A stretch of DNA of 64,000 nt from Chryseobacterium sp. JUb7 (GTDB lineage Bacteria > Bacteroidota > Bacteroidia > Flavobacteriales > Weeksellaceae): the NCBI RefSeq assembly GCF_024806495.1, contig NZ_JANUFF010000001.1:434001-498000 (forward strand), given 5' to 3'. The notes beneath the pieces are model-generated. The model was not told the origin of the DNA. It made no database searches and saw nothing but the letters and a program-made list of their open reading frames with translations. Of the stretch, positions 1-64,000 are shown one piece after another. Position numbers and translations under genes: made by a program. Position 1 is the first letter of the stretch, and every line of letters starts with the position of its first letter.

Positions 1-371
1 ACTTCGGAAACCTTTACTGGTAACAATCCGTTATTCAAGGCATTCCCTTTAAAGATATCTGCAAAAAAACTGGATATCACCACTTTAAAACCATAATCTG
101 TCAAAGACCATGCCGCATGCTCCCGACTGCTTCCACAACCGAAATTATTTCCCGCTACCAGAATTTCCCCACTGTATTGAAGGTTATTCAGAACAAAATC
201 AGCATTTGGCTCATTGGTGTGAACATTGTACCTCCAGTCTCTGAACAGATTATCTCCAAAACCATTTTTATCAATACTTTTTAAAAATCTTGCAGGGATA
301 ATCTGATCCGTATCTATATTTTCTACCGGCAAAGGAATTGCACGGGATTTTATTATAACTAATTTTTGCAT
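1..371 (-). CDS. leuD: 3-isopropylmalate dehydratase small subunit, partial (C-terminus beyond window)
   Basis: Small subunit of isopropylmalate isomerase, which with LeuC converts 2-isopropylmalate to 3-isopropylmalate in leucine synthesis. The protein starts with [15 protein letters not shown] and continues with [15 protein letters not shown], the conserved N-terminal motif of LeuD, then [15 protein letters not shown], the swivel-domain signature. About 123 residues are visible of a family length near 200; the 3' end lies outside the window. It starts 30 nt downstream of the leuC stop on the same strand, so it is the third gene of a leuA-leuC-leuD operon. The start is the first ATG of the frame and fits the family N-terminus. 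Confidence 0.95.
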
Positions 372-401
372 TTTGTTGAAATCAAAATAATTTTAATTTG
401 T

Positions 402-1790
402 TTAGTTTAAATTTTCAAAGATTGAAATTCGGCCTTCGATCGCTACTTTTGCAGCAGTAAGAGGACTTGCAAGGATCGTTCTGGCTCCCTGCCCCTGTCT
501 TCCTTCAAAATTTCTGTTGGAGGTTGAAACACAATATTCACCTTCAGGGATTTTATCATCATTCATTGCCAGACACGCAGAACATCCCGGCTGCCTGATC
601 TGGAAACCAGCTTCATTAAAAACCTTATCCAATCCCTCTGCTAAGATCTGCTTTACAACCTGCTGAGATCCCGGAACGATAAGAGCCTGAACATGTTCCG
701 ACTTACTTTTCCCTCTGATATAGTCAGCTGCAGAGCGGAAATCTTCAATTCTCGCATTGGTACAGCTTCCAATAAACACATAATTAACTTTGATATCCGA
801 AAGTGCCTGACCGGCTTTTAAGCCCATATATTTTAAAGCTTTCTCTTCCGATTCATTTTGCGGAACCGGAATATTCTGATGAATTGAAATTCCCATTCCT
901 GGATTGGTTCCATAAGTGATCATTGGATAAATCTCGGAAGCATCAAAACTATATTCAGCATCAAAAACGGCATCTTCATCCGTTTTTAAAGTCTTCCAGT
1001 ATTCCAATTTCTCTTCCCACTCTTCACCTTTCGGAGCAAAAGTTCTTCCTTTTACATATTCAAAAGTCGTTTCATCGGGCGCGATCATTCCTCCTCTGGC
1101 CCCCATTTCGATACTCATATTGCAAACGGTCATTCTGCCTTCCATAGACATTTCTTCGAAAACATTTCCGGCATATTCACAGAAATAGCCCGTTCCGCTA
1201 TCGGTTCCTATTTTTGAAATAATATAAAGGATAACATCTTTGGGCTGAACGTTCTTATTAAGTTTTCCGTTGACATTTACCCTCATAGACTTAGGCTTAT
1301 TCAACAACAAACACTGGCTTGCAAAAACCTGCGCAACCTGACTCGTCCCGATTCCAAATGCAATAGAACCAAAAGCTCCATGTGTTGAAGTATGACTGTC
1401 ACCACAAACAATGCTCATCCCGGGTTGCGTAAAACCTAATTCGGGAGCAATAATATGTACAATCCCCTGGTACTGATGCCCGAGTCCGTATAATTCAATA
1501 TTATTTTTTTTACAGTTTTCTGTTAACTGTTCGACTTGATTTCTTGAAGAATCGTCACGAATAGGTTTGTCCTGATCCAGAGTCGGAACGTTATGATCTG
1601 CTGTAGCCACAATCTGCTGAGGCCTGAAAACTTCAAGATTTCGGGTCTCCAATTCAGCAAATGCCTGTGGACTTGTCACTTCGTGAATCAGATGTTTGTC
1701 AATATATATAATTTGAGGACCATCCGGGATTGTTTCTACAACATGAGCATCCCAGACTTTATCAAAAAGTGTCTTTTTAGTATTATTCAT
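402..1790 (-). CDS. leuC: 3-isopropylmalate dehydratase large subunit
   Basis: Large catalytic subunit of isopropylmalate isomerase, an aconitase-superfamily [4Fe-4S] enzyme in leucine synthesis. The 462 residues match the usual LeuC length. Visible motifs: DKVWDAHVV at the N-terminus, [15 protein letters not shown] in the aconitase core, and the cluster cysteines in [14 protein letters not shown] and in [10 protein letters not shown] near the C-terminus. It lies 26 nt after leuA and 30 nt before leuD, which supports one transcript from a promoter upstream of leuA. Confidence 0.97.
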
Positions 1791-1816
1791 TTTAACCTTT
1801 CTAAATTTAAATCAAA

Positions 1817-2980
1817 CTACCCTATTTTGCGGGTTACTTTTTCAATGATTAAGCTTAAATCATCATTATTAACCTCCTTTTTGCGATCTGCAATTTTTAA
1901 AAACTCCTGATATAAAAAATCAAGCTCATTTTTGGTAACCTCAAAACCAATGTGTTTGAATCTATACGCTAAAGCCGACCTTCCACTTCTTGCTGTTAAA
2001 ACAATCGATGACGCATTCACGCCTACTTCCGCAGGATCGATAATCTCATAAGTCTCTCTGTTTTTAATCACACCGTCTTGGTGAATTCCTGAACTGTGGG
2101 CAAAAGCATTAGCTCCTACAATTGCTTTATTAGGCTGCACCGGCATTCCCATTAAATCTGAAACCAAAATGCTCATGCTATTGAGCATTTTGGAGTTAAC
2201 ATCAGTATGTAATTTTAAGTGCGCATGTTGTTTAAGAACCATCACTACTTCTTCCAATGCCGTATTTCCGGCTCTTTCTCCCAATCCGTTGATGGTACAT
2301 TCAATCTGTCTAGCTCCGTTTATAACTCCGGAAATAGAATTGGCTGTCGCCATTCCTAAATCATTATGACAGTGGCAGGATAAAATCGCGTTATCGATTC
2401 CTTTTACGTTTTCTCTCAGGTATTTTATTTTTTCACCATATTCCTCAGGGAGGCAATATCCGGTGGTATCAGGAATATTTAAGACCGTAGCTCCGGCTTT
2501 AATAACTTCCTCACAAACTTTTGCCAGATAGTCATTGTCTGTTCTTCCGGCATCTTCAGCGTAAAATTCTACATCCTCAACAAAAGTTTTAGCATATTTC
2601 ACTGCCTGAACTGCACGTTCAATAATATCTTCTCGATTCGAATTGAATTTGTGTTTAATGTGAGAGTCGGAAGTTCCGATTCCCGTGTGAATTCTTGGTC
2701 TTTTTGCAAATCTTAAGGCCTCTGCAGCCGTATCAATATCTTTCTGATTCGCCCTTGTCAATCCACATACTTTTGCATTTCTCACCAGTTTTGAAATTTC
2801 TGAAACAGAATGAAAATCTCCCGGACTTGAAATAGGGAAACCTGCCTCAATAACATCTACTCCGAGCTCATCCAGTTTTTCAGCAATGATTAACTTTTGT
2901 TCTGTATTTAGTTTACAGCCCGGGACTTGCTCTCCATCACGCAACGTGGTATCAAAAATTTCAACTTTTTCGGAATTCAT
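1817..2980 (-). CDS. leuA: 2-isopropylmalate synthase (short form lacking regulatory domain)
   Basis: First committed enzyme of leucine synthesis: condenses acetyl-CoA with 2-oxoisovalerate. The DRE-TIM metallolyase signature is clear: [13 protein letters not shown] at residues 9-21, HIKHKF in the middle, and the metal-binding [11 protein letters not shown] near residue 200. The GxGERAGN loop is also present. At 387 residues it stops after the linker region and has no C-terminal leucine-binding (LeuA allosteric) domain, whereas classical LeuA has about 500-550. Short forms can also be homocitrate or citramalate synthases, but the direct linkage to leuC and leuD supports LeuA. Confidence 0.9.
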
Positions 2981-3007
2981 AATGAAGTTTTTTACTTAAT
3001 TTTGATT

Positions 3008-3015
3008 CAAAACTA
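3008..3015 (-). promoter_or_regulatory. Candidate -7 element of the leu operon promoter
   Basis: The minus strand reads TAGTTTTG, an exact match to the Bacteroidota -7 consensus TAnnTTTG, about 28 nt upstream of the leuA start. No convincing TTTG -33 element is present at 19-21 nt, so this rests on one box only. Confidence 0.45.
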
Positions 3016-3127
3016 AAGAGTCCCGATATCATTTAATTTTTATTTTTTTTGAAATTACAATATTCAAAACATAAAAAAATGATTTTACAACACTGTTAGT
3101 CAATACCTTAAACAGCAAAAATTTACA

Positions 3128-4669
3128 ATGGCAGAATTGCACAAAGATTTTTTATTTGTATTAATCAAGTCACTCACGACTTCTGAAAAACGACAATTCA
3201 AGCTGTACGTAAACCGTCTTGGAATTAATGTGGATGCAAAGTTTCTTCTTCTTTTTTCAGAAATGGATAAGATGAAAGAATATGATGAACATATTATCAT
3301 CAACAAAAAAATTTCGACCAAACAGCAGTTGTCAAATTTGAAAGCCCATCTTTACAAACAAATTCTGGTAAGCTTAAGGATGAATCCGAGCCACCAGAAT
3401 TACAGAATACAACTTCGCGAGCAGCTAGATTTCGCCAATATTTTATATCAGAAAGGACTCTACAAACAGGCTTTAAAAATTTTGGACAAAACCAAGCAGT
3501 CTGCTTTAGAATTAGACGAAAAAAGCATTGCTTCGGAAATCATTGATCTGGAAAAAGTAATTGAATCACAATTCATTACACGAAGTATTGAAGGACGGGC
3601 CGAAGAACTGATTAAGCAATCGACCGAAATCAGCAAACAAAACCATTATGCTACAGAACTGTCTAATCTCTCACTGAAGTTATACAGCGAAATGCTGACT
3701 CACGGCTATGTAAAAAATGATGAAGACCGGGCCGAAATAATGGATATTTTTGAAGAACAAATCAATAAGATCAGATTCGAAAAACTAAACTTTACAGAGA
3801 AATTATGGTATTTTAAAGCTCATGTCTGGAAAAATCAATTATTACAGGAATATAAGTACACCTTAAAATATGCATTTCAGTGGGTTGATTTATTTCACAA
3901 AAATCCGGATATGATCCTGAGCCACCCCGTATGGTATATTAAAGGAAATACATACCTGCTGAAAATCCTTTTTCTATATGGAAATATCGATATTCTTGAA
4001 GATAGTTTTGACGAATTCAACAAGGTGATTTCGTCTTCAAGCTTTACTCAAAATGAAAATATACAATCACTTGTTTTTCTGACCTATTATAACACTTTAA
4101 TGAATATTCACTTCGTGAAGGGTGAATTTTTTTCCGGAACAAAACTGATTCCTGAAATCGAATTAAAAATGGAAAGGTTCCGTGATAAAATTGATGAACA
4201 CCATTTTATGATTCTTTATCTGAAAATGGCGGCCATGTTTTTTGGAAGTAAAAAATTTCATGAGTCAATAAAGTATTCTTTGAAAGTCATTGAAGCCAAA
4301 GGAAATGTACAGGAAGACCTCTTGTTCCATACAAGGATTCTGATTTTGATGGCAAAATTTGAGTCCGGAAACGATGAAGATTATGATGAATTTATTAAAG
4401 CAACGCTTAAATTCGCTAAAAAGATGAAAAAACCGGATGATTTTCATTTTGAAAGTATAAAATTCTTCAAAAACCTAAATGATCTTACGCAGGATAAACA
4501 GCTCAGATCATTCAAAGATTTTAATAAAAAGCTTGATCTATTTTCTGAAAATGAATATTACAGACGGTCTCTGTTGTACATAGATATCCACGGCTGGGTA
4601 AAATCTAAAGTAAAAAATGTAGATGTAATTGAGATTATCAAAGAAAAAGTGAGGTATAAAAGAAAATAA
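3128..4669 (+). CDS. Conserved hypothetical helical-repeat protein
   Basis: A 513-residue, probably cytoplasmic protein with no signal peptide or membrane segment. I do not recognise a named domain. The sequence is rich in Lys, Leu and Glu with repeated amphipathic helices (for example FANILYQKGLYKQALKILDK near residues 100-120), which looks like tetratricopeptide-type helical pairs. The N-terminus (SLTTSEKRQFKLYVNRLG) is polar and charged. Large TPR-like proteins of this sort are common in Bacteroidota with no assigned role. It is transcribed divergently from leuA, with 147 nt between the two starts, and no functional link is evident. Confidence 0.8.
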   Translation: MAELHKDFLFVLIKSLTTSEKRQFKLYVNRLGINVDAKFLLLFSEMDKMKEYDEHIIINKKISTKQQLSNLKAHLYKQILVSLRMNPSHQNYRIQLREQLDFANILYQKGLYKQALKILDKTKQSALELDEKSIASEIIDLEKVIESQFITRSIEGRAEELIKQSTEISKQNHYATELSNLSLKLYSEMLTHGYVKNDEDRAEIMDIFEEQINKIRFEKLNFTEKLWYFKAHVWKNQLLQEYKYTLKYAFQWVDLFHKNPDMILSHPVWYIKGNTYLLKILFLYGNIDILEDSFDEFNKVISSSSFTQNENIQSLVFLTYYNTLMNIHFVKGEFFSGTKLIPEIELKMERFRDKIDEHHFMILYLKMAAMFFGSKKFHESIKYSLKVIEAKGNVQEDLLFHTRILILMAKFESGNDEDYDEFIKATLKFAKKMKKPDDFHFESIKFFKNLNDLTQDKQLRSFKDFNKKLDLFSENEYYRRSLLYIDIHGWVKSKVKNVDVIEIIKEKVRYKRK

Positions 4670-4797
4670 GAGAATTAAAACCCTCGGCTATCTAAAGGTT
4701 TTCGAGGAAATCCAGAAATATTTTGCTCTGTTTCAGTCCTTCCCAACTGCTTTTTTAGCTGCTGTAACATATCTTACATGAAGAATTATTTTTTGTT

Positions 4798-5973
4798 TTA
4801 ATTAAGTTGATTGTTAATAGATTCTATCGTGCTTTCTTCAAAAACTTTTAAAAGCTGCGGAATAAAATCGCCAAAAGTTTTATATTTTACCCTGTTCGAA
4901 TTGTACTCTTTCAATTTTTCCTCCAACTGTGGTAAAAAAATAAAATTATTCTTCAGGTGATAGACCTCCAGTTTCTTTGCTCTTTCAAAATCTTTCTGAA
5001 TCTTAGCCGTCTGAATTTCACCCAGTCGCACCAGATGTTCAGCAACGCATGCCTGATAATCCCCGTATCCTCCGGTTTTAATCATTGTTTCCTTTAAATT
5101 CGAATTTTCAAACAAAACTTTAAATTTCTGTAGACTTTCTTTGTGTTTGTACACCTCTTTATTCACAAAAGAATGTCCAAATTCATGAACGCTTAAAAAC
5201 CTCGCCTGAAACTGATTGTCATAACCAAACTGCCCCTGTTTCTCAACTTTTATAAACGGACTGGCAATCTCATATATATTTTTTGCTCCTGATTTTAATA
5301 TAACGTCAACACCAATTCCCCTCCCTTCACCATCTTCGATAGGCCACATCATCATTGGAGAAACAAGAATCGTATACTGATTGAATTTCTCGCCATAAAA
5401 TGCTTCCATAGCATTGGTAAAACCCACCGGAATCTGTTTATTATACTCATCAATGGCTCCCTGATAAAATTCTCTATTCTCTTTAAAAAACTGATCCAGG
5501 TTTTCATGAATATAAAATTTCGAAAGCTTTAATAAATAGTTTTTAATCAATAAAGTAACTGCTTCATTCTGCTCTTTAGTCAGATTATTATAGTCAAATA
5601 CATAGTGAGCCACCCATTCTTCTGATGGAAATTCTTTGTAATACAACAGCGATTTCATCAATGCATCATTGCCCAAACCGTATTTTTCCATGATGACATC
5701 ATTAAGTTCAGCTGTAGAAACAGCAATATCCGAATTCTTAAGATGACTGTACTTTTGTAAGGCTCTTTTAACGACAGGCTGATACGCTGAACATACTTTA
5801 ATTTTATATAGTTCAAAGTCTTTATTATTTCTTCTATGCTCTGCTGCAAGGATTTCTGCAAGAAAATAAGTTTCAATATTTTTATTATAGGTCACGGAAA
5901 ATTTTGACGTATTTTTCTGAGAAAAGCTTAAGGTAAAAATGATTACCGCGAAAACTGAGGCTATTTTTTTCAT
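4798..5973 (-). CDS. Secreted DUF4932-like putative zinc peptidase
   Basis: A 391-residue protein with a short signal peptide (KKIASVFAVIIFTLSFSQ) and a gluzincin-like motif HEFGHSFVN near residue 265, which fits HExxH zinc coordination, so a metallopeptidase fold is likely. The third zinc ligand could be a Glu in the following ~70 residues (for example in CVAEHLVRLGE). I believe this corresponds to the DUF4932 family, but that is recall and not a search. Substrate unknown; expected in the periplasm or outside the cell. It is a single gene facing away from thrS. Confidence 0.75.
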   Translation of the reverse strand: MKKIASVFAVIIFTLSFSQKNTSKFSVTYNKNIETYFLAEILAAEHRRNNKDFELYKIKVCSAYQPVVKRALQKYSHLKNSDIAVSTAELNDVIMEKYGLGNDALMKSLLYYKEFPSEEWVAHYVFDYNNLTKEQNEAVTLLIKNYLLKLSKFYIHENLDQFFKENREFYQGAIDEYNKQIPVGFTNAMEAFYGEKFNQYTILVSPMMMWPIEDGEGRGIGVDVILKSGAKNIYEIASPFIKVEKQGQFGYDNQFQARFLSVHEFGHSFVNKEVYKHKESLQKFKVLFENSNLKETMIKTGGYGDYQACVAEHLVRLGEIQTAKIQKDFERAKKLEVYHLKNNFIFLPQLEEKLKEYNSNRVKYKTFGDFIPQLLKVFEESTIESINNQLN

Positions 5974-6034
5974 GGTCTGGTATTAATTCTTGGTCTAAAT
6001 ATGTGCGAATATAGTATATTAACTAAAAAATGCG

Positions 6035-6042
6035 TATTTTTG
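6035..6042 (+). promoter_or_regulatory. Candidate -7 element for thrS
   Basis: TATTTTTG matches TAnnTTTG 24 nt upstream of the thrS ATG. No -33 TTTG is seen at the expected distance. Confidence 0.45.
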
Positions 6043-6066
6043 CCTCTTAAAATTTCTTAGTAAACA

Positions 6067-7986
6067 ATGATAAAAATTACACTTCCAGACAATAGCGTCA
6101 AAGAATTCGAGGCGGGAGTTACTCCGCTAGATGTGGCAAAATCTATAAGCGAGGGATTGGCTAGAAACACCATTTCCGCAGTTGTAAATGACAAGCAAGT
6201 TGAAACGACCACGCCTATAACCACGGATTCTACGGTACAGTTGTTGACATGGAACGATGATCTTGGAAAGAAAGCTTTCTGGCATTCTTCAGCCCACCTT
6301 TTGGCGCAGGCTATCCTTGAATTTTATCCTAATGCTAAGCTGACCATCGGTCCTGCCATCGAAAGTGGATTCTATTATGATGTAGATTTCGGTGACGAAA
6401 GTTTATCTGAAAAAGATTTTGAGAAAATTGAGAAAAAAGTATTGGAAAATGCTAAAAAAGGCTCTACTTTCTCATTATATCCGGTTTCAAAAGAAGAGGC
6501 ATTAAAAACGTATGCAGATAACCCATATAAAGTAGAATTGATTTCTAATCTTAATGATGGAGAGATCACTTTTGTGACCCATGATAATTTCACAGATCTT
6601 TGTCGTGGAGGGCATATTCCAAATACGGGCATTGTAAAGGCTGTAAAGATTTTAAATGCTGCAGGAGCTTATTGGAGAGGAAACGAAAAAAATCCTCAGC
6701 TAACAAGAGTTTATGGTGTTTCTTTCCCTAAACAGAAGGATTTAACTGAATATCTTGAAAGACTAGAAGAGGCAAAAAGAAGAGATCACAGAAAATTAGG
6801 TAAAGAGCTTGGAATTTTCGCTTTCTCAGAAAAAGTAGGTGCCGGATTACCGCTTTGGTTACCAAAAGGGACTGCTTTGAGAAGAAAACTGGAAAATTTC
6901 CTTTCTGATGCTCAGAAAAAAGGAGGTTATGAATTCGTAATGTCTCCACATATCGGAGCTAAAGAATTGTATGTAACTTCCGGACACTGGGACAAATATG
7001 GAGCAGACAGCTTCCAGCCTATTAAAACTCCAAATGAAGGAGAGGAATTTTTGTTGAAACCAATGAACTGCCCTCACCACTGTGAAATTTATAAAACTTC
7101 ACAATGGAGCTACAGGGATCTCCCTAAAAGATATGCAGAATTCGGAACTGTTTACAGATATGAGCAAAGTGGAGAGCTTCACGGATTAACAAGAGTGCGT
7201 GGATTTACTCAGGATGATGCTCACCTTTTCTGTACTCCGGATCAGCTTTCCGAAGAATTTGAAAAAGTAATTGATTTAACACTTTATGTTTTCAAATCTT
7301 TAGGTTTTGAAGATTTTGTTACTCAGGTTTCTTTAAGAGATCCTGAAAACAGAGAAAAATATATCGGTTCTGACGAAAATTGGGAAAAAGCCGAAAGTGC
7401 AATTATCAATGCTGCTCAGAAAAAAGGACTGAAGACGGTTGTTGAGTATGGTGAAGCTGCATTCTATGGTCCTAAGCTGGATTTCATGGTGAAAGATGCT
7501 TTAGGAAGAAAATGGCAGTTGGGAACGATTCAGGTTGATTACAACTTACCGGAAAGATTTGATCTTCATTATATCGGAAACGACAATGAAAAACACAGAC
7601 CGGTGATGATCCACAGAGCACCATTCGGATCTATGGAGCGTTTTATTGCGATTTTACTTGAAAATACAGCAGGAGATTTCCCATTATGGCTAAGCCCTGA
7701 TCAGTTCATAATTCTACCGATAAGTGAAAAATATGTAGATTATGCAAAAAAAGTTTCACAATTTTTAGAAAATCACGATATTAGCGGTCAGATTGATGAC
7801 AGAAACGAGAAAACCGGTAAAAAGATCCGTGATGCAGAATTGAAAAAGATCCCATTCATGCTGGTAGTAGGAGAAAATGAAGAGAATGATGGCACAATTT
7901 CTGTAAGAAGACGTGGCGAAGGAGATCTTGGAGTGATGAATCTGGAGGACTTTGTTTCTTATTTTAAGAAAGAAGCAGCCATATAA
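6067..7986 (+). CDS. thrS: Threonine--tRNA ligase
   Basis: Class II aminoacyl-tRNA synthetase charging tRNA-Thr. The 639 residues are full length. Domains in order: TGS (about 1-60), editing domain with [10 protein letters not shown] near residue 75 and the [12 protein letters not shown] segment near 180, the catalytic core with [11 protein letters not shown] (zinc Cys and motif 2 approach), [11 protein letters not shown], and motif 3 [11 protein letters not shown] near 515, then the anticodon-binding domain. The order thrS-infC-rpmI-rplT is the common bacterial arrangement; here the last two are separated from infC by another gene. Confidence 0.98.
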
Positions 7987-8002
7987 AATTTAATAAATAA
8001 AC

Positions 8003-8036
8003 AATTAAGGTATTAAGATCTCTTAGTACCTTAATT
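8003..8036 (+). promoter_or_regulatory. Hairpin in the thrS-infC spacer
   Basis: Perfect inverted repeat AATTAAGGTA / TACCTTAATT with a 14-nt loop that itself can pair partly (TAAGA/TCTTA). No U-run follows, so it is a poor terminator. It sits 41 nt before the infC reading frame start and could be a processing site or part of infC control; this role is inference. Confidence 0.4.
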
Positions 8037-8076
8037 TGAGAAATAATAGAAAGTTAACCAATAAAATTATAATACA

Positions 8077-8637
8077 ATAGCACAACGATTTAACAACAGG
8101 GGCCCACAAAGACGTCCTGTACAGGAGGACTTACACTTGATCAACGATAAAATTCGTGTGAGAGAGCTTCGTTTGGTGGGCGATAACGTAGAGCCGGGAA
8201 TTTATCCAATTGACAAAGCAAGACAAATTGCTGCGGAACAGGAATTGGATCTTGTAGTAATTTCCGACAAGGCTGAACCGTTTATTGCAAGAATATTAGA
8301 ATATAAAAAATTCTTATATGAGCAAAAGAAAAAGCAAAAGGAATTAAAAGCTAAGCAAGTAAAAGTTGTCGTAAAAGAGATCCGTTTCGGGCCTCAGACT
8401 GATGATCACGATTACGAGTTTAAGAAGAAGCATGCTGAAAAATTCCTTGAAGAAGGTTCAAAATTAAAAACCTACGTATTTTTTAAAGGACGTTCGATTA
8501 TCTTTAAAGATCAGGGTGAAATCTTGCTTTTAAAACTGGCTCAGGAACTAGAGCACGTTGGAAAAGTAGACCAGCTTCCTAAACTTGAAGGAAAGAGAAT
8601 GATTATGATGATGAGTCCTAAAAAACCAGCTAAATAG
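8077..8637 (+). CDS. infC: Translation initiation factor IF-3, probable AUA start
   Basis: IF-3 binds the 30S subunit and discriminates initiator tRNA and start codon. The core beginning [20 protein letters not shown] is the canonical IF-3 N-domain; the C-domain [21 protein letters not shown] is also clear. The first usable initiator codon within that core is TTG at 8137, but the frame is open upstream and encodes [20 protein letters not shown], an Arg-rich N-terminal tail typical of IF-3 in this group. No ATG, GTG or TTG precedes it; the frame closes at TAA 8062-8064. ATA at 8077 is therefore the likely start, giving 186 residues. Non-AUG starts in infC are known to serve autoregulation (AUU in E. 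coli). Confidence 0.85.
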
Positions 8638-8675
8638 TCACATTAATCAGATTTTACGGTCTGATTTAAAATATA

Positions 8676-8702
8676 AACCTCAAAGCAATTTGAGGTTTTT
8701 TT
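8676..8702 (+). terminator. Intrinsic terminator after infC
   Basis: Stem AACCTCAAA / TTTGAGGTT with a GCAA tetraloop, followed by seven T. A weaker hairpin (AATCAGA/TCTGATT, 8645-8666) precedes it. This ends the thrS-infC unit ahead of the hydrolase gene. Confidence 0.85.
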
Positions 8703-8837
8703 GTGTGAAAACGGTTACATTATTAAACTAGTTAAATATTTATGTATTTTTATTGTGCTATTTTATAAAATTTATAATAATCATTAAATAATTGTTAAAA
8801 TTTATCATAGATCAATATTACGTGAAAAGTTTTGTCC

Positions 8838-8845
8838 TACTTTTG
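8838..8845 (+). promoter_or_regulatory. Candidate -7 element for the alpha/beta hydrolase gene
   Basis: TACTTTTG matches TAnnTTTG 69 nt upstream of the hydrolase ATG. It lies after the infC terminator, so the hydrolase gene is probably transcribed on its own. No clear -33 box. Confidence 0.4.
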
Positions 8846-8914
8846 CTTTAGAAATAAGGAACAATACTTATTCAGTCAATAATAAATTATCATAACAAAT
8901 TAAACAGCAAAACA

Positions 8915-9736
8915 ATGAGCACACTAAAATTAAAAGACGGAACTGAAATTTTTTATAAAGATCAAGGAGAAGGACCAGTATTGATGTTTCACCACGGATG
9001 GCCTCTGTCATCTGATGACTGGGATTCACAGGTTATCTTTTTCTTACAGAAAGGTTACAGAGTCATTACTCACGACAGAAGAGGTCACGGCCGTTCAAGT
9101 CAGAACATATATAATCACACGATTGAACAGTATGCTTCTGATGCATCTGAATTGGTAGAATTCCTTGATTTGAAAGATGTCATCCATATCGGACATTCAA
9201 CAGGTGGTGGTGAAGTAATTCGTTATGTTAACAAATATGCAAATGGCAGAGCCAAAAAAGCAGTATTAATAAGCGCAGTTCCACCAATTATGGTAAAAAG
9301 TGAAACTAATCCGGACGGTGTTCCAATTGATGTTTTTGATGGCATCAGAGAGCAGACACTGAACAACAGACAGCAGTTCTATATCGATATCACTTTCCCT
9401 TTCTACGGATACAACAGAGAAGGCGCAGAGGTAAAAGAAGGCGTACAAAGAAACTGGTGGAGACAGGGAATGATGGGAGGAATTGTAGCTCATTACGATG
9501 GAATTAAAGCTTTTTCTGAGACAGATTTTACAGAAGATCTTAAAGCGGTTGATATTCCTGTTTTAGTATTGCACGGAGAAGATGACCAAATTGTTCCTAT
9601 CGAAAATTCGGCTATAAAATCATCCAAATTATTACAGAACGGTAAGCTGATCACTTATCCAGGTTTTCCTCACGGAATGCCTACAACTCATGCAGATGTT
9701 ATTAATAAAGACCTTTTGGAATTTATTGAGTCATAA
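8915..9736 (+). CDS. Alpha/beta hydrolase, non-haem chloroperoxidase/arylesterase-like
   Basis: A 273-residue alpha/beta hydrolase without signal peptide. Visible: the oxyanion-hole segment FHHGWPLSSDDWD, the nucleophile elbow GHSTGGGE (Ser near residue 95), the strand ending in LVLHGEDDQIVP that supplies the acidic residue (Asp near 225), and the catalytic His in FPHGMPTTH near 250. Together with the HDRRGHGRSSQ block this resembles the cofactor-free chloroperoxidase/perhydrolase group; the physiological substrate is unknown. It has terminators on both sides and stands between infC and rpmI, an unusual position. Confidence 0.88.
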   Translation: MSTLKLKDGTEIFYKDQGEGPVLMFHHGWPLSSDDWDSQVIFFLQKGYRVITHDRRGHGRSSQNIYNHTIEQYASDASELVEFLDLKDVIHIGHSTGGGEVIRYVNKYANGRAKKAVLISAVPPIMVKSETNPDGVPIDVFDGIREQTLNNRQQFYIDITFPFYGYNREGAEVKEGVQRNWWRQGMMGGIVAHYDGIKAFSETDFTEDLKAVDIPVLVLHGEDDQIVPIENSAIKSSKLLQNGKLITYPGFPHGMPTTHADVINKDLLEFIES

Positions 9737-9761
9737 TATTTATCTATTATAAAAGTAAAAG

Positions 9762-9791
9762 CTACAATCAAATTTTGGTTGTAGTTTTTTT
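9762..9791 (+). terminator. Intrinsic terminator after the hydrolase gene
   Basis: Stem CTACAATC / GGTTGTAG (one G-T pair), seven-nt loop, then seven T. Confidence 0.85.
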
Positions 9792-9969
9792 ATGGTATAG
9801 CCTGAAGTTACTGATAGAGTCTTTGTCAATATCAAATGGTCTTATTATTCTGATTTGGTTTTCAAAACCTTCCAGCTTCAAACTTTCTCATCTCTATTAA
9901 AAACCAGAAGTCATATTCTAAACTCAGATGATATTAATGGCTTCCACCCTAGCCTGATTAAAACGACAT

Positions 9970-10041
9970 CCTTTTGGATTACGGGCTCGCTTTGCTTCGC
10001 CCGTAACCCAAAAGATATAGTACTTCGGCAAGCTCAGCATC
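9970..10041. repeat. Palindromic intergenic repeat elements
   Basis: A hairpin with arms around CTTTTGG...ACGGGC and GCCCGTAAC...CAAAAG enclosing TCGCTTTGCTTCG (9970-10008 approximately), followed by CTTCGGCAAGCTCAGCATC at 10023-10041. The second motif is related to copies near 52578, 56533, 57862 and 62907. The 440-nt spacer (9792-10230) otherwise shows no supported gene. Confidence 0.6.
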
Positions 10042-10149
10042 AATTCTAAGCGGGAAATAGCTTTAAATAATAATATCATTCAAAACCTTCATCATTCAGT
10101 TCCCTCCTCTTCCAGCTAAAAATCTCTTTCAAGTCTCAGTTTTTTTTCT

Positions 10150-10157
10150 TAATTTTG
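10150..10157 (+). promoter_or_regulatory. Candidate -7 element for rpmI-rplT
   Basis: TAATTTTG matches TAnnTTTG and lies 73 nt upstream of rpmI, leaving a leader long enough for ribosomal-protein feedback control. No -33 box found. Confidence 0.4.
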
Positions 10158-10230
10158 CAGCCTATTATTCCTGAACTGTCTTCGGGATAACCAAACAGAT
10201 ATTGATAACAAAACAATAAAAAGCAAAACA

Positions 10231-10428
10231 ATGCCAAAATTAAAAACGAAATCAGGTGCTAAAAAGCGTTTTGCTCTTACCGGTTCTGGTAAGATCAAAA
10301 GAAAAAATGCTTACAAAAGCCACATCTTAACTAAGAAAGAAACTAAGCAGAAGAGAAATCTTACTACTACTTCTTACGTAGCTAAAGTGGACGAAAAAAG
10401 CGTTCAACGTCAATTAGCAATTAAGTAG
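10231..10428 (+). CDS. rpmI: 50S ribosomal protein L35
   Basis: 65 residues starting [20 protein letters not shown], the standard L35 N-terminus, highly basic throughout. Component of the large ribosomal subunit. It precedes rplT by 121 nt, a wider gap than usual for this pair, but on the same strand and with no terminator between. Confidence 0.97.
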
Positions 10429-10549
10429 TTTTTATAAATCTATATTCGGTTTATAAGAATTCAAAACAAATTCAACAATTTAACCCTGAAATGGAGCCAC
10501 TAAGAGTAATGAAACAATTACCGCACATTTCAAAAAAACAATTTAAATT

Positions 10550-10894
10550 ATGCCAAGATCAGTAAATGCAGTAGCTTCAAGAGCTCGCAGAAAGAAAATT
10601 TTTAAGCAAGCTAAAGGTTTTTTCGGTAGAAGAAAGAACGTTTGGACTGTAGCTAAAAACGCGGTAGAAAAAGCAATGCAATATGCTTACCGTGGTAGAA
10701 AAGAGAAGAAAAGAAACTTCAGAGCACTTTGGATCACTCGTATCAACGCGGGAGCCAGAGAGCACGGAATGTCTTACTCTCAGTTTATGGGAGCTCTTAA
10801 ACAAAACAACATTGAGCTTAACAGAAAAGTTTTAGCAGATTTAGCAATGAATCACCCTGAAGCTTTCAAAGCAGTTGTAGATCAAGTAAAATAA
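10550..10894 (+). CDS. rplT: 50S ribosomal protein L20
   Basis: 114 residues with the family hallmarks: [19 protein letters not shown] near the N-terminus, [20 protein letters not shown] in the middle and [18 protein letters not shown] at the end. L20 binds 23S rRNA early in assembly and in several bacteria represses its own operon through the leader mRNA. Ends the rpmI-rplT unit; a strong terminator follows 26 nt downstream. Confidence 0.98.
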
Positions 10895-10920
10895 TGTAGA
10901 ATTTTTTGTTATCAATATAG

Positions 10921-10949
10921 TCCCGAGTTTTTTTGCTCGGGATTTTTTT
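10921..10949 (+). terminator. Intrinsic terminator after rplT
   Basis: Stem TCCCGAG / CTCGGGA, T-rich loop, then seven T. Confidence 0.9.
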
Positions 10950-10962
10950 ATTAGTACATTTG
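10932..10962 (+). promoter_or_regulatory. Promoter of the M28 peptidase gene, overlapping the rplT terminator
   Basis: TTTG at 10932-10935, a 19-nt spacer, then TACATTTG at 10955-10962: a full match to the Bacteroidota -33/-7 promoter. The -33 box falls in the loop of the rplT terminator. Predicted start of transcription is about 40 nt before the coding start. Confidence 0.65.
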
Positions 10963-11009
10963 CGATAATATTGATAATTATATAAAGAATTGCTAAATTT
11001 TATAAAAAA

Positions 11010-12185
11010 GTGAAAAAACTAACTACTCTTTTATTTCTTTCCTTTGCTGCTATGGGAGCACAAGCTCAATCATTTATTCAGGCTTATCAGACCAGAGCAA
11101 ATCAGGTTACCCAGACCAATATCACCTCCTATCTTCAAGATTTCCAGAATCTAGGTGTAAAAACGACGGGATCTGCCAATAATACGGCCACTTTAAACTG
11201 GATTAAGAATAAATATCTTTCCTATGGTTATTCTGCAAGCCAAATTGTAGAAGATCCTTTTACTTTTGGAAATACGAGTTCAAAAAATTTAGTGATTACA
11301 AAAACAGGAACTCTTTATCCGAATAAATATGTTATTATCTGCGGGCATTTTGACAGTATTGTAGGTCCGGGAGTAAGTGATAACGGAAGCGGAACCTCTA
11401 TCATTCTAGAAGCAGCAAGAGTTTTAAAAGATGTCCCTACAGAATATTCAATCAAATTTATCCACTTTTCGGGCGAAGAGCAAGGTTTATACGGAAGCAG
11501 TCATTATGTAAACAGTGTGGCTTACCAGAATGGTGTTCGCCAGCTGGATATAAAATTAGTCTTTAATATTGATCAGGTTGGCGGGCAGCTTGGAAATAAT
11601 AATACCGTGATTTTCTGTGATGAAGATCAGGGAACTCCTACAAGCAATAATGCAGCATCGCAGGCAGTTACACAGCAGTTGGCCACGTGTACGACTTTAT
11701 ATTCTCCACTTCAGACCGATATCGATCCCGCTTATGCATCTGACTATATGCCATTTGAAGCTAAAGGTGAAGTGATCACCGGTTTTTATGAATATGACAG
11801 AAGTTATAATGAGCATACGACAAGTGATACATTTGCCAATGTAGATCCTGTGTATGTGTATAACGTAGGGAAGGCTGCTGTAGGCGCATTACAACACTTT
11901 GCGGTTGCCACAACTACGATTTTAAGTGTCGATGATGTAGCTTCACAAAAAACATTAGAAGCTTTGAAAATTTATCCTAATCCAGTAAAAGACATTCTTA
12001 ATATTGAACTTCCTCATAAAGTTAAGAATTTCAGCTTTGAAATTACCGACCTTCTTGGGCATACTTTAATTAAGCAGGAAAATCAAACTCAGATCAATAC
12101 TTCTTCTTTAACTAACGGTGCTTATATAGGTGTTCTGAAAGCAGAAGATCAGACAGTTGTAAGAAAAATTTTAATTGAAAGATAA
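11010..12185 (+). CDS. Type IX-secreted M28-family metallopeptidase
   Basis: Secreted di-zinc aminopeptidase-type enzyme of 391 residues. Signal peptide ends at about residue 20 (GAQAQ). The M28 metal ligands can be placed: His113 (GHFDS), Asp124 (SDNGSGTS), catalytic Glu156 and ligand Glu157 (SGEEQGL), Asp188 (NIDQVGG) and His279 (NEHTTSDT). From about residue 318 follows a type A sorting domain of the type IX secretion system (LKIYPNPVKDILNIE ... VVRKILIER), so it should cross the outer membrane by that route. The start is GTG; no better ATG precedes the signal peptide. It probably degrades extracellular peptides. Confidence 0.92.
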   Translation: MKKLTTLLFLSFAAMGAQAQSFIQAYQTRANQVTQTNITSYLQDFQNLGVKTTGSANNTATLNWIKNKYLSYGYSASQIVEDPFTFGNTSSKNLVITKTGTLYPNKYVIICGHFDSIVGPGVSDNGSGTSIILEAARVLKDVPTEYSIKFIHFSGEEQGLYGSSHYVNSVAYQNGVRQLDIKLVFNIDQVGGQLGNNNTVIFCDEDQGTPTSNNAASQAVTQQLATCTTLYSPLQTDIDPAYASDYMPFEAKGEVITGFYEYDRSYNEHTTSDTFANVDPVYVYNVGKAAVGALQHFAVATTTILSVDDVASQKTLEALKIYPNPVKDILNIELPHKVKNFSFEITDLLGHTLIKQENQTQINTSSLTNGAYIGVLKAEDQTVVRKILIER

Positions 12186-12194
12186 GATTATTAT

Positions 12195-12258
12195 TAGAAT
12201 AGACAGAGAGTCTGATAAGCAAGATACTCAAAAGATTACTGAAAATTTTATTTTTTAA
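12195..12258 (+). pseudogene. Fragment of a lipoprotein gene related to the one at 14047
   Basis: Immediately after the peptidase stop, the plus strand encodes RIDRESDKQDTQKITENF followed by a stop. This resembles NREGDKQDAQKITKKF in the lipoprotein at 14047-14475, and the DNA is nearly the same over about 39 nt. No start codon or signal peptide remains. It marks the edge of the island that runs to 16.6 kb. Confidence 0.6.
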
Positions 12259-12269
12259 TATAAGAAATA

Positions 12270-12301
12270 AACCCTAGCAATTTAACTAGGGTTCTTTTTT
12301 A
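12270..12301 (+). terminator. Intrinsic terminator downstream of the M28 peptidase
   Basis: Stem AACCCTAG / CTAGGGTT with an 8-nt loop, then C and six or more T. Confidence 0.85.
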
Positions 12302-12433
12302 TATAACGACTTACGGATTATAAATCCTCGAGATCGGAGGTAAAAAGCAATCTACGATCTGATAGACACCTATATCGGGGTCGCAAAACTTGAAAAGCAT
12401 ATTTGTAAAAATATTACTACATTATAAAAATAC

Positions 12434-12464
12434 AAAACCCACCATAATTGCAGTGGGTTTGTTG
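12434..12464 (-). terminator. Hairpin terminator after the immunity candidate
   Basis: Inverted repeat AACCCAC / GTGGGTT with a 10-nt loop directly after the stop of the minus-strand gene; the minus strand continues into TTGTATTTTT. Confidence 0.6.
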
Positions 12465-12941
12465 TTATTTACAATTACTCTCCATAAAAGAGTGAATTTT
12501 AGTATCATCAGTAATTAGCTTGCCATTTTTAAAATATAAAGCTGTTGCATTAATCAAAGATTGATTTCCTTTTGGTAAAATATATATATCGTACTTGATT
12601 CTTTTTAAATAAGAATCAAAAAAATCAATAACATCTTTATCCTTTTCATACTCATCTATATCATAAATTATTAAAGTATTATTATATGTATAAATCTTAT
12701 ATCTTTTAGAAATATTATCATTATAAGACATTTCTGATAAAGAAAATAAAAATTGATTATCACTACATTTTTTAATGAAATTTATTTCTAAAAAGGAAAA
12801 TTTTCTATCATTAATCTTATTTTCTAAATAGTCATTAAAAACTTCATCTTTTTTTTGGGCAGTCACATTTAAACAATTATGGTTTAATAATGACACTATC
12901 AATAACACTATTATTTTAATCTTTTTTAAATTTTCCTTCAT
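12465..12941 (-). CDS. Small exported protein, candidate immunity protein of the adjacent JAB-like toxin
   Basis: 158 residues; hydrophobic N-terminus ([15 protein letters not shown]) followed by VTAQ, so exported, possibly a lipoprotein (Cys23). The rest is acidic and rich in Asn, Asp and Tyr, with no domain I recognise. Its start lies 26 nt inside the end of the Rhs-tip/JAB gene on the same strand, which implies coupled translation. Overlap with the C-terminal tip of a polymorphic toxin is the standard place for the cognate immunity gene; that role is inferred from position only. Very AT-rich compared with the neighbouring housekeeping genes. Confidence 0.7.
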
Positions 12942-13683
12942 AAGCTTTAATTATTTGAGAACTATTGTATATCACAGTTGTGTTATAGTTAGGAGAATAA
13001 ATGAAATGTACAGCATTAGGCATTGTTTCTGCAGATATTCTATCTACTCTATTTGTATTTTTTATTGTAGAAAAGCTATAACCGTTTTCCTTCGTTGGAA
13101 ATTTAGACATAAGAAAACCACTTGGATTTACAGGACCTGAAAAATTAGTTCCTCCAGAGTCCATAAATCCGGGATGTAAATGTCCACTTAATTTAACATC
13201 ACTACCTCCGTAAACCGGACTTGCAGTCTCTCCCTTATGAGATGTATAAACAACTGTATTATCTTTACTATTTACTTCAGCTGTTTGGATTCCAAATTCA
13301 ACATTTACTTCTCCAGCTTTCATCCAATCACCTACTTGATTAAAATACTCAATACCTTTTGCTTCATTTCCTTTGAAGTCCATATATTTATCTCCTGTTG
13401 CTAAATATTGATGATTATTATCTTTAATAAAGCCTTTTTTACCAATATCATACCCTCCATCATTATTATCTTTTAATTTCCGATCTTTACCCTCTCCTTC
13501 AAAATTTTTGGAAGTATAAATAACATCTCGATCTGAATCTCCTCTATTTGTCAAATTACCATTTTCAGCCATTTCGTAGATATCTTCATTTCGACCATCC
13601 GGATCGATAAATATCACAGGATTATTATAAGCATAGCGATAAGGTGTCCATCTTCTATCTTTTTCCGCCAGTGGATCCACCAC
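12916..13683 (-). CDS. Rhs C-terminal tip with JAB-like toxin domain (N-terminally truncated)
   Basis: 255 codons open from an incidental GTG. Residues 1-31 are the end of an Rhs core ([20 protein letters not shown], then [11 protein letters not shown]), the usual boundary between shell and toxin tip. The tip contains a JAMM/JAB-like pattern: a Glu near 129 (VNVEF), GHLHP with His168 and His170, then NPSG at 186-189. The usual SxxD aspartate is not evident (PSGFLMS), so activity is uncertain. This fits the JAB-like toxin class of polymorphic toxin systems. The upstream Rhs core continues in another frame with a stop, so this is probably an orphan tip or pseudogene. The immunity candidate overlaps its end. 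Confidence 0.7.
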
Positions 13684-13975
13684 CCCATCTACCTAAATCA
13701 GCCATATACATCCTCGCCCCATAATCATACATGCCCGTCTCCTGCAATTCCTTACCATTATACTTATAATTATAATCAGGATTTCCACTTAAGACATTAT
13801 ATCCCTGATGTTTTAATCCAAAAGGATAGTAATTACTCTCCTCAAGAACTTCTATTCCGTAGCCATTGTTACAATAACCTACCCATACATTTCCTAAATG
13901 ATCTGTATAATTGTAAATATACTTATTTTCCTAAAAATCAAAATAACCTTCCAAAGTTGGGGCAAACTTCAAGGT
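13684..13975 (-). pseudogene. Rhs core remnant (frameshift and in-frame stop)
   Basis: The minus strand encodes KFAPTLEGYFDF, a TAG stop, then ENKYIYNYTDHLGNVWVGY, ESNYYPFGLKHQGYN, YKYNGKELQETGMYDYGARM and YMADLGRW: the typical end of a flavobacterial Rhs core. At TGGGGTGGTGGATCC (around 13670-13685) the frame changes before VDPLAEK. So the Rhs gene has at least one stop and one frameshift, and everything upstream of KFAPTLEG is missing. No promoter is recognisable. Confidence 0.8.
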
Positions 13976-14055
13976 TGGTTCTTTCTACTTCAGGAATCTT
14001 CTATATAATCATTTGCACCTGGATATTATTTATAAGTAGTAGTGTTATGAAAAAG
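13831..14055. repeat. Rhs-derived direct repeat, copy A
   Basis: About 225 nt closely matching 14911-15137 in the same orientation, from AATTAC to AGTGTTATGAAAAA. It carries the Rhs segment with the TAG stop plus about 75 nt beyond it. Copy A ends at the start codon of the lipoprotein gene at 14047. Confidence 0.85.
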
Positions 14056-14475
14056 TACGTTTTAATATTGATTTCTTTTCTTTTTTTAGGCTGTAATTTT
14101 GATAAAACATATCATAACAGAGAAGGAGATAAACAAGATGCTCAAAAGATTACTAAAAAGTTTTATAGTCTTCTTAAAAAAAACAATAGAGAAGAGGCTT
14201 TTAAATTAATTGATAATAATTTTTTTGAGACAACTAATAAAAAGCAGCTAAATCAGATGATTGATGATATTAATGCAGAGTGTGGTGATAAGATTTCTGA
14301 TACTCAATTAACAATTTGGGAAACTTTTGTTTCTGTCGGCACTCAACCAAAATCTCAATATGTTTTATCGTATAAAGTAAAAAGAAATATACAAAATACA
14401 CAAGAAAAATTTACTCTGGAAAAAAATGACGATTCTATTAAAATTGTAGGCTACGATGTAAGTTTGACAAAATAA
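14047..14475 (+). CDS. Small lipoprotein of the Rhs island
   Basis: 142 residues from ATG at 14047. The N-terminus KKYVLILISFLFLGC has a lipobox (LFLGC, Cys17), so the protein is a predicted lipoprotein. The mature part has EGDKQDAQKITKKFYSLL and a C-terminal LTLEKNDDSIKIVGYDVS-like end; the general shape resembles small DUF4019/DUF3887-type folds, but I cannot assign it. The frame is open upstream of the ATG without a signal peptide, so the ATG is preferred. The start lies inside repeat copy A. Possibly an immunity or island-accessory protein. Confidence 0.7.
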   Translation: MKKYVLILISFLFLGCNFDKTYHNREGDKQDAQKITKKFYSLLKKNNREEAFKLIDNNFFETTNKKQLNQMIDDINAECGDKISDTQLTIWETFVSVGTQPKSQYVLSYKVKRNIQNTQEKFTLEKNDDSIKIVGYDVSLTK

Positions 14476-14505
14476 AAAACAGCTACTAAAAGTGGCTGTT
14501 TTTTT
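14476..14505. terminator. Bidirectional terminator between convergent genes
   Basis: Stem AACAGC...ACT / AGT...GCTGTT followed by seven T on the plus strand; it overlaps the stop of the minus-strand gene at 14504. Confidence 0.75.
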
Positions 14506-14878
14506 ATTTTAAAAGACCATTTTTTCTTGCTTCTTCTAAATAATTATTTATTATTATACTATCATTCCTGAAAATATATTCTATAGAATCTCCTCTTTTC
14601 TTTGATATAGAATCATTTACTTTATATGGATATTCCAAAAATTCATTAATTCCATTAGAAAATCTAACATAACCAAGATTGTGTTGATCTTTATTAGGAT
14701 AAACTTCAACAACTTTAGTATACCTTTCTACATTTAATAATTTTTGTTCTCTTTCAGAATTTGAATTAATTATTAGATATATGATAGTAAATAAAAAAAT
14801 ACACACAAAAAAAGCTATAAATATTATAATAGTTTTTTTGCCGGATTTGTCAATTTGTATATTAAAATCATTCTCCAC
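14504..14878 (-). CDS. Small single-pass membrane protein of the Rhs island
   Basis: 124 residues from a GTG start. Residues 15-38 form one hydrophobic helix (TIIIFIAFFVCIFLF...); the rest is soluble with YTKVVEVYPNKDQHN, FSNGINEFLEYPYKVND and a C-terminal EEARKNGLLK. At least two decayed relatives lie at 15209-15358 and 16269-16445, so it belongs to a family amplified in this island. Small membrane-anchored proteins of this type next to Rhs tips are plausible immunity proteins, but this is only positional. Start choice is uncertain because no ATG is near. Confidence 0.6.
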   Translation of the reverse strand: MENDFNIQIDKSGKKTIIIFIAFFVCIFLFTIIYLIINSNSEREQKLLNVERYTKVVEVYPNKDQHNLGYVRFSNGINEFLEYPYKVNDSISKKRGDSIEYIFRNDSIIINNYLEEARKNGLLK

Positions 14879-14910
14879 GTACCCAAGTTTATGTTTTTGC
14901 TCAAAAAAAG

Positions 14911-15137
14911 AATTACCTCTTCAAGAAATTCTATTCCGGAGCCATTATTAAAATAACCTACCCATACATTTCCTAAATGATCTTTATAATTGTAAATATA
15001 CTTATTTTCCTAAAAATCAAAATAACCTTCGGAAGTTGGGGCAAACTTCAAGGTTGGTTCTTTCTACTTCAGGAATCTTCTATATAATCATTTGCACCTG
15101 GATATTATTTATAAGTAAGTAGTAGTGTTATGAAAAA
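14911..15137. repeat. Rhs-derived direct repeat, copy B
   Basis: Second copy of the 225-nt repeat at 13831. It has the same TAG after GYFDF. Its Rhs frame leaves the core after IEFLEE and runs into unrelated sequence next to the membrane-protein gene. At the other end the ATG that opens the lipoprotein gene in copy A here opens a five-codon dead end (MKNSRN, stop). Confidence 0.85.
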
Positions 15138-15208
15138 CAGCCGCAATTAAGCAGCGTCTTCATTTATTTCATTTATTTCTTTTCTAGCATGTTAAAGCAA
15201 ATTATTTT

Positions 15209-15358
15209 TTAAATAGTATCTTTTCTAAATATGTACTCTATCGAATCTCCTGCTTTATATGGATAATCAAATAACTCCACTGAACCATTAGAATATTTTA
15301 AAAACAAAAAATTATGCTCATTTCTATCTCTATAAACTTTTGTAATTTTTGTAAACAT
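15209..15358 (-). pseudogene. Truncated relative of the 14504 membrane protein
   Basis: 49 codons, ATG at 15358: FTKITKVYRDRNEHNFLFL, then KYSNGSVELFDYPYKAGDSI and EYIFRKDTI. It matches the soluble half of the protein at 14504-14878 (TKVVEVYPNKDQHN, FSNGINEFLEYPYKVNDSI, EYIFRNDSI) but has no membrane helix and ends early. It might still be expressed as a small protein; a decayed gene is more likely. Confidence 0.6.
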
Positions 15359-15462
15359 TTAATAATCAACCAGTTTTCCTTCATGCTTTTTCCACAAAAC
15401 AAGTTATATTTTATGATGAATCTAAATCAGAAATGTGTAATGAATATTTTTACTCTATAATT

Positions 15463-15817
15463 TCAATTTTCAAAATAAAACTTTAAATCAGCAGAATCTA
15501 TTTTTACAGGAGCTTTTATTTCACCAGATAATTCATGATTATATAATTTTTAGGGTATATAGAATCATATAACAAAATATACCTGGTTCCTTTTTTAAAC
15601 TACTAGCACAAGTTCTGTCAATTCTTTTTCCATTTACATAATACGAAAAATAAGTTCCAACACCATTATTGTTCTTTTGATGCCAATCACTGATTATATA
15701 TGCAACAGTATATTTGGCATTTCTTTTAGCATTTTTCAGCTCACTTCGGAATAAAAATAATGTGACAATTATAAATACAAATGTAGCAAATACAAGTTTT
15801 ATTTTTATTATACTCAT
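15463..15817 (-). pseudogene. Frameshifted small membrane protein gene
   Basis: The open part (15539-15817) starts MSIIKIKLVFATFVFIIVTL, one hydrophobic helix, then YTVAYIISDWHQKNNNGVG and YFSYYVNGKRIDRTCASSLKK. After SSLKK the sense continues in another frame as GTRYILLYDSIYPKNY and then in a third as NHELSGEIKAPVKIDSADLK, FYFEN, stop. Two small indels, one in an A-run and one in TATAT, therefore break the gene. The intact protein would have had about 118 residues. Family without known function. Confidence 0.65.
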
Positions 15818-15857
15818 TGCTACACTATTTCTTTATTTTAAACACTTAAATTTATTT

Positions 15858-16256
15858 CTATCTCTCAGACATTCTTTCAAATATAACAGGAAACCAGATA
15901 AGTAATATCTGATACAATAAGATTAGAATAGGTAATATTTTCCTAAAAATTATATTCTTTATGCTTCCGTAGTTATTTTTAACCATTATATTTTGTCTTG
16001 AAAATTTATTATTTTCCAGACTGACAAATTCTTTCATTATATTCAATATAAGTATTGATCCTGAAAATGACAGTAAAATGATTAGCAGCTTATTAGAGAT
16101 AACATCATAGTAAGTATTTATAAAAAATAGTCCTGATAAGTAAATCGCTAAACATATCATAAGACCTCTTCGTAATTTTATTTGTTTGTTATACTTCATG
16201 AAGATTATATAACTTATTGCTACAAAGAATAAAGTATGTAATATTTTAATAAACAT
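15858..16256 (-). CDS. Small polytopic membrane protein, unknown function
   Basis: 132 residues with about four hydrophobic segments (near 5-20, 32-48, 57-75 and 105-125), joined by a basic loop (ENNKFSRQNIMVKNNYG). No recognised domain. It is AT-rich like the rest of the island and lies among decayed immunity-like genes on the same strand. Could be an island-specific immunity or accessory protein; no direct evidence. Confidence 0.55.
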   Translation of the reverse strand: MFIKILHTLFFVAISYIIFMKYNKQIKLRRGLMICLAIYLSGLFFINTYYDVISNKLLIILLSFSGSILILNIMKEFVSLENNKFSRQNIMVKNNYGSIKNIIFRKILPILILLYQILLIWFPVIFERMSER

Positions 16257-16268
16257 GTTTCTATTTTT

Positions 16269-16445
16269 TTATTTTAAAAGACCGTTATTTCTGGCTTTCT
16301 TTAATAAATTATTTCTTATGATACTATGTATTCAATAGAATCACCTTTCTTTTTTGAGACAGAATCTCCTATTTGATATGGATATTCCAAAAATTCCTCA
16401 ATACTATCAGAAAATCTGACATAGCCTAACCTTATTAGCCTCTAT
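16269..16445 (-). pseudogene. Second decayed relative of the 14504 membrane protein
   Basis: The minus strand encodes LGYVRFSDSIEEFLEYPYQI, GDSVSKKKGDSIEYIVS, stop, and in a shifted frame IRNNLLKKARNNGLLK, stop. This aligns with the last 80 residues of the protein at 14504-14878. The N-terminal half with the membrane helix is gone and a small deletion breaks the frame. Confidence 0.65.
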
Positions 16446-16597
16446 TTTTTACTCAATAAAAATTCTATTACTATTATTTTTACGGTTTGATTATCATCAG
16501 TATACTCATAAATATCCGTAAAGCTTACTCCGGTTACAGGATTTGAAGTACAGTTAAAAATAAATATTAATGATGAAAGAATGATTATTTTTCTCAT
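16442..16597 (-). CDS. Short lipoprotein-like peptide
   Basis: 51 codons from ATG at 16597: MRKIIILSSLIFIFNC gives a signal with a Cys at position 16 in a lipobox-like setting (IFNC), then TSNPVTGVSFTDIYEYTDD and a hydrophobic end. It may be the N-terminus of a larger decayed lipoprotein joined to the pseudogene at 16269. Weak but plausible coding evidence. Confidence 0.35.
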   Translation of the reverse strand: MRKIIILSSLIFIFNCTSNPVTGVSFTDIYEYTDDNQTVKIIVIEFLLSKK

Positions 16598-16630
16598 TTA
16601 AAACGATATTCTAATATCTTGGTTTTAATT

Positions 16631-17221
16631 TTACTTTTTATCTCTCTCCTTCAAAACCTCTTCAATTTCCTCCAAAATAAAACTTTTTGTCTTTAATAAA
16701 ATCAAGAAATGATACAAAAGATCAGCCGCTTCATTTTTAAAAAGATCATCATTGTTGTCTTTGGCCTCAATAACCAGTTCTATAGCTTCCTCTCCTACTT
16801 TTTGAGCAACTTTATTGATCCCTTTTTTATAAAGAGAATAGGTATATGATTCCTCAGTTTTTTCATCAATTCTCTGCGAAACTTTACTTTCCAGTTCATA
16901 TAAAAATCCCTTATTATTCTTATCTCCAAAACAGCTGAAGCTCCCGGTATGGCATACTACATTTTTAGGAACAGCTTTGATTAAAATCGTATCCTGATCA
17001 CAATCTATATCAATACTTTTCACCGTTAAAAAATTCCCGGATTCTTCACCTTTTGTCCAGAGCCGTTTTTTTGAACGACTGAAGAAAGTGACGAGTTTTT
17101 CTTTTTGTGTTTTTTCAAAGGCTTCTGCATTCATATAGCCCAACATCAGTACTTGCAGGGTTCTGTCATCCTGTATAACAACAGGAACTAACCCATCCTT
17201 TTTATCAAAATTAATTTTCAT
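16631..17221 (-). CDS. hisIE: Bifunctional phosphoribosyl-AMP cyclohydrolase / phosphoribosyl-ATP pyrophosphatase
   Basis: Catalyses steps 2 and 3 of histidine synthesis. The N-terminal cyclohydrolase domain (about 1-105) has [10 protein letters not shown], the metal-binding [12 protein letters not shown] and [11 protein letters not shown]. The C-terminal pyrophosphohydrolase (about 110-196) has [15 protein letters not shown] and [13 protein letters not shown], the MazG-like metal helix. 196 residues is normal for the fusion. Last gene of the his operon; its ATG overlaps the hisF stop by 4 nt. Confidence 0.96.
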
Positions 17222-17970
17222 CGTATTGCAATTTTTTTAGATTTTAGTTCATTTTTTAAATCTGTAATTTTTATTTCTCCAAAATGAAAAACACTGGCAG
17301 CCAACGCTCCTGTTGAAAGAGTTTTATTAAATACGTCTTCAAAGTCATTTATGTTTCCTGCTCCTCCGGAAGCAATAACCGGAATATTTAGGTTTTCCGA
17401 AATTATTTTTGTAATTCTAAGGTCAAAGCCGTTTTTTGTTCCGTCTCCATCCATCGAAGTCAAAAGAATCTCTCCGGCTCCCAAGTCCTCTGCTTTCCTG
17501 GTCCAGTTTAATGTTTTTAAGTCAGTTATTTCCCTGCCTCCTTTAACAAATACACGGTCAAAACCATTAACAAACCGGGTATCGATCGCAACAACAATAC
17601 ACTGGTTTCCAAATTCTTTAGCCAGTTCAGCAATAAGATCAGGATTTTTAACCGCTGAGGAATTGATACTGATTTTATCTGCACCTGCTTCCAAAAGCCT
17701 TCTGACGTCTTCCACTGATGATATTCCGCCCCCCACTGTAAAAGGAATGCTTAATTCTTTTGCGATGTCTTTAACCAGACCGACGAACGTTTTTCGCTCT
17801 TCAAGCGTTGCTGTAATATCCAGAAAAACCAATTCATCAGCCCCTTCTTCTTCATATCTTTTAGCCAGTTCAATCGGGTTTCCGGCATTTACAAGACCTT
17901 CAAAGTTAACCCCTTTTACGGTGGTTCCGTTTTTAATATCCAAACACGGAATAATTCTTTTTTTAAGCAT
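17218..17970 (-). CDS. hisF: Imidazole glycerol phosphate synthase subunit HisF
   Basis: Cyclase subunit that uses ammonia from HisH to make imidazole glycerol phosphate and AICAR. 250-residue TIM barrel with the catalytic Asp11 in [11 protein letters not shown] and Asp130 region in [14 protein letters not shown]; phosphate loops GGGISS and ASGGAG are present. Overlaps hisA by 8 nt and hisIE by 4 nt, which shows tight translational coupling. Confidence 0.97.
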
Positions 17971-18685
17971 TAATTATAAAATTTTGAAGTTCTTGTACAC
18001 TTATTTTTCCTTCATAGATAGCTTTCCCGATAATAGTTCCCGAGCATCCGATTTCTTTCATTCTGTAGACATCCTCAATACACGAAATACCGCCACTGGC
18101 AACCAATTCTACACCTGTCTTCTCTATAATTTCTTTGTAGAGATCAGTTGACGGACCTTCAAGCATTCCATCTTTTGAAATATCTGTACAGATCACATTT
18201 TTAATCCCTTTTTTCTGATAGGCCATCATAAAATCGATCACCTCTTTATCACTGTTTTCCAGCCAGCCGGATGTCTTTATTTTTCTATTCTGGCAGTCAG
18301 CACCCAGAATAATTTTTTCAGGTCCGAATTTTTCAATCAGTCCAAAACAAAACTCGGGATCCTGAACGGCAATACTTCCGATAGTGATTTGAGCTGCCCC
18401 TGAATCAAACGCAATTTCAATATCCTCCAGAGTTTTTAAACCGCCACCAAAATCAATATGCAGCGATGTTTCTTTGGCAATACTTTTCAACACTTTCTGA
18501 TTAACAATATGCCTGGATTTAGCACCATCCAGATCCACAAGATGCAGAAACTGTATTCCGGAGTTTTCAAATTCCTTCGCCATTTCCACAGGATTTTCAC
18601 TGTAAATTTTCTTGGTATCATAATCTCCTTTGGAAAGACGTACACATTTTCCGTCAATAATATCGATAGCAGGAATAATCTTCAT
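17963..18685 (-). CDS. hisA: ProFAR isomerase HisA
   Basis: Opens the ribose ring of ProFAR to PRFAR (Amadori rearrangement). 240-residue TIM barrel with catalytic Asp8 in [14 protein letters not shown] and Asp127 region in [14 protein letters not shown]; phosphate loops FGGGLK and ASGGIS. Starts 2 nt after the hisH stop and overlaps hisF by 8 nt. Confidence 0.97.
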
Positions 18686-18687
18686 AC

Positions 18688-19266
18688 TTATAATTTTAAA
18701 AAATTGTTTAATAACAGGCTTCCTATTGTTCCTGATTTTTCGGGATGAAACTGCATCGCATAAAAATTATCTTTCTGCAGAGATGCACTGAATGGCAAGA
18801 TATAATCACAGATAGAAGTTGTATTCTGAGATACTTCACAATAAAAACTATGAACAAAATAAACATCACTTTCTTCCTTTATTCCTGAAAAAACAGATGA
18901 TTTAAAGTTGGAAATAGTGTTCCAGCCCATATGCGGAACCAAATCTTTTGCCGGAAATTTTTTGACATTAATATCAAAAATCCCCATGCCTGCAGTATTT
19001 CCTTCTTCATTATTTTTGCACATCAACTGCATCCCCAGACAAATTCCTAAAACAGGCTGTTTCAAACCCGGAATCAACTGGTCCAGCCCTTTTTCCTTTA
19101 AACTCTTCATCGTCGAAGATGCTTCCCCCACTCCCGGAAAAATCACTTTATCTGCTTTTTTGATGATCTCAAAATCATCTGTTATTATAGATTCCGTATT
19201 CAATCTGTTTAAAGCATTCTGCACGGAATTGACGTTTCCGCCGTTATATTTTATAATTGCAACCAT
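18688..19266 (-). CDS. hisH: Imidazole glycerol phosphate synthase glutaminase subunit HisH
   Basis: Class I glutamine amidotransferase that delivers ammonia to HisF. 192 residues; catalytic Cys in [10 protein letters not shown] (about residue 77), His and Glu in QFHPEKSG near the C-terminus. The stop of hisB and this start are directly adjacent (no spacer). Confidence 0.97.
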
Positions 19267-20361
19267 TTATAAGCTTCCTTTTGTTGAGGGTAAATTAAAA
19301 TTCTGATCGGTCTGACTGACTGCCATTTTTATAGATTTTGCAAAGGCTTTAAAAATCGATTCGATCTTGTGGTGTTCATTTTCTCCTTCAGAAGAAATAT
19401 TTATATTACATCTGGCAGAATCTGTGAAAGATTTAAAGAAATGTTCAAACATTTCAGTAGGTACATCTCCTATTTTTTCTCGTTTAAAGACTGCACTCCA
19501 GACCAGCCATGGACGACCACCAAAATCTATTGCTACCTGAGCCAGGCAGTCATCCATAGGAAGCAGAAAACCATATCTTTCAATTCCTTTTTTCTTGCCT
19601 AGTGCTTTTGAAATAGCTTCTCCCAAAACAATTCCTGTATCTTCGACTGTATGGTGTTCATCAACCTGTAAATCTCCTTTCACTTTAATTTTTAAATCTA
19701 AATTTCCATGTTTAGAAATTTGCTCAAGCATATGGTCAAAAAAGTGTAATCCTGTTGAAATCTCTGCATTTCCGCTACCATCGAGGTTAACCTCAATTTC
19801 AATATCTGTTTCATTTGTTTTTCTTGAAACGGACGCTTTTCTTGGAATTTGTTTTAAATATTGATAAATTTCAGTCCACTTTTCCGTCGTTAATTCAGCA
19901 TCGTTATGTGAAAATTTATTAATAAAAATCGCTTTTGAACCCAAATTTTTTGCAAGCTGAATATCCGTTTCCCGATCTCCAATGACAAAAGAATTTTTAA
20001 GATCATAGTCCCCATAAATGTATTTCCCCATCATTGCCGTCCCAGGTTTTCTGGTAGATAAATTTTCATGTTCAAAACTTTTATCGATCAAAACATCATT
20101 AAAAACAATGCCTTCATTTTCAAATGCCTGCATCATTTTTTCATGAGGTCTAATAAAATCGTCATACGGGAAACTTTCTGTTCCTAAACCATCCTGATTG
20201 GTTACCATAACCAATTCATAATCCAGCTCTTTAACAATTTTTGAGAGATTCTGAAATACTCCGGGATAAAACTCCAGCTTTTCCAGAGAATCTACCTGAA
20301 AATCTGTGGGTGGCTCTATAATTAGGGTTCCGTCCCGATCTATAAATAATACTTTCTTCAT
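19267..20361 (-). CDS. hisB: Bifunctional histidinol-phosphatase / imidazoleglycerol-phosphate dehydratase
   Basis: N-terminal HAD phosphatase domain (about 1-165) with FIDRDGTLI as the nucleophile motif and [10 protein letters not shown] as the acidic motif; C-terminal dehydratase (about 170-364) with [21 protein letters not shown] and ENEHHKIES, the two manganese-binding histidine motifs. It carries out steps 6 and 8 of the pathway. I chose the ATG at 20361 (MKKVLFID) because it fits the HAD fold start; an ATG four codons upstream (20373) is also possible. Confidence 0.95.
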
Positions 20362-20402
20362 AATTTCAATCATTATTTTTCTGTTATTGAAAACTTATTA
20401 GG

Positions 20403-21428
20403 TTACAAAATTCTCAATAGTTGAATCAATTTTATATTTTCTTCTCTGTTTCCAATATTTATACGAATACAATTCGGGATTTGCGGGCTTCTTTTACTGG
20501 TCAGGATTTCTTTTTCCAACAATACCTGATACACTTTTTCAATGTCTGTACATTCAATTAAAAAGAAATTAGCATCACTTGGAAATATTTTCTTGATACA
20601 CTGAATATTTGACATTTCTTTCCTTAACCAATCTTTTTCCGTTAGAATATTTCCTACATTCTGTTCAAAATCAGAAACTTTATCAAGACATTCTACAATA
20701 AGGTCCAGGCTTAAAGAATTTACATTATAAGGGGCTTTCACCGTATTGATAAAACCTATAATTTCTTTAGATGAATAAGCGACTCCCACCCTTGCCCCGG
20801 CTTTTCCCCAAGCTTTTGAAAAGGTTTGCAGGACAATCAGATTAGGATATTTGTTTAATAATTCAAGGCTTGATTTATTTTCAGAAAATTCAATATAAGC
20901 TTCATCAACCACTACAATTCCTTTAAAGTTCTGAATAAAAAACTCAATATCTTCAATACTGTTTCCTGTAGGGTTATTGGGTGAGCACAAAAAGAATATT
21001 TTCAATTCGTTTTCGTTGATTACTTTTAAAAAATCCTCTTTTACAATCTCAAAATTTTCATTTAAATTTAATTTTACTACTTGGTTTTCATTAATTGATG
21101 CATAAAAACCATACATCGCAAATGATGGATTCATCATTAAAACTGAATCTTCCTTTGGTTCACAGAATACTTTAATGATGAGATCAATTAATTCATCGCT
21201 TCCGTTTCCAACAGCAATCTGATCAGGAGATACATTTTTAAATTTCCCCAATTTTGTTTTTAATTTTTTCTGTGTAGAATCTGGATAACGATTATACTCG
21301 CCAAACGGACTTTCATTAGCATCCAGCAAAACAGGAGCATTAAATTCATTGTGGTCTCTGAAGCTGATATAAGGCTGTAGTTCCAATATATTTTTTCGGA
21401 CGAGATCTGTTATAGTAATTGTTGTCAT
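20403..21428 (-). CDS. hisC: Histidinol-phosphate aminotransferase
   Basis: PLP-dependent fold I enzyme converting imidazole acetol phosphate to histidinol phosphate. 341 residues, with LDANESPFGEYNRYPD near residue 35, GNGSDELIDL, CSPNNPTGNS, VVDEAYIEFS and the PLP lysine in QTFSKAWGKAGARVG. Three nt separate it from hisD. Confidence 0.96.
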   Translation of the reverse strand: MTTITITDLVRKNILELQPYISFRDHNEFNAPVLLDANESPFGEYNRYPDSTQKKLKTKLGKFKNVSPDQIAVGNGSDELIDLIIKVFCEPKEDSVLMMNPSFAMYGFYASINENQVVKLNLNENFEIVKEDFLKVINENELKIFFLCSPNNPTGNSIEDIEFFIQNFKGIVVVDEAYIEFSENKSSLELLNKYPNLIVLQTFSKAWGKAGARVGVAYSSKEIIGFINTVKAPYNVNSLSLDLIVECLDKVSDFEQNVGNILTEKDWLRKEMSNIQCIKKIFPSDANFFLIECTDIEKVYQVLLEKEILTSKRSPQIPNCIRINIGNREENIKLIQLLRIL

Positions 21429-21431
21429 TTT

Positions 21432-22709
21432 TTATTGATTTAATCGGATGGTTACGGCATTTTTATGAGCAAATAATCCTTCTGCTTCTGCCATTAATTC
21501 TATTGTTTTTCCTAAATTCTGAAGTCCTGTTTCTGATAAATGCTGAAAGGTTATTTTCTTTACAAAACTGTCGAGTGAAACCCCACTGTAATTTTTTGCA
21601 AAACCGTTGGTCGGAAGAGTGTGATTTGTTCCGCTTGCATAATCCCCTGCACTCTCACAAGAATAATTTCCAAGGAAAACAGATCCTGCATTTTGAATTC
21701 CGGAGGTATATTTTTCAAAATCTCCCAATGCTAAGATCAAATGTTCAGGAGCATATAAATTGCTGAATTCTACAGCTTCTTCAACTGAACCCAAAAGGAT
21801 AAAATGACTGTTTTTCAAAGATTCTTCTGCCAATTCATTTCTGGGAAGCTCTTTAATTTGTTTTTCTATTTCTTCAATCGTTTCAGTAAAAATTCTCTCG
21901 TCTGTTGAAATAAAAATCACCTGGCTGTCACTTCCATGCTCCGCCTGTGACAGCAAATCTGCAGCACAAAATGCAGGAACGGCCTGTTCATCTGCAATAA
22001 TTAATACCTCGCTCGGTCCCGCAGGCATATCAACAGCCACTCCGTAACGCTGGGCATATTCTTTACCAGCCATTACAAACTGATTTCCCGGTCCGAAAAT
22101 TTTATACACATTCGGAATACTTTCTGTACCTAATGCCATAGCGGCAATGGCCTGAGCACCTCCTGTTTTAAATATTTTTGTAACTCCGCAAAGCTGTGCC
22201 GCATAAAGAATTGCAGGATTAATCTCTCCTTTTTTATCCGGAGGAGTACATAATATTATTTCTTTACAACCGGCTAACTGTGCGGGAATAGCCAACATTA
22301 AAACAGTGGAAAATAAAGGAGCAGTACCTCCCGGAACATAAATTCCGACCTTCTCAATCGCCCTGTTTTCTCTCCAGCAGATTACACCGGAAGTTGTCTC
22401 TATTTTTTTATCTTCAGCTTTTTGAGAAGCATGAAATTTTATAATATTCTCCTGAGCTTCTTGAATAGCTTTCTTAAGTTCTTCACTAATTAAATTGGCT
22501 GCCTGATTAACTTCTTTTTCAGAAACCTGAATATTTTCAGTATCAGCATCATCAAATTTTTTATTAAATTCAATGATAGCCTTATCACCGTTTTTCTCAA
22601 CTTCGTTAAAAATGTCAACGATAACCGATGTCAATTCCTCTCTTTTGAGTTCGGGTCTTTTTATTAATTCAGTCCAGATATCTCTTCCGGGATATTTATT
22701 AATTTTCAT
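21432..22709 (-). CDS. hisD: Histidinol dehydrogenase
   Basis: Zinc- and NAD-dependent enzyme that oxidises histidinol to histidine. 425 residues; visible motifs: VGIYVPGGTAPLFSTVLM, GGAQAIAAMALGTES, FGPGNQFVMAGK, DMPAGPSEVLIIAD, LLSQAEHGSDSQ and the C-terminal SAGDYASGTNHTLPT. One nt after hisG. Confidence 0.97.
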   Translation of the reverse strand: MKINKYPGRDIWTELIKRPELKREELTSVIVDIFNEVEKNGDKAIIEFNKKFDDADTENIQVSEKEVNQAANLISEELKKAIQEAQENIIKFHASQKAEDKKIETTSGVICWRENRAIEKVGIYVPGGTAPLFSTVLMLAIPAQLAGCKEIILCTPPDKKGEINPAILYAAQLCGVTKIFKTGGAQAIAAMALGTESIPNVYKIFGPGNQFVMAGKEYAQRYGVAVDMPAGPSEVLIIADEQAVPAFCAADLLSQAEHGSDSQVIFISTDERIFTETIEEIEKQIKELPRNELAEESLKNSHFILLGSVEEAVEFSNLYAPEHLILALGDFEKYTSGIQNAGSVFLGNYSCESAGDYASGTNHTLPTNGFAKNYSGVSLDSFVKKITFQHLSETGLQNLGKTIELMAEAEGLFAHKNAVTIRLNQ

Positions 22710-22710
22710 A

Positions 22711-23568
22711 TTATATTACCATTTTATCAATTGGAATAATCAGGATATCCTGAGCACCTTTCTCCTTAAGTTCATCAATAACTTCCCAGAATCTTTCTTC
22801 ATCAATTACAGAATGAATACTGCTCCATCCTTCCTGAGCCAGCGGAATGACGGTCGGACTTTTAAGAACAGGCAGTGTTTTTGAAATGATCTCAATTTTA
22901 TCATTGGGAACATTCATCAGGATATATTTTGAATTTTTCGCTTTTAAAACAGCTTGTATCCTGAAAAGAAATTTTGAAAGGATTTCAGATTTTTCCTGAT
23001 TCAGACTCGAAGTTTTTGCAAGAACGGCTTCAGATTTTAGTAAAGTAACCGTCTCTCTCAAGCCATTTTTGAACAAGGTACTTCCTGAGCTTACAATATC
23101 ACAGATTCCGTCTGCCAGCCCTATATTGGGAGCGATTTCCACAGAACCTGAAATAATATGAATATCTGCTGAGACCTTATTTTGCTGAAGGAAATTTTTA
23201 AGAGTATTCGGATAAGATGTTGCAATTTTTTTACCTTCAAAATACTGAATATCATCTGTTTCAATTTCTTTCGGAATTGCCAGGGAAACCCGACATTTTG
23301 AGAATCCCAGATTCTGAATAATTTCAATATTTTTTTGTTTTTCGACTAAAAGATTCTCACCTACGATCGCGATATCTACCACGCCGTCTTCCAGATATTG
23401 AGGGATATCAGAGTTCCGTAAATACATGATTTCCATAGGGAAATTATCGACAGAAACTTTAAGCTGGTCTTTTCCGTTGTTGATGAAAATTCCGCAGTCT
23501 TTAAGAAGCTGGAGAGATTCTTCATAGAGCCTTCCGCTTTTTTGTATTGCTATTTTTAATTTACTCAT
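22711..23568 (-). CDS. hisG: ATP phosphoribosyltransferase (long form)
   Basis: First enzyme of histidine synthesis: ATP plus PRPP to phosphoribosyl-ATP. 285 residues from ATG at 23568 (MSKLKIAIQKSGRL); eight extra codons are open upstream but do not fit the family. It has the periplasmic-binding-like catalytic domain (GRLYEESLQLL, VDIAIVGENLL, GLADGICDIVSSGSTL) and the C-terminal allosteric domain (about 210-285, ending EKGAQDILIIPIDKMV), so it should be feedback-inhibited by histidine and need no HisZ. First structural gene of the his operon. Confidence 0.96.
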   Translation of the reverse strand: MSKLKIAIQKSGRLYEESLQLLKDCGIFINNGKDQLKVSVDNFPMEIMYLRNSDIPQYLEDGVVDIAIVGENLLVEKQKNIEIIQNLGFSKCRVSLAIPKEIETDDIQYFEGKKIATSYPNTLKNFLQQNKVSADIHIISGSVEIAPNIGLADGICDIVSSGSTLFKNGLRETVTLLKSEAVLAKTSSLNQEKSEILSKFLFRIQAVLKAKNSKYILMNVPNDKIEIISKTLPVLKSPTVIPLAQEGWSSIHSVIDEERFWEVIDELKEKGAQDILIIPIDKMVI

Positions 23569-23640
23569 TATACTTCTGTTGAGTCTGAGCAAATAAAAAA
23601 TGGTTGAATTGAAAAAATTTCCCGGGATAAATTTAGAAAC

Positions 23641-23670
23641 AAAAAAACCGTCTATTTACTCAGACGGTTT
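23641..23670 (-). terminator. His operon attenuator terminator
   Basis: On the minus strand: AAACCGTCT, an 8-nt loop, AGACGGTTT, then a run of seven T. It lies between the His-rich leader peptide and hisG, so it is a regulatory (attenuator) terminator. The first arm CCGTCT can alternatively pair with AGACGG at the leader stop codon (plus positions 23712-23717). Confidence 0.85.
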
Positions 23671-23715
23671 TTAATTATTTTGATTTTTAACATAGTCATA
23701 TATCAACAATTCCGT

Positions 23716-23766
23716 CTAGCAGAGATGATGATAATAATGATGTACTGTTAAAAAATCCGGTTTCAT
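23716..23766 (-). CDS. Histidine operon leader peptide
   Basis: 16-residue ORF MKPDFLTVHHYYHHLC with four His codons in a six-residue stretch, ending in TAG at 23716-23718. It lies directly upstream of a terminator hairpin and hisG. Stalling at the His codons when charged His-tRNA is scarce would free AGACGG (overlapping the stop codon) to pair with CCGTCT and so prevent the terminator. This is the classical attenuation layout; seen in sequence, function inferred. Confidence 0.85.
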   Translation of the reverse strand: MKPDFLTVHHYYHHLC

Positions 23767-23784
23767 TGTTGAAATTTTGAATGA

Positions 23785-23817
23785 CAAAGGTATGGTTTTA
23801 TTTTTTAACCCTGCAAA
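23785..23817 (-). promoter_or_regulatory. Promoter of the his operon
   Basis: Minus strand: TTTG (23814-23817), 21-nt spacer, TACCTTTG (23785-23792). This is a full -33/-7 match and places the transcript start just upstream of the leader peptide ATG. Confidence 0.7.
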
Positions 23818-23947
23818 TTTAATTTCGCCAAAATTGATTATTGATGATTTTAAAGAAAAATATTAATAATAAATAAATTATAAACTAATATATTTTTAAA
23901 TTTAATATATATTGATGTAAAATTTTAATTTAATGATTTTGATTTAA

Positions 23948-23955
23948 TATATTTG
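23948..23955 (+). promoter_or_regulatory. Candidate -7 element for the fibre-like protein gene
   Basis: TATATTTG matches TAnnTTTG; it would give a leader of about 160 nt before the ATG at 24118. No -33 box at the right distance. Confidence 0.35.
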
Positions 23956-24117
23956 CGCCCGTAAATATTTTTTGAATATAATCAAAAAGCTTTTCAATAA
24001 AGCGATTTCTGACACATGGCTGATTGTAATTAAATTCCAAATTATATTTAAAAAACAACACCTATCACTCATTTCCGATTTTCAATAAATTAATTGTATC
24101 ATAATAAACTAAAATTA

Positions 24118-24945
24118 ATGAAAAAACATTTAGTAACATTAATGGGTCTGTTGAGTTCATTTGCGTTCAGCCAGGTGGGAATTAATACTTCAAACCCACA
24201 AACGACTTTTCATATAGACGGAATGAAAGATAACCCTGCAACAGGAAATCCAAGTCAGGTACAACAGCTAAATGATGTCGCTGTTGATCTGAATGGAAAT
24301 GTAGGAATAGGAACCACTACTCCAACTGCCAAACTGGAAATTAACTCTACCACAGGAAATGCTTTAAAAATTACAGATACTACTCAAGGTTTAGGAAAAG
24401 TTTTAACCTCAGACTCTAATGGAAATGCCAGATGGTCGGCTCCGGGAACGAGTCTTGCTAAATTAGCCATAATTCCCACTGCAGAGCAAACAGTAACCAC
24501 AATTGATGACCCTCAAATCACCGGAGACCAAAGGATTGCCTATTCAGGAGCTTATATTACTTTAACTCCCGGAAAATATCAGGTCAATTTCACAATGTGG
24601 TGTGCGCCTACCGGCACCAATGCATCCAGCAGTAATGTAAATGATGGTTTTGCATCGGTCTTTTTATCAACTTCCGCTACCAGTAATATAGCTCCTACCT
24701 ATCTTTCTCCTATAAAATCGATTATTATTCCCCGTTTATACAATAGTGCTGCGGCAAGCCCGGATTATTACGGGTCCGGAAATATTGCGGTAAATATTAC
24801 AGCTCCAACGACTTTGTATCTGTGGGTTTATATGTCAAACGGTAACTGGACAAGTACCGCCACAAGAAATATGAGATTCAGATTTGATGCAGGAAGTTAC
24901 GGACCATACGTTCAAATGTATGCTGTTCCTTTTGAAGTTGAATAG
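24118..24945 (+). CDS. Secreted fibre/collar-like protein, unknown function
   Basis: 275 residues from ATG at 24118 (MKKHLVTLMGLLSSFAFSQ), a clear signal peptide ending at FSQ. The mature N-terminus VGINTSNPQTTFHIDG and a second copy VGIGTTTPTAKLEI near residue 62 are the short repeats common in flavobacterial surface proteins and reminiscent of phage tail-fibre beta segments. The C-terminal 150 residues form a probable beta-rich domain (ITLTPGKYQVNFTMW ...). No type IX sorting domain is obvious. An earlier in-frame TTG was rejected because it would disrupt the signal peptide. Confidence 0.75.
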   Translation: MKKHLVTLMGLLSSFAFSQVGINTSNPQTTFHIDGMKDNPATGNPSQVQQLNDVAVDLNGNVGIGTTTPTAKLEINSTTGNALKITDTTQGLGKVLTSDSNGNARWSAPGTSLAKLAIIPTAEQTVTTIDDPQITGDQRIAYSGAYITLTPGKYQVNFTMWCAPTGTNASSSNVNDGFASVFLSTSATSNIAPTYLSPIKSIIIPRLYNSAAASPDYYGSGNIAVNITAPTTLYLWVYMSNGNWTSTATRNMRFRFDAGSYGPYVQMYAVPFEVE

Positions 24946-24961
24946 CTATCCGATAATAAGA

Positions 24962-24988
24962 AAGTCTTCCATTACAGAAGACTTTTTT
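24962..24988. terminator. Bidirectional terminator between convergent genes
   Basis: Stem AAGTCTTC / GAAGACTT, 7-nt loop, T-run on the plus strand; serves the fibre-like gene and possibly the glycan operon. Confidence 0.8.
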
Positions 24989-25002
24989 GTTTAGTTATTT
25001 TT

Positions 25003-26097
25003 TTAAATAGACAGATAAAGATCTATCAGCTCATTGGCAATAGGCTCATCATTAAATTTCTGAACAAACTCAAAACCCTTATCTGCGCGTCGTTTACGCT
25101 CGGCTTCATTGTCCCATAAAAATTTTATTTTAGACTGAATATCTAAATAATTATTGGGATCCACATATAAAGAATCCGGTCCGCCCGCTTCGGGAAGGCA
25201 GCTTGTATTGCTTGTAACAGCAACTGTTTTAGAAAACAGCGCTTCGATTACCGGAATTCCGAAACCTTCGAAAAAACTCGGATAAATAAAAATATCAGCA
25301 AGCTTATAAATTACAGCCAATTCATCCATTGAAACGCTCTCAAGAAAATAAATCTGATTTTCAAGTTTATTTTTTTTGATAAATGTTTCAATTTTTTGAA
25401 AATATTTTGTTTTTCTTCCAACCACTACAAGCGGGATATTACTCCCGTTAATTCCCTTGACAACATTCAGAAGATTTTTTCGGTCTTCAATAGTTCCTAC
25501 ATTTAAAATAAACCTTTCAGGCAGCCTGAACTTTTCTTTGGTTTCTTTAATTATCTGTTCTGACTGCTGTTCTTTAAAAGCCTGATGGCAGCCCTGATAA
25601 ATAACCTCAATCTTATTTTCAGGAACTTTCAGAAACTGTATAATATCTCTTTTTGTCTGTTCCGAAATCGCAACAATTTTATCTGCGGTATGAGCCGCTT
25701 TTTTGAATTTCCAAAGGTGAATTTTCCGGTCAAAAAATGAATAATATTGAGGATATCTTACGAATATAAGATCATGAATGGTTACAATTTTTTTGATCGG
25801 AGCTTTGTCCCATTTTAAAGGTAACTCACCTGATAATCCATGGAAAATATCTGCCTTTTGTTTTTGGGCATCCTTGCCCATTTTGAACTGTCTGGACATG
25901 TTTCCTTTGGAAGTTCCGATAAAATGAACATTCGGATTTTCTAAAATCTCTTTTCCTCTTTCCGATTTATTTTTATTCAGTAAAATATAGTCGTTCTCAG
26001 GAAAATATTTTGTTAAAATACGTACAAGATCACGGGAATAGTTCCCTAATCCTGAAGTGTTATGAAAGAAACGCTTGGCATCAAAGGCAATCTTCAT
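25003..26097 (-). CDS. Glycosyltransferase family 4 (GT-B fold)
   Basis: 364 residues. The N-terminal domain starts MKIAFDAKRFFHNTSGLGNY, the usual donor-site glycine loop; the C-terminal domain has LNVGTIEDRKNLLNVV, PLVVVGRK and the E-x7-E motif in PSFFEGFGIPVIEALFS. It should transfer a sugar from a nucleotide donor to a lipid-linked or cell-surface glycan; the sugar cannot be read from sequence. Its ATG overlaps the deacetylase stop by 4 nt, and it is the last gene of a dapD-led cluster. Confidence 0.9.
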   Translation of the reverse strand: MKIAFDAKRFFHNTSGLGNYSRDLVRILTKYFPENDYILLNKNKSERGKEILENPNVHFIGTSKGNMSRQFKMGKDAQKQKADIFHGLSGELPLKWDKAPIKKIVTIHDLIFVRYPQYYSFFDRKIHLWKFKKAAHTADKIVAISEQTKRDIIQFLKVPENKIEVIYQGCHQAFKEQQSEQIIKETKEKFRLPERFILNVGTIEDRKNLLNVVKGINGSNIPLVVVGRKTKYFQKIETFIKKNKLENQIYFLESVSMDELAVIYKLADIFIYPSFFEGFGIPVIEALFSKTVAVTSNTSCLPEAGGPDSLYVDPNNYLDIQSKIKFLWDNEAERKRRADKGFEFVQKFNDEPIANELIDLYLSI

Positions 26098-26870
26098 GAT
26101 TCTATTTGTTTTTGAAATTCCTGAAACGTTCCAAAGCTATGGTTTTTATTTTTAAGCCAGCCTACAAATTCGTCAAATCTTTCCACCATCTCTTTTCCTG
26201 AGTTTTTAACAGTAAAACCAGGCAGTTTAAAGGCTTCATCTTTAATTTCGGAAAATTCCCAGGGATGGAAATAAATATTCAGGTAACGATCCTTTTTTAA
26301 TACATCTGATGCCAGCTTTTTGTAGAATGATAATGGAAAATTATGAAAGCTTAACCAAAATAAAGGAATTCGGAAATTCGGAGAAACCGAAGCCGGAATT
26401 TGCGTCACATTACCTTCTTTAAAATAGGTTCTCGATACCTTTAAGTTATTATATCTTCCCGGAAGAAAAGTAGGATTTATCGATGAATTATAAGCGTATC
26501 CTGCATTTTCCACAGCATTCCTGCTCACAGGCATCATTCTGGGCATCCGAAGCCCAGTCACTTTTGTGGAGAACAACTCTTCCAGCCTGTCTTTAGACTC
26601 TTTCAGATGTTTTTCTTCAAAATCTGAATGAAACCAAGTGTGAGAAGCCAGTTCATGGCCTTCATTTAAAAGTCTTTCAATAAGATTTTTGCTGTTTTCC
26701 GCAAAAACGACAGTTGAAAAAAAGGTGGCTTTTGCGTTATGTTTTTTCAGGATATCTAAAATTCTTTCCAGTCCTGTCTGTGAAATTGAAATCTGCTTTT
26801 CAAAAGGAATTGTTCCTTTATATTCTAATGGCATATCAAATTCTTCGATATCAAAACTTAATAAAACCAT
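26094..26870 (-). CDS. Polysaccharide deacetylase family protein
   Basis: 258 residues of the CE4/NodB fold. The metal motif LSFDIEEFDMP (paired Asp/Glu) at residues 4-14 and HTWFHSDFEE near 75 (HxxxH) can be seen; RMPRMMPVS corresponds to motif 3 and FHPWEF to the C-terminal catalytic region. It probably removes N-acetyl groups from a surface polysaccharide intermediate. Tightly coupled with the glycosyltransferases on both sides (4-nt overlap downstream, 1-nt gap upstream). Confidence 0.88.
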   Translation of the reverse strand: MVLLSFDIEEFDMPLEYKGTIPFEKQISISQTGLERILDILKKHNAKATFFSTVVFAENSKNLIERLLNEGHELASHTWFHSDFEEKHLKESKDRLEELFSTKVTGLRMPRMMPVSRNAVENAGYAYNSSINPTFLPGRYNNLKVSRTYFKEGNVTQIPASVSPNFRIPLFWLSFHNFPLSFYKKLASDVLKKDRYLNIYFHPWEFSEIKDEAFKLPGFTVKNSGKEMVERFDEFVGWLKNKNHSFGTFQEFQKQIES

Positions 26871-26871
26871 T

Positions 26872-27801
26872 CTAAAAATTTTTGTTTTTGATAATATAAT
26901 TAGGTCTTTCTTTCGCCTGTTTAAAGATTTTTCCTAAATAAATTCCTATAATTCCCATAATAATTAACTGTAGCCCTCCGAAGAAAACAATCGTCATAAT
27001 TAATGATGCCCAACCTGATATTTCAGTATGTGCAATAAAAGAATGAATGACATAAGTCCCATACCCCAACACTGAAATGGCAGAGAATAAAAAACCCAAA
27101 TAAGCAGCAATATACAAAGGCTTCACACTAAAAGCGGTAATTCCTGTGAATGCAAATGTGAGCATTTTTTTAAGGTTGTAGCTGCTTTCTCCTGATAATC
27201 TTTCACAGGCTGTGAAGTCGATTCCCACTTGTTTGAAGCCCATCCAGCTCGTTAATCCTCTTAAAAATAAATCATCTTCGTTAAAGCTTCGCATCACCTC
27301 CACGGCTTTGGCATCCATCAATCTGAAATCTGAGCCACCTCCTTTGGTAAGATTTACGTCCGAAAGGCTCGATAATATTTTATAGAAAAAGTCAGATGTT
27401 TTTCTTTTAAACCATGAAATTTCTTTAGGATACGTTCTTATTGTAAAAACGATATCATTACCTTCTTCCCATTTTTTTATCATTTCAGGAATCAGTTCCG
27501 GAGGATGTTGAAGGTCGCCATCCATTGAAATTACAGCATTTCCCCGGGCATTATCTATTCCCGCTTTTACAGCAGGCTGATGTCCGAAGTTTCTTGAAAA
27601 CTCAATGAATTTCACTTCATCGTACTGTTGGGAAAGCGCTTCTAATTTTTGTTGCGTATTATCTCTGCTCCCGTCATTTACAAATATGATTTCGAAACCA
27701 TAATGATCCAATCCATCAAAAATATCTTTTATTTTCTGATGAATCATGGCAACATTTCCTTCTTCGTTATAGGCGGGAATTACAATTGAAATTTTTTTCA
27801 T
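26872..27801 (-). CDS. Family 2 glycosyltransferase, GtrB/DPM1-like, membrane-anchored
   Basis: 309 residues: catalytic domain with VIPAYNEEGN, FVNDGSRDNT and SMDGDLQHPPE (DxD site), followed by two membrane helices near 232-255 and 268-295. This is the architecture of GtrB/ArnC-type enzymes that move a sugar onto polyprenyl phosphate. The lipid-linked sugar could be the donor for the GT87-like protein encoded just upstream. 1-nt and 5-nt gaps to its neighbours support an operon. Confidence 0.9.
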   Translation of the reverse strand: MKKISIVIPAYNEEGNVAMIHQKIKDIFDGLDHYGFEIIFVNDGSRDNTQQKLEALSQQYDEVKFIEFSRNFGHQPAVKAGIDNARGNAVISMDGDLQHPPELIPEMIKKWEEGNDIVFTIRTYPKEISWFKRKTSDFFYKILSSLSDVNLTKGGGSDFRLMDAKAVEVMRSFNEDDLFLRGLTSWMGFKQVGIDFTACERLSGESSYNLKKMLTFAFTGITAFSVKPLYIAAYLGFLFSAISVLGYGTYVIHSFIAHTEISGWASLIMTIVFFGGLQLIIMGIIGIYLGKIFKQAKERPNYIIKNKNF

Positions 27802-27806
27802 ATTTA

Positions 27807-28976
27807 TTAATTCAGGCTATAATTTTTTTCAAAATCTTTGGTTAAAAGTTCATAGGTTACCCTTATCCAAACGATAATACAAGGTACAGCTTTTAAAGAA
27901 TATTTAATGATGTAGTTTTCTTTTACAAATTTCGGAAATAAGTCGGAAGTCGAAAAACATGTGAAAATAATGACGAAAACCAACAGTCCGATGATCAATG
28001 GTTTTCTTTCTTTCTGAAGGAAAAACCAGATTAAAACTCCTACTACAGCAATAATGTATGTCGGAGATTCTGAACTTGAGCTGAACAATACCAGAAATAG
28101 TAAAGTCGAAGCAAGAATCATGAGCTGAAATGCGTAATTTTTATATTGTTTAATTCTGATGTATGGTGCTGCAAATAAAGGTAAGCCCACCGCCAAAAAT
28201 ACTAGGTTTGAAATCGAAGCATCGCCTAAAATTCTTCTGAAAAACCCCATCAGTGAAATGTCCTGCATATTTCCCAGAACCTGATTTTCGCTATTTTTTT
28301 CAACAATCGACTGGAACCAGTCAGAATAACACTGAATCACAAATTTAGGACTTGAATAAGCCATCGGAAGGGCAAAGAATATAACAGCAATAACCAATCC
28401 CGAAATAATAAATCTAGCCTTATTTTTGATGAAAAAGAACTGAGTAAGACCTACAATCCCATAGATTTTCACAAAAATCCCTATCAAAATTGCCGTAACA
28501 GACTGTACTTCTTTTCTTTCATAAATATAAGTTGCCGACAGTAGCAAAAGCCCTGTCAAAGCGACATTAAACTGTAAACTTAAAGCTGCTGTAATATATT
28601 CCTGCAGACAAAGCAGTCCAAAAATGGCTTTTTTAGCATCTGAAAACGGGAGTTTATAAATTCCGTAAATAAAGATAAAAGTATTGGCTACATTCCAGAG
28701 GGAAATACCCAGCCAGTCGGGCATTACCGCAAAAGGAGCAATCAGTGCACTGAAGAAGACACCATAGTGGTTGAGATCAAAATAAAGATCCGGATAATGG
28801 ATAAATAAATTTTTCTGATTGACCGTATTAAAAAATACATTTTTAAAAATCAGATAATTATTAATTGCATAATCCCCTCTTAAATATTTGGAAATGGCAG
28901 TAACAACCGATATAATAAGATAAACCCCAAATATATATTTAGGGTTTAAAAGTATTTTAAGAAATTTTTCTTTCAA
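27807..28976 (-). CDS. GT87/DUF2029-like polytopic membrane glycosyltransferase
   Basis: 389 residues with about ten hydrophobic segments. The first periplasmic loop contains DLYFDLNHYGVFFS, with acidic residues where GT-C enzymes hold their catalytic Asp. It resembles DUF2029/GT87 proteins that use polyprenyl-phosphate sugars. Together with the GtrB-like protein downstream it could form a two-step lipid-linked sugar transfer. The exact family is by general resemblance. Confidence 0.75.
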   Translation of the reverse strand: MKEKFLKILLNPKYIFGVYLIISVVTAISKYLRGDYAINNYLIFKNVFFNTVNQKNLFIHYPDLYFDLNHYGVFFSALIAPFAVMPDWLGISLWNVANTFIFIYGIYKLPFSDAKKAIFGLLCLQEYITAALSLQFNVALTGLLLLSATYIYERKEVQSVTAILIGIFVKIYGIVGLTQFFFIKNKARFIISGLVIAVIFFALPMAYSSPKFVIQCYSDWFQSIVEKNSENQVLGNMQDISLMGFFRRILGDASISNLVFLAVGLPLFAAPYIRIKQYKNYAFQLMILASTLLFLVLFSSSSESPTYIIAVVGVLIWFFLQKERKPLIIGLLVFVIIFTCFSTSDLFPKFVKENYIIKYSLKAVPCIIVWIRVTYELLTKDFEKNYSLN

Positions 28977-29005
28977 GATTGTGGGTTTTAGTTTAAAATA
29001 TAATC

Positions 29006-29818
29006 TTAAACAGCAACATTATTCTCTCTCAATGCATCATTTAAAGACGTCTTTTTATCAGTAGACTCCTTTCTCTGACCGATGATCAAAGCACAAGGAA
29101 CCTGATATTCTCCAGCCGGATATTTTTTTGTGTAACTTCCTGGGATCACGACAGAACGGGCAGGAACTCTTCCTTTGATTTCTACCGGAGTATCTCCTGT
29201 TACATCAATAATTTTAGTGGAAGCAGTTAACACAACATTCGCACCCAAAACGGCCTCTTTTTCCACGTGTACTCCTTCTACCACGATACATCTTGATCCG
29301 ATAAAACAATCGTCTTCAATAATTACCGGAGCAGCCTGAAGCGGTTCCAATACACCACCGATTCCAACACCTCCACTTAAGTGAACGTTTTTACCGATCT
29401 GTGCACAGCTACCTACTGTTGCCCACGTATCAACCATTGTTCCTGAATCTACGTAAGCTCCAATGTTTACATAAGAAGGCATCATAATAACTCCCGGAGC
29501 AATGTACGCTCCTTCTCTTGCTACTGCATGTGGTACAACTCTTACGCCTTTTTCAGCATAATTTCTCTTTAAAGGCATTTTATCATGAAATTCAAATGGC
29601 CCTACTTCGATAGTTTCCATTTTCTGGATCGGAAAATACATTACCACAGCCTTTTTTACCCATTCATTTACCTGCCATCCGTTTTCTGTAGGCTCTGCTG
29701 TACGAAGTTCACCTTTGTCAACCAAAGAGATTACTTCTCTGATTGCTTTTTGGCTTTCTTCGTTCTGCAATAATTCTCTGTTGTCCCAGATATTTTCAAT
29801 TGTTTGTTGTAACGACAT
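29006..29818 (-). CDS. dapD: Tetrahydrodipicolinate N-succinyltransferase
   Basis: Converts tetrahydrodipicolinate to its N-succinyl derivative in the lysine/diaminopimelate pathway. 270 residues; the middle is a left-handed beta-helix with hexapeptide repeats (GAYIAPGVIMMPSYVNIGAY, VDSGTMVDTWATVGS, CAQIGKNVHLSGGVGIGG). The helical N-terminus (LQQTIENIWDNRELL) is typical for DapD. It lies 29 nt upstream of the glycan cluster on the same strand, so the cluster may be read from its promoter. Confidence 0.95.
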   Translation of the reverse strand: MSLQQTIENIWDNRELLQNEESQKAIREVISLVDKGELRTAEPTENGWQVNEWVKKAVVMYFPIQKMETIEVGPFEFHDKMPLKRNYAEKGVRVVPHAVAREGAYIAPGVIMMPSYVNIGAYVDSGTMVDTWATVGSCAQIGKNVHLSGGVGIGGVLEPLQAAPVIIEDDCFIGSRCIVVEGVHVEKEAVLGANVVLTASTKIIDVTGDTPVEIKGRVPARSVVIPGSYTKKYPAGEYQVPCALIIGQRKESTDKKTSLNDALRENNVAV

Positions 29819-29843
29819 CTTTCTAGTTTAAAATTATTCGCGC

Positions 29844-29851
29844 CAAAGATA
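29844..29851 (-). promoter_or_regulatory. Candidate -7 element of dapD
   Basis: Minus strand TATCTTTG, 26 nt before the dapD ATG, matches TAnnTTTG. No -33 box at the consensus distance. Confidence 0.45.
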
Positions 29852-29898
29852 CAAAAAAGTTCAGCAAAACATTTTGAAATCGGATAAGTTGGAATGAT

Positions 29899-30501
29899 TT
29901 AAATCAACCGTCGCACTTTGATTTTATAATTGAGATAAGCGGTTCCATGCTGCTGTAATAAAAATTCCTCTTCGTGTCTTATCTGAATCTGAATTAGTAT
30001 AACACTTATTATTAAAAAAATCAGGGAAATTAAAGTGGGTAACAAAAGACATAATCCTGCTAAGCTTACAATCATGCCAAGAAAAATAGGATTTCTGGAG
30101 TACCTGAAAAGCCCTTCGGTAATTAAATCTGTTTTCAGGTCTTTATCAATCCCGATTCGCCACGAATTTTTCATATTGTATTGAGCGACAATCACCCAGA
30201 TAAAACTTAAAACCATGAGAAAAGCTCCTGTCAGTTTCAAAATCTCAGCATCTAAAAAATTGATTTTAAAGCTTAATAAAATCTCGTAAGGAAAAAGAAA
30301 CAGAAAAATGGTGTAAAGAAACAGAGTGATTAAAGTCAGTTTGAAATATCTTCCGATCAAACCATACGCAGAATCGTCTTTTGGAAGATGATCGGGATTT
30401 TTTCCTATTCTCTTTGCAACAATACAACTCATTCCAACGAATGCTGTCATAAAGAACAGGATAAAAAATAACGGAATAAAAATTCTGATGAAATCTGTCA
30501 T
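29899..30501 (-). CDS. Isoprenylcysteine carboxyl methyltransferase (ICMT)-family membrane protein
   Basis: 200 residues from ATG at 30501 (MTDFIRIF); an ATG nine codons upstream (30528) is possible. About five membrane segments, then the conserved C-terminal signature GLFRYSRNPIFLGMIVS and RHEEEFLLQQHGTAYLNYKI, VRR, which binds S-adenosylmethionine in ICMT/PEMT-like proteins. Bacteria have many such proteins with unknown acceptors. It lies between the NlpC/P60 gene and dapD on the same strand. Confidence 0.8.
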   Translation of the reverse strand: MTDFIRIFIPLFFILFFMTAFVGMSCIVAKRIGKNPDHLPKDDSAYGLIGRYFKLTLITLFLYTIFLFLFPYEILLSFKINFLDAEILKLTGAFLMVLSFIWVIVAQYNMKNSWRIGIDKDLKTDLITEGLFRYSRNPIFLGMIVSLAGLCLLLPTLISLIFLIISVILIQIQIRHEEEFLLQQHGTAYLNYKIKVRRLI

Positions 30502-30565
30502 AATTAATAATTTTTTAACAAATTTCATTTTTTCAGAGATGCAATTCTATTGCAAACTATCGTGT

Positions 30566-31138
30566 TTATAAAACTCTTTGTGCATGGAGATAGGCTTTAT
30601 TCCAATATTTTTCGTTTAACGAAGAAATAATCACACCTTTTGAAGTAGATGCGTGAATAAATTTTACCTCACCGTCATTTCCTATATCATGAACGATTCC
30701 CACATGAGAAACTCTGCTTCCTCCTGAAGTTGCGAAGAATAAAAGATCACCTGGTTTTGCATCTTTTATATCAATTTTATTTCCTGCTTCAGCCTGGTCG
30801 GAAGATCTTCTTGGAAGCTGGAAGTCATTTTCCTCAAACACCTTTACTGTAAATCCGGAGCAGTCGAATCCCGAAGATGTATTTCCTCCAAACTTATAAG
30901 GTGTTCCGATATATTTTTCGGCATCTTTTAAAATATCATTGATTGATCTTGAAACTTTACCGTCAAATTTTGAATCCAGTTTACGAAGGTTTTCGGTTTT
31001 CGCTATTGTTTTTGTGCCGGTATTTTTCTTTGTGGCAACATTTTTTGAACTTCCGCAGGAAACAATAAGTGAAGAGGCAATCAGTAAAACAGACAGCTGC
31101 TTTATTCTTAAATGATTTTCAAATACTCCCGTTTTCAT
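30566..31138 (-). CDS. NlpC/P60 family lipoprotein, predicted peptidoglycan endopeptidase
   Basis: 190 residues. Signal with lipobox SLIVSCGS (Cys28), so anchored in a membrane. The NlpC/P60 domain spans about 70-190, with catalytic Cys in GFDCSGFTVKV, His in SHVGIVHD and the third residue His in FIHASTSKG. It should cut peptide stems of peptidoglycan (D-Glu to DAP type). A basic linker (KNVATKKNTGTKTIAKTE) joins anchor and domain. Confidence 0.92.
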   Translation of the reverse strand: MKTGVFENHLRIKQLSVLLIASSLIVSCGSSKNVATKKNTGTKTIAKTENLRKLDSKFDGKVSRSINDILKDAEKYIGTPYKFGGNTSSGFDCSGFTVKVFEENDFQLPRRSSDQAEAGNKIDIKDAKPGDLLFFATSGGSRVSHVGIVHDIGNDGEVKFIHASTSKGVIISSLNEKYWNKAYLHAQRVL

Positions 31139-31174
31139 ATCCTTCTGATTTTTAATAAAGTAACTAATTCAAGA

Positions 31175-31182
31175 CAAATATA
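31175..31182 (-). promoter_or_regulatory. Candidate -7 element for the NlpC/P60 gene
   Basis: Minus strand TATATTTG, 37 nt before the start codon. Confidence 0.4.
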
Positions 31183-31267
31183 TAAATTTATATTTTAATT
31201 ATATTAAAACTATACTAGAACTATATGATAAATATATGTTAAAAATTAATATTCAATTAATTATCAT

Positions 31268-31275
31268 TATATTTG
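31268..31275 (+). promoter_or_regulatory. Candidate -7 element for the gene at 31358
   Basis: TATATTTG, 83 nt upstream of the ATG. It is divergent from the NlpC/P60 promoter 85 nt away. Confidence 0.35.
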
Positions 31276-31357
31276 ATCTTTATTTAAACACAAACAGCAC
31301 GAAATTTTTTGCTAATCCAGTAATGCTTTTTGTAATAAATATTTTCAAAACTTATAC

Positions 31358-32005
31358 ATGGCAACCTACGAAAGTCTGATTAAGATAAAGGGCGCAGTCG
31401 GCGATCTTGTTTTTTATGAACTGAATGGCAAAAATGTCGTGCGGAAGAAAAGCGGTTTCAATAAAACGGCTTTTAAAAAAAGTCCGTCTTATGAAAAAGT
31501 CCGACAAAACAGTTCTGAATTTGGGCACTGCTCCAAAGTTGGAAAAATCATCAGGCAAGCTCTTGACAACTTTATAAAAGAAGCCGTAGACCCTCTACTC
31601 TATCAGAAATTTGCAAAAGTAATGACTGAGATTAAAGATCTTGACAGCCTTTCTGAGCGAGGAAAAAGAACTGTCAGAAATGGCCTCTTCCATAAAAACG
31701 GGCCCAAAATCCTGAGAGAATTTCAGTTTGGAATTCAGCCTAATCTGAATCATATTTTATCAGTTTCAAAAGAGAAAAATTACCCGATACTGTCTCTCAA
31801 TCATGAAGTTTCAGCTGATGAAATAGAACTTATCAGTCTGAAAATTGATTATGAAAACTATCTCACTGAATATTTTTCGGAACAAAGTATCATCAGAGAT
31901 CAAAAGAAAATCTCTTTTCAAAACTCTTTTCCTGAGGAAGATCTTATTTTGTATTTTGCAGCATTGAAAAAAGATCATAAGATTTTGAATATGGGATTTC
32001 TATAA
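31358..32005 (+). CDS. Hypothetical protein, unknown function
   Basis: 215 residues, no signal peptide. The N-terminal 60 residues (LIKIKGAVGDLVFYELNGKN, VVRKKSGFNK) are basic and contain a short repeated-strand look; the rest is helical and acidic. I do not recognise the family; similar short proteins occur in Chryseobacterium-type genomes by my impression. A good terminator follows. Confidence 0.7.
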   Translation: MATYESLIKIKGAVGDLVFYELNGKNVVRKKSGFNKTAFKKSPSYEKVRQNSSEFGHCSKVGKIIRQALDNFIKEAVDPLLYQKFAKVMTEIKDLDSLSERGKRTVRNGLFHKNGPKILREFQFGIQPNLNHILSVSKEKNYPILSLNHEVSADEIELISLKIDYENYLTEYFSEQSIIRDQKKISFQNSFPEEDLILYFAALKKDHKILNMGFL

Positions 32006-32015
32006 ATCCGGACCT

Positions 32016-32052
32016 AAAAAAAGACTACCTAAATCATTAGATAGTCTTTTTT
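32016..32052. terminator. Bidirectional terminator
   Basis: AAAAAAGACTA ... TAGTCTTTTTT with additional CTAA/TTAG pairing inside; flanked by A-run and T-run, so it can serve both convergent genes. Confidence 0.85.
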
Positions 32053-32071
32053 ATATATTCTGAATTGTTAT

Positions 32072-32440
32072 TTACTTCTTCTCTCCCTTCCAAGATCCTG
32101 ATCTTTCAGGAGTAGGAACTGAGTTTACCCAACTTCCTTCAGCTTTTTTCTCGGTAGTTAATGTCCCACGGAAAGTTCCGTCTGAAGGTAATCCAATAGA
32201 ACCCGTAAGTTCTCCCGATGTAGAAACACTTCCTGAAATGTTATAATTTTCATCATTAATATCAGAATGCATCGTTCCTGTTACTTTTCCATCACTGGCA
32301 ACCACAAAATTCCATATTCCTTTATCACTTCCTTCGTAAGTTCCGGACCACGTACCAATGTAATCGTAAATTGTATCATCATCAGAACTACATCCGATAA
32401 ATAAAAAAGCGGTTAATAAGAGTAAAAAAAATTTCTTCAT
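32072..32440 (-). CDS. Small lipoprotein, beta-rich
   Basis: 122 residues; lipobox AFLFIGCSSDDD with Cys17 followed by acidic residues, the usual flavobacterial surface-export signal. The remaining 100 residues alternate Gly/Thr/Ser strands (IGTWSGTYEGSDKG, KVTGTMHSD, GELTGSIGLPSDGTFRG), which suggests a small beta-barrel or lipocalin-like fold. Function unknown. Confidence 0.8.
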   Translation of the reverse strand: MKKFFLLLLTAFLFIGCSSDDDTIYDYIGTWSGTYEGSDKGIWNFVVASDGKVTGTMHSDINDENYNISGSVSTSGELTGSIGLPSDGTFRGTLTTEKKAEGSWVNSVPTPERSGSWKGEKK

Positions 32441-32478
32441 AGTTTTAAAAATCAGTTCACGTTAGATTTTGAATTTCG

Positions 32479-32486
32479 CAAATATA
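32479..32486 (-). promoter_or_regulatory. Candidate -7 element for the lipoprotein gene at 32072
   Basis: Minus strand TATATTTG, 39 nt before the start codon. Confidence 0.4.
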
Positions 32487-32622
32487 TAATATTAATTTAA
32501 TCTGTTCATCTTTTTGCAAGGTTTATTTTTTATTACTTTATAAAATTCTGTTTTTCTACTATATTTATGATGAAATCAATAATTTGATGTTTTTTTCATT
32601 CCTTCTTTTCATATGAATATCT

Positions 32623-32630
32623 TATTTTTG
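32623..32630 (+). promoter_or_regulatory. Candidate -7 element for the gene at 32648
   Basis: TATTTTTG, 18 nt before the ATG, implying a very short leader. Confidence 0.45.
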
Positions 32631-32647
32631 AAAATCTAATCTTCAGA

Positions 32648-33472
32648 ATGAAAAACAGACCTACAATATTGCTGACTATAGCCTCCGGCTTTTTGTTTTT
32701 ATCCAATGTAAATGCGCAAGAGAAAGAGCTTAAAGATTTTACAAAAATTTTTACTGATTTTAACAAGTGCAGATATGAAAACAAGTGTGTTGAAGATATT
32801 AAACAATGGCATAAAAATATCGCAAATTCTTTCCGCAAACTGATTGTAACGAATAATGATAAAATATTCACCGAACCTTATAATGACGTTTATAAAAAGT
32901 ACAGTATTGACACTGAAAAGTTCATATACAAGGCTACTTTCAGCAATAATGGTAAAAGTTTCTCAGCCTACAGCTACAAGAGTGACCATGCAAACAGGTA
33001 TTTTATCGTTGACAATTCTACGCACAGCATTGTCTACAGCAGCTTGAATAGTGTGATTTTTTTGGATGGCATATTTGCTGTTGATCAGCAGTATTATTTA
33101 GTTATTGAAGATATGTCAAGCGATAAAACAGCGTCAGTCTATATGCTTTCCAAGGATAAGAAATGGGAAAATGCGGAAGCTTTTCGAGGCGAAGGCTTTG
33201 GTATGACCCTTAGTGAGCCTTATTACAATAAATCATTCAGAGAAAAAAGGAAAAGATTCAACCTAGATTACAGAACAGCAACGACTTACCCTATAGAAAG
33301 CAAGAAAATATTTTTTAATCCTGAAACAAAGGTTCTCTCTTACCGACAATATTCCGATAAAACTCATTACAAAGAAATTTCATCGGAATGGAAAAATAAA
33401 AGGTTTGATATTGACGACTTTACCTATGAAGACCCTACTAAAACTCATATTAATCTTAAAATATATAAGTAA
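32648..33472 (+). CDS. Hypothetical exported protein
   Basis: 274 residues with a signal peptide (ILLTIASGFLFLSNVNAQ). Mature part is mixed alpha/beta, with two Cys in NKCRYENKCVED near residue 40 that may form a disulfide in the periplasm. Many Tyr, Lys and Phe. No recognised domain. Single gene between a lipoprotein gene and a tRNA. Confidence 0.75.
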   Translation: MKNRPTILLTIASGFLFLSNVNAQEKELKDFTKIFTDFNKCRYENKCVEDIKQWHKNIANSFRKLIVTNNDKIFTEPYNDVYKKYSIDTEKFIYKATFSNNGKSFSAYSYKSDHANRYFIVDNSTHSIVYSSLNSVIFLDGIFAVDQQYYLVIEDMSSDKTASVYMLSKDKKWENAEAFRGEGFGMTLSEPYYNKSFREKRKRFNLDYRTATTYPIESKKIFFNPETKVLSYRQYSDKTHYKEISSEWKNKRFDIDDFTYEDPTKTHINLKIYK

Positions 33473-33488
33473 TTTCAAATAAGATTTC

Positions 33489-33496
33489 TATATTTG
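33489..33496 (+). promoter_or_regulatory. Candidate -7 element of the tRNA-Ala gene
   Basis: TATATTTG, 10 nt upstream of the mature tRNA 5' end. Confidence 0.45.
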
Positions 33497-33506
33497 CTGC
33501 GGATTA

Positions 33507-33583
33507 GGGGGATTAGCTCATCTGGCTAGAGCGTTAGACTGGCAGTCTAAAGGTGACGGGTTCGATCCCCGTATCCTCCACCA
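33507..33583 (+). tRNA. tRNA-Ala (anticodon GGC)
   Basis: Full cloverleaf: acceptor GGGGGAT / ATCCTCC with the alanine identity pair G3-U70, D arm GCTC...GAGC, anticodon stem TTAGA/TCTAA with loop CTGGCAG (anticodon GGC), T arm ACGGG/CCCGT with TTCGATC loop, discriminator A and encoded CCA. A hairpin terminator follows. Confidence 0.95.
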
Positions 33584-33586
33584 CTT

Positions 33587-33614
33587 AAAACCCTTTCTTA
33601 CAAAGGGTTTTCTT
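33587..33614 (+). terminator. Terminator of the tRNA-Ala gene
   Basis: AAAACCCTTT / AAAGGGTTTT with a 5-nt loop, then CTTTATTTT. Confidence 0.75.
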
Positions 33615-34306
33615 TATTTTCAGCTTTTTGGAAGCGTATTGATCAGTAACAAAAATTAATACGCTACGAATTTTATTACAAAAATTTCAGATGTTCTCAT
33701 TTTATTTGTATTTTATGTTGATTTAAATATAACCGATTATTTTTGAGTAATTTAACTAATAGAATAAATAAAAAAAAATTCATGTACATTACTAAAAATT
33801 TTAGTATGTACTAATTTTTTAATACATTTGTATAAGAAATTCTAGTAGTTGCAGCTACTAGAATTTCAGAAAATTACTTTTCTTTCTTTTTAAAAGATTT
33901 TAAAATTTCGAAAAGAAAGTAGCAAAAAGTCAAATGTTGTTCATAGTTAACAACCTCCTCATTATTGAGGAATTCTAATAAAAAAGTCATTTTTTTAATT
34001 CGGTAACATAAATAAACATTAAAAGCCGTTACCTTTTACTTGAAATGTTTTTTTTAAGTCAATAAAAGCCACCATCAGACTCCAATCTCAAAGGTGGTTT
34101 TTATATTTATATTGTTTTCGTATTCTTTTATTAAAATAATAGCGAAAATATTTGAGATTACAAAATTCTTTACTTTATTATTTGCTATAATTAACCTAAT
34201 TACAAAGGTAGAAAATATATCAATTGGTCTATTTTGAGCAATGCAAATAGTATCATTGGCGATCAAATAATTTGCACTAACAAAATCCTCAGCCTAAGAA
34301 GATATA

Positions 34307-34581
34307 TTATAAAGTGTTTTTTACTAAGAAAACCGGTATATACTCCGACCCTCGATAATTCCTTGAAACTGATCCATTAGAGCTCCCGCAACTACATACA
34401 ATACGCGACAACTCCTTTTTCTCTTTCTCGGATATTCTCATTAAACAATTTCTGCAGATCCTGCAGCCAATATTTATAAGCCTTAAACTTTTCCTTCTGT
34501 ATCTTATTCTCTTATTACCAAGCTTTTTGGTATAAATTCCTGACTACATATAGCGCACTTCTTAGGCTTTACCCTCTCCAT
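34307..34581 (-). pseudogene. Decayed gene, possibly a phage NinG/HNH-like protein
   Basis: The minus strand starts MERVKPKKCAICSQEFIPKS, then in shifted frames AYKYWLQDLQKLFNENIREREK and VCSCGSSNGSVSRNYRGSEY. The order CxxC, helical segment ending in xREREK, and a second Cys cluster with CGSSNG resembles NinG-type recombination proteins of phages. Frameshifts and stops break it. The family call is a guess from motif order. Confidence 0.3.
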
Positions 34582-34816
34582 TCCCAACTCTCTTTACAGT
34601 AAATTTACGGTGGGGGATTTTTAAAAACAATACTACAATGAAATATTTTTTATTTTTTTTTTGAGCAAACCATTACAACAATACAATGTAAAAGATGGTG
34701 ATTATGAATTTTAAATAAGGACTTATTTAGATTGATTTTAAAATATAGTAAAATTTTAAAATAGTAAAAACAGTAAATTTATAGTAGGTGTAAATGACTA
34801 CAAATAAAAACATAAA

Positions 34817-34870
34817 CAACTGGCAATCAATACGCATTTAAATTCGTTTAAATCCCCGTATCCTCAACAC
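34817..34870 (+). pseudogene. 3' half of a decayed tRNA-Ala copy
   Basis: AACTGGCAATC corresponds to the anticodon loop region of the tRNA at 33507 (GACTGGCAGTC), and AATCCCCGTATCCTCAACAC to its T-arm and acceptor end. No 5' half is present and the arms no longer pair. The next ~120 nt also resemble the sequence downstream of the real tRNA (shared TTTTGGAAGCGT and AAATTAATACG). Confidence 0.7.
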
Positions 34871-35151
34871 ACTTATTTAACATTCTTATTATTAATATTT
34901 TACAATAATAAATTTTATAAAATAGTAAGGATTTTCTTTATTTCATCTTTTGGAAGCGTGTTAATAGGTAACAGAAATTAATACGTATGAAAAATTTTAA
35001 TTTCGGATGCAGGCGCTCCGACTTCACAGTAACCAGTTCGAATAATAACTGGTTTATGCAATGTAGTTTTTACGAAGAAAAAATAGAGAAAAGCTTTTTA
35101 CTTTTAATGTGCGGAAAGCCTTAATATTCGATATATTTCCTGAATAGAAAT

Positions 35152-35177
35152 AAAAAAAGGCTGTTAAAAGACAGCCT
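35152..35177 (-). terminator. Terminator of the GG-leader peptide gene
   Basis: Minus strand GGCTGT / ACAGCC with a 6-nt loop and seven T. Confidence 0.8.
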
Positions 35178-35201
35178 CTATATCAAATGGAAAAGATTAA
35201 A

Positions 35202-35387
35202 TTATACCGGTTCACCAGGATTCCCTGGTCCATTACTCCTACAAACCTCTCCAACAGGAGCACAATAATAAGGCAGTCCCCGCGTACAGCATTTTTTGTA
35301 TCCTACTATACAGTTTTGAACACAAGCCTCTATTCCTCCATTAATAGAAATCAGGCTTTCTCTTGAAAGTTTTTTTAAATTTTTCAT
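35202..35387 (-). CDS. GG-leader, Cys-rich bacteriocin-like peptide precursor
   Basis: 61 residues. Leader MKNLKKLSRESLISINGG ends in a double glycine, the cleavage site of C39-peptidase ABC transporters; LKKLSRExL...INGG is the leader type of small secreted peptides in Chryseobacterium-like bacteria. The core (about 43 residues) has six Cys (EACVQNCIVGYKKCC, YYCAP, EVCRS) and a Gly/Pro end (NGPGNPGEPV). No transporter or modification enzyme is encoded nearby, so maturation must use distant genes. It could be a bacteriocin, signal or structural peptide. It has its own terminator; no consensus promoter box is found upstream. Confidence 0.75.
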   Translation of the reverse strand: MKNLKKLSRESLISINGGIEACVQNCIVGYKKCCTRGLPYYCAPVGEVCRSNGPGNPGEPV

Positions 35388-35600
35388 GGTTTTAATTTTT
35401 TAATGATTAAGTCATAACAAGTTAGCAATTAAATTAACAAAAAACTCATATTTAACTAAATATAAAAAAAATATTACCTATAAAATGCATTTTAATAGAA
35501 AATAATCAACACGAACACGCTCTAATTGTAAACGAAAAGAACTTATAGAAAGACTAAATCAGACGATTTTCTTGCGCTTTCTTTATGTTTAAATACAAAA

Positions 35601-35632
35601 AATAGGTTGTCTCAAAATTGAGACAACCTATT
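35601..35632. terminator. Strong hairpin terminator of the pentose phosphate operon
   Basis: AATAGGTTGTCTCAA / TTGAGACAACCTATT, a perfect 15-bp stem with a 2-nt central spacer; the minus strand continues TTTTTGTATTT. Confidence 0.8.
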
Positions 35633-35676
35633 AAATTATAGTTCATGAAAAAATTTAAAGTTGATAAGCTTAAAAA

Positions 35677-36396
35677 TTATTTCATTTCAATTGTTTCTGA
35701 AGTCGTTAAAATCTGTAATTCGGTATTTTCCGGTTTGATCAGTTGTAAAGGGTACAATTGAGGATTATACTCACCATTTAAAACTTCGTTCAGGGCGTGT
35801 TTTTTTTGTTCACCAAAAGTAACTACCAAAATATTTTCAGCTTTATTAATGATAGGTGCAGTCAAAGTAATTCTGTACATATCTTGTGGTGCCAGAAAAT
35901 AAGCATCTACCCATTTTTTATTTTCGTTCAGGATTTTTTCTCCCGGAAATAACGAAGCCGTGTGCCCATCATCCCCCATTCCTAAAAGAATAAAATCGAA
36001 GCTGTCATTCTCACCAAGAACGTTTCTGATCTGCGTCTCGTATTCTGCTGCATATTCTTCAGCAGAAATCCCTTCTCTAAACATTGGGAAAATCTGATCT
36101 GCATTCACAGGAACTTTGTTCAAGAGTGTTTGAAAAGTCATTTTCGCATTGCTTTTTTCATCATTCAAAGGAACCCAACGCTCATCTACCCAAAAAAAGT
36201 AAACCTTGTTCCATTCTATTTTTTCTGCATAGCTCTTCGAAGCCAACAGCTCAAAGATGGCTTTTGGAGAACTCCCGCCACTTAAAGCCACAACAAATTT
36301 ACCTTTTTTATTGATTGCTTTTTCGGCAAGAACAGTAAACAGGTCTGCGGCGTTTTTATAAAGTTGATCTAAATTATCTGCAACTGTAACATTCAT
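35677..36396 (-). CDS. pgl: 6-phosphogluconolactonase
   Basis: Hydrolyses 6-phosphogluconolactone. 239 residues of the NagB/SugarP-isomerase fold (DevB type): VALSGGSSPKAIFELLAS, WNKVYFFWVDERWVP, SNAKMTF and LLGMGDDGHTASLFPG, the last with the catalytic His. Third gene in gnd-zwf-pgl; 14 nt after zwf. Confidence 0.95.
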   Translation of the reverse strand: MNVTVADNLDQLYKNAADLFTVLAEKAINKKGKFVVALSGGSSPKAIFELLASKSYAEKIEWNKVYFFWVDERWVPLNDEKSNAKMTFQTLLNKVPVNADQIFPMFREGISAEEYAAEYETQIRNVLGENDSFDFILLGMGDDGHTASLFPGEKILNENKKWVDAYFLAPQDMYRITLTAPIINKAENILVVTFGEQKKHALNEVLNGEYNPQLYPLQLIKPENTELQILTTSETIEMK

Positions 36397-36410
36397 TTTC
36401 TTAAAAATAT

Positions 36411-37910
36411 TTAAATATTATGAATTTCTTTCCAACTGTGGGCTTCTCTCTGAAGCAGGAGCTCGCATTCCTGCGGCCCACTGCTTCCGGCCGTATAATT
36501 TGGAAAAGAAGTATCTGGAGTCTTTTCCCAGTGCTCCTGTATAGTTTTCACCACATCCCAAGCCTCCTCTACCTGATCGGAACGCATAAACAAGGTAAGG
36601 TCACCTTCCAAAGCATCCAACAGCAGAGTCTCATAAGCTTCCGGACTGTCTTCCTTGCATGAAAAATAGTCAAACACCATTTCTACAGGTCTAAGCTGAA
36701 CGGTAAGTCCCGGTTTTTTTGTCATAAACTGAAGCCTGATATCCATTAATGGCTGAATATTGATAATTAGTTTATTTTGTGACAGCTCATGTTTTCCACC
36801 TGAAAAAGTAGACTGAGGAAGCGGCTTAAACTGTATGGTAATATAGGATTGTTTTTCACGCATTCTTTTTCCTGTACGCACATAGAAAGGAACACCTTCC
36901 CAACGCTCGTTATCAAGATAGAATTTTATTGCTACAAAAGTTTCTGTATTCGAATTATCGGCAACACCGTCTTCCTGACGGTAACCTTTCACATTTTTCC
37001 CTTTAATAAACCCTTCTCCATACTGTCCGCGAACGGCATAATGATCAACCTGATCAAGCGGTATTCTTCGGATCGCCTTAAGTACATCCACTTTACGATC
37101 CCTAATCTCACCTGAATCCAAAGAAGCCGGCTGCTCCATGGCTACCATACATAAGATTTGCAACAGATGATTCTGGATCATATCTTTAAGCGCACCTGTA
37201 CCTTCATAAAAACCACCTCTCGATTCTACTCCAACTTCCTCTGCAACAGTGATCTGTACAGACTCTATATATTTGCAGTTCCATAAAGGTTCGAAGATAG
37301 AATTTCCAAAACGGAATGCAAGAATATTCTGAACCGTTTCTTTACCCAGATAATGATCGATACGGTAAATCTGTTCTTCTTCAAAGCTACTGGAAAGCAA
37401 TTTATTAAGCTCAATTGCAGAATCTTTATCGTGACCGAAAGGCTTTTCAATAATAATACGATCCTGTGTAGGATTAGCTGCCAAAGCCGTATTTTTGAGA
37501 TGTTCTGAAATCGTTGTAACAAAATCAGGCCCTATAGAAAGATAAAATAATCTGTTTCCTCTTACTCCGTATTCGCTATCGAGAGTTTTTAATTTAGTAT
37601 TAAGCTCTATATAAGAGTTTTCTTCTGCTATCTGATGTCTGAAATAGATAATATGCGACTGAAATTTTTCCCAATGTGTATCAATAGCAGCCTGATTACG
37701 TGAAAAAAGAATCAGATTTTCTTTGATATATTTTCTAAAATCGTCATTATTTTTATCTGCTCTTCCTAATGCCAGAATATTGAACTGATCGGGCATTCTT
37801 CCTTCTATAAAAAGATTAAAAAAAGCCGGGAACAGTTTTCTTTTTGCCAGATCTCCGGTTGCACCAAATATAATTATACTGGATGGCTGCAATTCATGAT
37901 TTTCCTCCAT
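36411..37910 (-). CDS. zwf: Glucose-6-phosphate dehydrogenase
   Basis: First enzyme of the oxidative pentose phosphate pathway. 499 residues: NADP-binding IFGATGDLAKRKLFPAFF, the substrate site RIDHYLGKETVQN with catalytic residues His/Asp/Lys, and EKPFGHD. 12 nt after gnd. Supplies NADPH together with gnd. Confidence 0.97.
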   Translation of the reverse strand: MEENHELQPSSIIIFGATGDLAKRKLFPAFFNLFIEGRMPDQFNILALGRADKNNDDFRKYIKENLILFSRNQAAIDTHWEKFQSHIIYFRHQIAEENSYIELNTKLKTLDSEYGVRGNRLFYLSIGPDFVTTISEHLKNTALAANPTQDRIIIEKPFGHDKDSAIELNKLLSSSFEEEQIYRIDHYLGKETVQNILAFRFGNSIFEPLWNCKYIESVQITVAEEVGVESRGGFYEGTGALKDMIQNHLLQILCMVAMEQPASLDSGEIRDRKVDVLKAIRRIPLDQVDHYAVRGQYGEGFIKGKNVKGYRQEDGVADNSNTETFVAIKFYLDNERWEGVPFYVRTGKRMREKQSYITIQFKPLPQSTFSGGKHELSQNKLIINIQPLMDIRLQFMTKKPGLTVQLRPVEMVFDYFSCKEDSPEAYETLLLDALEGDLTLFMRSDQVEEAWDVVKTIQEHWEKTPDTSFPNYTAGSSGPQECELLLQREAHSWKEIHNI

Positions 37911-37922
37911 AAAATATGAATT

Positions 37923-39338
37923 TTAATTATTTGTATTCCAAGACGTGTGGAAAAAACCATCCTGATCTTTTCTCTGATAGGTATGTGCACCGAAATAGTC
38001 ACGTTGTGCCTGAATCAGATTTATAGGTAAGCTTTCTGTCGTGTAAGCATCGAAATAAGCTAAAGCTGTCTGAAAAGCAAGCGTTGAAATACCATTGGAA
38101 GTTGAGAATACAATTGTTTTCCTTAAAGAGCTGATTTTAGAATTAACGATTTCAGCAATATCCTGACTAAGTAATATATTTGATAGATTAGAATCCTCTG
38201 AGTACACTTCATAGAATTTTTCCAATAATGACGAACGGATGATACAGCCACCACGCCAGATTTTAACCACATCTTTTAAAGGAATATGGAACTGGTATTC
38301 TTCTGAAGCTTTTACTAAAAGTGATAAACCTTGAGTGTAACTGATTAAAGTAGCAAGAAAAAGTGCATCCCTCACTTCCTGAATAAATAGCTCTGTATTC
38401 TCAGCGCGAGCAATGGCAGATTTTGAATATAATTGAGAGGCCTGTACACGCTCAGACTTATATGAAGATAAAGTTCTTGATGCCACCGCAGCATCAATAG
38501 TAGGAATCGCAACACCGTTTTCCAATGCTTCTTCCGAAGTCCATTTTCCGGTCCCTTTCGAGCCTGCCTTATCTAAGATCTGATCTACAAGAAATCCTCC
38601 CGTAACCGGATCTTTCTGTTGAAAAATGTCTCTTGTAATCTCTATCAAAAAAGAGTTCAGCTCTCCATTATTCCAGTCTTTGAAAATTTCATGTAACTGA
38701 TCATTATTTAAATCAGCCCCTTTACGAAGCAAATCATACGCCTCGCTTATCAGCTGCATTACGGCATATTCGATACCGTTGTGAACCATTTTTACATAAT
38801 GTCCTGCTGCATCCTGTCCCATATATGCTGTACAGGCTTCACCATTTACTTTTGCTGAAATAGCCTCCAACATAGGGCGCACTGAATGGAAAGCTTCCAA
38901 ATCACCTCCAGGCATAATGCTTGGACCAAATCTGGCTCCTTTTTCTCCTCCTGACACTCCCATTCCCATAAAATGCAGTCCTAAAACAGCAAGATCGGCA
39001 ACACGTCTGTTGGTATCTTTAAAATATGAGTTTCCGGCATCAATCACAATATCACCTTTACTCAAAAGGGGTTTGATATTTTCTAAAACAGCATCTACAG
39101 GTTTTCCTGCAGGTACCATCAGAATTATTTTTCTTGGTGTTTCCAGCTTTGCTACAAATTCCTCCAGTGAATCTGTTCCGGCCACTGTCATTTCAGCTGT
39201 AGCTCCACCCTGCAAATCATTGATTTTCTGTATATCAAGATCAAAACCTACAATGGAGAATCCATTTTCAGCAATGTTGTAAAGAAGATTTCGTCCCATT
39301 ACACCAAGGCCAACCATTCCATAACTATATGTATCCAT
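37923..39338 (-). CDS. gnd: 6-phosphogluconate dehydrogenase (decarboxylating)
   Basis: 471 residues: NADP site MVGLGVMGRNLLYNIAENG, substrate residues in MGVSGGEKGARFGPSIMPGG, VKMVHNGIEYAVMQ and the C-terminal ILDKAGSKGTGKWTSEEA. Converts 6-phosphogluconate to ribulose-5-phosphate plus CO2 and NADPH. First gene of the operon, so the order is product-to-substrate relative to the pathway. Confidence 0.97.
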   Translation of the reverse strand: MDTYSYGMVGLGVMGRNLLYNIAENGFSIVGFDLDIQKINDLQGGATAEMTVAGTDSLEEFVAKLETPRKIILMVPAGKPVDAVLENIKPLLSKGDIVIDAGNSYFKDTNRRVADLAVLGLHFMGMGVSGGEKGARFGPSIMPGGDLEAFHSVRPMLEAISAKVNGEACTAYMGQDAAGHYVKMVHNGIEYAVMQLISEAYDLLRKGADLNNDQLHEIFKDWNNGELNSFLIEITRDIFQQKDPVTGGFLVDQILDKAGSKGTGKWTSEEALENGVAIPTIDAAVASRTLSSYKSERVQASQLYSKSAIARAENTELFIQEVRDALFLATLISYTQGLSLLVKASEEYQFHIPLKDVVKIWRGGCIIRSSLLEKFYEVYSEDSNLSNILLSQDIAEIVNSKISSLRKTIVFSTSNGISTLAFQTALAYFDAYTTESLPINLIQAQRDYFGAHTYQRKDQDGFFHTSWNTNN

Positions 39339-39385
39339 ATATTTTATTTATAATTTTTTGAAATAAAAATTCAATCTATAACCAT

Positions 39386-39393
39386 CAAATTTA
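39386..39393 (-). promoter_or_regulatory. Candidate -7 element of the gnd-zwf-pgl operon
   Basis: Minus strand TAAATTTG, 48 nt before the gnd ATG. No -33 box. Confidence 0.4.
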
Positions 39394-40459
39394 CGAATAA
39401 TAGAGAAATATATTGATTTACCTTTATTAATAATATCATAAATAATTAACTATTCGCATCCTTTTGTACCTTATCATATATTCTCACAACCACTTCTGAT
39501 AAAGCTCTGACGGCGCTTAGAAAAATGTTTTTATAAGGATATTTTAAAAGATAGCTTCAGCAACTATTTGTCAGACAGAAAATAATCAAAAAAAACGGCA
39601 GAATCTGAGAAAGTAAAAAAAACGGAATCAGATGATTAAATATTCAGGTGGTAGCTAATATTTTTCAAAATACAGTAATTTTTCGTTAACGTTGAGCTGC
39701 ACATCCCACAAACACTGTATTTCAGTTCACCAAATAGCTGTTATTAAATTATTATTAGATGAAAAGATAAAAATGCCGATATCCACTATATGTTTTGATG
39801 TTTTGACCTATCAACCTGCCGATATAATCCGGTCAAAAAAAAATATCTATTTTACGAAATCTGATATCGCTTCACTGAAAGATGTATGATCAATATAAAT
39901 GAAAAAAAAACTACCATTACTAAGGATCTTCGCAAAATAAACATAGAAAAACCTCATATCACCTATCGCAAAAAAAGATATTAAAAAACTATGGTATAAG
40001 TTTCAATACTCCCAAAATCGCGGAAAAGCTTTTATCTCTTGTAGCACATTCGAAAAACTGTAAAAGCAATCGTAAAAAAACAAATGCTAAAAACCCTGGT
40101 TCAACCTATTTTTTATAAGATGAATCATAGCCTGCATATATTTAAAAACACATAATATTATTTAAAAAAAACAAATCGTATTGAGAAATTTATACTATTT
40201 CACCGCTATTGTTACTGATAATGAAAATCAACATCAAGTAGGTTTACTTAAAAACACTCGTTAATTTTATTAATTTTATTAAAATAATTTATACTTATTT
40301 TGAAATTATATAAAAAAACATCAGAAACATGTTAAAGTCACAAATTAATGAGCAAAAAAAACAATTCACCATATATTTATTGTATTTTTATCCTAAAATC
40401 ATGTATTATATTAATTTAGATACACGGTCCTTTAAATACACAATACTAAAAGAAACACT
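39394..40459. other. Gene-poor spacer of about 1.1 kb
   Basis: No supported gene. A 65-codon frame (39692-39889, plus) has no start context, signal or recognised motif and is surrounded by stop-rich sequence. The part after 39900 is A-rich. It may contain a decayed gene; I cannot identify one. Confidence 0.5.
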
Positions 40460-41299
40460 ATGAGAAAAAATTTAACGGTAATTATTTTACCAATGTCAAT
40501 CTGTTTGTCTGCTCAGGTAGGAGTCAATACTGCTACTCCAACTGCTACAGTAGATATCGTTTCAAAAACAGCACTTCCAGCGAATAAAGTTCTGAATATT
40601 CAAAATAGCAATGCAACGAATGCCAACAATCTTAGCATGTATGAAGACAGCAGGAGCTATATCGGAAAACCGGATAATGTAGCGCCAAATGCAACCAATG
40701 ATGCATTAATCAATATTTATGGTACTGCTACCCGCTCTAATTTAAAACTTGACAATGCACCTTCTACAGAAAATCAACTTAATGCAGCCTCAAGGCCTGG
40801 AGTAGATTATAATCATTTAACTCCTGCTTATATTGATGTCAACGGGCATGTTGTAAAAGCCTATGACCCCTATTCCGCGATTGCTACGTCTGCCAATTTT
40901 GATGGCGGCTATACTGTACCCAATACAGCGGCAGGAATAAAAATTGTGGATGCTACAAGTGTGGGTCTGATAACGTTTAAAGTAGCTACAGGATTAGTTT
41001 TAGGCCCTCCAGGAACAGGTACAAATATTATAAGCACTGTCAATTTCGGAATTAACACAGGGTTTTCATATTCGGATTTTGTTTCAGGATCAGGTTCTAC
41101 GAGTAGCCGATATCCTGTTACAGTTAGCATGACTGATAACGGAAATACTTCGATTGCATCTTATACAGCCAGTATTACATTTGATTTTGCAACAGGGGTC
41201 GATCTTGTTTTCTTTTATCAGAATGGAGCAATTTATGCTCGTAATACAGGTACTGGTAATATTGGTATTGCAGTTATGCAGTCAAAACGTTACCGATAA
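40460..41299 (+). CDS. Secreted protein, tandem family copy 1
   Basis: 279 residues. Signal peptide RKNLTVIILPMSICLSAQ, then VGVNTATPTATVDIVSKT, the short flavobacterial surface-protein N-motif. Central blocks: LNIQNSN, YEDSRSYIGKPDN, DNAPSTENQLNA, RPGVDYNHLTPAYIDVNGHV; C-terminal beta-rich domain ending IAVMQSKRYR. Two relatives follow (41577, 42592). No type IX sorting domain is apparent; function unknown. It has its own terminator. Confidence 0.75.
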   Translation: MRKNLTVIILPMSICLSAQVGVNTATPTATVDIVSKTALPANKVLNIQNSNATNANNLSMYEDSRSYIGKPDNVAPNATNDALINIYGTATRSNLKLDNAPSTENQLNAASRPGVDYNHLTPAYIDVNGHVVKAYDPYSAIATSANFDGGYTVPNTAAGIKIVDATSVGLITFKVATGLVLGPPGTGTNIISTVNFGINTGFSYSDFVSGSGSTSSRYPVTVSMTDNGNTSIASYTASITFDFATGVDLVFFYQNGAIYARNTGTGNIGIAVMQSKRYR

Positions 41300-41326
41300 T
41301 TTATTCTTAAACATCCATATTAAGAG

Positions 41327-41353
41327 ACGTATGCTTTTTAGCGTACGTTTTTT
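41327..41353 (+). terminator. Terminator after copy 1
   Basis: ACGTATGC / GCGTACGT with a 6-nt loop and T-run. Confidence 0.85.
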
Positions 41354-41576
41354 ATTTAAATTTATAGTGAAAGATATATTCTAATTGAACCTTCAAGTCA
41401 TTTTTTTTCATCATTTATATAATTCCAAATTACGTGATATAATAATATTTACGAAAATATTTATTAAATTTTAGATTAATTTGTATATTTATGAATTAAG
41501 TTTCAAAAAATATAAAATATTTCTATACTTACCGAATTTGATTAAAATATAAAAGAATTTATTTACCCTTTTTGTA

Positions 41577-42386
41577 ATGACTTCGACTTTTGCATTTGCC
41601 CAAGTAGGAGTTAATACTGCAACACCAACTGCAACTGTTGATATTGTATCTAAAACAGCAGTTCCTGCGAATAAAATTCTGAATATTCAGAACAGCAGCA
41701 CCACCAATGCTAATAATCTCAGTATCTATGAAGACAGCAGAAGCTATATTGGAAAACCTGATAATATCACTCCGAATGCAACCAACGATGCTCTCATTAA
41801 TATTTATGGAACCACCACCCGGTCAACGTTAAAGCTTGACAATGCACCATCTACAGAAAATCAGCTCAATGCGGTTTCAAGACCAGGTGTTGATTATAAT
41901 CACCTAACACCAGCATATATTGATGTTAACGGACATGTCGTAAAAGCCTATGATCCTTATTCTGCTATTGCTACATCTGCCAACTTCGATGGTGGTTATG
42001 CAGTTCCTAATACTGCTGCAGGGGTAAAAATAGTAGATGTTGCTGCTTTTGGTCTTGTGACTTTTAAAGTGGCTACCGGATTAGTACTAGGTCCCGCGGG
42101 CACAGGAACTAATATCATAAGCACTATCAATTTTGGTGTTAACACAGGCTTCTCATACTCTGATTTTGTATCAGGTTCAGGATCAGGAACAACACGGTAT
42201 CCTGTTACGGTGAGCATAGCGGATAACGGAAATACAGCCATTGCATCATATACAGCCAATCTCACATTTGATTTTGCAACAGGCGTAGATCTGGTCTTTT
42301 TTTATCAAAACGGTTCTATCTATGCTCGTAATACGGGGACAGGCACCGTCAATATAGGAATTATGCAATCCAAACGATATAGATAA
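41577..42386 (+). CDS. Secreted protein, tandem family copy 2, damaged signal peptide
   Basis: 269 codons from the only in-frame ATG. It is very similar to copy 1 throughout (YEDSRSYIGKPDN, RPGVDYNHLTPAYIDVNGHV, IGIMQSKRYR). The ATG leaves only MTSTFAFAQ before the mature part, too short for export. Upstream the frame reads KNLFTLFVMTSTFAFAQ, an ideal signal peptide, but the codons where MK should stand are ATA TAA. So the start appears lost by one or two substitutions and the gene is probably a fresh pseudogene, unless this is a sequencing error. The rest of the frame is intact. Confidence 0.65.
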   Translation: MTSTFAFAQVGVNTATPTATVDIVSKTAVPANKILNIQNSSTTNANNLSIYEDSRSYIGKPDNITPNATNDALINIYGTTTRSTLKLDNAPSTENQLNAVSRPGVDYNHLTPAYIDVNGHVVKAYDPYSAIATSANFDGGYAVPNTAAGVKIVDVAAFGLVTFKVATGLVLGPAGTGTNIISTINFGVNTGFSYSDFVSGSGSGTTRYPVTVSIADNGNTAIASYTANLTFDFATGVDLVFFYQNGSIYARNTGTGTVNIGIMQSKRYR

Positions 42387-42404
42387 TACTTTAATATAAT
42401 ATAT

Positions 42405-42433
42405 AAGACGCGTGTAAAAATGCGTCTTTTTTT
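42405..42433 (+). terminator. Terminator after copy 2
   Basis: AAGACGC / GCGTCTT with a 10-nt loop and T-run. Confidence 0.8.
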
Positions 42434-42591
42434 ATATATTTGGTTATAATTCTTCACTATTAATAAGAATTATTTTAACGAATGCTTTAGCTCAGTTTAA
42501 ATTCTAAGTTTGGCATAAAATTATATACGGCCAATAACAAACAAAACACAAAGCAATGTTGTTTGAATAACGATGTTAAAAACGGATTATA

Positions 42592-43446
42592 ATGAAAAAA
42601 AAATTATTGGTATTTATTTTACCCTTGTCAATTTGTGTATCTGCACAAGTAGGTGTCAATACAACTACACCCACTGCTCAGCTTGATGCTGTTTCTAAAA
42701 CTGCAGTTCCAGCCAATAAAGTTTTAAATATTCAAAATAGTAATACTATTAATGCTAACAACCTGAGTATTTATGAAGACAGCAGAAGTTATATGGGAAA
42801 ACCCGACAATATAACTCCAAATGCAACTACTGATGCATTAGTCAATATCTACGGAGCTACCAACCGATCTGCAATAAGATTAAATAATGCTCCTTCTACT
42901 GAAAACCAATCAGATGGGACGGCAAGACCAGGAATAGATTACAATCATTTAACACCTCTCTATGCAGACGTTAACGGAAACATTGTTAAAGCAGCAGATC
43001 CTTATTCAGCAATTTCAACCTCTGCTAATTTTGACGGGGTTTATAATGTTCCCAATACAGCGGCCGGAATTAAAATTGTAGATGCTTCACCAGTTTCATT
43101 GATCACTTTTAAATTCGCTACTTCATTAACATTTGGAGTGGTTGCAAATGGTGCTAACATTCTTGGGACAGTCAATTTTGGCGTAAATACGGGATTTTCA
43201 TATTCTGATTTTATTTCCGGTTCCGGATCAGGAATAACGAGATACCCTGTAAGTATTGTGATCGACAATCAAAATACTGTAACCTCTATAGCTGCATACA
43301 ATCCAAGCCTTACCGTAAATTTTGCCGGATCATCACCAATTAATCTTGTTTTTTTCTATCAGAATGGTGCAATTTATGCGCGTAATACCGGGAGTAACGG
43401 GACACCTATTCCAATAGCTATTATGCAGTCAAAACGTTATCGATAA
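42592..43446 (+). CDS. Secreted protein, tandem family copy 3
   Basis: 284 residues with signal peptide KKKLLVFILPLSICVSAQ, almost the same as that of copy 1. Same block order (YEDSRSYMGKPDN, NAPSTENQ, RPGIDYNHLTPLYADVNG), more diverged than copies 1 and 2 in the C-terminal half, same end AIMQSKRYR. Function unknown. Its own terminator follows. Confidence 0.75.
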   Translation: MKKKLLVFILPLSICVSAQVGVNTTTPTAQLDAVSKTAVPANKVLNIQNSNTINANNLSIYEDSRSYMGKPDNITPNATTDALVNIYGATNRSAIRLNNAPSTENQSDGTARPGIDYNHLTPLYADVNGNIVKAADPYSAISTSANFDGVYNVPNTAAGIKIVDASPVSLITFKFATSLTFGVVANGANILGTVNFGVNTGFSYSDFISGSGSGITRYPVSIVIDNQNTVTSIAAYNPSLTVNFAGSSPINLVFFYQNGAIYARNTGSNGTPIPIAIMQSKRYR

Positions 43447-43474
43447 GCTTAATTATCAAAAATAACATTCTATA

Positions 43475-43500
43475 AACACTGTTTTTTACAGTGTTTTTTT
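43475..43500 (+). terminator. Terminator after copy 3
   Basis: AACACTGT / ACAGTGTT with a T-rich loop and T-run. The next 336 nt before the gene at 43837 are very AT-rich and hold no other supported feature. Confidence 0.8.
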
Positions 43501-43836
43501 GTCAGTAAATCTTTATTAGGAAAATTTAAACAGATTTGATTATAAAATTTTATTTATAATACGTTTTTATCATTATAAAGTGAAATGGAAAAATCTTATA
43601 TGAAAAAACGATAATTAATTTTTTAATTTTTTCTTTATAAGCATAAAACTATTTTACTTATTTACAATCATTTGAAACATAAATTTATTAATCATAACCC
43701 AACTATTTTTTGTTAATATTCTAATTTTAAGTAAAAATAATACATCAACTTATCTATATATTTATTTTTTATAAATTAATTTTAATAACTTTATTCCCTG
43801 ATCATTGAAAAATATTTTTATATAAAAAGTTAATTT

Positions 43837-45432
43837 ATGAAAAAAACAACTTTACTTTTGATTGCAATATCAATAAGTTGTACTATGTACGCTCAGGTAG
43901 GTATTAATACCACTACTCCTGGAACTACTTTGGATGTAAACGGAGCGATAACCAATCGCGAAACAGCACAGGCTATTACTGCGAATGCCGTTACAATACA
44001 GAATAATGTAAGCCAGGTCAGACTTACCGGCGCAGCAACTGCAACAATAGCTATCACAGGATCTACTCCTCCCAATCCGGGGCAACGTCTTATCATTTAT
44101 AACAATACTACCGGAGGTTTTGATGCTGTTTTAAACGGAGCTATAATTCCCAATGGTCAGGCACTAGAATTTGCTTACAGTAACGCAAGCTGGGTGACTA
44201 CCCATGGTGGAAATGCATGGAGTATTACAGGAAATACTGGTACAAACCCCACAACCAACTTTTTAGGAACCACAGACAATCAGGCTCTGGCTATAAGAGC
44301 TAATAATTCTGAGAAAATGAGAGTTACCCCGACAGGCCGAGTGGGAATTGGTACTACGAATCCTACCGGAAGATTCGAGATTGTTTCCGATAATGTGGGC
44401 GGTGGTGCTGAAAATAATTTTTATTTCAGGGGCTTTGGTGATTCCAAAGAACCTGCACTTATTTTTACTTCTGCCAATGGTACAGAAGCAGTCCCGACAA
44501 ATCTTGCGGCAGGTGAAGATATAGGATCAGTATATTTCGGTCCAAGATCGAATAATACCTATAATGTTGCGACTGGATCAGCCATCAGATCCAGATATCG
44601 TGGAGATGGAACAACTTTACTTACGGACCTTTTGTTCAGGACATCCAACGTTGACAGAATGACAATTGACGAAACAGGTAATGTAGGAATAGCAACGACA
44701 GCTCCTGCATCCAAACTTGACATAGTAGGTGATACTTTCGGAATGAAAAGAGCCCAAGGAGGTGGAAGTTGGGATAATATATGGTTTGATTTAAGTAATA
44801 CATCAGCTCCAACGATCAATGCATCCGGAGCAGAAACAGGCTTGCAATTTAACGTAGGAGCAAATGCTGTGGGCACTTACGGAGATGGACAAACATTAAC
44901 AACAGTGGCTACTATGCGACCAAACGGAAATGTGGGAATAGGAACCGCAGCTCCTGTTAACAGATTACATGTTATTGCGACTACCGCAGCTCAAGGTGGA
45001 TTTAATCTAATGGATGCTCCTGCAGGAACAGGCGTAAGTTCCAGCGGAATATTAAGACTGAGGAATACTTCTGCTGTAGCTACAGGAAATATCTCAGCAA
45101 TAGGATTTTCTAATAATGGAGCTACATCAGGAGGTCCCAACTGGCAAATCGGAAGTATCCGTGCAAGAGCAGATCTTAACACAGGTGATGACTTCTTTTT
45201 CGCATCAACTAATGGAGCTACTCTTGTTGAGCGTATGAGAATAAATACTGCTACTGGAAATTTAGGAATTGGAACTACTGCTCCCGTTTCAAAACTTCAT
45301 GTTGCAGCTGGTGATATCTATATTGAAAATATAGGATCAGGAGTGATCATGAAATCTGATAACGGTACCTGCTGGAGAGTTCGTGTTAATAATTCCGGAG
45401 CCTTTACTTCAGCGAGTATTACATGTCCATAA
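43837..45432 (+). CDS. Secreted repeat protein, tail-fibre-like
   Basis: 531 residues. Signal peptide KKTTLLLIAISISCTMYAQ, then VGINTTTPGTTLDVNG. The short motif V/L-GI-x-T-T-x-P recurs (VGIGTTNPTGRFEI, VGIATTAPASKLDI, VGIGTAAPVNRLHV, LGIGTTAPVSKLHV) about every 100 residues, each preceded by a MRV/MTI-x(5-7)-G-N/R turn. This resembles beta-helical tail-spike/fibre stalk repeats, which are widespread in Bacteroidota surface proteins. It ends with two Cys (NGTCWRV ... SASITCP) that may pair. No type IX domain. Related only in the N-motif to the three tandem genes upstream. Confidence 0.75.
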   Translation: MKKTTLLLIAISISCTMYAQVGINTTTPGTTLDVNGAITNRETAQAITANAVTIQNNVSQVRLTGAATATIAITGSTPPNPGQRLIIYNNTTGGFDAVLNGAIIPNGQALEFAYSNASWVTTHGGNAWSITGNTGTNPTTNFLGTTDNQALAIRANNSEKMRVTPTGRVGIGTTNPTGRFEIVSDNVGGGAENNFYFRGFGDSKEPALIFTSANGTEAVPTNLAAGEDIGSVYFGPRSNNTYNVATGSAIRSRYRGDGTTLLTDLLFRTSNVDRMTIDETGNVGIATTAPASKLDIVGDTFGMKRAQGGGSWDNIWFDLSNTSAPTINASGAETGLQFNVGANAVGTYGDGQTLTTVATMRPNGNVGIGTAAPVNRLHVIATTAAQGGFNLMDAPAGTGVSSSGILRLRNTSAVATGNISAIGFSNNGATSGGPNWQIGSIRARADLNTGDDFFFASTNGATLVERMRINTATGNLGIGTTAPVSKLHVAAGDIYIENIGSGVIMKSDNGTCWRVRVNNSGAFTSASITCP

Positions 45433-45473
45433 AATATATTTAAAACGGATACTTAGAATTATACTTTACATAA

Positions 45474-45503
45474 AAAAACGGATGCCGATTGGCATCCGTT
45501 TTT
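45474..45503. terminator. Bidirectional terminator
   Basis: AAAAACGGATGCC / GGCATCCGTTTTT with a GATT loop, between the repeat-protein gene and the convergent efflux operon. Confidence 0.9.
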
Positions 45504-45526
45504 ACTATATCATCGTTGAAAATTTA

Positions 45527-46942
45527 TTATTTCCAGCCTCCTCCTAATGCCTGATAAAGCTCTACAGCGGCTTTCATTTTGCTGTATTCTGCATTGGCAA
45601 TATTCAGTTCTGCATTTAATGAATTGACACTTGCATTCAATACTTCAAGATAATTGGCCATTCCATAGTTGACCAATTCCTGTGAGTAATCTACAGATTT
45701 TTTATAAGCATCCAGTTCTTTTTCTTTTAAATCAATATAAGAATCCTGAACTGAAAATACTCTGATCGCATCCGATACTTCTTTTCCGGCTGTAAGAATT
45801 GTTTTTCTAAAGTTTAAGTAAGCCGTTTCCTGATTCGCTAAGCTAACTTCATAATTAGTCCTGATTGTTCTTTTATTTAAAATCGGCTGAGCCAATCCTC
45901 CTACAACATTGGCAAATAAAGAATTTACACTGAACAAATGATCAATATCCATCGACTGAAGCCCACCACTTCCGGTGATTTTCAAAGTAGGATAAAACTG
46001 AGCTTTTGCTGAATTGGTTAATTCAAAAGCATTCATTAAGCTGTATTCAGCCTGCATTACATCCGGCCTGTTGGATAATAACTGAGCAGGATATCCCAAT
46101 TTCAGATCGATAGGAACTTTCTGAGTCTCCAAAGTGGATCTTTCAATAGAATGAGAAGGCTCACCCATCAACAGGCTCATGGTATTTTCCAGAAGCTGAA
46201 TCTGAGTATCTACGTCGATCAACATCGATTTCGCATTCAGTACAAGCGCTTCACTCTGCTGAACAGCAACTTCAGTCACTGTTCCTGCAATTTTCAATGC
46301 CTGGGTAGTTTCTAAATTTTTCTCACGGACTTCAATTGTTTCCTGAATGATTCTCTTCTGAGCATCGTAAGTCAGCAATTGATAATAAGAAGAAGCAATA
46401 GAAGCAATCAAATCGCTTTTTACCGCTTTATGAGCTGCTACTGTTCCCAAATATGTTGCCAGCTGAGCTTTTTGCTGAGCTTTTAATTTACCCCAGATAT
46501 CAGCTTCAAAACCAATGCTCGCCGTGATGTCAAGCTGGTTGATATAACGTCTCTGTCCGAAAAGCTGTCCGGTTTGTGTATTTAAAGACTGGGTCTGGAA
46601 CGTATATCCCGGACCCACCGTTAAAGTAGGTTCATATGCCGCCTTACTCTGCTTCAGATAAGCTTCAGCTGAAGTAATGCTCTGCAGGGCAATTCTTATG
46701 TCTAAATTGTTTTCTAAAGCTTTATTGATATGCCCCTGAAGGATAGGATCTGTGAAGATCTCTTTCCAGGAAACATTCGCAATATTCGTACTGTCAGAAG
46801 GAAGCATATCTGTACGGAAAAGCTTTTCGTCAACTACTTTATCCGGTCTTTGATATTCTTTTCTTGCCATACAAGATGATACGGCTGCAAGAATTGCGAC
46901 AGAAAAAGTTATTCCTTTTATGATGTTTAATAAACTCTTCAT
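45527..46942 (-). CDS. RND efflux outer-membrane channel (NodT/OprM type) lipoprotein
   Basis: 471 residues. Signal with lipobox ILAAVSSC (Cys24). TolC-like repeats follow: helical coiled-coil segments and ILNKRTIRTNYEVSLANQE, with two OEP repeats of about 190 residues each. It forms the outer-membrane exit duct for the pump encoded just upstream. 89 nt separate it from the permease gene, a spacer holding a long inverted repeat. Confidence 0.93.
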   Translation of the reverse strand: MKSLLNIIKGITFSVAILAAVSSCMARKEYQRPDKVVDEKLFRTDMLPSDSTNIANVSWKEIFTDPILQGHINKALENNLDIRIALQSITSAEAYLKQSKAAYEPTLTVGPGYTFQTQSLNTQTGQLFGQRRYINQLDITASIGFEADIWGKLKAQQKAQLATYLGTVAAHKAVKSDLIASIASSYYQLLTYDAQKRIIQETIEVREKNLETTQALKIAGTVTEVAVQQSEALVLNAKSMLIDVDTQIQLLENTMSLLMGEPSHSIERSTLETQKVPIDLKLGYPAQLLSNRPDVMQAEYSLMNAFELTNSAKAQFYPTLKITGSGGLQSMDIDHLFSVNSLFANVVGGLAQPILNKRTIRTNYEVSLANQETAYLNFRKTILTAGKEVSDAIRVFSVQDSYIDLKEKELDAYKKSVDYSQELVNYGMANYLEVLNASVNSLNAELNIANAEYSKMKAAVELYQALGGGWK

Positions 46943-46950
46943 TATTTAAA

Positions 46951-47027
46951 ATTAGAAGTTAGAAACTAGAGGCTAGAAGTTAGATTTAAAAACTAATTTC
47001 TAATATCTAACCTCTAACTTTTCTAAT
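46951..47027. repeat. Imperfect inverted repeat in the efflux operon spacer
   Basis: Repeated units TTAGAAGTTAGA, GGCTAGAAGTTAGAT and, inverted, ATCTAACCTCTAACTT and TTCTAA. The spacer can form a long hairpin between the permease and channel genes. Confidence 0.6.
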
Positions 47028-47031
47028 TAAA

Positions 47032-50000
47032 TTATTCTGCTAAATTGATTTCTTCTTTTTTAATAGGTTTGATTTTTTCCTGAAGGTATTCGAAAATCAC
47101 ATACAGTACAGGAATTACAAATAATCCTAAAATGGTACCTATCAATAGTCCGATAGCTGCACCCGTTGCAATAGATCTGTTTCCTACTGCGCCGATTCCG
47201 CTTGCTAAAACCAATGGTAATAAACCGAAGATGAATGCAAATGATGTCATCAAAATCGGTCTTAACCTCGCTTTTGCAGCATTGATGGCAGACATGACGA
47301 TCGTTTCGCCGTGATGCCTTCTCTGGACCGCAAATTCGATGATCAAAATGGCATTTTTCGCTAATAATCCCACCAACATGATCAGGGCAATCTGGAAATA
47401 AATGTTGTTTTCCAAGCCCATGATTTTCTGGCCGAAATAAGCACCCATTACCCCAAGAGGAAGTGAAATGACAACAACCAGCGGAAGAATATAACTTTCA
47501 TACTGAGCAGAAAGGATAAAGTAAACGAAAATTAAACTTAAACCGAAGATCAGAAGGGTCTGCGATCCTGAATTTAATTCTTCTCTTGTTAATCCTGTAA
47601 ACTCAACATCATAATTCTGATTCAATGTTTCCTGAGCAACCTGCTGTACCGCAGTAATGGCATCTCCGGAACTATAACCTGCAGAGTTGGCTCCTGTAAT
47701 TTTTACCGAAGTAAACAGGTTGTAACGGCTTACCGCCTGTGGTCCGTATGCTTTTTTCATTGATACAAACTGAGAAATCGGTGACATTACACCTGAACCT
47801 GTTTTCACATATAATTCATTCAGGTTTTCAATATTCTGTCTGTTTTCAGGAAGAGCCTGAACCATTACCCTGAACTGTTTTCCGTATTTTGTAAAGTCAG
47901 CCGTATAGATACCTCCGATATACCCCTGCATTGTTGATAAGATATCACTCACGGAAACCCCCATTTGCTTAGCCAACGGAACGTTCACCTGCATTTCGTA
48001 CTGAGGATATTTGGTATTAAATGAACTTTGAGCAAACTCAATTTCAGGTCGCTGCATCAGCTTTCCGATAAATTCATTGGTTTTATCATCTAAATCTGAA
48101 TATTCACCTCCTGCTTTATCAAGCAATACCATCTCAAAACCGGCACTGTTACCAAAACCAGGTACACTTGGCGGCTGGAAGAATACAATTTTCGCGTCAG
48201 GAACTTTTCCTGAGATACCGAATAATTTTTTGGTGATATCTTCGGAAGTCTGACCGTCTTTTTTCCTTTCGTCAAAAGGTTTCAGCTTAATGAAAGCAAG
48301 TCCATTGTTACTACCGTTTCCAGATAAGAATCCTCTACCCGTTGAAATCGTAACGTTTTGTACTCCCGGAACTTTCAATGCGTTCGCCTGAAGGGTTTTC
48401 AAAGCATTGTATGTTCTCTCCATAGAAGCTCCCGGAGGAAGCTGAACATCTGTAAAGATAATCCCTCTGTCTTCCGTAGGTACGAAACCTTTTTTCATCG
48501 TAGTACTTGCCCAGTACAAGATTCCTCCTGTAATAGCAAAGATCACCAAGGTTACCCATTTATGTCTTAGTAAAAACACGAATCCTCTTCCGTAACGTTC
48601 TGTAGCTGTTTTAAAAGCAATATTAAACTTATAGAAGAATTTCTGAAGAAAATTCAGGTTTTTATAGTCTGCATGATGTGCATCGTGAGGTTTTAAGAAC
48701 AATGAACATAAAACCGGACTCAACGTCAGGGCGTTGATCGCAGAAATGATAATCGCAATGATAAGCGTAATTCCAAACTGCTGATAGAATACCCCTGTAG
48801 GCCCTGTAATAAAAGTTACCGGAACGAATACGGCAGCCATTACCAGCGTAATTGAGATAATCGCACCTGTAATCTCGTCCATCGCTTCTACCGTTGCTTT
48901 TTTAGCATCAGAAATACCATGTTCCATCTTGGCATGGACTGCCTCGACGACTACAATCGCGTCATCCACAACAATACCAATGGCCAGTACCAATGCAAAT
49001 AGCGTTAATAAGTTTAATGAATATCCGAATAAATTCAGGAAGAAGAAGGTACCCACAATCGATACCGGAACCGCAATTGCCGGAATCAAAGTAGATCTGA
49101 AATCCTGCAAGAAAATAAATACAACAATAAATACCAGGATAAATGCTTCAATTAAGGTATGAACTACCTTTTCAATCGATGCATCAAGGAATTCGTTGGT
49201 ATCAAAGTTAAATGTATATTTAATTCCCTGAGGAAAACTTCCTTCTGCTGATTTCAGATAGGTTTTGATATTTTTAATAATCTCCTGAGCATTAGAACCC
49301 GGTGTCTGGAAAATACCCATACTGATGGACGGGCTGTTTCCGTTTTCACCGACTCCAGTGTAAGACTGGCCTGCCAATTCAACTTTAGCCACATCTTTCA
49401 GCATCAGATTTTGACCGTCTGCAAGGGATTTAATGATAATATTATCGTATTGTTCTTTATCGTTGAATTTACCAACATATTTAATGATATACTCAAAAGA
49501 ACTTCCACTGTTTTGCCCGATAGAACCTGCTGCGGCTTCTCTACTCTGCTCATTGATCGCATTGGTAACATCTGTTGGAGTCACACTGTACGCTGCCATT
49601 TTTGCAGGATCCAGCCATATTCTCATGGAATAGTTTTTACCTCCGAAAACGTTGGCATCCCCTACACCATTAATCCTTTTCAAATTTGGAATAACGTTGA
49701 TATTCAGGAAGTTTTGAAGATACACATCATCTAAATCTTTATTTTCAGAATAGAAAGACATATACATCAAAGCACTCGTCTGCTGTTTCTGCGTTACGAC
49801 TCCGGAACGTGTTACTTCACTTGGCAATAACGGAGTTGCTCTTGCTACACGGTTTTGAACGTTTACCGCAGCAATATCCGGATCGATACCCTGTTTAAAG
49901 AATACCTGGATCTGTGCAGAACCGTCATTTCCTGCTGTAGAAGTAATGTAATCCATACCTTCCACCCCGTTTATCTGCTCTTCCAAAGGCACAACAACAC

Positions 50001-50178
50001 TCTTCATCACAGTTTCCGCATTGGCACCTGTGTAGCTCGTGGAAACACTTACTGTAGGGGGCGCAATATCAGGATACTGTGTAACCGGTAGCGAGATCAA
50101 TCCCAAAACCCCGAGAATCACAATCAAGATTGAGATTACCGTGGATAAAACCGGTCGGTTTATAAAATTTTTAATCAT
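47032..50178 (-). CDS. RND multidrug efflux permease (HAE-1 type)
   Basis: 1048 residues, inner-membrane proton/drug antiporter. TM1 at 10-28 (PVLSTVISILIVILGVLGLI), large periplasmic loops, TM4 with the proton-relay pair in GIVVDDAIVVVEAVHA, second half TM10 with Lys in LLAKNAILIIEFAVQRR, and the end of TM12 followed by a charged tail. This is AcrB/MexB-like. Spacing of 1 nt to the adaptor gene upstream. Substrates cannot be read from sequence. Confidence 0.96.
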   Translation of the reverse strand: MIKNFINRPVLSTVISILIVILGVLGLISLPVTQYPDIAPPTVSVSTSYTGANAETVMKSVVVPLEEQINGVEGMDYITSTAGNDGSAQIQVFFKQGIDPDIAAVNVQNRVARATPLLPSEVTRSGVVTQKQQTSALMYMSFYSENKDLDDVYLQNFLNINVIPNLKRINGVGDANVFGGKNYSMRIWLDPAKMAAYSVTPTDVTNAINEQSREAAAGSIGQNSGSSFEYIIKYVGKFNDKEQYDNIIIKSLADGQNLMLKDVAKVELAGQSYTGVGENGNSPSISMGIFQTPGSNAQEIIKNIKTYLKSAEGSFPQGIKYTFNFDTNEFLDASIEKVVHTLIEAFILVFIVVFIFLQDFRSTLIPAIAVPVSIVGTFFFLNLFGYSLNLLTLFALVLAIGIVVDDAIVVVEAVHAKMEHGISDAKKATVEAMDEITGAIISITLVMAAVFVPVTFITGPTGVFYQQFGITLIIAIIISAINALTLSPVLCSLFLKPHDAHHADYKNLNFLQKFFYKFNIAFKTATERYGRGFVFLLRHKWVTLVIFAITGGILYWASTTMKKGFVPTEDRGIIFTDVQLPPGASMERTYNALKTLQANALKVPGVQNVTISTGRGFLSGNGSNNGLAFIKLKPFDERKKDGQTSEDITKKLFGISGKVPDAKIVFFQPPSVPGFGNSAGFEMVLLDKAGGEYSDLDDKTNEFIGKLMQRPEIEFAQSSFNTKYPQYEMQVNVPLAKQMGVSVSDILSTMQGYIGGIYTADFTKYGKQFRVMVQALPENRQNIENLNELYVKTGSGVMSPISQFVSMKKAYGPQAVSRYNLFTSVKITGANSAGYSSGDAITAVQQVAQETLNQNYDVEFTGLTREELNSGSQTLLIFGLSLIFVYFILSAQYESYILPLVVVISLPLGVMGAYFGQKIMGLENNIYFQIALIMLVGLLAKNAILIIEFAVQRRHHGETIVMSAINAAKARLRPILMTSFAFIFGLLPLVLASGIGAVGNRSIATGAAIGLLIGTILGLFVIPVLYVIFEYLQEKIKPIKKEEINLAE

Positions 50179-50179
50179 T

Positions 50180-51364
50180 TTAGAATTTCGGTTTTATTGA
50201 TTGAACTAGACTATCCATTTTGATTGGTTTTGGCTTCACGGCAGTTCCTGGTTTTAAGCCTCCGATACCTGCTGCAATAATAGTTTCACCTTTATTTACT
50301 CCGGATTTTACTAAAGCCATATTGTCGATTCTGTCAATCACGTTGATCACAACGTTTTTAGCAGTATCTTTTTCTACTTTATATACGTAAACAATTCCCT
50401 GTTGTTCATAAGTTGCACTTTCAGGAACCACCAATACGTTATCGTAAGATTTTGGAAGTCTGATCGATCCGCTGTTTCCGTTGCTCAATAATTTCTGAGG
50501 ATTTGAGAACCCTACTCTGAACTGAATAGTCCCTGTTGTAGCATCAATTTGTCCTGTAATCGCTTCAATTTTTCCTTTTTCAGCATAAATACTTCCATTG
50601 GCCAGCTGTAATTCAACCATTGGAAGATTTTTAATTTTTTCAGGTAATGAAGCACCCGGAGATTTTTCAAGGAAATCAAAATATTCTTTTTCATTCATTG
50701 AAAAATAGGCATATAACTGAGAGGTATCCGAAATTGTCGTTAAAGCCGTCTGATCAGTTGGTCCTACCAAACTCCCCACTTTTAATGGAAGTTTTCCGAT
50801 CACCCCTGAAATAGGAGCACGAATAACCGAATAATCAATATTTGCCTCTACTCCTTTATAATTGGCAACTGCCTGTCTTTTAGCGGCAACTGCCTGTTGT
50901 AGCTGAGCCTGAGCCTGGGCTAAATTTGCCTGAGCCGTCTGTAGCTGAACATTACTGATAATATTTTTCTGAACCAGTGGTTTTAGTTTGTTAACTTCCA
51001 CATTGGCAGCATTTACTGCGGCCTGAGCAGCAGCAACGGTAGATTCAGCAGCGCCAATTCCTGCTTTGGAAGCGGCAGCATTTTCAGTTAAAATATTGGT
51101 TTCAAGACGGAATAAAGGCTGTCCTTTTGTGACGTACTGACCTTCATCCACCAAAACCTGCGTAATATATCCCTGTATTTTTGCGCGTACATCATTATTT
51201 ACCCTACCCTGAATGGTAGCCGGAAACACCTGATAACCCACTATATTTTTTGACTCCACATTGACAACAGGATATGGTTTTGCGCCATCCTGTTTAGGAG
51301 CTTCTTTTTTGCAGGCTGTCAGTGAAAGCGCTGCAATAGAAAGTATAACTAGCTTATTATTCAT
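50180..51364 (-). CDS. RND efflux periplasmic adaptor lipoprotein
   Basis: 394 residues of the AcrA/MexA family. Lipobox AALSLTACKKE (Cys18). Lipoyl-like domain halves (VRAKIQGYITQVLVDEGQYV and YSVIRAPISGVIGKLPLKVG), an Ala/Gln-rich alpha hairpin (about 90-165), beta-barrel and membrane-proximal domain. Links the permease to the outer-membrane channel. 1 nt from the regulator gene. Confidence 0.95.
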   Translation of the reverse strand: MNNKLVILSIAALSLTACKKEAPKQDGAKPYPVVNVESKNIVGYQVFPATIQGRVNNDVRAKIQGYITQVLVDEGQYVTKGQPLFRLETNILTENAAASKAGIGAAESTVAAAQAAVNAANVEVNKLKPLVQKNIISNVQLQTAQANLAQAQAQLQQAVAAKRQAVANYKGVEANIDYSVIRAPISGVIGKLPLKVGSLVGPTDQTALTTISDTSQLYAYFSMNEKEYFDFLEKSPGASLPEKIKNLPMVELQLANGSIYAEKGKIEAITGQIDATTGTIQFRVGFSNPQKLLSNGNSGSIRLPKSYDNVLVVPESATYEQQGIVYVYKVEKDTAKNVVINVIDRIDNMALVKSGVNKGETIIAAGIGGLKPGTAVKPKPIKMDSLVQSIKPKF

Positions 51365-51365
51365 T

Positions 51366-51821
51366 TTATAGTTTATTAAGAGATTCTTGAATATTTATTA
51401 TGTTTTTGTTTAACAGAGCTTTATACGCTTCAATCCTTTCGTTGTACCCATCATCCTGAACTTTTTTAAAATTGTTTAAATCATCTAGTAGTTTTAACTC
51501 GTCTTGCATTTTTTGAACTATTTTTTCAAATCTTATCTTCTTATATTCATCATTGATGAAAAAATAACGTTTTCGCTCATCCATTTTGTTGTGGTCTACA
51601 ATCAGTTCGGCATTTAAGAGCAGTGAAATACTCGTAGAAACGGAACTTTTGCTGGCAGAAAGAACTTCAACAAATTCATCAAAAGTAATCCCCATTTTTT
51701 CGTAGTCGAAAAGCAAATAGGCGTAAATCTTTGAAGCTAAAGGAGGTATGTTGAAAATGGTGCCGTAGAACTTTACGGCATCCTGAAATATTTTTTCATC
51801 AATTTCTATACTCTTATGCAT
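51366..51821 (-). CDS. GbsR/MarR-type transcriptional regulator of the efflux operon
   Basis: 151 residues from ATG at 51821 (MHKSIEIDEKIF); a TTG three codons upstream is also in frame. Winged-helix domain with helix 3 in LSASKSSVSTSISLLLNAEL and the wing DHNKMDERKRYFFIND. The length and the coiled C-terminal helix (KMQDELKLLDDLNNFKKVQ) fit the GbsR branch of MarR proteins, which dimerise through such helices. First gene of the operon regulator-adaptor-permease-channel, so likely autoregulated. Confidence 0.85.
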   Translation of the reverse strand: MHKSIEIDEKIFQDAVKFYGTIFNIPPLASKIYAYLLFDYEKMGITFDEFVEVLSASKSSVSTSISLLLNAELIVDHNKMDERKRYFFINDEYKKIRFEKIVQKMQDELKLLDDLNNFKKVQDDGYNERIEAYKALLNKNIINIQESLNKL

Positions 51822-51838
51822 TGTATACAAAATTTGAA

Positions 51839-51865
51839 CAAATGTAATTATTAGTTCAGAACTAA
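51839..51865 (-). promoter_or_regulatory. Efflux operon promoter with candidate operator palindrome
   Basis: Minus-strand -7 box TACATTTG (51839-51846), 18 nt before the regulator start. The palindrome TTAGTTC-A-GAACTAA (51851-51865) lies directly upstream of the box, between the -7 and -33 regions (TTTG at 51871-51874 is 24 nt away). A dimeric MarR-type protein bound there would block RNA polymerase. Confidence 0.55.
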
Positions 51866-51938
51866 ACGAACAAACCTGATAGAGTTTATAAATATCAGGT
51901 CTTTTAAAAATTCAATGGAAATGGATTTAACTTTTTGA

Positions 51939-52451
51939 TCAAATTATAATCTTCTCATAGGCCTTCCTCATGCCGCCTGCCAGAAAAACTTCTCCGCAAT
52001 AAGAATATCCTTTGCTCTCAAGAATCTTCAACATGGCGATATTATCAAAATTAGTATCCACTTTTACACTCTGAATTCCCTGCTCTCTGGTAAAATCTTC
52101 GATATGATCGAATAATTTTTTCACCATCCCCTGTCCTGCAAACTTTCCGTCTACAGCCACTCTGTGCACTACAACGAATTCTCCATCACTTAACCAAGCT
52201 CCTTCAATAGTACTGTAAGCCGGTTCGTCATTAAGGATCAAAGCAGTATACACCGCAATCTCTCCATCCACTGTCATTACATATCCGAAACCTTTTGCAA
52301 TATCGCTTTCTACGGTGCCAAGATTCGGGTAGCCCTGCTGCCATTGGGTGCTTCCATCCTGTCTTCTTCTTTCAATGGCCTGCTGAATAATACCCCAGAT
52401 AATATCTCTGTCTTCAATTTCTGCCTTTCTTAGTTTAATTTCTGAATTCAT
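51939..52451 (-). CDS. GNAT-family N-acetyltransferase
   Basis: 170 residues. Acetyl-CoA-binding motif A is VVHRVAVDGKFAGQGMVKKLF (V-x-x-x-x-Q/R-G-x-G/A variant with GQGM). Motif B near YCGEVFLAGG. Homologous proteins act on small molecules or protein N-termini; acceptor unknown. Separate from the efflux operon (109-nt spacer). Confidence 0.85.
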   Translation of the reverse strand: MNSEIKLRKAEIEDRDIIWGIIQQAIERRRQDGSTQWQQGYPNLGTVESDIAKGFGYVMTVDGEIAVYTALILNDEPAYSTIEGAWLSDGEFVVVHRVAVDGKFAGQGMVKKLFDHIEDFTREQGIQSVKVDTNFDNIAMLKILESKGYSYCGEVFLAGGMRKAYEKIII

Positions 52452-52788
52452 TGCTGTGAAAAATTTTAATTAAGAGATTTAAAAATTAAAAAATATGTTG
52501 AGTTTTAAAATTTGCATGAAGTCAACTTTGACAATCTGTAAACCGACCTCTATAAATGAATATATTTTGTTTTAATGCTTCAACGGGCTCAGCATGACAT
52601 CTGTAATACTAATCATTTCTAGCATTGCAATGTTAAAGCTCTCAAAATATTTATTCTAATTATTAATTTCTTAATCGTTTAATATTGAATAGTTTATTGT
52701 TTTAAATATTTTAACCAAAAAACCGAAAACTAATTAAAATTAATTTTCGGTTCGAAGTAGTAAAATTTAAAATTATGAAATTGTTTTT
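52452..52788. other. Intergenic spacer with one copy of an interspersed repeat
   Basis: No gene supported. It contains CTTCAACGGGCTCAGCATGA at 52578-52597, a relative of the CTTCGnCnnGCTCAG repeats, and a hairpin AATTAATTTTCGGTT/AACCGAAAACTAATT-like segment at about 52718-52752 that may terminate the DUF2007 gene. Confidence 0.55.
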
Positions 52789-53019
52789 TTATTGATTTTC
52801 ACTTTGTTGAAGATAGCCGTCAATAATTTCGAATGCTTTCTTCTCATCTTCCAAATCTACCATCAATTTCAACGAGGTCGCTGTAGGCGTTGTTGTAAAA
52901 GTGAGGTAACTGTTTTCCACAGCATTTACAATCTGCGCATCGTCCAGTTTAGATTTGATTAATTGTATTTCTGAAGGTTTATCACTTTCAAAAACAGATA
53001 CTCTTGTACTTCTTTCCAT
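52789..53019 (-). CDS. DUF2007-type small protein
   Basis: 76 residues. The N-terminal STRVSVFESDKPSEIQLIKS and the following KLDDAQIVNAVENSYLT look like the DUF2007 (putative signal-transducing) fold of about 70 residues with a beta-alpha-beta start. Cytoplasmic. 62 nt upstream of the lat stop's strand-mates; function unknown. Confidence 0.75.
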   Translation of the reverse strand: MERSTRVSVFESDKPSEIQLIKSKLDDAQIVNAVENSYLTFTTTPTATSLKLMVDLEDEKKAFEIIDGYLQQSENQ

Positions 53020-53081
53020 ATTCTTTCACGTTTGAGTATCTAAATATATGAAGTTTTTTTGAAAATTACAAATATTGAGTT

Positions 53082-54410
53082 TTAAATTTTATTAATATTA
53101 TGCTCAATTTTCTCTAAAGCAAGCTGGATTTCTTCCTTAGATACATTAAGATGTGGTCTGAAACGAAGAGATTGATCTCCGCATGCCAGAATAATCATTC
53201 CGTCATTCCAAAGCTCATCTCGCAATTGATTTCTTTGTTCCTGAGTTGGTAAATCTATCGCACACATCAATCCTCTTCCTCTTGCATTTGAAAGTTTTTC
53301 AGGATATTTTTGCTCTAATATTTTCAGACCTTCCAATAAGTAATCACCTACAACTCTTGCATTTTCGACAAGATTATCTTTTTCAATGATCTCCATGACC
53401 AATTGGAAACGAAGCATATCGATAAAGTTACCTCCGAAAGTAGAATTGATTCTTGAGCTTTCTCTGAATACGTTATCCGAAATCTCATCAAACTTTTCTT
53501 TATTAGCCAAAACCCCGCAAACCTGCGCTTTTTTACCAAAAGAAATGATATCCGGTTTTGCTGTAAAATGTTCAAAAGCCCACATTTTACCAGTGATTCC
53601 GATACCTGTCTGCACTTCATCAAAAATTAAAAGAATTTCGTGCTGATCACAAATTTTTCTCAATCCTGTTAAAAACTCATCTCTGAAATGATTGTCTCCT
53701 CCTTCAGCCTGAATAGGCTCTATGATGATACAGGCTACTTTATCAGGATTCATCAGGATCGCTTCCTCAATATTTAATAAAGCCAATCTTTCGTTCTTGA
53801 TTGTTTCTTCCAGGTTTTCTTCTGTAATAGGGAAGGTTAATTTTGGATTCAAAATCCTTGGCCAGTCAAACATAGGAAAATACTGATATTTTCTAGGATC
53901 TGAAGTATTGGTCAAGCTTAAAGCATATCCGCTTCTTCCATGAAATGCCTGTCTGAAGTGGATACAAATTCCGGCTTCCATATCAAGGCCTTTCTCGAAA
54001 TTCTTGCGTGTTTTCCAGTCAAAACATGCTTTCATAGCATTTTCAACACCTAAAGTTCCGCCTTCAATAAAGAAAGCATACTGCAATTCTTCAGGAATTA
54101 CCACTCTTTCAAAAACTTCTAAAAAGTGTGCATATTCTTCAGAATAAACATCCGCCAGAGTCGGCTTATTAACAGCCATTTTCCCCAGCCATGCTGATTT
54201 TTCTACAATATAAGGGTGATTATAACCTACAGATGCCGAAGCAAACATCGAAAACATATCTAAATATTCTCTGTTGGTCAGTTTGTCATAAAGCCATGAT
54301 CCGTGAGATTTTTCAATATCCATTACGAAATCGAAACCGTCTGCCAAAACGTGTCTGCCGATTGTTTCTTTAACTTTATTTGCTTGTATATCAATTGTTG
54401 TGTGTTCCAT
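53082..54410 (-). CDS. lat: L-lysine 6-transaminase
   Basis: 442 residues, class III PLP aminotransferase. It converts lysine and 2-oxoglutarate to 2-aminoadipate 6-semialdehyde and glutamate. Motifs: SHGSWLYDKLTNREYLDMFS, FFIEGGTLGVENAMKACFDW, EPIQAEGGDNHF, FDEVQTGIGITGKMWAFEH and the PLP lysine in ISFGKKAQVCG. The sequence style matches lysine epsilon-aminotransferases more than ornithine or GABA enzymes. The gene upstream encodes the next enzyme, which supports this call. Confidence 0.9.
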   Translation of the reverse strand: MEHTTIDIQANKVKETIGRHVLADGFDFVMDIEKSHGSWLYDKLTNREYLDMFSMFASASVGYNHPYIVEKSAWLGKMAVNKPTLADVYSEEYAHFLEVFERVVIPEELQYAFFIEGGTLGVENAMKACFDWKTRKNFEKGLDMEAGICIHFRQAFHGRSGYALSLTNTSDPRKYQYFPMFDWPRILNPKLTFPITEENLEETIKNERLALLNIEEAILMNPDKVACIIIEPIQAEGGDNHFRDEFLTGLRKICDQHEILLIFDEVQTGIGITGKMWAFEHFTAKPDIISFGKKAQVCGVLANKEKFDEISDNVFRESSRINSTFGGNFIDMLRFQLVMEIIEKDNLVENARVVGDYLLEGLKILEQKYPEKLSNARGRGLMCAIDLPTQEQRNQLRDELWNDGMIILACGDQSLRFRPHLNVSKEEIQLALEKIEHNINKI

Positions 54411-54435
54411 ATTTTTTAAAATTTAGTGAAAGGAA

Positions 54436-54488
54436 TTGAAAGATTCAGATGATAATGATTGGTGATTTCGGATATCTGAATCTTTCAA
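54436..54488. repeat. Perfect 15-bp inverted repeat between the ald and lat genes
   Basis: TTGAAAGATTCAGAT and ATCTGAATCTTTCAA with a 23-nt loop. It lies in the 109-nt spacer between the two lysine-degradation genes. No strong U-run on the minus strand. Confidence 0.7.
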
Positions 54489-54519
54489 CTTTTAGTTTTT
54501 TGAACTTAAATCAAAACTT

Positions 54520-56070
54520 TTATAAGTCAAATTTAATCCCCTGTGCTAAAGGAAGTTGAGCAGTGTAATTTATAGTGTTAGTTTGACGTCTCATATAGTA
54601 CTTCCAAACGTCCGATCCTGATTCTCTTCCACCTCCGGTTTCTTTTTCGCCACCGAAAGCTCCACCAATTTCTGCACCGGAAGTCCCGATGTTCACGTTG
54701 GCAATTCCACAGTCTGAACCTGCTTGAGAAAGGAATAATTCTGCTTCTCTTAAGTTCTGTGTCATGATCGCTGATGACAATCCCTGAGGAACATCATTCT
54801 GGATGGCAATCGCTTCTTCTAACGTTTTATATTTGATTAAATATAAAATTGGAGCAAAAGTTTCATGCTGAACAATTTCATAAGAGTTTTTAACTTCTGC
54901 AATGGCAGGTTTTACATAGCAACCGGATTCATATCCTTTTCCTTTTAATACTTCACCTTCAACGATAAATTTACCGCCTTCTTTTTTACATTTTTTGATT
55001 GCTTCTTCATATTGATTCACAGCCAGAGTATCAATAAGTGGTCCTACATGATTGGTTTCATCTAATGGATTTCCGATTTTCAGCTGGCCATATGCCTTTA
55101 CCAATCTGTTTTTAACTTCATTGTAAACACTTTCATGAATAATCAGTCTTCTTGTTGATGTACATCTCTGTCCTGCCGTTCCTACTGCTCCAAAAACAGC
55201 TCCGATGATCGACATATCGATATCTGCATCTTTAGAAATAATAATTGCGTTGTTTCCGCCTAATTCAAGGATCGATTTTCCGAATCTTTCGGCTACTTTA
55301 GAAGAAACCATTCTTCCAACTCTTGTAGAACCGGTGAAAGAAACCAGAGAAACTCTCTTGTCATCCACTAATTTCTGTCCGATTTCATGATCCGCTACCA
55401 ACACACTTGAAATACCTTCAGGAAGGTTATTTTCCTTTAATACTTCATTCATGATATTCTGGCAGGCAAGAGCGCAAAGTGGTGTTTTTTCTGAAGGCTT
55501 CCAGATCGTAACGTTTCCGCAAATCCATGCTAGAGCCGTATTCCAAGACCAAACCGCCACCGGAAAATTGAATGCAGTGATAATTCCCACTACTCCAAGA
55601 GGATGGTACTGCTCATACATTCTGTGACCCGGTCTTTCCGAATGCATCGTGTATCCGTGAAGCTGTCTTGAAACTCCCACTGCAAAGTCGCAGATATCGA
55701 TCATTTCCTGAACCTCTCCAAGACCTTCCTGCAAAGATTTACCCATCTCATAAGAAACCAATTTTCCAAGATCATCCTTATATTGTCTTAATTTCTGACC
55801 TAGCTGCCTTACGATTTCTCCTCTTTTAGGAGCCGGAATCATTCTGAATTCCTGAAATGCTTTCTGAGCCGTTTCGATAACTTTGTTGTAGTCACTTTCT
55901 CCAGAAGCCTTTATTTTAGCAATCAAATTACCGTCAACCGGTGAAAAACTTTCTATTGTTTTTCCTGATGCAAAATATTTTCCGCCTACTGAAGTTCCTT
56001 TATTTTCATCTTTAATTCCTAGATTTTTGAGCGTTTTTTCGATTCCAAAATCTTTTACTTTTTTAGACAT
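54520..56070 (-). CDS. amaB: L-aminoadipate-semialdehyde dehydrogenase (ALDH7 family)
   Basis: 516 residues of the aldehyde dehydrogenase superfamily, ALDH7 branch (antiquitin-like). Motifs: ITAFNFPVAVWSWNTALAWICGN (NAD site), FTGSTRVGRMV, catalytic Glu in LELGGNNAI, catalytic Cys in GQRCTSTRRL, and the C-terminal IGGAFGGEKETGGGRESGSD. Oxidises aminoadipate semialdehyde to 2-aminoadipate, completing the step after Lat. Symbol is by function; similar enzymes are also called pcd. Confidence 0.9.
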   Translation of the reverse strand: MSKKVKDFGIEKTLKNLGIKDENKGTSVGGKYFASGKTIESFSPVDGNLIAKIKASGESDYNKVIETAQKAFQEFRMIPAPKRGEIVRQLGQKLRQYKDDLGKLVSYEMGKSLQEGLGEVQEMIDICDFAVGVSRQLHGYTMHSERPGHRMYEQYHPLGVVGIITAFNFPVAVWSWNTALAWICGNVTIWKPSEKTPLCALACQNIMNEVLKENNLPEGISSVLVADHEIGQKLVDDKRVSLVSFTGSTRVGRMVSSKVAERFGKSILELGGNNAIIISKDADIDMSIIGAVFGAVGTAGQRCTSTRRLIIHESVYNEVKNRLVKAYGQLKIGNPLDETNHVGPLIDTLAVNQYEEAIKKCKKEGGKFIVEGEVLKGKGYESGCYVKPAIAEVKNSYEIVQHETFAPILYLIKYKTLEEAIAIQNDVPQGLSSAIMTQNLREAELFLSQAGSDCGIANVNIGTSGAEIGGAFGGEKETGGGRESGSDVWKYYMRRQTNTINYTAQLPLAQGIKFDL

Positions 56071-56150
56071 AAAAATTTTACTTTTCGTTTCCTCTAAAGA
56101 TAAAAATATTATACGAACCGCAAAATTTTAATTTTTTTAACAGGTTTTTA

Positions 56151-56181
56151 TTTGGACTAATTATAAACATGCTTATCTTTG
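56151..56181 (+). promoter_or_regulatory. Promoter of the small membrane protein gene at 56207
   Basis: TTTG (56151-56154), 19-nt spacer, TATCTTTG (56174-56181): full -33/-7 match, 25 nt before the ATG. Confidence 0.7.
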
Positions 56182-56206
56182 CAGGGTAATCATTTGAATT
56201 TCAGGA

Positions 56207-56404
56207 ATGGAAAATAATAAGGCGATCAATGAACCTGCAGAAGAAAAGAAAAATTCTAAATGGAAAAGCTTAGTTAAGAAATTTGGGATAGGCGGAATCA
56301 TATTCTTTACCGTAAAAGGTATTATTACTTCAACACTTATTTATTTCTTAGGGAAAAATTTCTGGACGGTTATCAGCAATTACTTTACAACGATATTTGA
56401 ATAA
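56207..56404 (+). CDS. Small membrane protein
   Basis: 65 residues: charged N-terminus (NNKAINEPAEEKKNSKWKSL), then a hydrophobic segment GIGGIIFFTVKGIITSTLIY and a second short one. It resembles small 'alpha-helical' proteins of Flavobacteriia with no known function. Real promoter, real terminator and an ordinary start support it as a gene. Confidence 0.75.
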   Translation: MENNKAINEPAEEKKNSKWKSLVKKFGIGGIIFFTVKGIITSTLIYFLGKNFWTVISNYFTTIFE

Positions 56405-56425
56405 ATAATTGATCTATTGAATATA

Positions 56426-56453
56426 AAAAGCAGTGAAAATTTTCACTGCTTTT
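56426..56453 (+). terminator. Terminator of the small membrane protein gene
   Basis: AAAAGCAGTGAAA / TTCACTGCTTTT with a 3-nt loop, T-rich tail. Confidence 0.85.
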
Positions 56454-56629
56454 CTTTTATTTATATGTATAGTTGTAATTTTTTATGCGGACTATTTTTT
56501 CGACAGAGTAAAGGTTCTGAAACTATAGATTTTTCAACTTCGCTCAGACTGTTTTTTATTGCTATTTGTAATATTTTCAGTTAGTTTTATCAGAAAATGG
56601 AGACTTAAAAAAAATAGTTTGATCTAAAG

Positions 56630-56818
56630 TTACTCTTTTTTCTTTCTTCCTGACTCGATTAATTTCTGATGAAGTAAATACTCAATCTGTCCATTGACAC
56701 TCCGGAATTCATCATTGGCCCATTTTTCCAGTAGCTTATATGTAGACTCGTCAATCCTTATGACGAAGGATTTTTTACCTTTGCTTTCAGGAGTGTTTTG
56801 AGTTTTTTCTGATTTCAT
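56630..56818 (-). CDS. Arc/CopG-type ribbon-helix-helix protein
   Basis: 62 residues from ATG at 56818 (MKSEKTQNTPESKGKK); the frame is open further upstream without good start support. FVIRIDESTYKLLEKWANDEF followed by RSVNGQIEYLLHQKLIES is the strand-helix-helix pattern of Arc-like DNA-binding proteins. No toxin partner is adjacent. It follows the SPFH gene on the same strand (83-nt gap), a neighbourhood I have the impression is recurrent for SPFH proteins. Confidence 0.75.
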   Translation of the reverse strand: MKSEKTQNTPESKGKKSFVIRIDESTYKLLEKWANDEFRSVNGQIEYLLHQKLIESGRKKKE

Positions 56819-56901
56819 TTTTATTGCTTTTCTGATTTCTTGCTTGATCTTTTTTACTTTTAACGCAAAATGCCTCCACACTTTGCAAAAATTTTCAATT
56901 A

Positions 56902-57768
56902 TTAATTATACAAAGTTCCGGCATTTAGAATTGGCTGCGCTGCTTTTTCACCACAAAGAACTACCATCAGATTGCTTACCATTGCTGCTTTTCTTTCATC
57001 ATCCAGCTCTACAATATTTTCTTCTGAAAGCTTTTTTAACGCTAAATCCACCATTCCTACTGCTCCTTCAACAATTTTTGTTCTTGCCGCTACAATTGCT
57101 GTTGCCTGCTGCCTTTGAAGCATAGCGCCTGCGATTTCCGAGGCATACGCTAAATGCGAGATTCTTGCTTCCTGAATCACAATTCCTGCTTTTGAAAGTC
57201 GGTCAGTCAGTTCCTGTTCAAGAATAGCATTGATTTTATCACCACCTTCCCTTAATGTAATGGGTGCATGATCGTCTTCCAGATTGTCATAGGGAAAGCT
57301 CATCGCCAGATGACGTACAGCAGCTTCACTTTGCATTTTCACAAAATCTGAATATCTTTCTACATCGAAGGCTGCTTTATAGGTATCTCCTACTTTCCAG
57401 ACAATCACAACTGCAATCTCGATTGGATTTCCCATTTTATCGTTTACTTTCAAAGTTTGTCCCTGTAAATTTTCAGAACGCAAACTGATTCTCTGAGATG
57501 AGTAAAGGGGATTAATAAAGAACAAGCCGTTGTCTTTCACTGTTCCCACATACTTTCCAAAGAAATTCAGTACTCTTGAATGGTTAGGCTGAATAATCAT
57601 TAATCCTTTTAGAAAAAAGCAGGACAGAATAAAGCATAGTATTGCCAATACAACATAAACAATACTATTATCAACTCCTGTTACAAAAAGATAAACAGAG
57701 GTTACAAAAAGTATTAAACAGAAGACTAATGTTAAGTATCCTGAAATAGGTTTTAAGATTTTTTCCAT
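56902..57768 (-). CDS. SPFH/Band-7 domain membrane protein
   Basis: 288 residues. Two adjacent N-terminal hydrophobic segments (about 12-30 and 36-57), then LMIIQPNHSRVLNFFGKYVG, the beginning of the SPFH domain, and the conserved IQEARISHLAYASEIAGAML helix followed by an Ala/Arg-rich coiled coil (RQQATAIVAARTKIVEGAVG). Stomatin/prohibitin-like proteins form membrane microdomain rings; precise role unknown. Confidence 0.88.
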   Translation of the reverse strand: MEKILKPISGYLTLVFCLILFVTSVYLFVTGVDNSIVYVVLAILCFILSCFFLKGLMIIQPNHSRVLNFFGKYVGTVKDNGLFFINPLYSSQRISLRSENLQGQTLKVNDKMGNPIEIAVVIVWKVGDTYKAAFDVERYSDFVKMQSEAAVRHLAMSFPYDNLEDDHAPITLREGGDKINAILEQELTDRLSKAGIVIQEARISHLAYASEIAGAMLQRQQATAIVAARTKIVEGAVGMVDLALKKLSEENIVELDDERKAAMVSNLMVVLCGEKAAQPILNAGTLYN

Positions 57769-57861
57769 AATGTGATATTTTAAAATGATATTATTTTGAT
57801 ATCATAAAGATATACATAAGTTTTGAATTATGACTTATTGGTTTACTTTTTTTTGAGATGT

Positions 57862-57880
57862 TTCGACTTCGCTCAGCATC
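57862..57880. repeat. Interspersed repeat copy
   Basis: TTCGACTTCGCTCAGCATC, related to copies near 10023, 52578, 56533 (TTCAACTTCGCTCAGACTG) and 62907. Confidence 0.5.
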
Positions 57881-57923
57881 TATATTGGCAACGCCTCAAT
57901 TTCATAAGTCTTTGAAAATTGTA

Positions 57924-57958
57924 CAAAAAAATCCCTGAAAAATTAATTTCAGGGATTT
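57924..57958 (-). terminator. Terminator of the ResB-CcsA gene
   Basis: AAATCCCTGAAA / TTTCAGGGATTT with a 6-nt loop; the minus strand continues in a T-run. Confidence 0.85.
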
Positions 57959-57979
57959 GAATTATTAAGATTTTAAAAT

Positions 57980-60900
57980 TTATTTCTTATTTAAAGTTTT
58001 AAATTTAAAATAAGAAACTAATGATAAAAGAGTCATTGTTGCTAAGCCTATGTAAACCCAAGCCGGCACCGGAACAGGATCACCCGCTGCATATGAGTGA
58101 AGTCCGCTTAAGTAATAATTTACTCCAAAGTACGTCATTACCATTGAGCAGAATGCAAACATCGTCGCCACGTGGAATGCCCATTTGCTTCTTAAACCAG
58201 GTACCAATCTCATATGCAGTACAAAAGCATATACCATGATCGAAATGAAAGCCCAGGTTTCTTTAGGATCCCAGCTCCAGTATCTACCCCAAGATTCATT
58301 GGCCCAGATTCCTCCTAAGAAGTTTCCGACTGTTAATGCAAACAAACCAATGGTAAGAGACATTTCAGAAACGATAACCAATTCTTTCAACGTTGTATCG
58401 TGGTGAATTTTGTAAGTGTCTTTATTTGAAATAATATAGAATACCAAACTAATTACCGCAATGATCATTGACAGGGCAAAGAAACCGTAACTTGAGGTAA
58501 TAATCGCTACGTGAACGATCAGCCAGTAAGATTTCAGTACAGGAACCAATGGTGTGATCTGCGGATCAAGAGCTGAACCTCCGTGAGCAAATCCCATCAT
58601 AATAACTGCCACCATAAATCCTGCTGCAGGAATCAGCGCGTTTGAGTTTCTATATAAAATCAGACCCGCTGTAATACCAACCCACGAAATAAAGATAATC
58701 GCTTCATACCCGTTACTCCAAGGCGCGTGACCCGAAATATACCATCTTGCAACCAGCCCAAGGAAATGGAAAGCATATCCAACAATTCCAAGAGCGATAA
58801 TTATTTTAATGGTTTTATTTAAAATTTTATTAGGCTTGAATAATTCCACAAATCCTAAAATCAGTAGCAATCCTCCAACCAGAGTATAGAAAATTAATAA
58901 TTTGAAGTTGATATTCACTTTATTCATGAAAACCTCAAGATCAACTTTAGATTTTGCAGGAACTACCGCTTTCCCCCACTTCTGCTGATATTCTGAAAGC
59001 TTCACCAATTCTGCATCAGCCTTGCTCCAGTCACCGGATTTTTGCGCTGCCAAAGCTTCCGCAAAATAAGGACCCATTACCTGCTGAGACTCCATATCCG
59101 GTTCGAATTTCTGATCCAGCCAAGAATGCCATGTGTGATTTGCATCATTTTTCACTGGAACGATTCTCATAAACTGACCGCTGAAAAACTCATTGAAGAT
59201 CTGAACTCTTTCGTTTACAGAAATTACCTCTTTATCATAGTTTGTCTGTTCAGATGGTTTCTTACGGAAAGCCGTATTGTAATCATGCTCTAAAATATAG
59301 GTAAGATTTCCATTAGCATCAGCCGGGAAAAGATTCATTAATGAAGTATAGCCTTCATCATCAGCCTTAGTTTTCTTCTTAAGCTCGTCACCACCTTTTG
59401 TTCCGACTTTAATCATTGGAACCATGGTCCAGCTTGGCGTATCTGTATTAATTGAAAGAAACCACTGGTTGGCCGTCAGAGACTTTCCATCCGTTCCTTT
59501 GAATTCGTCTTTTTTGTATAATTTTCTTAAAACATCTAATGCTTCGGTATTGATAGGAACAATTCTTCCCTCAAAATTCTGAACCAAAAGATATCCGAAT
59601 TTATCTGCATGCTCCTTGCTGATTTTATTTCTTGCAATAATTTCATCCGGAGAAATGCTTCTCATTTTGGTTAACGGAGCTGCCAGCGAGTTCTGTTGAG
59701 GACCTTGTTGAGCCTGCGCAGATTCAGGTGCCGGAGCATGATTATGAGTTTCACCTTCTACATGAATGTGTTCTCTGCTTCCGTCAGTTGTCCCGTGAGT
59801 TTCAATTTTCTGAGCATTTAATCCTAAACTTAAGAATAGTAAAAGTACCGCAGCACCTCTTTTTTTATTAACATCTGTCAGCATTTTGTTTAATTTCCAG
59901 AAATGCGTTCCCTTCCAGAAGAAGATCACAAACATTCCGAAGAACAAAAATGCATATCCGATATAAGAGATTAAAGTTCCCCAGAAATCATGATTTACAG
60001 ACAAAACAGTTCCCATTCTGTCCGGATCAAAACTAGACTGGAAAAAACGGTACCCACCATGATTCAATACATTGTTCATATAAATTTTATAAGGAGTCTG
60101 TTTCCCCTGATCAATAATTTTAACATGACTTTCATAAGCACTCGGAGATGAACTTCCGGGATACGTCTCCATTACGAAGTCGTCTAATTTTAGAGCGAAA
60201 GGTGTTGTATAAATTTTAGGACCAAAGCCCACCATAATATTTAAACCATCCATCGTCACTTGCTTGTATGCATTAGGATTTCCTTTTTCAACGGAAAGAT
60301 CAACAAGCTGCTTTGATTTGGGACCCTGAAGCTCTACAGTCAGTACATCCGGGACCATCTGATCTTTTTTTCTGTCGCCTTCAAAAGCCATCAGTCTTCC
60401 TTTTTTCAATCCTTCAGGAATAACAAGCTTCAGTTCGTTGATTGTATATAAACTTCTCAGTGCCAAAGGCTGGAATTCATCTTTCAGTGTATTTCCTGTA
60501 GCCTGAGTTGCCATGGTCATATAAGTAGCATCAACAGGAGTTTTGATGAATAACTTTCCGCCTTCGTTTTTAAATTCAACAGCACCGTCAATGGCTCTGT
60601 TGAAAGTAACCAAAGTTCCGTTGATAGATTTTGTTTCACCCGGTTTAATATAAATATTCTGTCTTCCTGTATTTCCTGTTGAAACCAAATGAAGATATTC
60701 AGCACCACTAGGATCAGCAATTAAGCTGTCTTTTTTTCTCTGAACATAGTCTTTAGCCGTTACTTTCACTTCTTTACCGCGGAAGTCGTAAGTAGCCTCA
60801 AGATCTTTATGCAAAGGAGACATCAGATAAGGAATATCCTGATAATTTAAGACATCGCCTTTTTCTTCAATCTGAATTTTAAGAAAATTTTTGTCGGTTA

Positions 60901-61246
60901 CAATTTCATTTGAGGTTTCTCCCTCTCTGATATGCATTGTTCCTTCAAAACTGATGTATCTTGTGATAGCACCACCTATGAAAATAAGCACAAATGCAAG
61001 GTGAAAAATTAAAACCGGCCATTTTTCTCTTTTCCAGAGTCTGTATCTTCCGATATTTCCAATGAAGTTGAGAATGAGCAAAAACATGATTAATTCAAAC
61101 CATTTTGCTTCATAAATTAATGCCTTCGCTGTGGGAGTTCCGTAGTCGTTTTCTAAGAACGTTGCATAGGCCATGGCAAATGCATACACCAGTAACAGCA
61201 CAGCCATTGTTCTGGTTGAGATAAGAATATCTTGGAGCTTCTTCAT
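57980..61246 (-). CDS. ccsBA: Fused ResB-CcsA cytochrome c biogenesis protein
   Basis: 1088 residues, system II cytochrome c maturation (haem export and ligation). N-terminal ResB-like part with TM segments near 10-30, 48-62, 75-92 and about 425-442 and a large periplasmic loop. Around residue 470 lies a second signal-like stretch (GAAVLLLFLSLGLNAQ) followed by a His-rich linker (REHIHVEGETHNHA). The C-terminal CcsA part (from about 770) has eight TM segments and the haem-handling motif WGRYWSWDPKETWAF, with a conserved His in GFAHGGSALDP. Fusions of ResB and CcsA are known in Bacteroidota and epsilonproteobacteria. Confidence 0.92.
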   Translation of the reverse strand: MKKLQDILISTRTMAVLLLVYAFAMAYATFLENDYGTPTAKALIYEAKWFELIMFLLILNFIGNIGRYRLWKREKWPVLIFHLAFVLIFIGGAITRYISFEGTMHIREGETSNEIVTDKNFLKIQIEEKGDVLNYQDIPYLMSPLHKDLEATYDFRGKEVKVTAKDYVQRKKDSLIADPSGAEYLHLVSTGNTGRQNIYIKPGETKSINGTLVTFNRAIDGAVEFKNEGGKLFIKTPVDATYMTMATQATGNTLKDEFQPLALRSLYTINELKLVIPEGLKKGRLMAFEGDRKKDQMVPDVLTVELQGPKSKQLVDLSVEKGNPNAYKQVTMDGLNIMVGFGPKIYTTPFALKLDDFVMETYPGSSSPSAYESHVKIIDQGKQTPYKIYMNNVLNHGGYRFFQSSFDPDRMGTVLSVNHDFWGTLISYIGYAFLFFGMFVIFFWKGTHFWKLNKMLTDVNKKRGAAVLLLFLSLGLNAQKIETHGTTDGSREHIHVEGETHNHAPAPESAQAQQGPQQNSLAAPLTKMRSISPDEIIARNKISKEHADKFGYLLVQNFEGRIVPINTEALDVLRKLYKKDEFKGTDGKSLTANQWFLSINTDTPSWTMVPMIKVGTKGGDELKKKTKADDEGYTSLMNLFPADANGNLTYILEHDYNTAFRKKPSEQTNYDKEVISVNERVQIFNEFFSGQFMRIVPVKNDANHTWHSWLDQKFEPDMESQQVMGPYFAEALAAQKSGDWSKADAELVKLSEYQQKWGKAVVPAKSKVDLEVFMNKVNINFKLLIFYTLVGGLLLILGFVELFKPNKILNKTIKIIIALGIVGYAFHFLGLVARWYISGHAPWSNGYEAIIFISWVGITAGLILYRNSNALIPAAGFMVAVIMMGFAHGGSALDPQITPLVPVLKSYWLIVHVAIITSSYGFFALSMIIAVISLVFYIISNKDTYKIHHDTTLKELVIVSEMSLTIGLFALTVGNFLGGIWANESWGRYWSWDPKETWAFISIMVYAFVLHMRLVPGLRSKWAFHVATMFAFCSMVMTYFGVNYYLSGLHSYAAGDPVPVPAWVYIGLATMTLLSLVSYFKFKTLNKK

Positions 61247-61265
61247 GATTTATTTACTTGACATG

Positions 61266-61273
61266 CAAAAATA
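61266..61273 (-). promoter_or_regulatory. Candidate -7 element of the ResB-CcsA gene
   Basis: Minus strand TATTTTTG, 20 nt before the start. Confidence 0.4.
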
Positions 61274-61441
61274 AGCATGATTAACTATAAAGAGGATAAA
61301 AAAAGCTGTTTTTTATCACTTTACAGCCCGCAAACGTTATTTTGAAGCGTTCTTAATAACTAAAATATAACTGAAGAAAATTTAAATTTTAACATTCGTA
61401 AAATATGGATTCAAAAAAGCTATATCACTGATTGAATGTAT

Positions 61442-62026
61442 CTATCTGCCAAGACTTGTTTTCTTTCTGATCTTGCTCAGAAATTCGTGAGAGATACCGA
61501 GATATGAGGCGATCTGCTGTTGGGTAAGCTTTTGTTCTAAAGTCGGATATTTTTCCAAAAATTCCAGATACCTTTTGTCAGCCGTTTTGTTCATTAAGGA
61601 TAGAATTCTTCTCTGCAAAGCAACCGTAGACTGCTGATTCATTATCCTGAAAAGCTTTTCAATCTGTGGCATCTTTTCGTAAAGAAATTCCTTATCTTTT
61701 TTTGAGATCACCAACACTTCGCTGTCTTCGAGTGCTTCAATATTCAAAGTGCTCGGAACATTGTTGATCAGGCTGTCGAGATCGGTAATCCACCAGCTTT
61801 CAACGGCAAAATACAACGTCTGCTCCACCCCTTCTTCATTTAAAAAATAAACTTTGAAACATCCGTTCAAAACAAAAGCTTCAAAATGACAATAACTGCC
61901 TTCACTCAGAACCGTTTCTTTTTTCTTAAACTTTTGAAGCCGGAAAAGTCTGGAAAAGTTTTTAAATTCCGGATCCGAAAGTTGAATATATCGACTGATA
62001 TTTTTATACAGTAAATCGTACATCAT
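61442..62026 (-). CDS. Crp/Fnr-family transcriptional regulator
   Basis: 194 residues. N-terminal cyclic-nucleotide-binding-like beta roll (about 20-115; KKKETVLSEGSYCHFEAFVL, GCFKVYFLNEEGVEQTLYFA), dimerisation helix, and C-terminal helix-turn-helix TQQQIASYLGISHEFLSKIR. The phosphate-binding cassette of true Crp (GE-x-A-x-x-x-R) is not evident, so it probably does not bind cAMP. The gene lies 68 nt after an exported isochorismatase-like gene and may control it. Confidence 0.88.
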   Translation of the reverse strand: MMYDLLYKNISRYIQLSDPEFKNFSRLFRLQKFKKKETVLSEGSYCHFEAFVLNGCFKVYFLNEEGVEQTLYFAVESWWITDLDSLINNVPSTLNIEALEDSEVLVISKKDKEFLYEKMPQIEKLFRIMNQQSTVALQRRILSLMNKTADKRYLEFLEKYPTLEQKLTQQQIASYLGISHEFLSKIRKKTSLGR

Positions 62027-62041
62027 GGATGTTTAAAGCAA

Positions 62042-62075
62042 AATAAAGATACCAATAATTATTGATACCTTTATT
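62042..62075. promoter_or_regulatory. 34-bp quasi-palindrome upstream of the Crp-family gene
   Basis: Outer arms AATAAAG / CTTTATT and centre CAATAATTATTG are perfectly symmetric; four internal positions (A/C pairs in ATAC and GATAC) break symmetry. It lies 16 nt before the Crp-family start, in the spacer after the hydrolase stop, so it may be an autoregulatory site or a terminator. Confidence 0.5.
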
Positions 62076-62094
62076 TTTATTCATCTGAATAATA

Positions 62095-62739
62095 TTATTT
62101 AACTTTTAAAAAATCTGCTGCTGTTACAACCTGTGTGTACAGACTTCCCAATGCTGAAATTCCTGCCAGAAACGATCGCTGAACTTCCTCAGCTTTTACT
62201 ACTTTCCCATATAATTCACGGTCTCTGGTTGCGGTTGCATCACCTATAATAGTATTATTAAAACCTAAATCAAAAGCCGCTCTGGTTGTCGACTCTACAC
62301 AGACATCGGTCATCATTCCTGTAATCACAAGATTTTCAACCCCATTTGCTTTTAAATATTCTAAAAGTTCTGTCTCTCTGAAACTGTTCGGATAATGCTT
62401 TACAATTATCTTTTCACCTTTTTCCGGAGCAACTAAAGAGTTAATTTCCGCCCCTTTTGTATCCGGCAAAAAGAAAGTCGCGTCTTCATTGGTTGCAATG
62501 TGCATGATATGAATCACCGGAAGATTATTTTTTCTAAAAAAACCTAAAACCTGCTGAGTCTTTTTACCGGCCTCTTCTGCTCCCACTAGGGTCATGCTGC
62601 CTCCTTTAAAATAATCATTCTGTACATCAATGATTAATAATGCTGTTTTTTCCATGTTCTTTTTCTTTTGTGCGTTAACTGTTACTATTGAAATTAAGAT
62701 CAGGCATAATGTCAGAATACCTTTAAATAAATTTTTCAT
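62095..62739 (-). CDS. Exported isochorismatase-family cysteine hydrolase
   Basis: 214 residues. N-terminus MKNLFKGILTLCLILISIVT, VNAQ is a clear signal peptide, unusual for this mostly cytoplasmic family. Catalytic triad visible: Asp in LLIIDVQNDYF, Lys in IIVKHYPNSF, Cys in GMMTDVCVESTTRAAFD. A cytoplasmic version could start at the internal ATG (62655), but a -7 box only 20 nt upstream of 62739 supports the long start. Substrate unknown (amide or ester). Confidence 0.85.
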   Translation of the reverse strand: MKNLFKGILTLCLILISIVTVNAQKKKNMEKTALLIIDVQNDYFKGGSMTLVGAEEAGKKTQQVLGFFRKNNLPVIHIMHIATNEDATFFLPDTKGAEINSLVAPEKGEKIIVKHYPNSFRETELLEYLKANGVENLVITGMMTDVCVESTTRAAFDLGFNNTIIGDATATRDRELYGKVVKAEEVQRSFLAGISALGSLYTQVVTAADFLKVK

Positions 62740-62758
62740 ACGTTAAATTTTCTTGGAA

Positions 62759-62803
62759 CAAAATTAGGAATGCCAAAACTCCTGACATTTGAACTAGTTC
62801 AAA
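62759..62803 (-). promoter_or_regulatory. Promoter and palindromic site upstream of the isochorismatase-like gene
   Basis: -7 box TAATTTTG (minus strand, 62759-62766), 19 nt before the ATG. The perfect 16-bp palindrome TTTGAACTAGTTCAAA (62788-62803) is 21 nt further upstream, where a Crp-type dimer could activate or repress. Confidence 0.55.
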
Positions 62804-63367
62804 AAATGAATATTTTAATCTTCATGAATGAATTTCACTTAGAGCCTGTTTAAAATTCTTTCTAATATTTTTATTATATTGATTTTCAATACATATTAAT
62901 TCTAGTCTTCGACGGGCTCAGACTGACAAACCTAATACTAAATGTATGATTTAACAGTGTCAGATTGAGCTTAGCCTGTAGTAAGCTTGTCGAACTATCG
63001 AAATCTTAGATATTTTTTGAACCAAATTTAAACATGCTCTTAGATTCAACCTGTATCAGAACAACAAGCGGAACATTCTTTGCTGAATACAATTTCGATA
63101 AGAACGAAAATATTAATTTAACCTTTATACTAAAATGAATCGCAAAGTCTACAGCCGCTGTATTCAGAGTCACTGTCAAAATTTTAATTACATACATTTA
63201 GGTTTAAAACAAAAAAATACATCATATTTTTAATTGAAAATTGTTTTATTTTAAATATTTTTAATCATTCAAAATCCAAACGAAGAAAAATCATTACCCC
63301 TGATCAGTAAGGAAAAAATAAAGTTCTTTTAAGCAAAAAAAGCATTCATTTAATGTTTAAAAAACAT
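62804..63367. other. Intergenic spacer with an inverted pair of interspersed repeats
   Basis: No supported gene; short frames on either strand lack start context. CTTCGACGGGCTCAGACTGA (62907-62926) and the inverted relative with GTCAGATTGAGC ... AAGCTTGTCGAA (62959-62995) can pair into a long imperfect hairpin. Confidence 0.6.
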
Positions 63368-63375
63368 TAAATTTG
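63349..63375 (+). promoter_or_regulatory. ftsK promoter overlapped by a perfect inverted repeat
   Basis: TTTAATGTTT, a 3-nt spacer, AAACATTAAA (63349-63371) overlaps the -7 box TAAATTTG (63368-63375), 14 nt before the ATG. Confidence 0.5.
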
Positions 63376-63388
63376 CCACATTGACATT

Positions 63389-64000
63389 ATGAATAAAAAC
63401 ACACAAAACAAACAACCGGAATCGCCTGATAAAGGCAAATTTTTATCTAAGCCGCGTGTATTTTTCGGGCTTACTTTTATACTTTTTTCTATCGTTCTTA
63501 CTTTCTCATTTGTCTCTTATCTGATGAATTGGAAAGCCGATCAGAGTCAGGCAGGAACGATGATGGATAAAAGCATAAAATCTTCAAATCTTTTTGGAAA
63601 ATTGGGTGACTGGCTGGGAAATATTTTCATTTTCGAAAGTATCGGAGTCGCATCATTTATTATAGCATTTTTATTTCTTGTTTTCGGAACTGTGATTCTG
63701 AAAAAAAGAACATTTAAACCATGGATGACTGTGGGACACTCCCTGTTTTTTATCTGCTGGCTTCCTATTTTCTTTGGGGCAGCATTTACAAAAGGACAAG
63801 GTGGTGTTTTGAGCGGAGTATACGGGTATCAGATTATGGATTCTCTTAATTCTATTATCGGAACAGTGGGTCTTTGGCTTGTGCTGGCATCAAGTATTAT
63901 TTTATATTTTATTCTTGAATTTAATTTAAGACCAAGCTCCGTAAAAGCAAAACTGGATCAGATTAACGAAAATACGATCGGAAAGGTAAAATCAATGATG
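63389..64000 (+). CDS. ftsK: DNA translocase FtsK, N-terminal part (runs off the window)
   Basis: 204 codons to the window end. NKNTQNKQPESPDKGKFLSK, then four membrane segments (about 28-48, 82-105, 118-137, 150-180), the layout of the FtsK/SpoIIIE N-terminal domain that anchors the translocase at the division septum. The motor domain is beyond the window. The call rests on topology and general sequence resemblance. Confidence 0.8.
   Translation, partial: MNKNTQNKQPESPDKGKFLSKPRVFFGLTFILFSIVLTFSFVSYLMNWKADQSQAGTMMDKSIKSSNLFGKLGDWLGNIFIFESIGVASFIIAFLFLVFGTVILKKRTFKPWMTVGHSLFFICWLPIFFGAAFTKGQGGVLSGVYGYQIMDSLNSIIGTVGLWLVLASSIILYFILEFNLRPSSVKAKLDQINENTIGKVKSMM

Follow-up and report, generated by a model that had tools for sequence, protein, structure and literature searches.

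Ahead of the histidine biosynthesis operon of Chryseobacterium sp. JUb7 lies a region (23641-23817, minus strand) in which the initial annotation had seen a complete transcription attenuator for histidine synthesis, and the question is whether the operon is indeed controlled by a ribosome that reads a leader peptide. The operon and its candidate attenuator share the minus strand of one contig in the 4.95-Mb genome, within the 64,000-nt stretch of DNA analysed here (the window). The gene order is hisG, hisD, hisC, bifunctional hisB and hisH, with each product scoring above the NCBIfam curated cut-off of at least one model, and three more minus-strand ORFs follow downstream of hisH, reaching position 16631. 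The upstream neighbour (ORF 24094-24945) is on the opposite strand to the his operon. HisG of the window is up to 93% identical to HisG of named Chryseobacterium species, and 94% identical to that of a Weeksellaceae MAG. At gathering score, Rfam matches the window only once, at a tRNA gene (33507-33580, plus strand).

The features of the leader region are listed in Table 1. All parts of the promoter that had been annotated as TTTG-N21-TACCTTTG are present, and the spacer is exactly 21 nt. The −7 element TACCTTTG is a promoter box of the Bacteroidota type, and a gap of 18 nt separates it from the ATG of the leader. Read on the minus strand, the leader MKPDFLTVHHYYHHLC has the four annotated His codons, all of them CAT, and is thus a short ORF rich in codons for the end product of the operon. 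Its stop codon (TAG, 23718-23716) does overlap the first AGACGG (23717-23712). The three segments that the initial annotation called identical are not all so: only arms 2 and 4 are identical, and arm 3 is their complement. An intrinsic terminator is found between the leader and the first gene, where the hairpin 23672-23643 is a 12-pair match (−13.1 kcal/mol). The antiterminator of the window is longer than 6 bp (−10.2 kcal/mol), and the fold of the leader RNA is better than those of 200/200 shuffled sequences (z −4.26).

Table 1. Features of the his leader region and of the structural genes that follow it, in window coordinates.
Feature	Position	Strand	Basis or remark
Promoter −33 element TTTG	23814..23817	−	sequence read; TTG conservation in relatives
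Promoter −7 element TACCTTTG	23785..23792	−	21-nt spacer exactly to TTTG
Leader ORF MKPDFLTVHHYYHHLC	23716..23766	−	ATG at 23766, stop TAG at 23718-23716
Protector helix P1, 5′ strand GATTTTTTAACA	23746..23757	−	predicted; leader codons 4-7
His codons 1-2 (CAT CAT)	23737..23742	−	CAT at both positions in 73/73 genus leaders
His codons 3-4 (CAT CAT)	23725..23730	−	first bases 13 and 10 nt ahead of arm 2
Arm 1 TCTG	23720..23723	−	predicted pairing with CGGA of arm 2 in ribosome-free RNA
Arm 2 AGACGG	23712..23717	−	antiterminator 5′ strand; first two bases are the last two of stop TAG
Protector helix P1, 3′ strand TGTTAAAAATC	23682..23692	−	predicted, in linker; compensatory haplotypes
Arm 3 CCGTCT	23662..23667	−	common to antiterminator and terminator
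Arm 4 AGACGG	23648..23653	−	terminator 3′ strand
Intrinsic terminator hairpin AAAAACCGTCTGAGTAAATAGACGGTTTTT with U-tract	23641..23672	−	terminator scan and folding
hisG, first structural gene	22711..23568	−	TIGR00070 and TIGR03455 over cut-off; ATG at 23568
hisD, hisC, bifunctional hisB, hisH	18688..22709	−	curated models

The check named in the initial annotation was to look upstream of hisG in relatives for the His codons and for co-varying arms, and both were found. Three samples were used. The close relatives comprise 81 regions (the window and 80 loci, mostly of named Chryseobacterium; the named sample), and for the order 60 of the 128 HisG-positive genomes in the sample were fetched, including 5/39 of family f15. 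The class sample has 78 of 87 HisG-positive regions, the omitted ones being G207 (a two-piece match) and eight genomes of the order sample, among them that of the window (G000) and another genus member (G004). A leader, defined as an ATG ORF upstream of hisG with at least three His in eight residues, was found in 80/81 close relatives, in 55/60 regions of the order (from 8 families) and in 65/78 of the class (from 24 families), against 0, 2 and 3 in the antisense control and means of 0.6, 1.0 and 1.6 after dinucleotide shuffling. With at least four His, the counts are 78, 47 and 56 (antisense 0, 0 and 0; shuffle means 0.4, 0 and 0.2). These controls exclude a chance ORF as the source of the leader. 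The single miss among the close relatives is a region with only 99 nt upstream (L039). Between the first and last His, the numbers of CAT, CAC and Gln codons are 343, 7 and 1 in the close relatives, 235, 26 and 1 in the order, and 235, 82 and 6 in the class.

The promoter is conserved with the leader. The 46 nt ahead of the leader contain a −7 box (TANN(N)TTTG) in 79/80 named, 44/55 order and 47/65 class loci, compared to 5, 1 and 2 in the 46 nt past the leader stop, and 3, 7 and 9 when those upstream 46 nt are reverse-complemented. TTG is present 14-27 nt upstream of the box in 73/80, 26/55 and 34/65 loci, respectively.

The His run of the window is broken by Tyr codons. Among 73 genus leaders, 72 have Tyr at the third position of the cluster (TAT 64, TAC 8; 23734-23736 in the window), and the fourth position is split between His (40) and Tyr (33); Tyr in the cluster is a trait of the genus. 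TAT is one step from CAT, yet the third-position Tyr is fixed in the genus, as if under constraint. The use of both TAT and TAC at this position looks like selection on the amino acid and would suit a leader (HHYYHH) that additionally senses tyrosine, giving dual His/Tyr control. Such control is improbable, considering that the fourth position alternates between Tyr and His, and that the residues within the cluster in other families are mostly Phe, Leu, Ser, Ile or Val.

The pairings on which a histidine-responsive attenuator would depend were examined in loci with both a leader and a terminator. The arm 2:arm 3 duplex is better than with shuffled linkers at p≤0.05 in 79/80 named, 41/55 order and 27/52 class loci. 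With one locus per family (29 families), 15 pass 0.05 and the combined Fisher P is 1.9e-14; arm 2 has p>0.1 in 27/107 order and class loci, such as those of f13, f23, f58 and f59. Where p≤0.1 (160 loci), the median distance from the first His codon to the start of arm 2 is 25 nt, the search having started 13 nt past that codon, which places arm 2 farther downstream by construction. Its closeness to the stop codon was not imposed by the search design: in 160/160 of these loci arm 2 begins at most 12 nt beyond the first base of the stop codon, near enough to be covered, by expectation, by a ribosome that has halted there.

The annotated ability of CCGTCT to pair with either AGACGG is borne out by folding and by co-variation with both arms, the antiterminator thereby excluding the terminator. 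Arm 3 has a CGYYT core in 135 loci, and its second variable base is matched with arm 2 as C-G in 100, T-A in 23 and T-G in 7, with 5 unpaired, and with arm 4 as C-G in 105, T-A in 28 and T-G in 2. The partners were taken from folding, which allows standard pairs only; unpaired cells are few (for the match with arm 2, 5/105 of the loci that have C at position 5). Per-family Fisher P values for this base are 2.1e-4 (arm 2) and 2.0e-6 (arm 4). The first variable base is weaker, with a per-family P of 0.0025 for arm 4 and no significance per family for arm 2 (0.076). RNAalifold, applied to 42 sequences, found the terminator alone, with 4/10 pairs changed on both sides.

Fold computation also predicts a protector, which would keep the antiterminator from forming as long as no ribosome is stalled on the leader. 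The leader of the window up to arm 3 gives a single predicted fold (−17.2 kcal/mol): codons 4-7 of the leader (GATTTTTTAACA) are paired to the linker (TGTTAAAAATC), and TCTG to CGGA of arm 2. The computed probability of arm 2:arm 3 pairing in the window is 0.0002 when the RNA is free of ribosomes and 0.73 when stalled, the stalled state being modelled by masking the leader as far as 13 nt downstream of the first base of His codon 1. For 31 representatives, chosen among loci with p≤0.1 for arm 2 (the window, seven distant loci of the named sample and 23 loci from as many families), the medians are 0.002 with the free leader, 0.67 with a shuffled leader and 0.69 when stalled. Blocking by the free leader brings the pairing below that of the shuffles at p≤0.05 in 23/31. 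There is no blocking by the free leader in L162 (f35; 0.73) and L173 (f46; 0.79), and the stalled values are low in L106 and L155 (0.28 and 0.33). According to these models, the leader sequence is tuned to block the antiterminator in most lineages, a block that would be lifted by a ribosome positioned at the His codons.

The strands of helix P1 change together within the genus. Leaders with TTAGCA have TGCT(A/G)A in the linker (24/24), those with TCAACA have TGTTGA (5/5), and 36 of the 73 leaders have TTAACA with TGTT(A/G)A. The exceptions are six leaders without a motif found by the search, one (TTCACA) that breaks a pair and one with a misassigned start. These compensatory changes may represent few evolutionary events. 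Taken alone, P1 reaches p≤0.05 in 38/80 named, 31/53 order and 14/45 class loci; its value in the window is 0.055.

Region 23641-23817 is very probably a ribosome-mediated transcription attenuator of the his operon, and the initial proposal gains support from the anatomy of the region, the conservation of the leader, the co-variation of the arms and the predicted folds, as well as from the reach of the element in the order and from the Trp and Ile/Val leaders of the source genome. Transcription would start just downstream of 23785, and a ribosome would begin the leader peptide. With ample His-tRNA, the ribosome would reach the stop codon and cover arm 2, leaving arms 3 and 4 to pair as the terminator, and the operon would be off. 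If no ribosome is present, the 5′ codons of the leader and arm 1 would fold with the linker and arm 2 as the protector; the terminator would again form and the operon would be off. When His-tRNA is scarce, the ribosome would stall on the His codons, opening the protector and freeing arm 2, which would then pair with arm 3 ahead of the synthesis of arm 4, and the resulting antiterminator would leave the operon on. In the full-length RNA of the window with a stalled ribosome, the terminator is still preferred at equilibrium (0.92), so the switch must be kinetic, decided by the order of transcription.

It is very unlikely that the hairpin is instead a constitutive terminator of another transcript, or part of an sRNA, with a His-rich ORF ahead of it by chance. 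The upstream neighbour does run on the other strand, and the hairpin passes the terminator scan on the plus strand too, but promoter box and leader keep their order across relatives, the controls seldom contain a leader of this type, and a terminator of this sort gives no reason for the pairing of arm 2 or for the protector. That the leader peptide acts mainly on hisG translation or through Rho is just as hard to credit, even with a His leader and no intrinsic terminator by scan at 7/7 loci of family f49, in view of the 12-pair hairpin with a U-tract in the window and the co-variation of arm 3 with arm 2 in the 135 loci sharing the arm 3 core.

The distribution of the attenuator was followed with a covariance model built from 42 sequences of 45 rows prepared, three being dropped for an internal ATG taken as the start, or for divergence (L091, L093 and L097). 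Matches at E<1e-6 were found in 81/196 genomes of the order sample, of which at least 21 had themselves supplied rows to the model, and all of them lay on the strand of hisG, 16-84 nt ahead of the gene. They account for 81/89 HisG-bearing order genomes outside f15, and are absent from the 39 f15 genomes (0/39) and from order genomes without HisG (0/68).

Genomes of f15 are 0.3-0.6 Mb in size, and we take them for nutritional endosymbionts, Blattabacterium-like. None of the five f15 regions fetched (L144-L148) has a His leader; three of them retain a short hairpin resembling AAAAGCTTAC/GTAAGCTTTT about 50 nt before hisG. The leader is also absent in 5/5 regions of class family f52, where hisG starts, by eye, at the end of the upstream reading frame.

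Beyond the class, the survey covered 43 of 95 HisG-positive genomes, and an ATG leader with at least four His was seen in 12/43 regions, counted without a shuffle or antisense control. Eleven of these belong to families f79, f84, f86 and f87, with HisG 41-52% identical to that of the window, and no such leader was found outside the class in families with HisG 27-36% identical. The link between leader and HisG type is loose because f81 (3/3 regions), f77 (2/2) and f88 (1/1) have no such leader despite HisG identities of 40-55%.

Some relatives keep the leader and have no terminator detected by the scan. In f49 the His leader is kept at 7/7 loci (L224, L225, L226, L228, L230, L231 and L233), none of which shows an intrinsic terminator before hisG by scan, and the read-out may be different there. 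Six further loci (L200, L204, L206, L208, L216 and L222) have a leader and no terminator by scan. The leaders of L194 and L204 (f16) and of L206 and L208 (f28) end in HHSS, with the stop codon inside a TTCCTC...GAGGAA-like hairpin that in 3/4 is without a T-run after it. We suggest, tentatively, that the His leader before hisG could be ancestral in much of Bacteroidota, inherited with this HisG type, lost in reduced endosymbiont-like genomes, and remodelled in f49 and in the HHSS group of f16/f28 to terminator-less forms that read stalling otherwise. Such terminator-less relatives are places to seek other read-outs of a stalled ribosome.

The source genome carries other leaders. A Trp leader, MFTTSNNNWWWLSNSSSGLKLLSCC (WWW), lies about 232 nt before a trpE match (G000:C11, L237), and is followed by a strong hairpin and a T-run; the trpE-like gene after it scores below the curated cut-off of its family. 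Judged by its sequence, this region is a putative second attenuator of the same kind in the genome. An Ile/Val leader, MHTRFNNIITVIIIIIIGFR (IITVIIIIII), with a terminator, is found at G000:C1:553295-553431 (minus strand; L246 and L236), before an ORF that precedes ilvD and is taken for ilvE. This region is a weak second match of the his covariance model in the source genome. A second his-regulated gene per genome was sought by inspecting seven weak places among the matches listed; six have a hairpin and T-run and no His leader, and the seventh is the Ile/Val leader before ilvE, not a his element. Other genomic copies of the terminator motif CCGTCTGAGTAAA amount to seven sites with one mismatch (two in the reversed control), none with a His leader and such a gene arrangement.

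The Rfam model of the enterobacterial his leader (His_leader, RF00514) does not reach its gathering score anywhere in the window, and a scan of 23500-23950 at E≤5 gave no hit to it either. In the latter interval, Phe_leader reaches 25.1 bits and Thr_leader 19.4 bits, both under the gathering score of 55. No match of the T-box covariance model was found in the window (gathering score) or in 23500-23950. Among nine relatives scanned, RF00514 is seen below threshold in one, of the same order, where it falls on the leader region (L116:308-412; 33.9 bits against a gathering score of 49). The leader, arms and protector given here describe an element for a phylum in which the Rfam model stayed below threshold in these scans.

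Comparative genomics by Vitreschak in 2004 and Lopatovskaya in 2010 reportedly predicted amino-acid attenuators of the same kind, and the abstract of the former is said to mention Bacteroidetes/Chlorobi; these studies may already predict the his element in Bacteroidota. For such a his attenuator in this phylum, nothing closer was found in the open-access literature than a transcriptome of Flavobacterium psychrophilum (PMC9723704), the available sections of which describe strong clues that amino-acid operons are preceded by leader-peptide attenuators, and a structured 5′ element before hisG, also in other Flavobacteriaceae genera, without a Rfam hit. The gene is the same and the organism related; for hisG, those sections contain neither a leader sequence nor arms nor a mechanism. 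The switch belongs to a known kind, because the sections available already report attenuation and a hisG element (PMC9723704); the extent of conservation and the predicted protector are the additions made here. In the part available of a treatment of his genes in Bacteroidota and sister phyla, attenuation is mentioned once, for enterobacteria (PMC8305728). A His leader peptide is described before hisZ and hisS* in bacilli, in the available text of PMC2965389, and is alike in placing His codons on his-related genes outside Proteobacteria and unlike in phylum and in the genes concerned.

The conservation of a conventional attenuator implies that coupling of transcription and translation works in flavobacteria, which have their own promoter type and, according to the sections available of PMC9723704, are without Shine-Dalgarno sequences. 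The flavobacterial attenuator is a simple handle for testing this coupling. Ribosome-mediated attenuation needs transcription and translation to be tightly coupled, and leader-peptide attenuation as a kind of switch has been known for decades. Its classical his form is hisL of enterobacteria. As in hisL, a leader with His codons precedes hisG, the pairings are mutually exclusive and an intrinsic terminator follows. The leader region described here differs from hisL in that its His run is short and broken by Tyr, arm 2 sits at the stop codon, and the promoter is of the Bacteroidota type.
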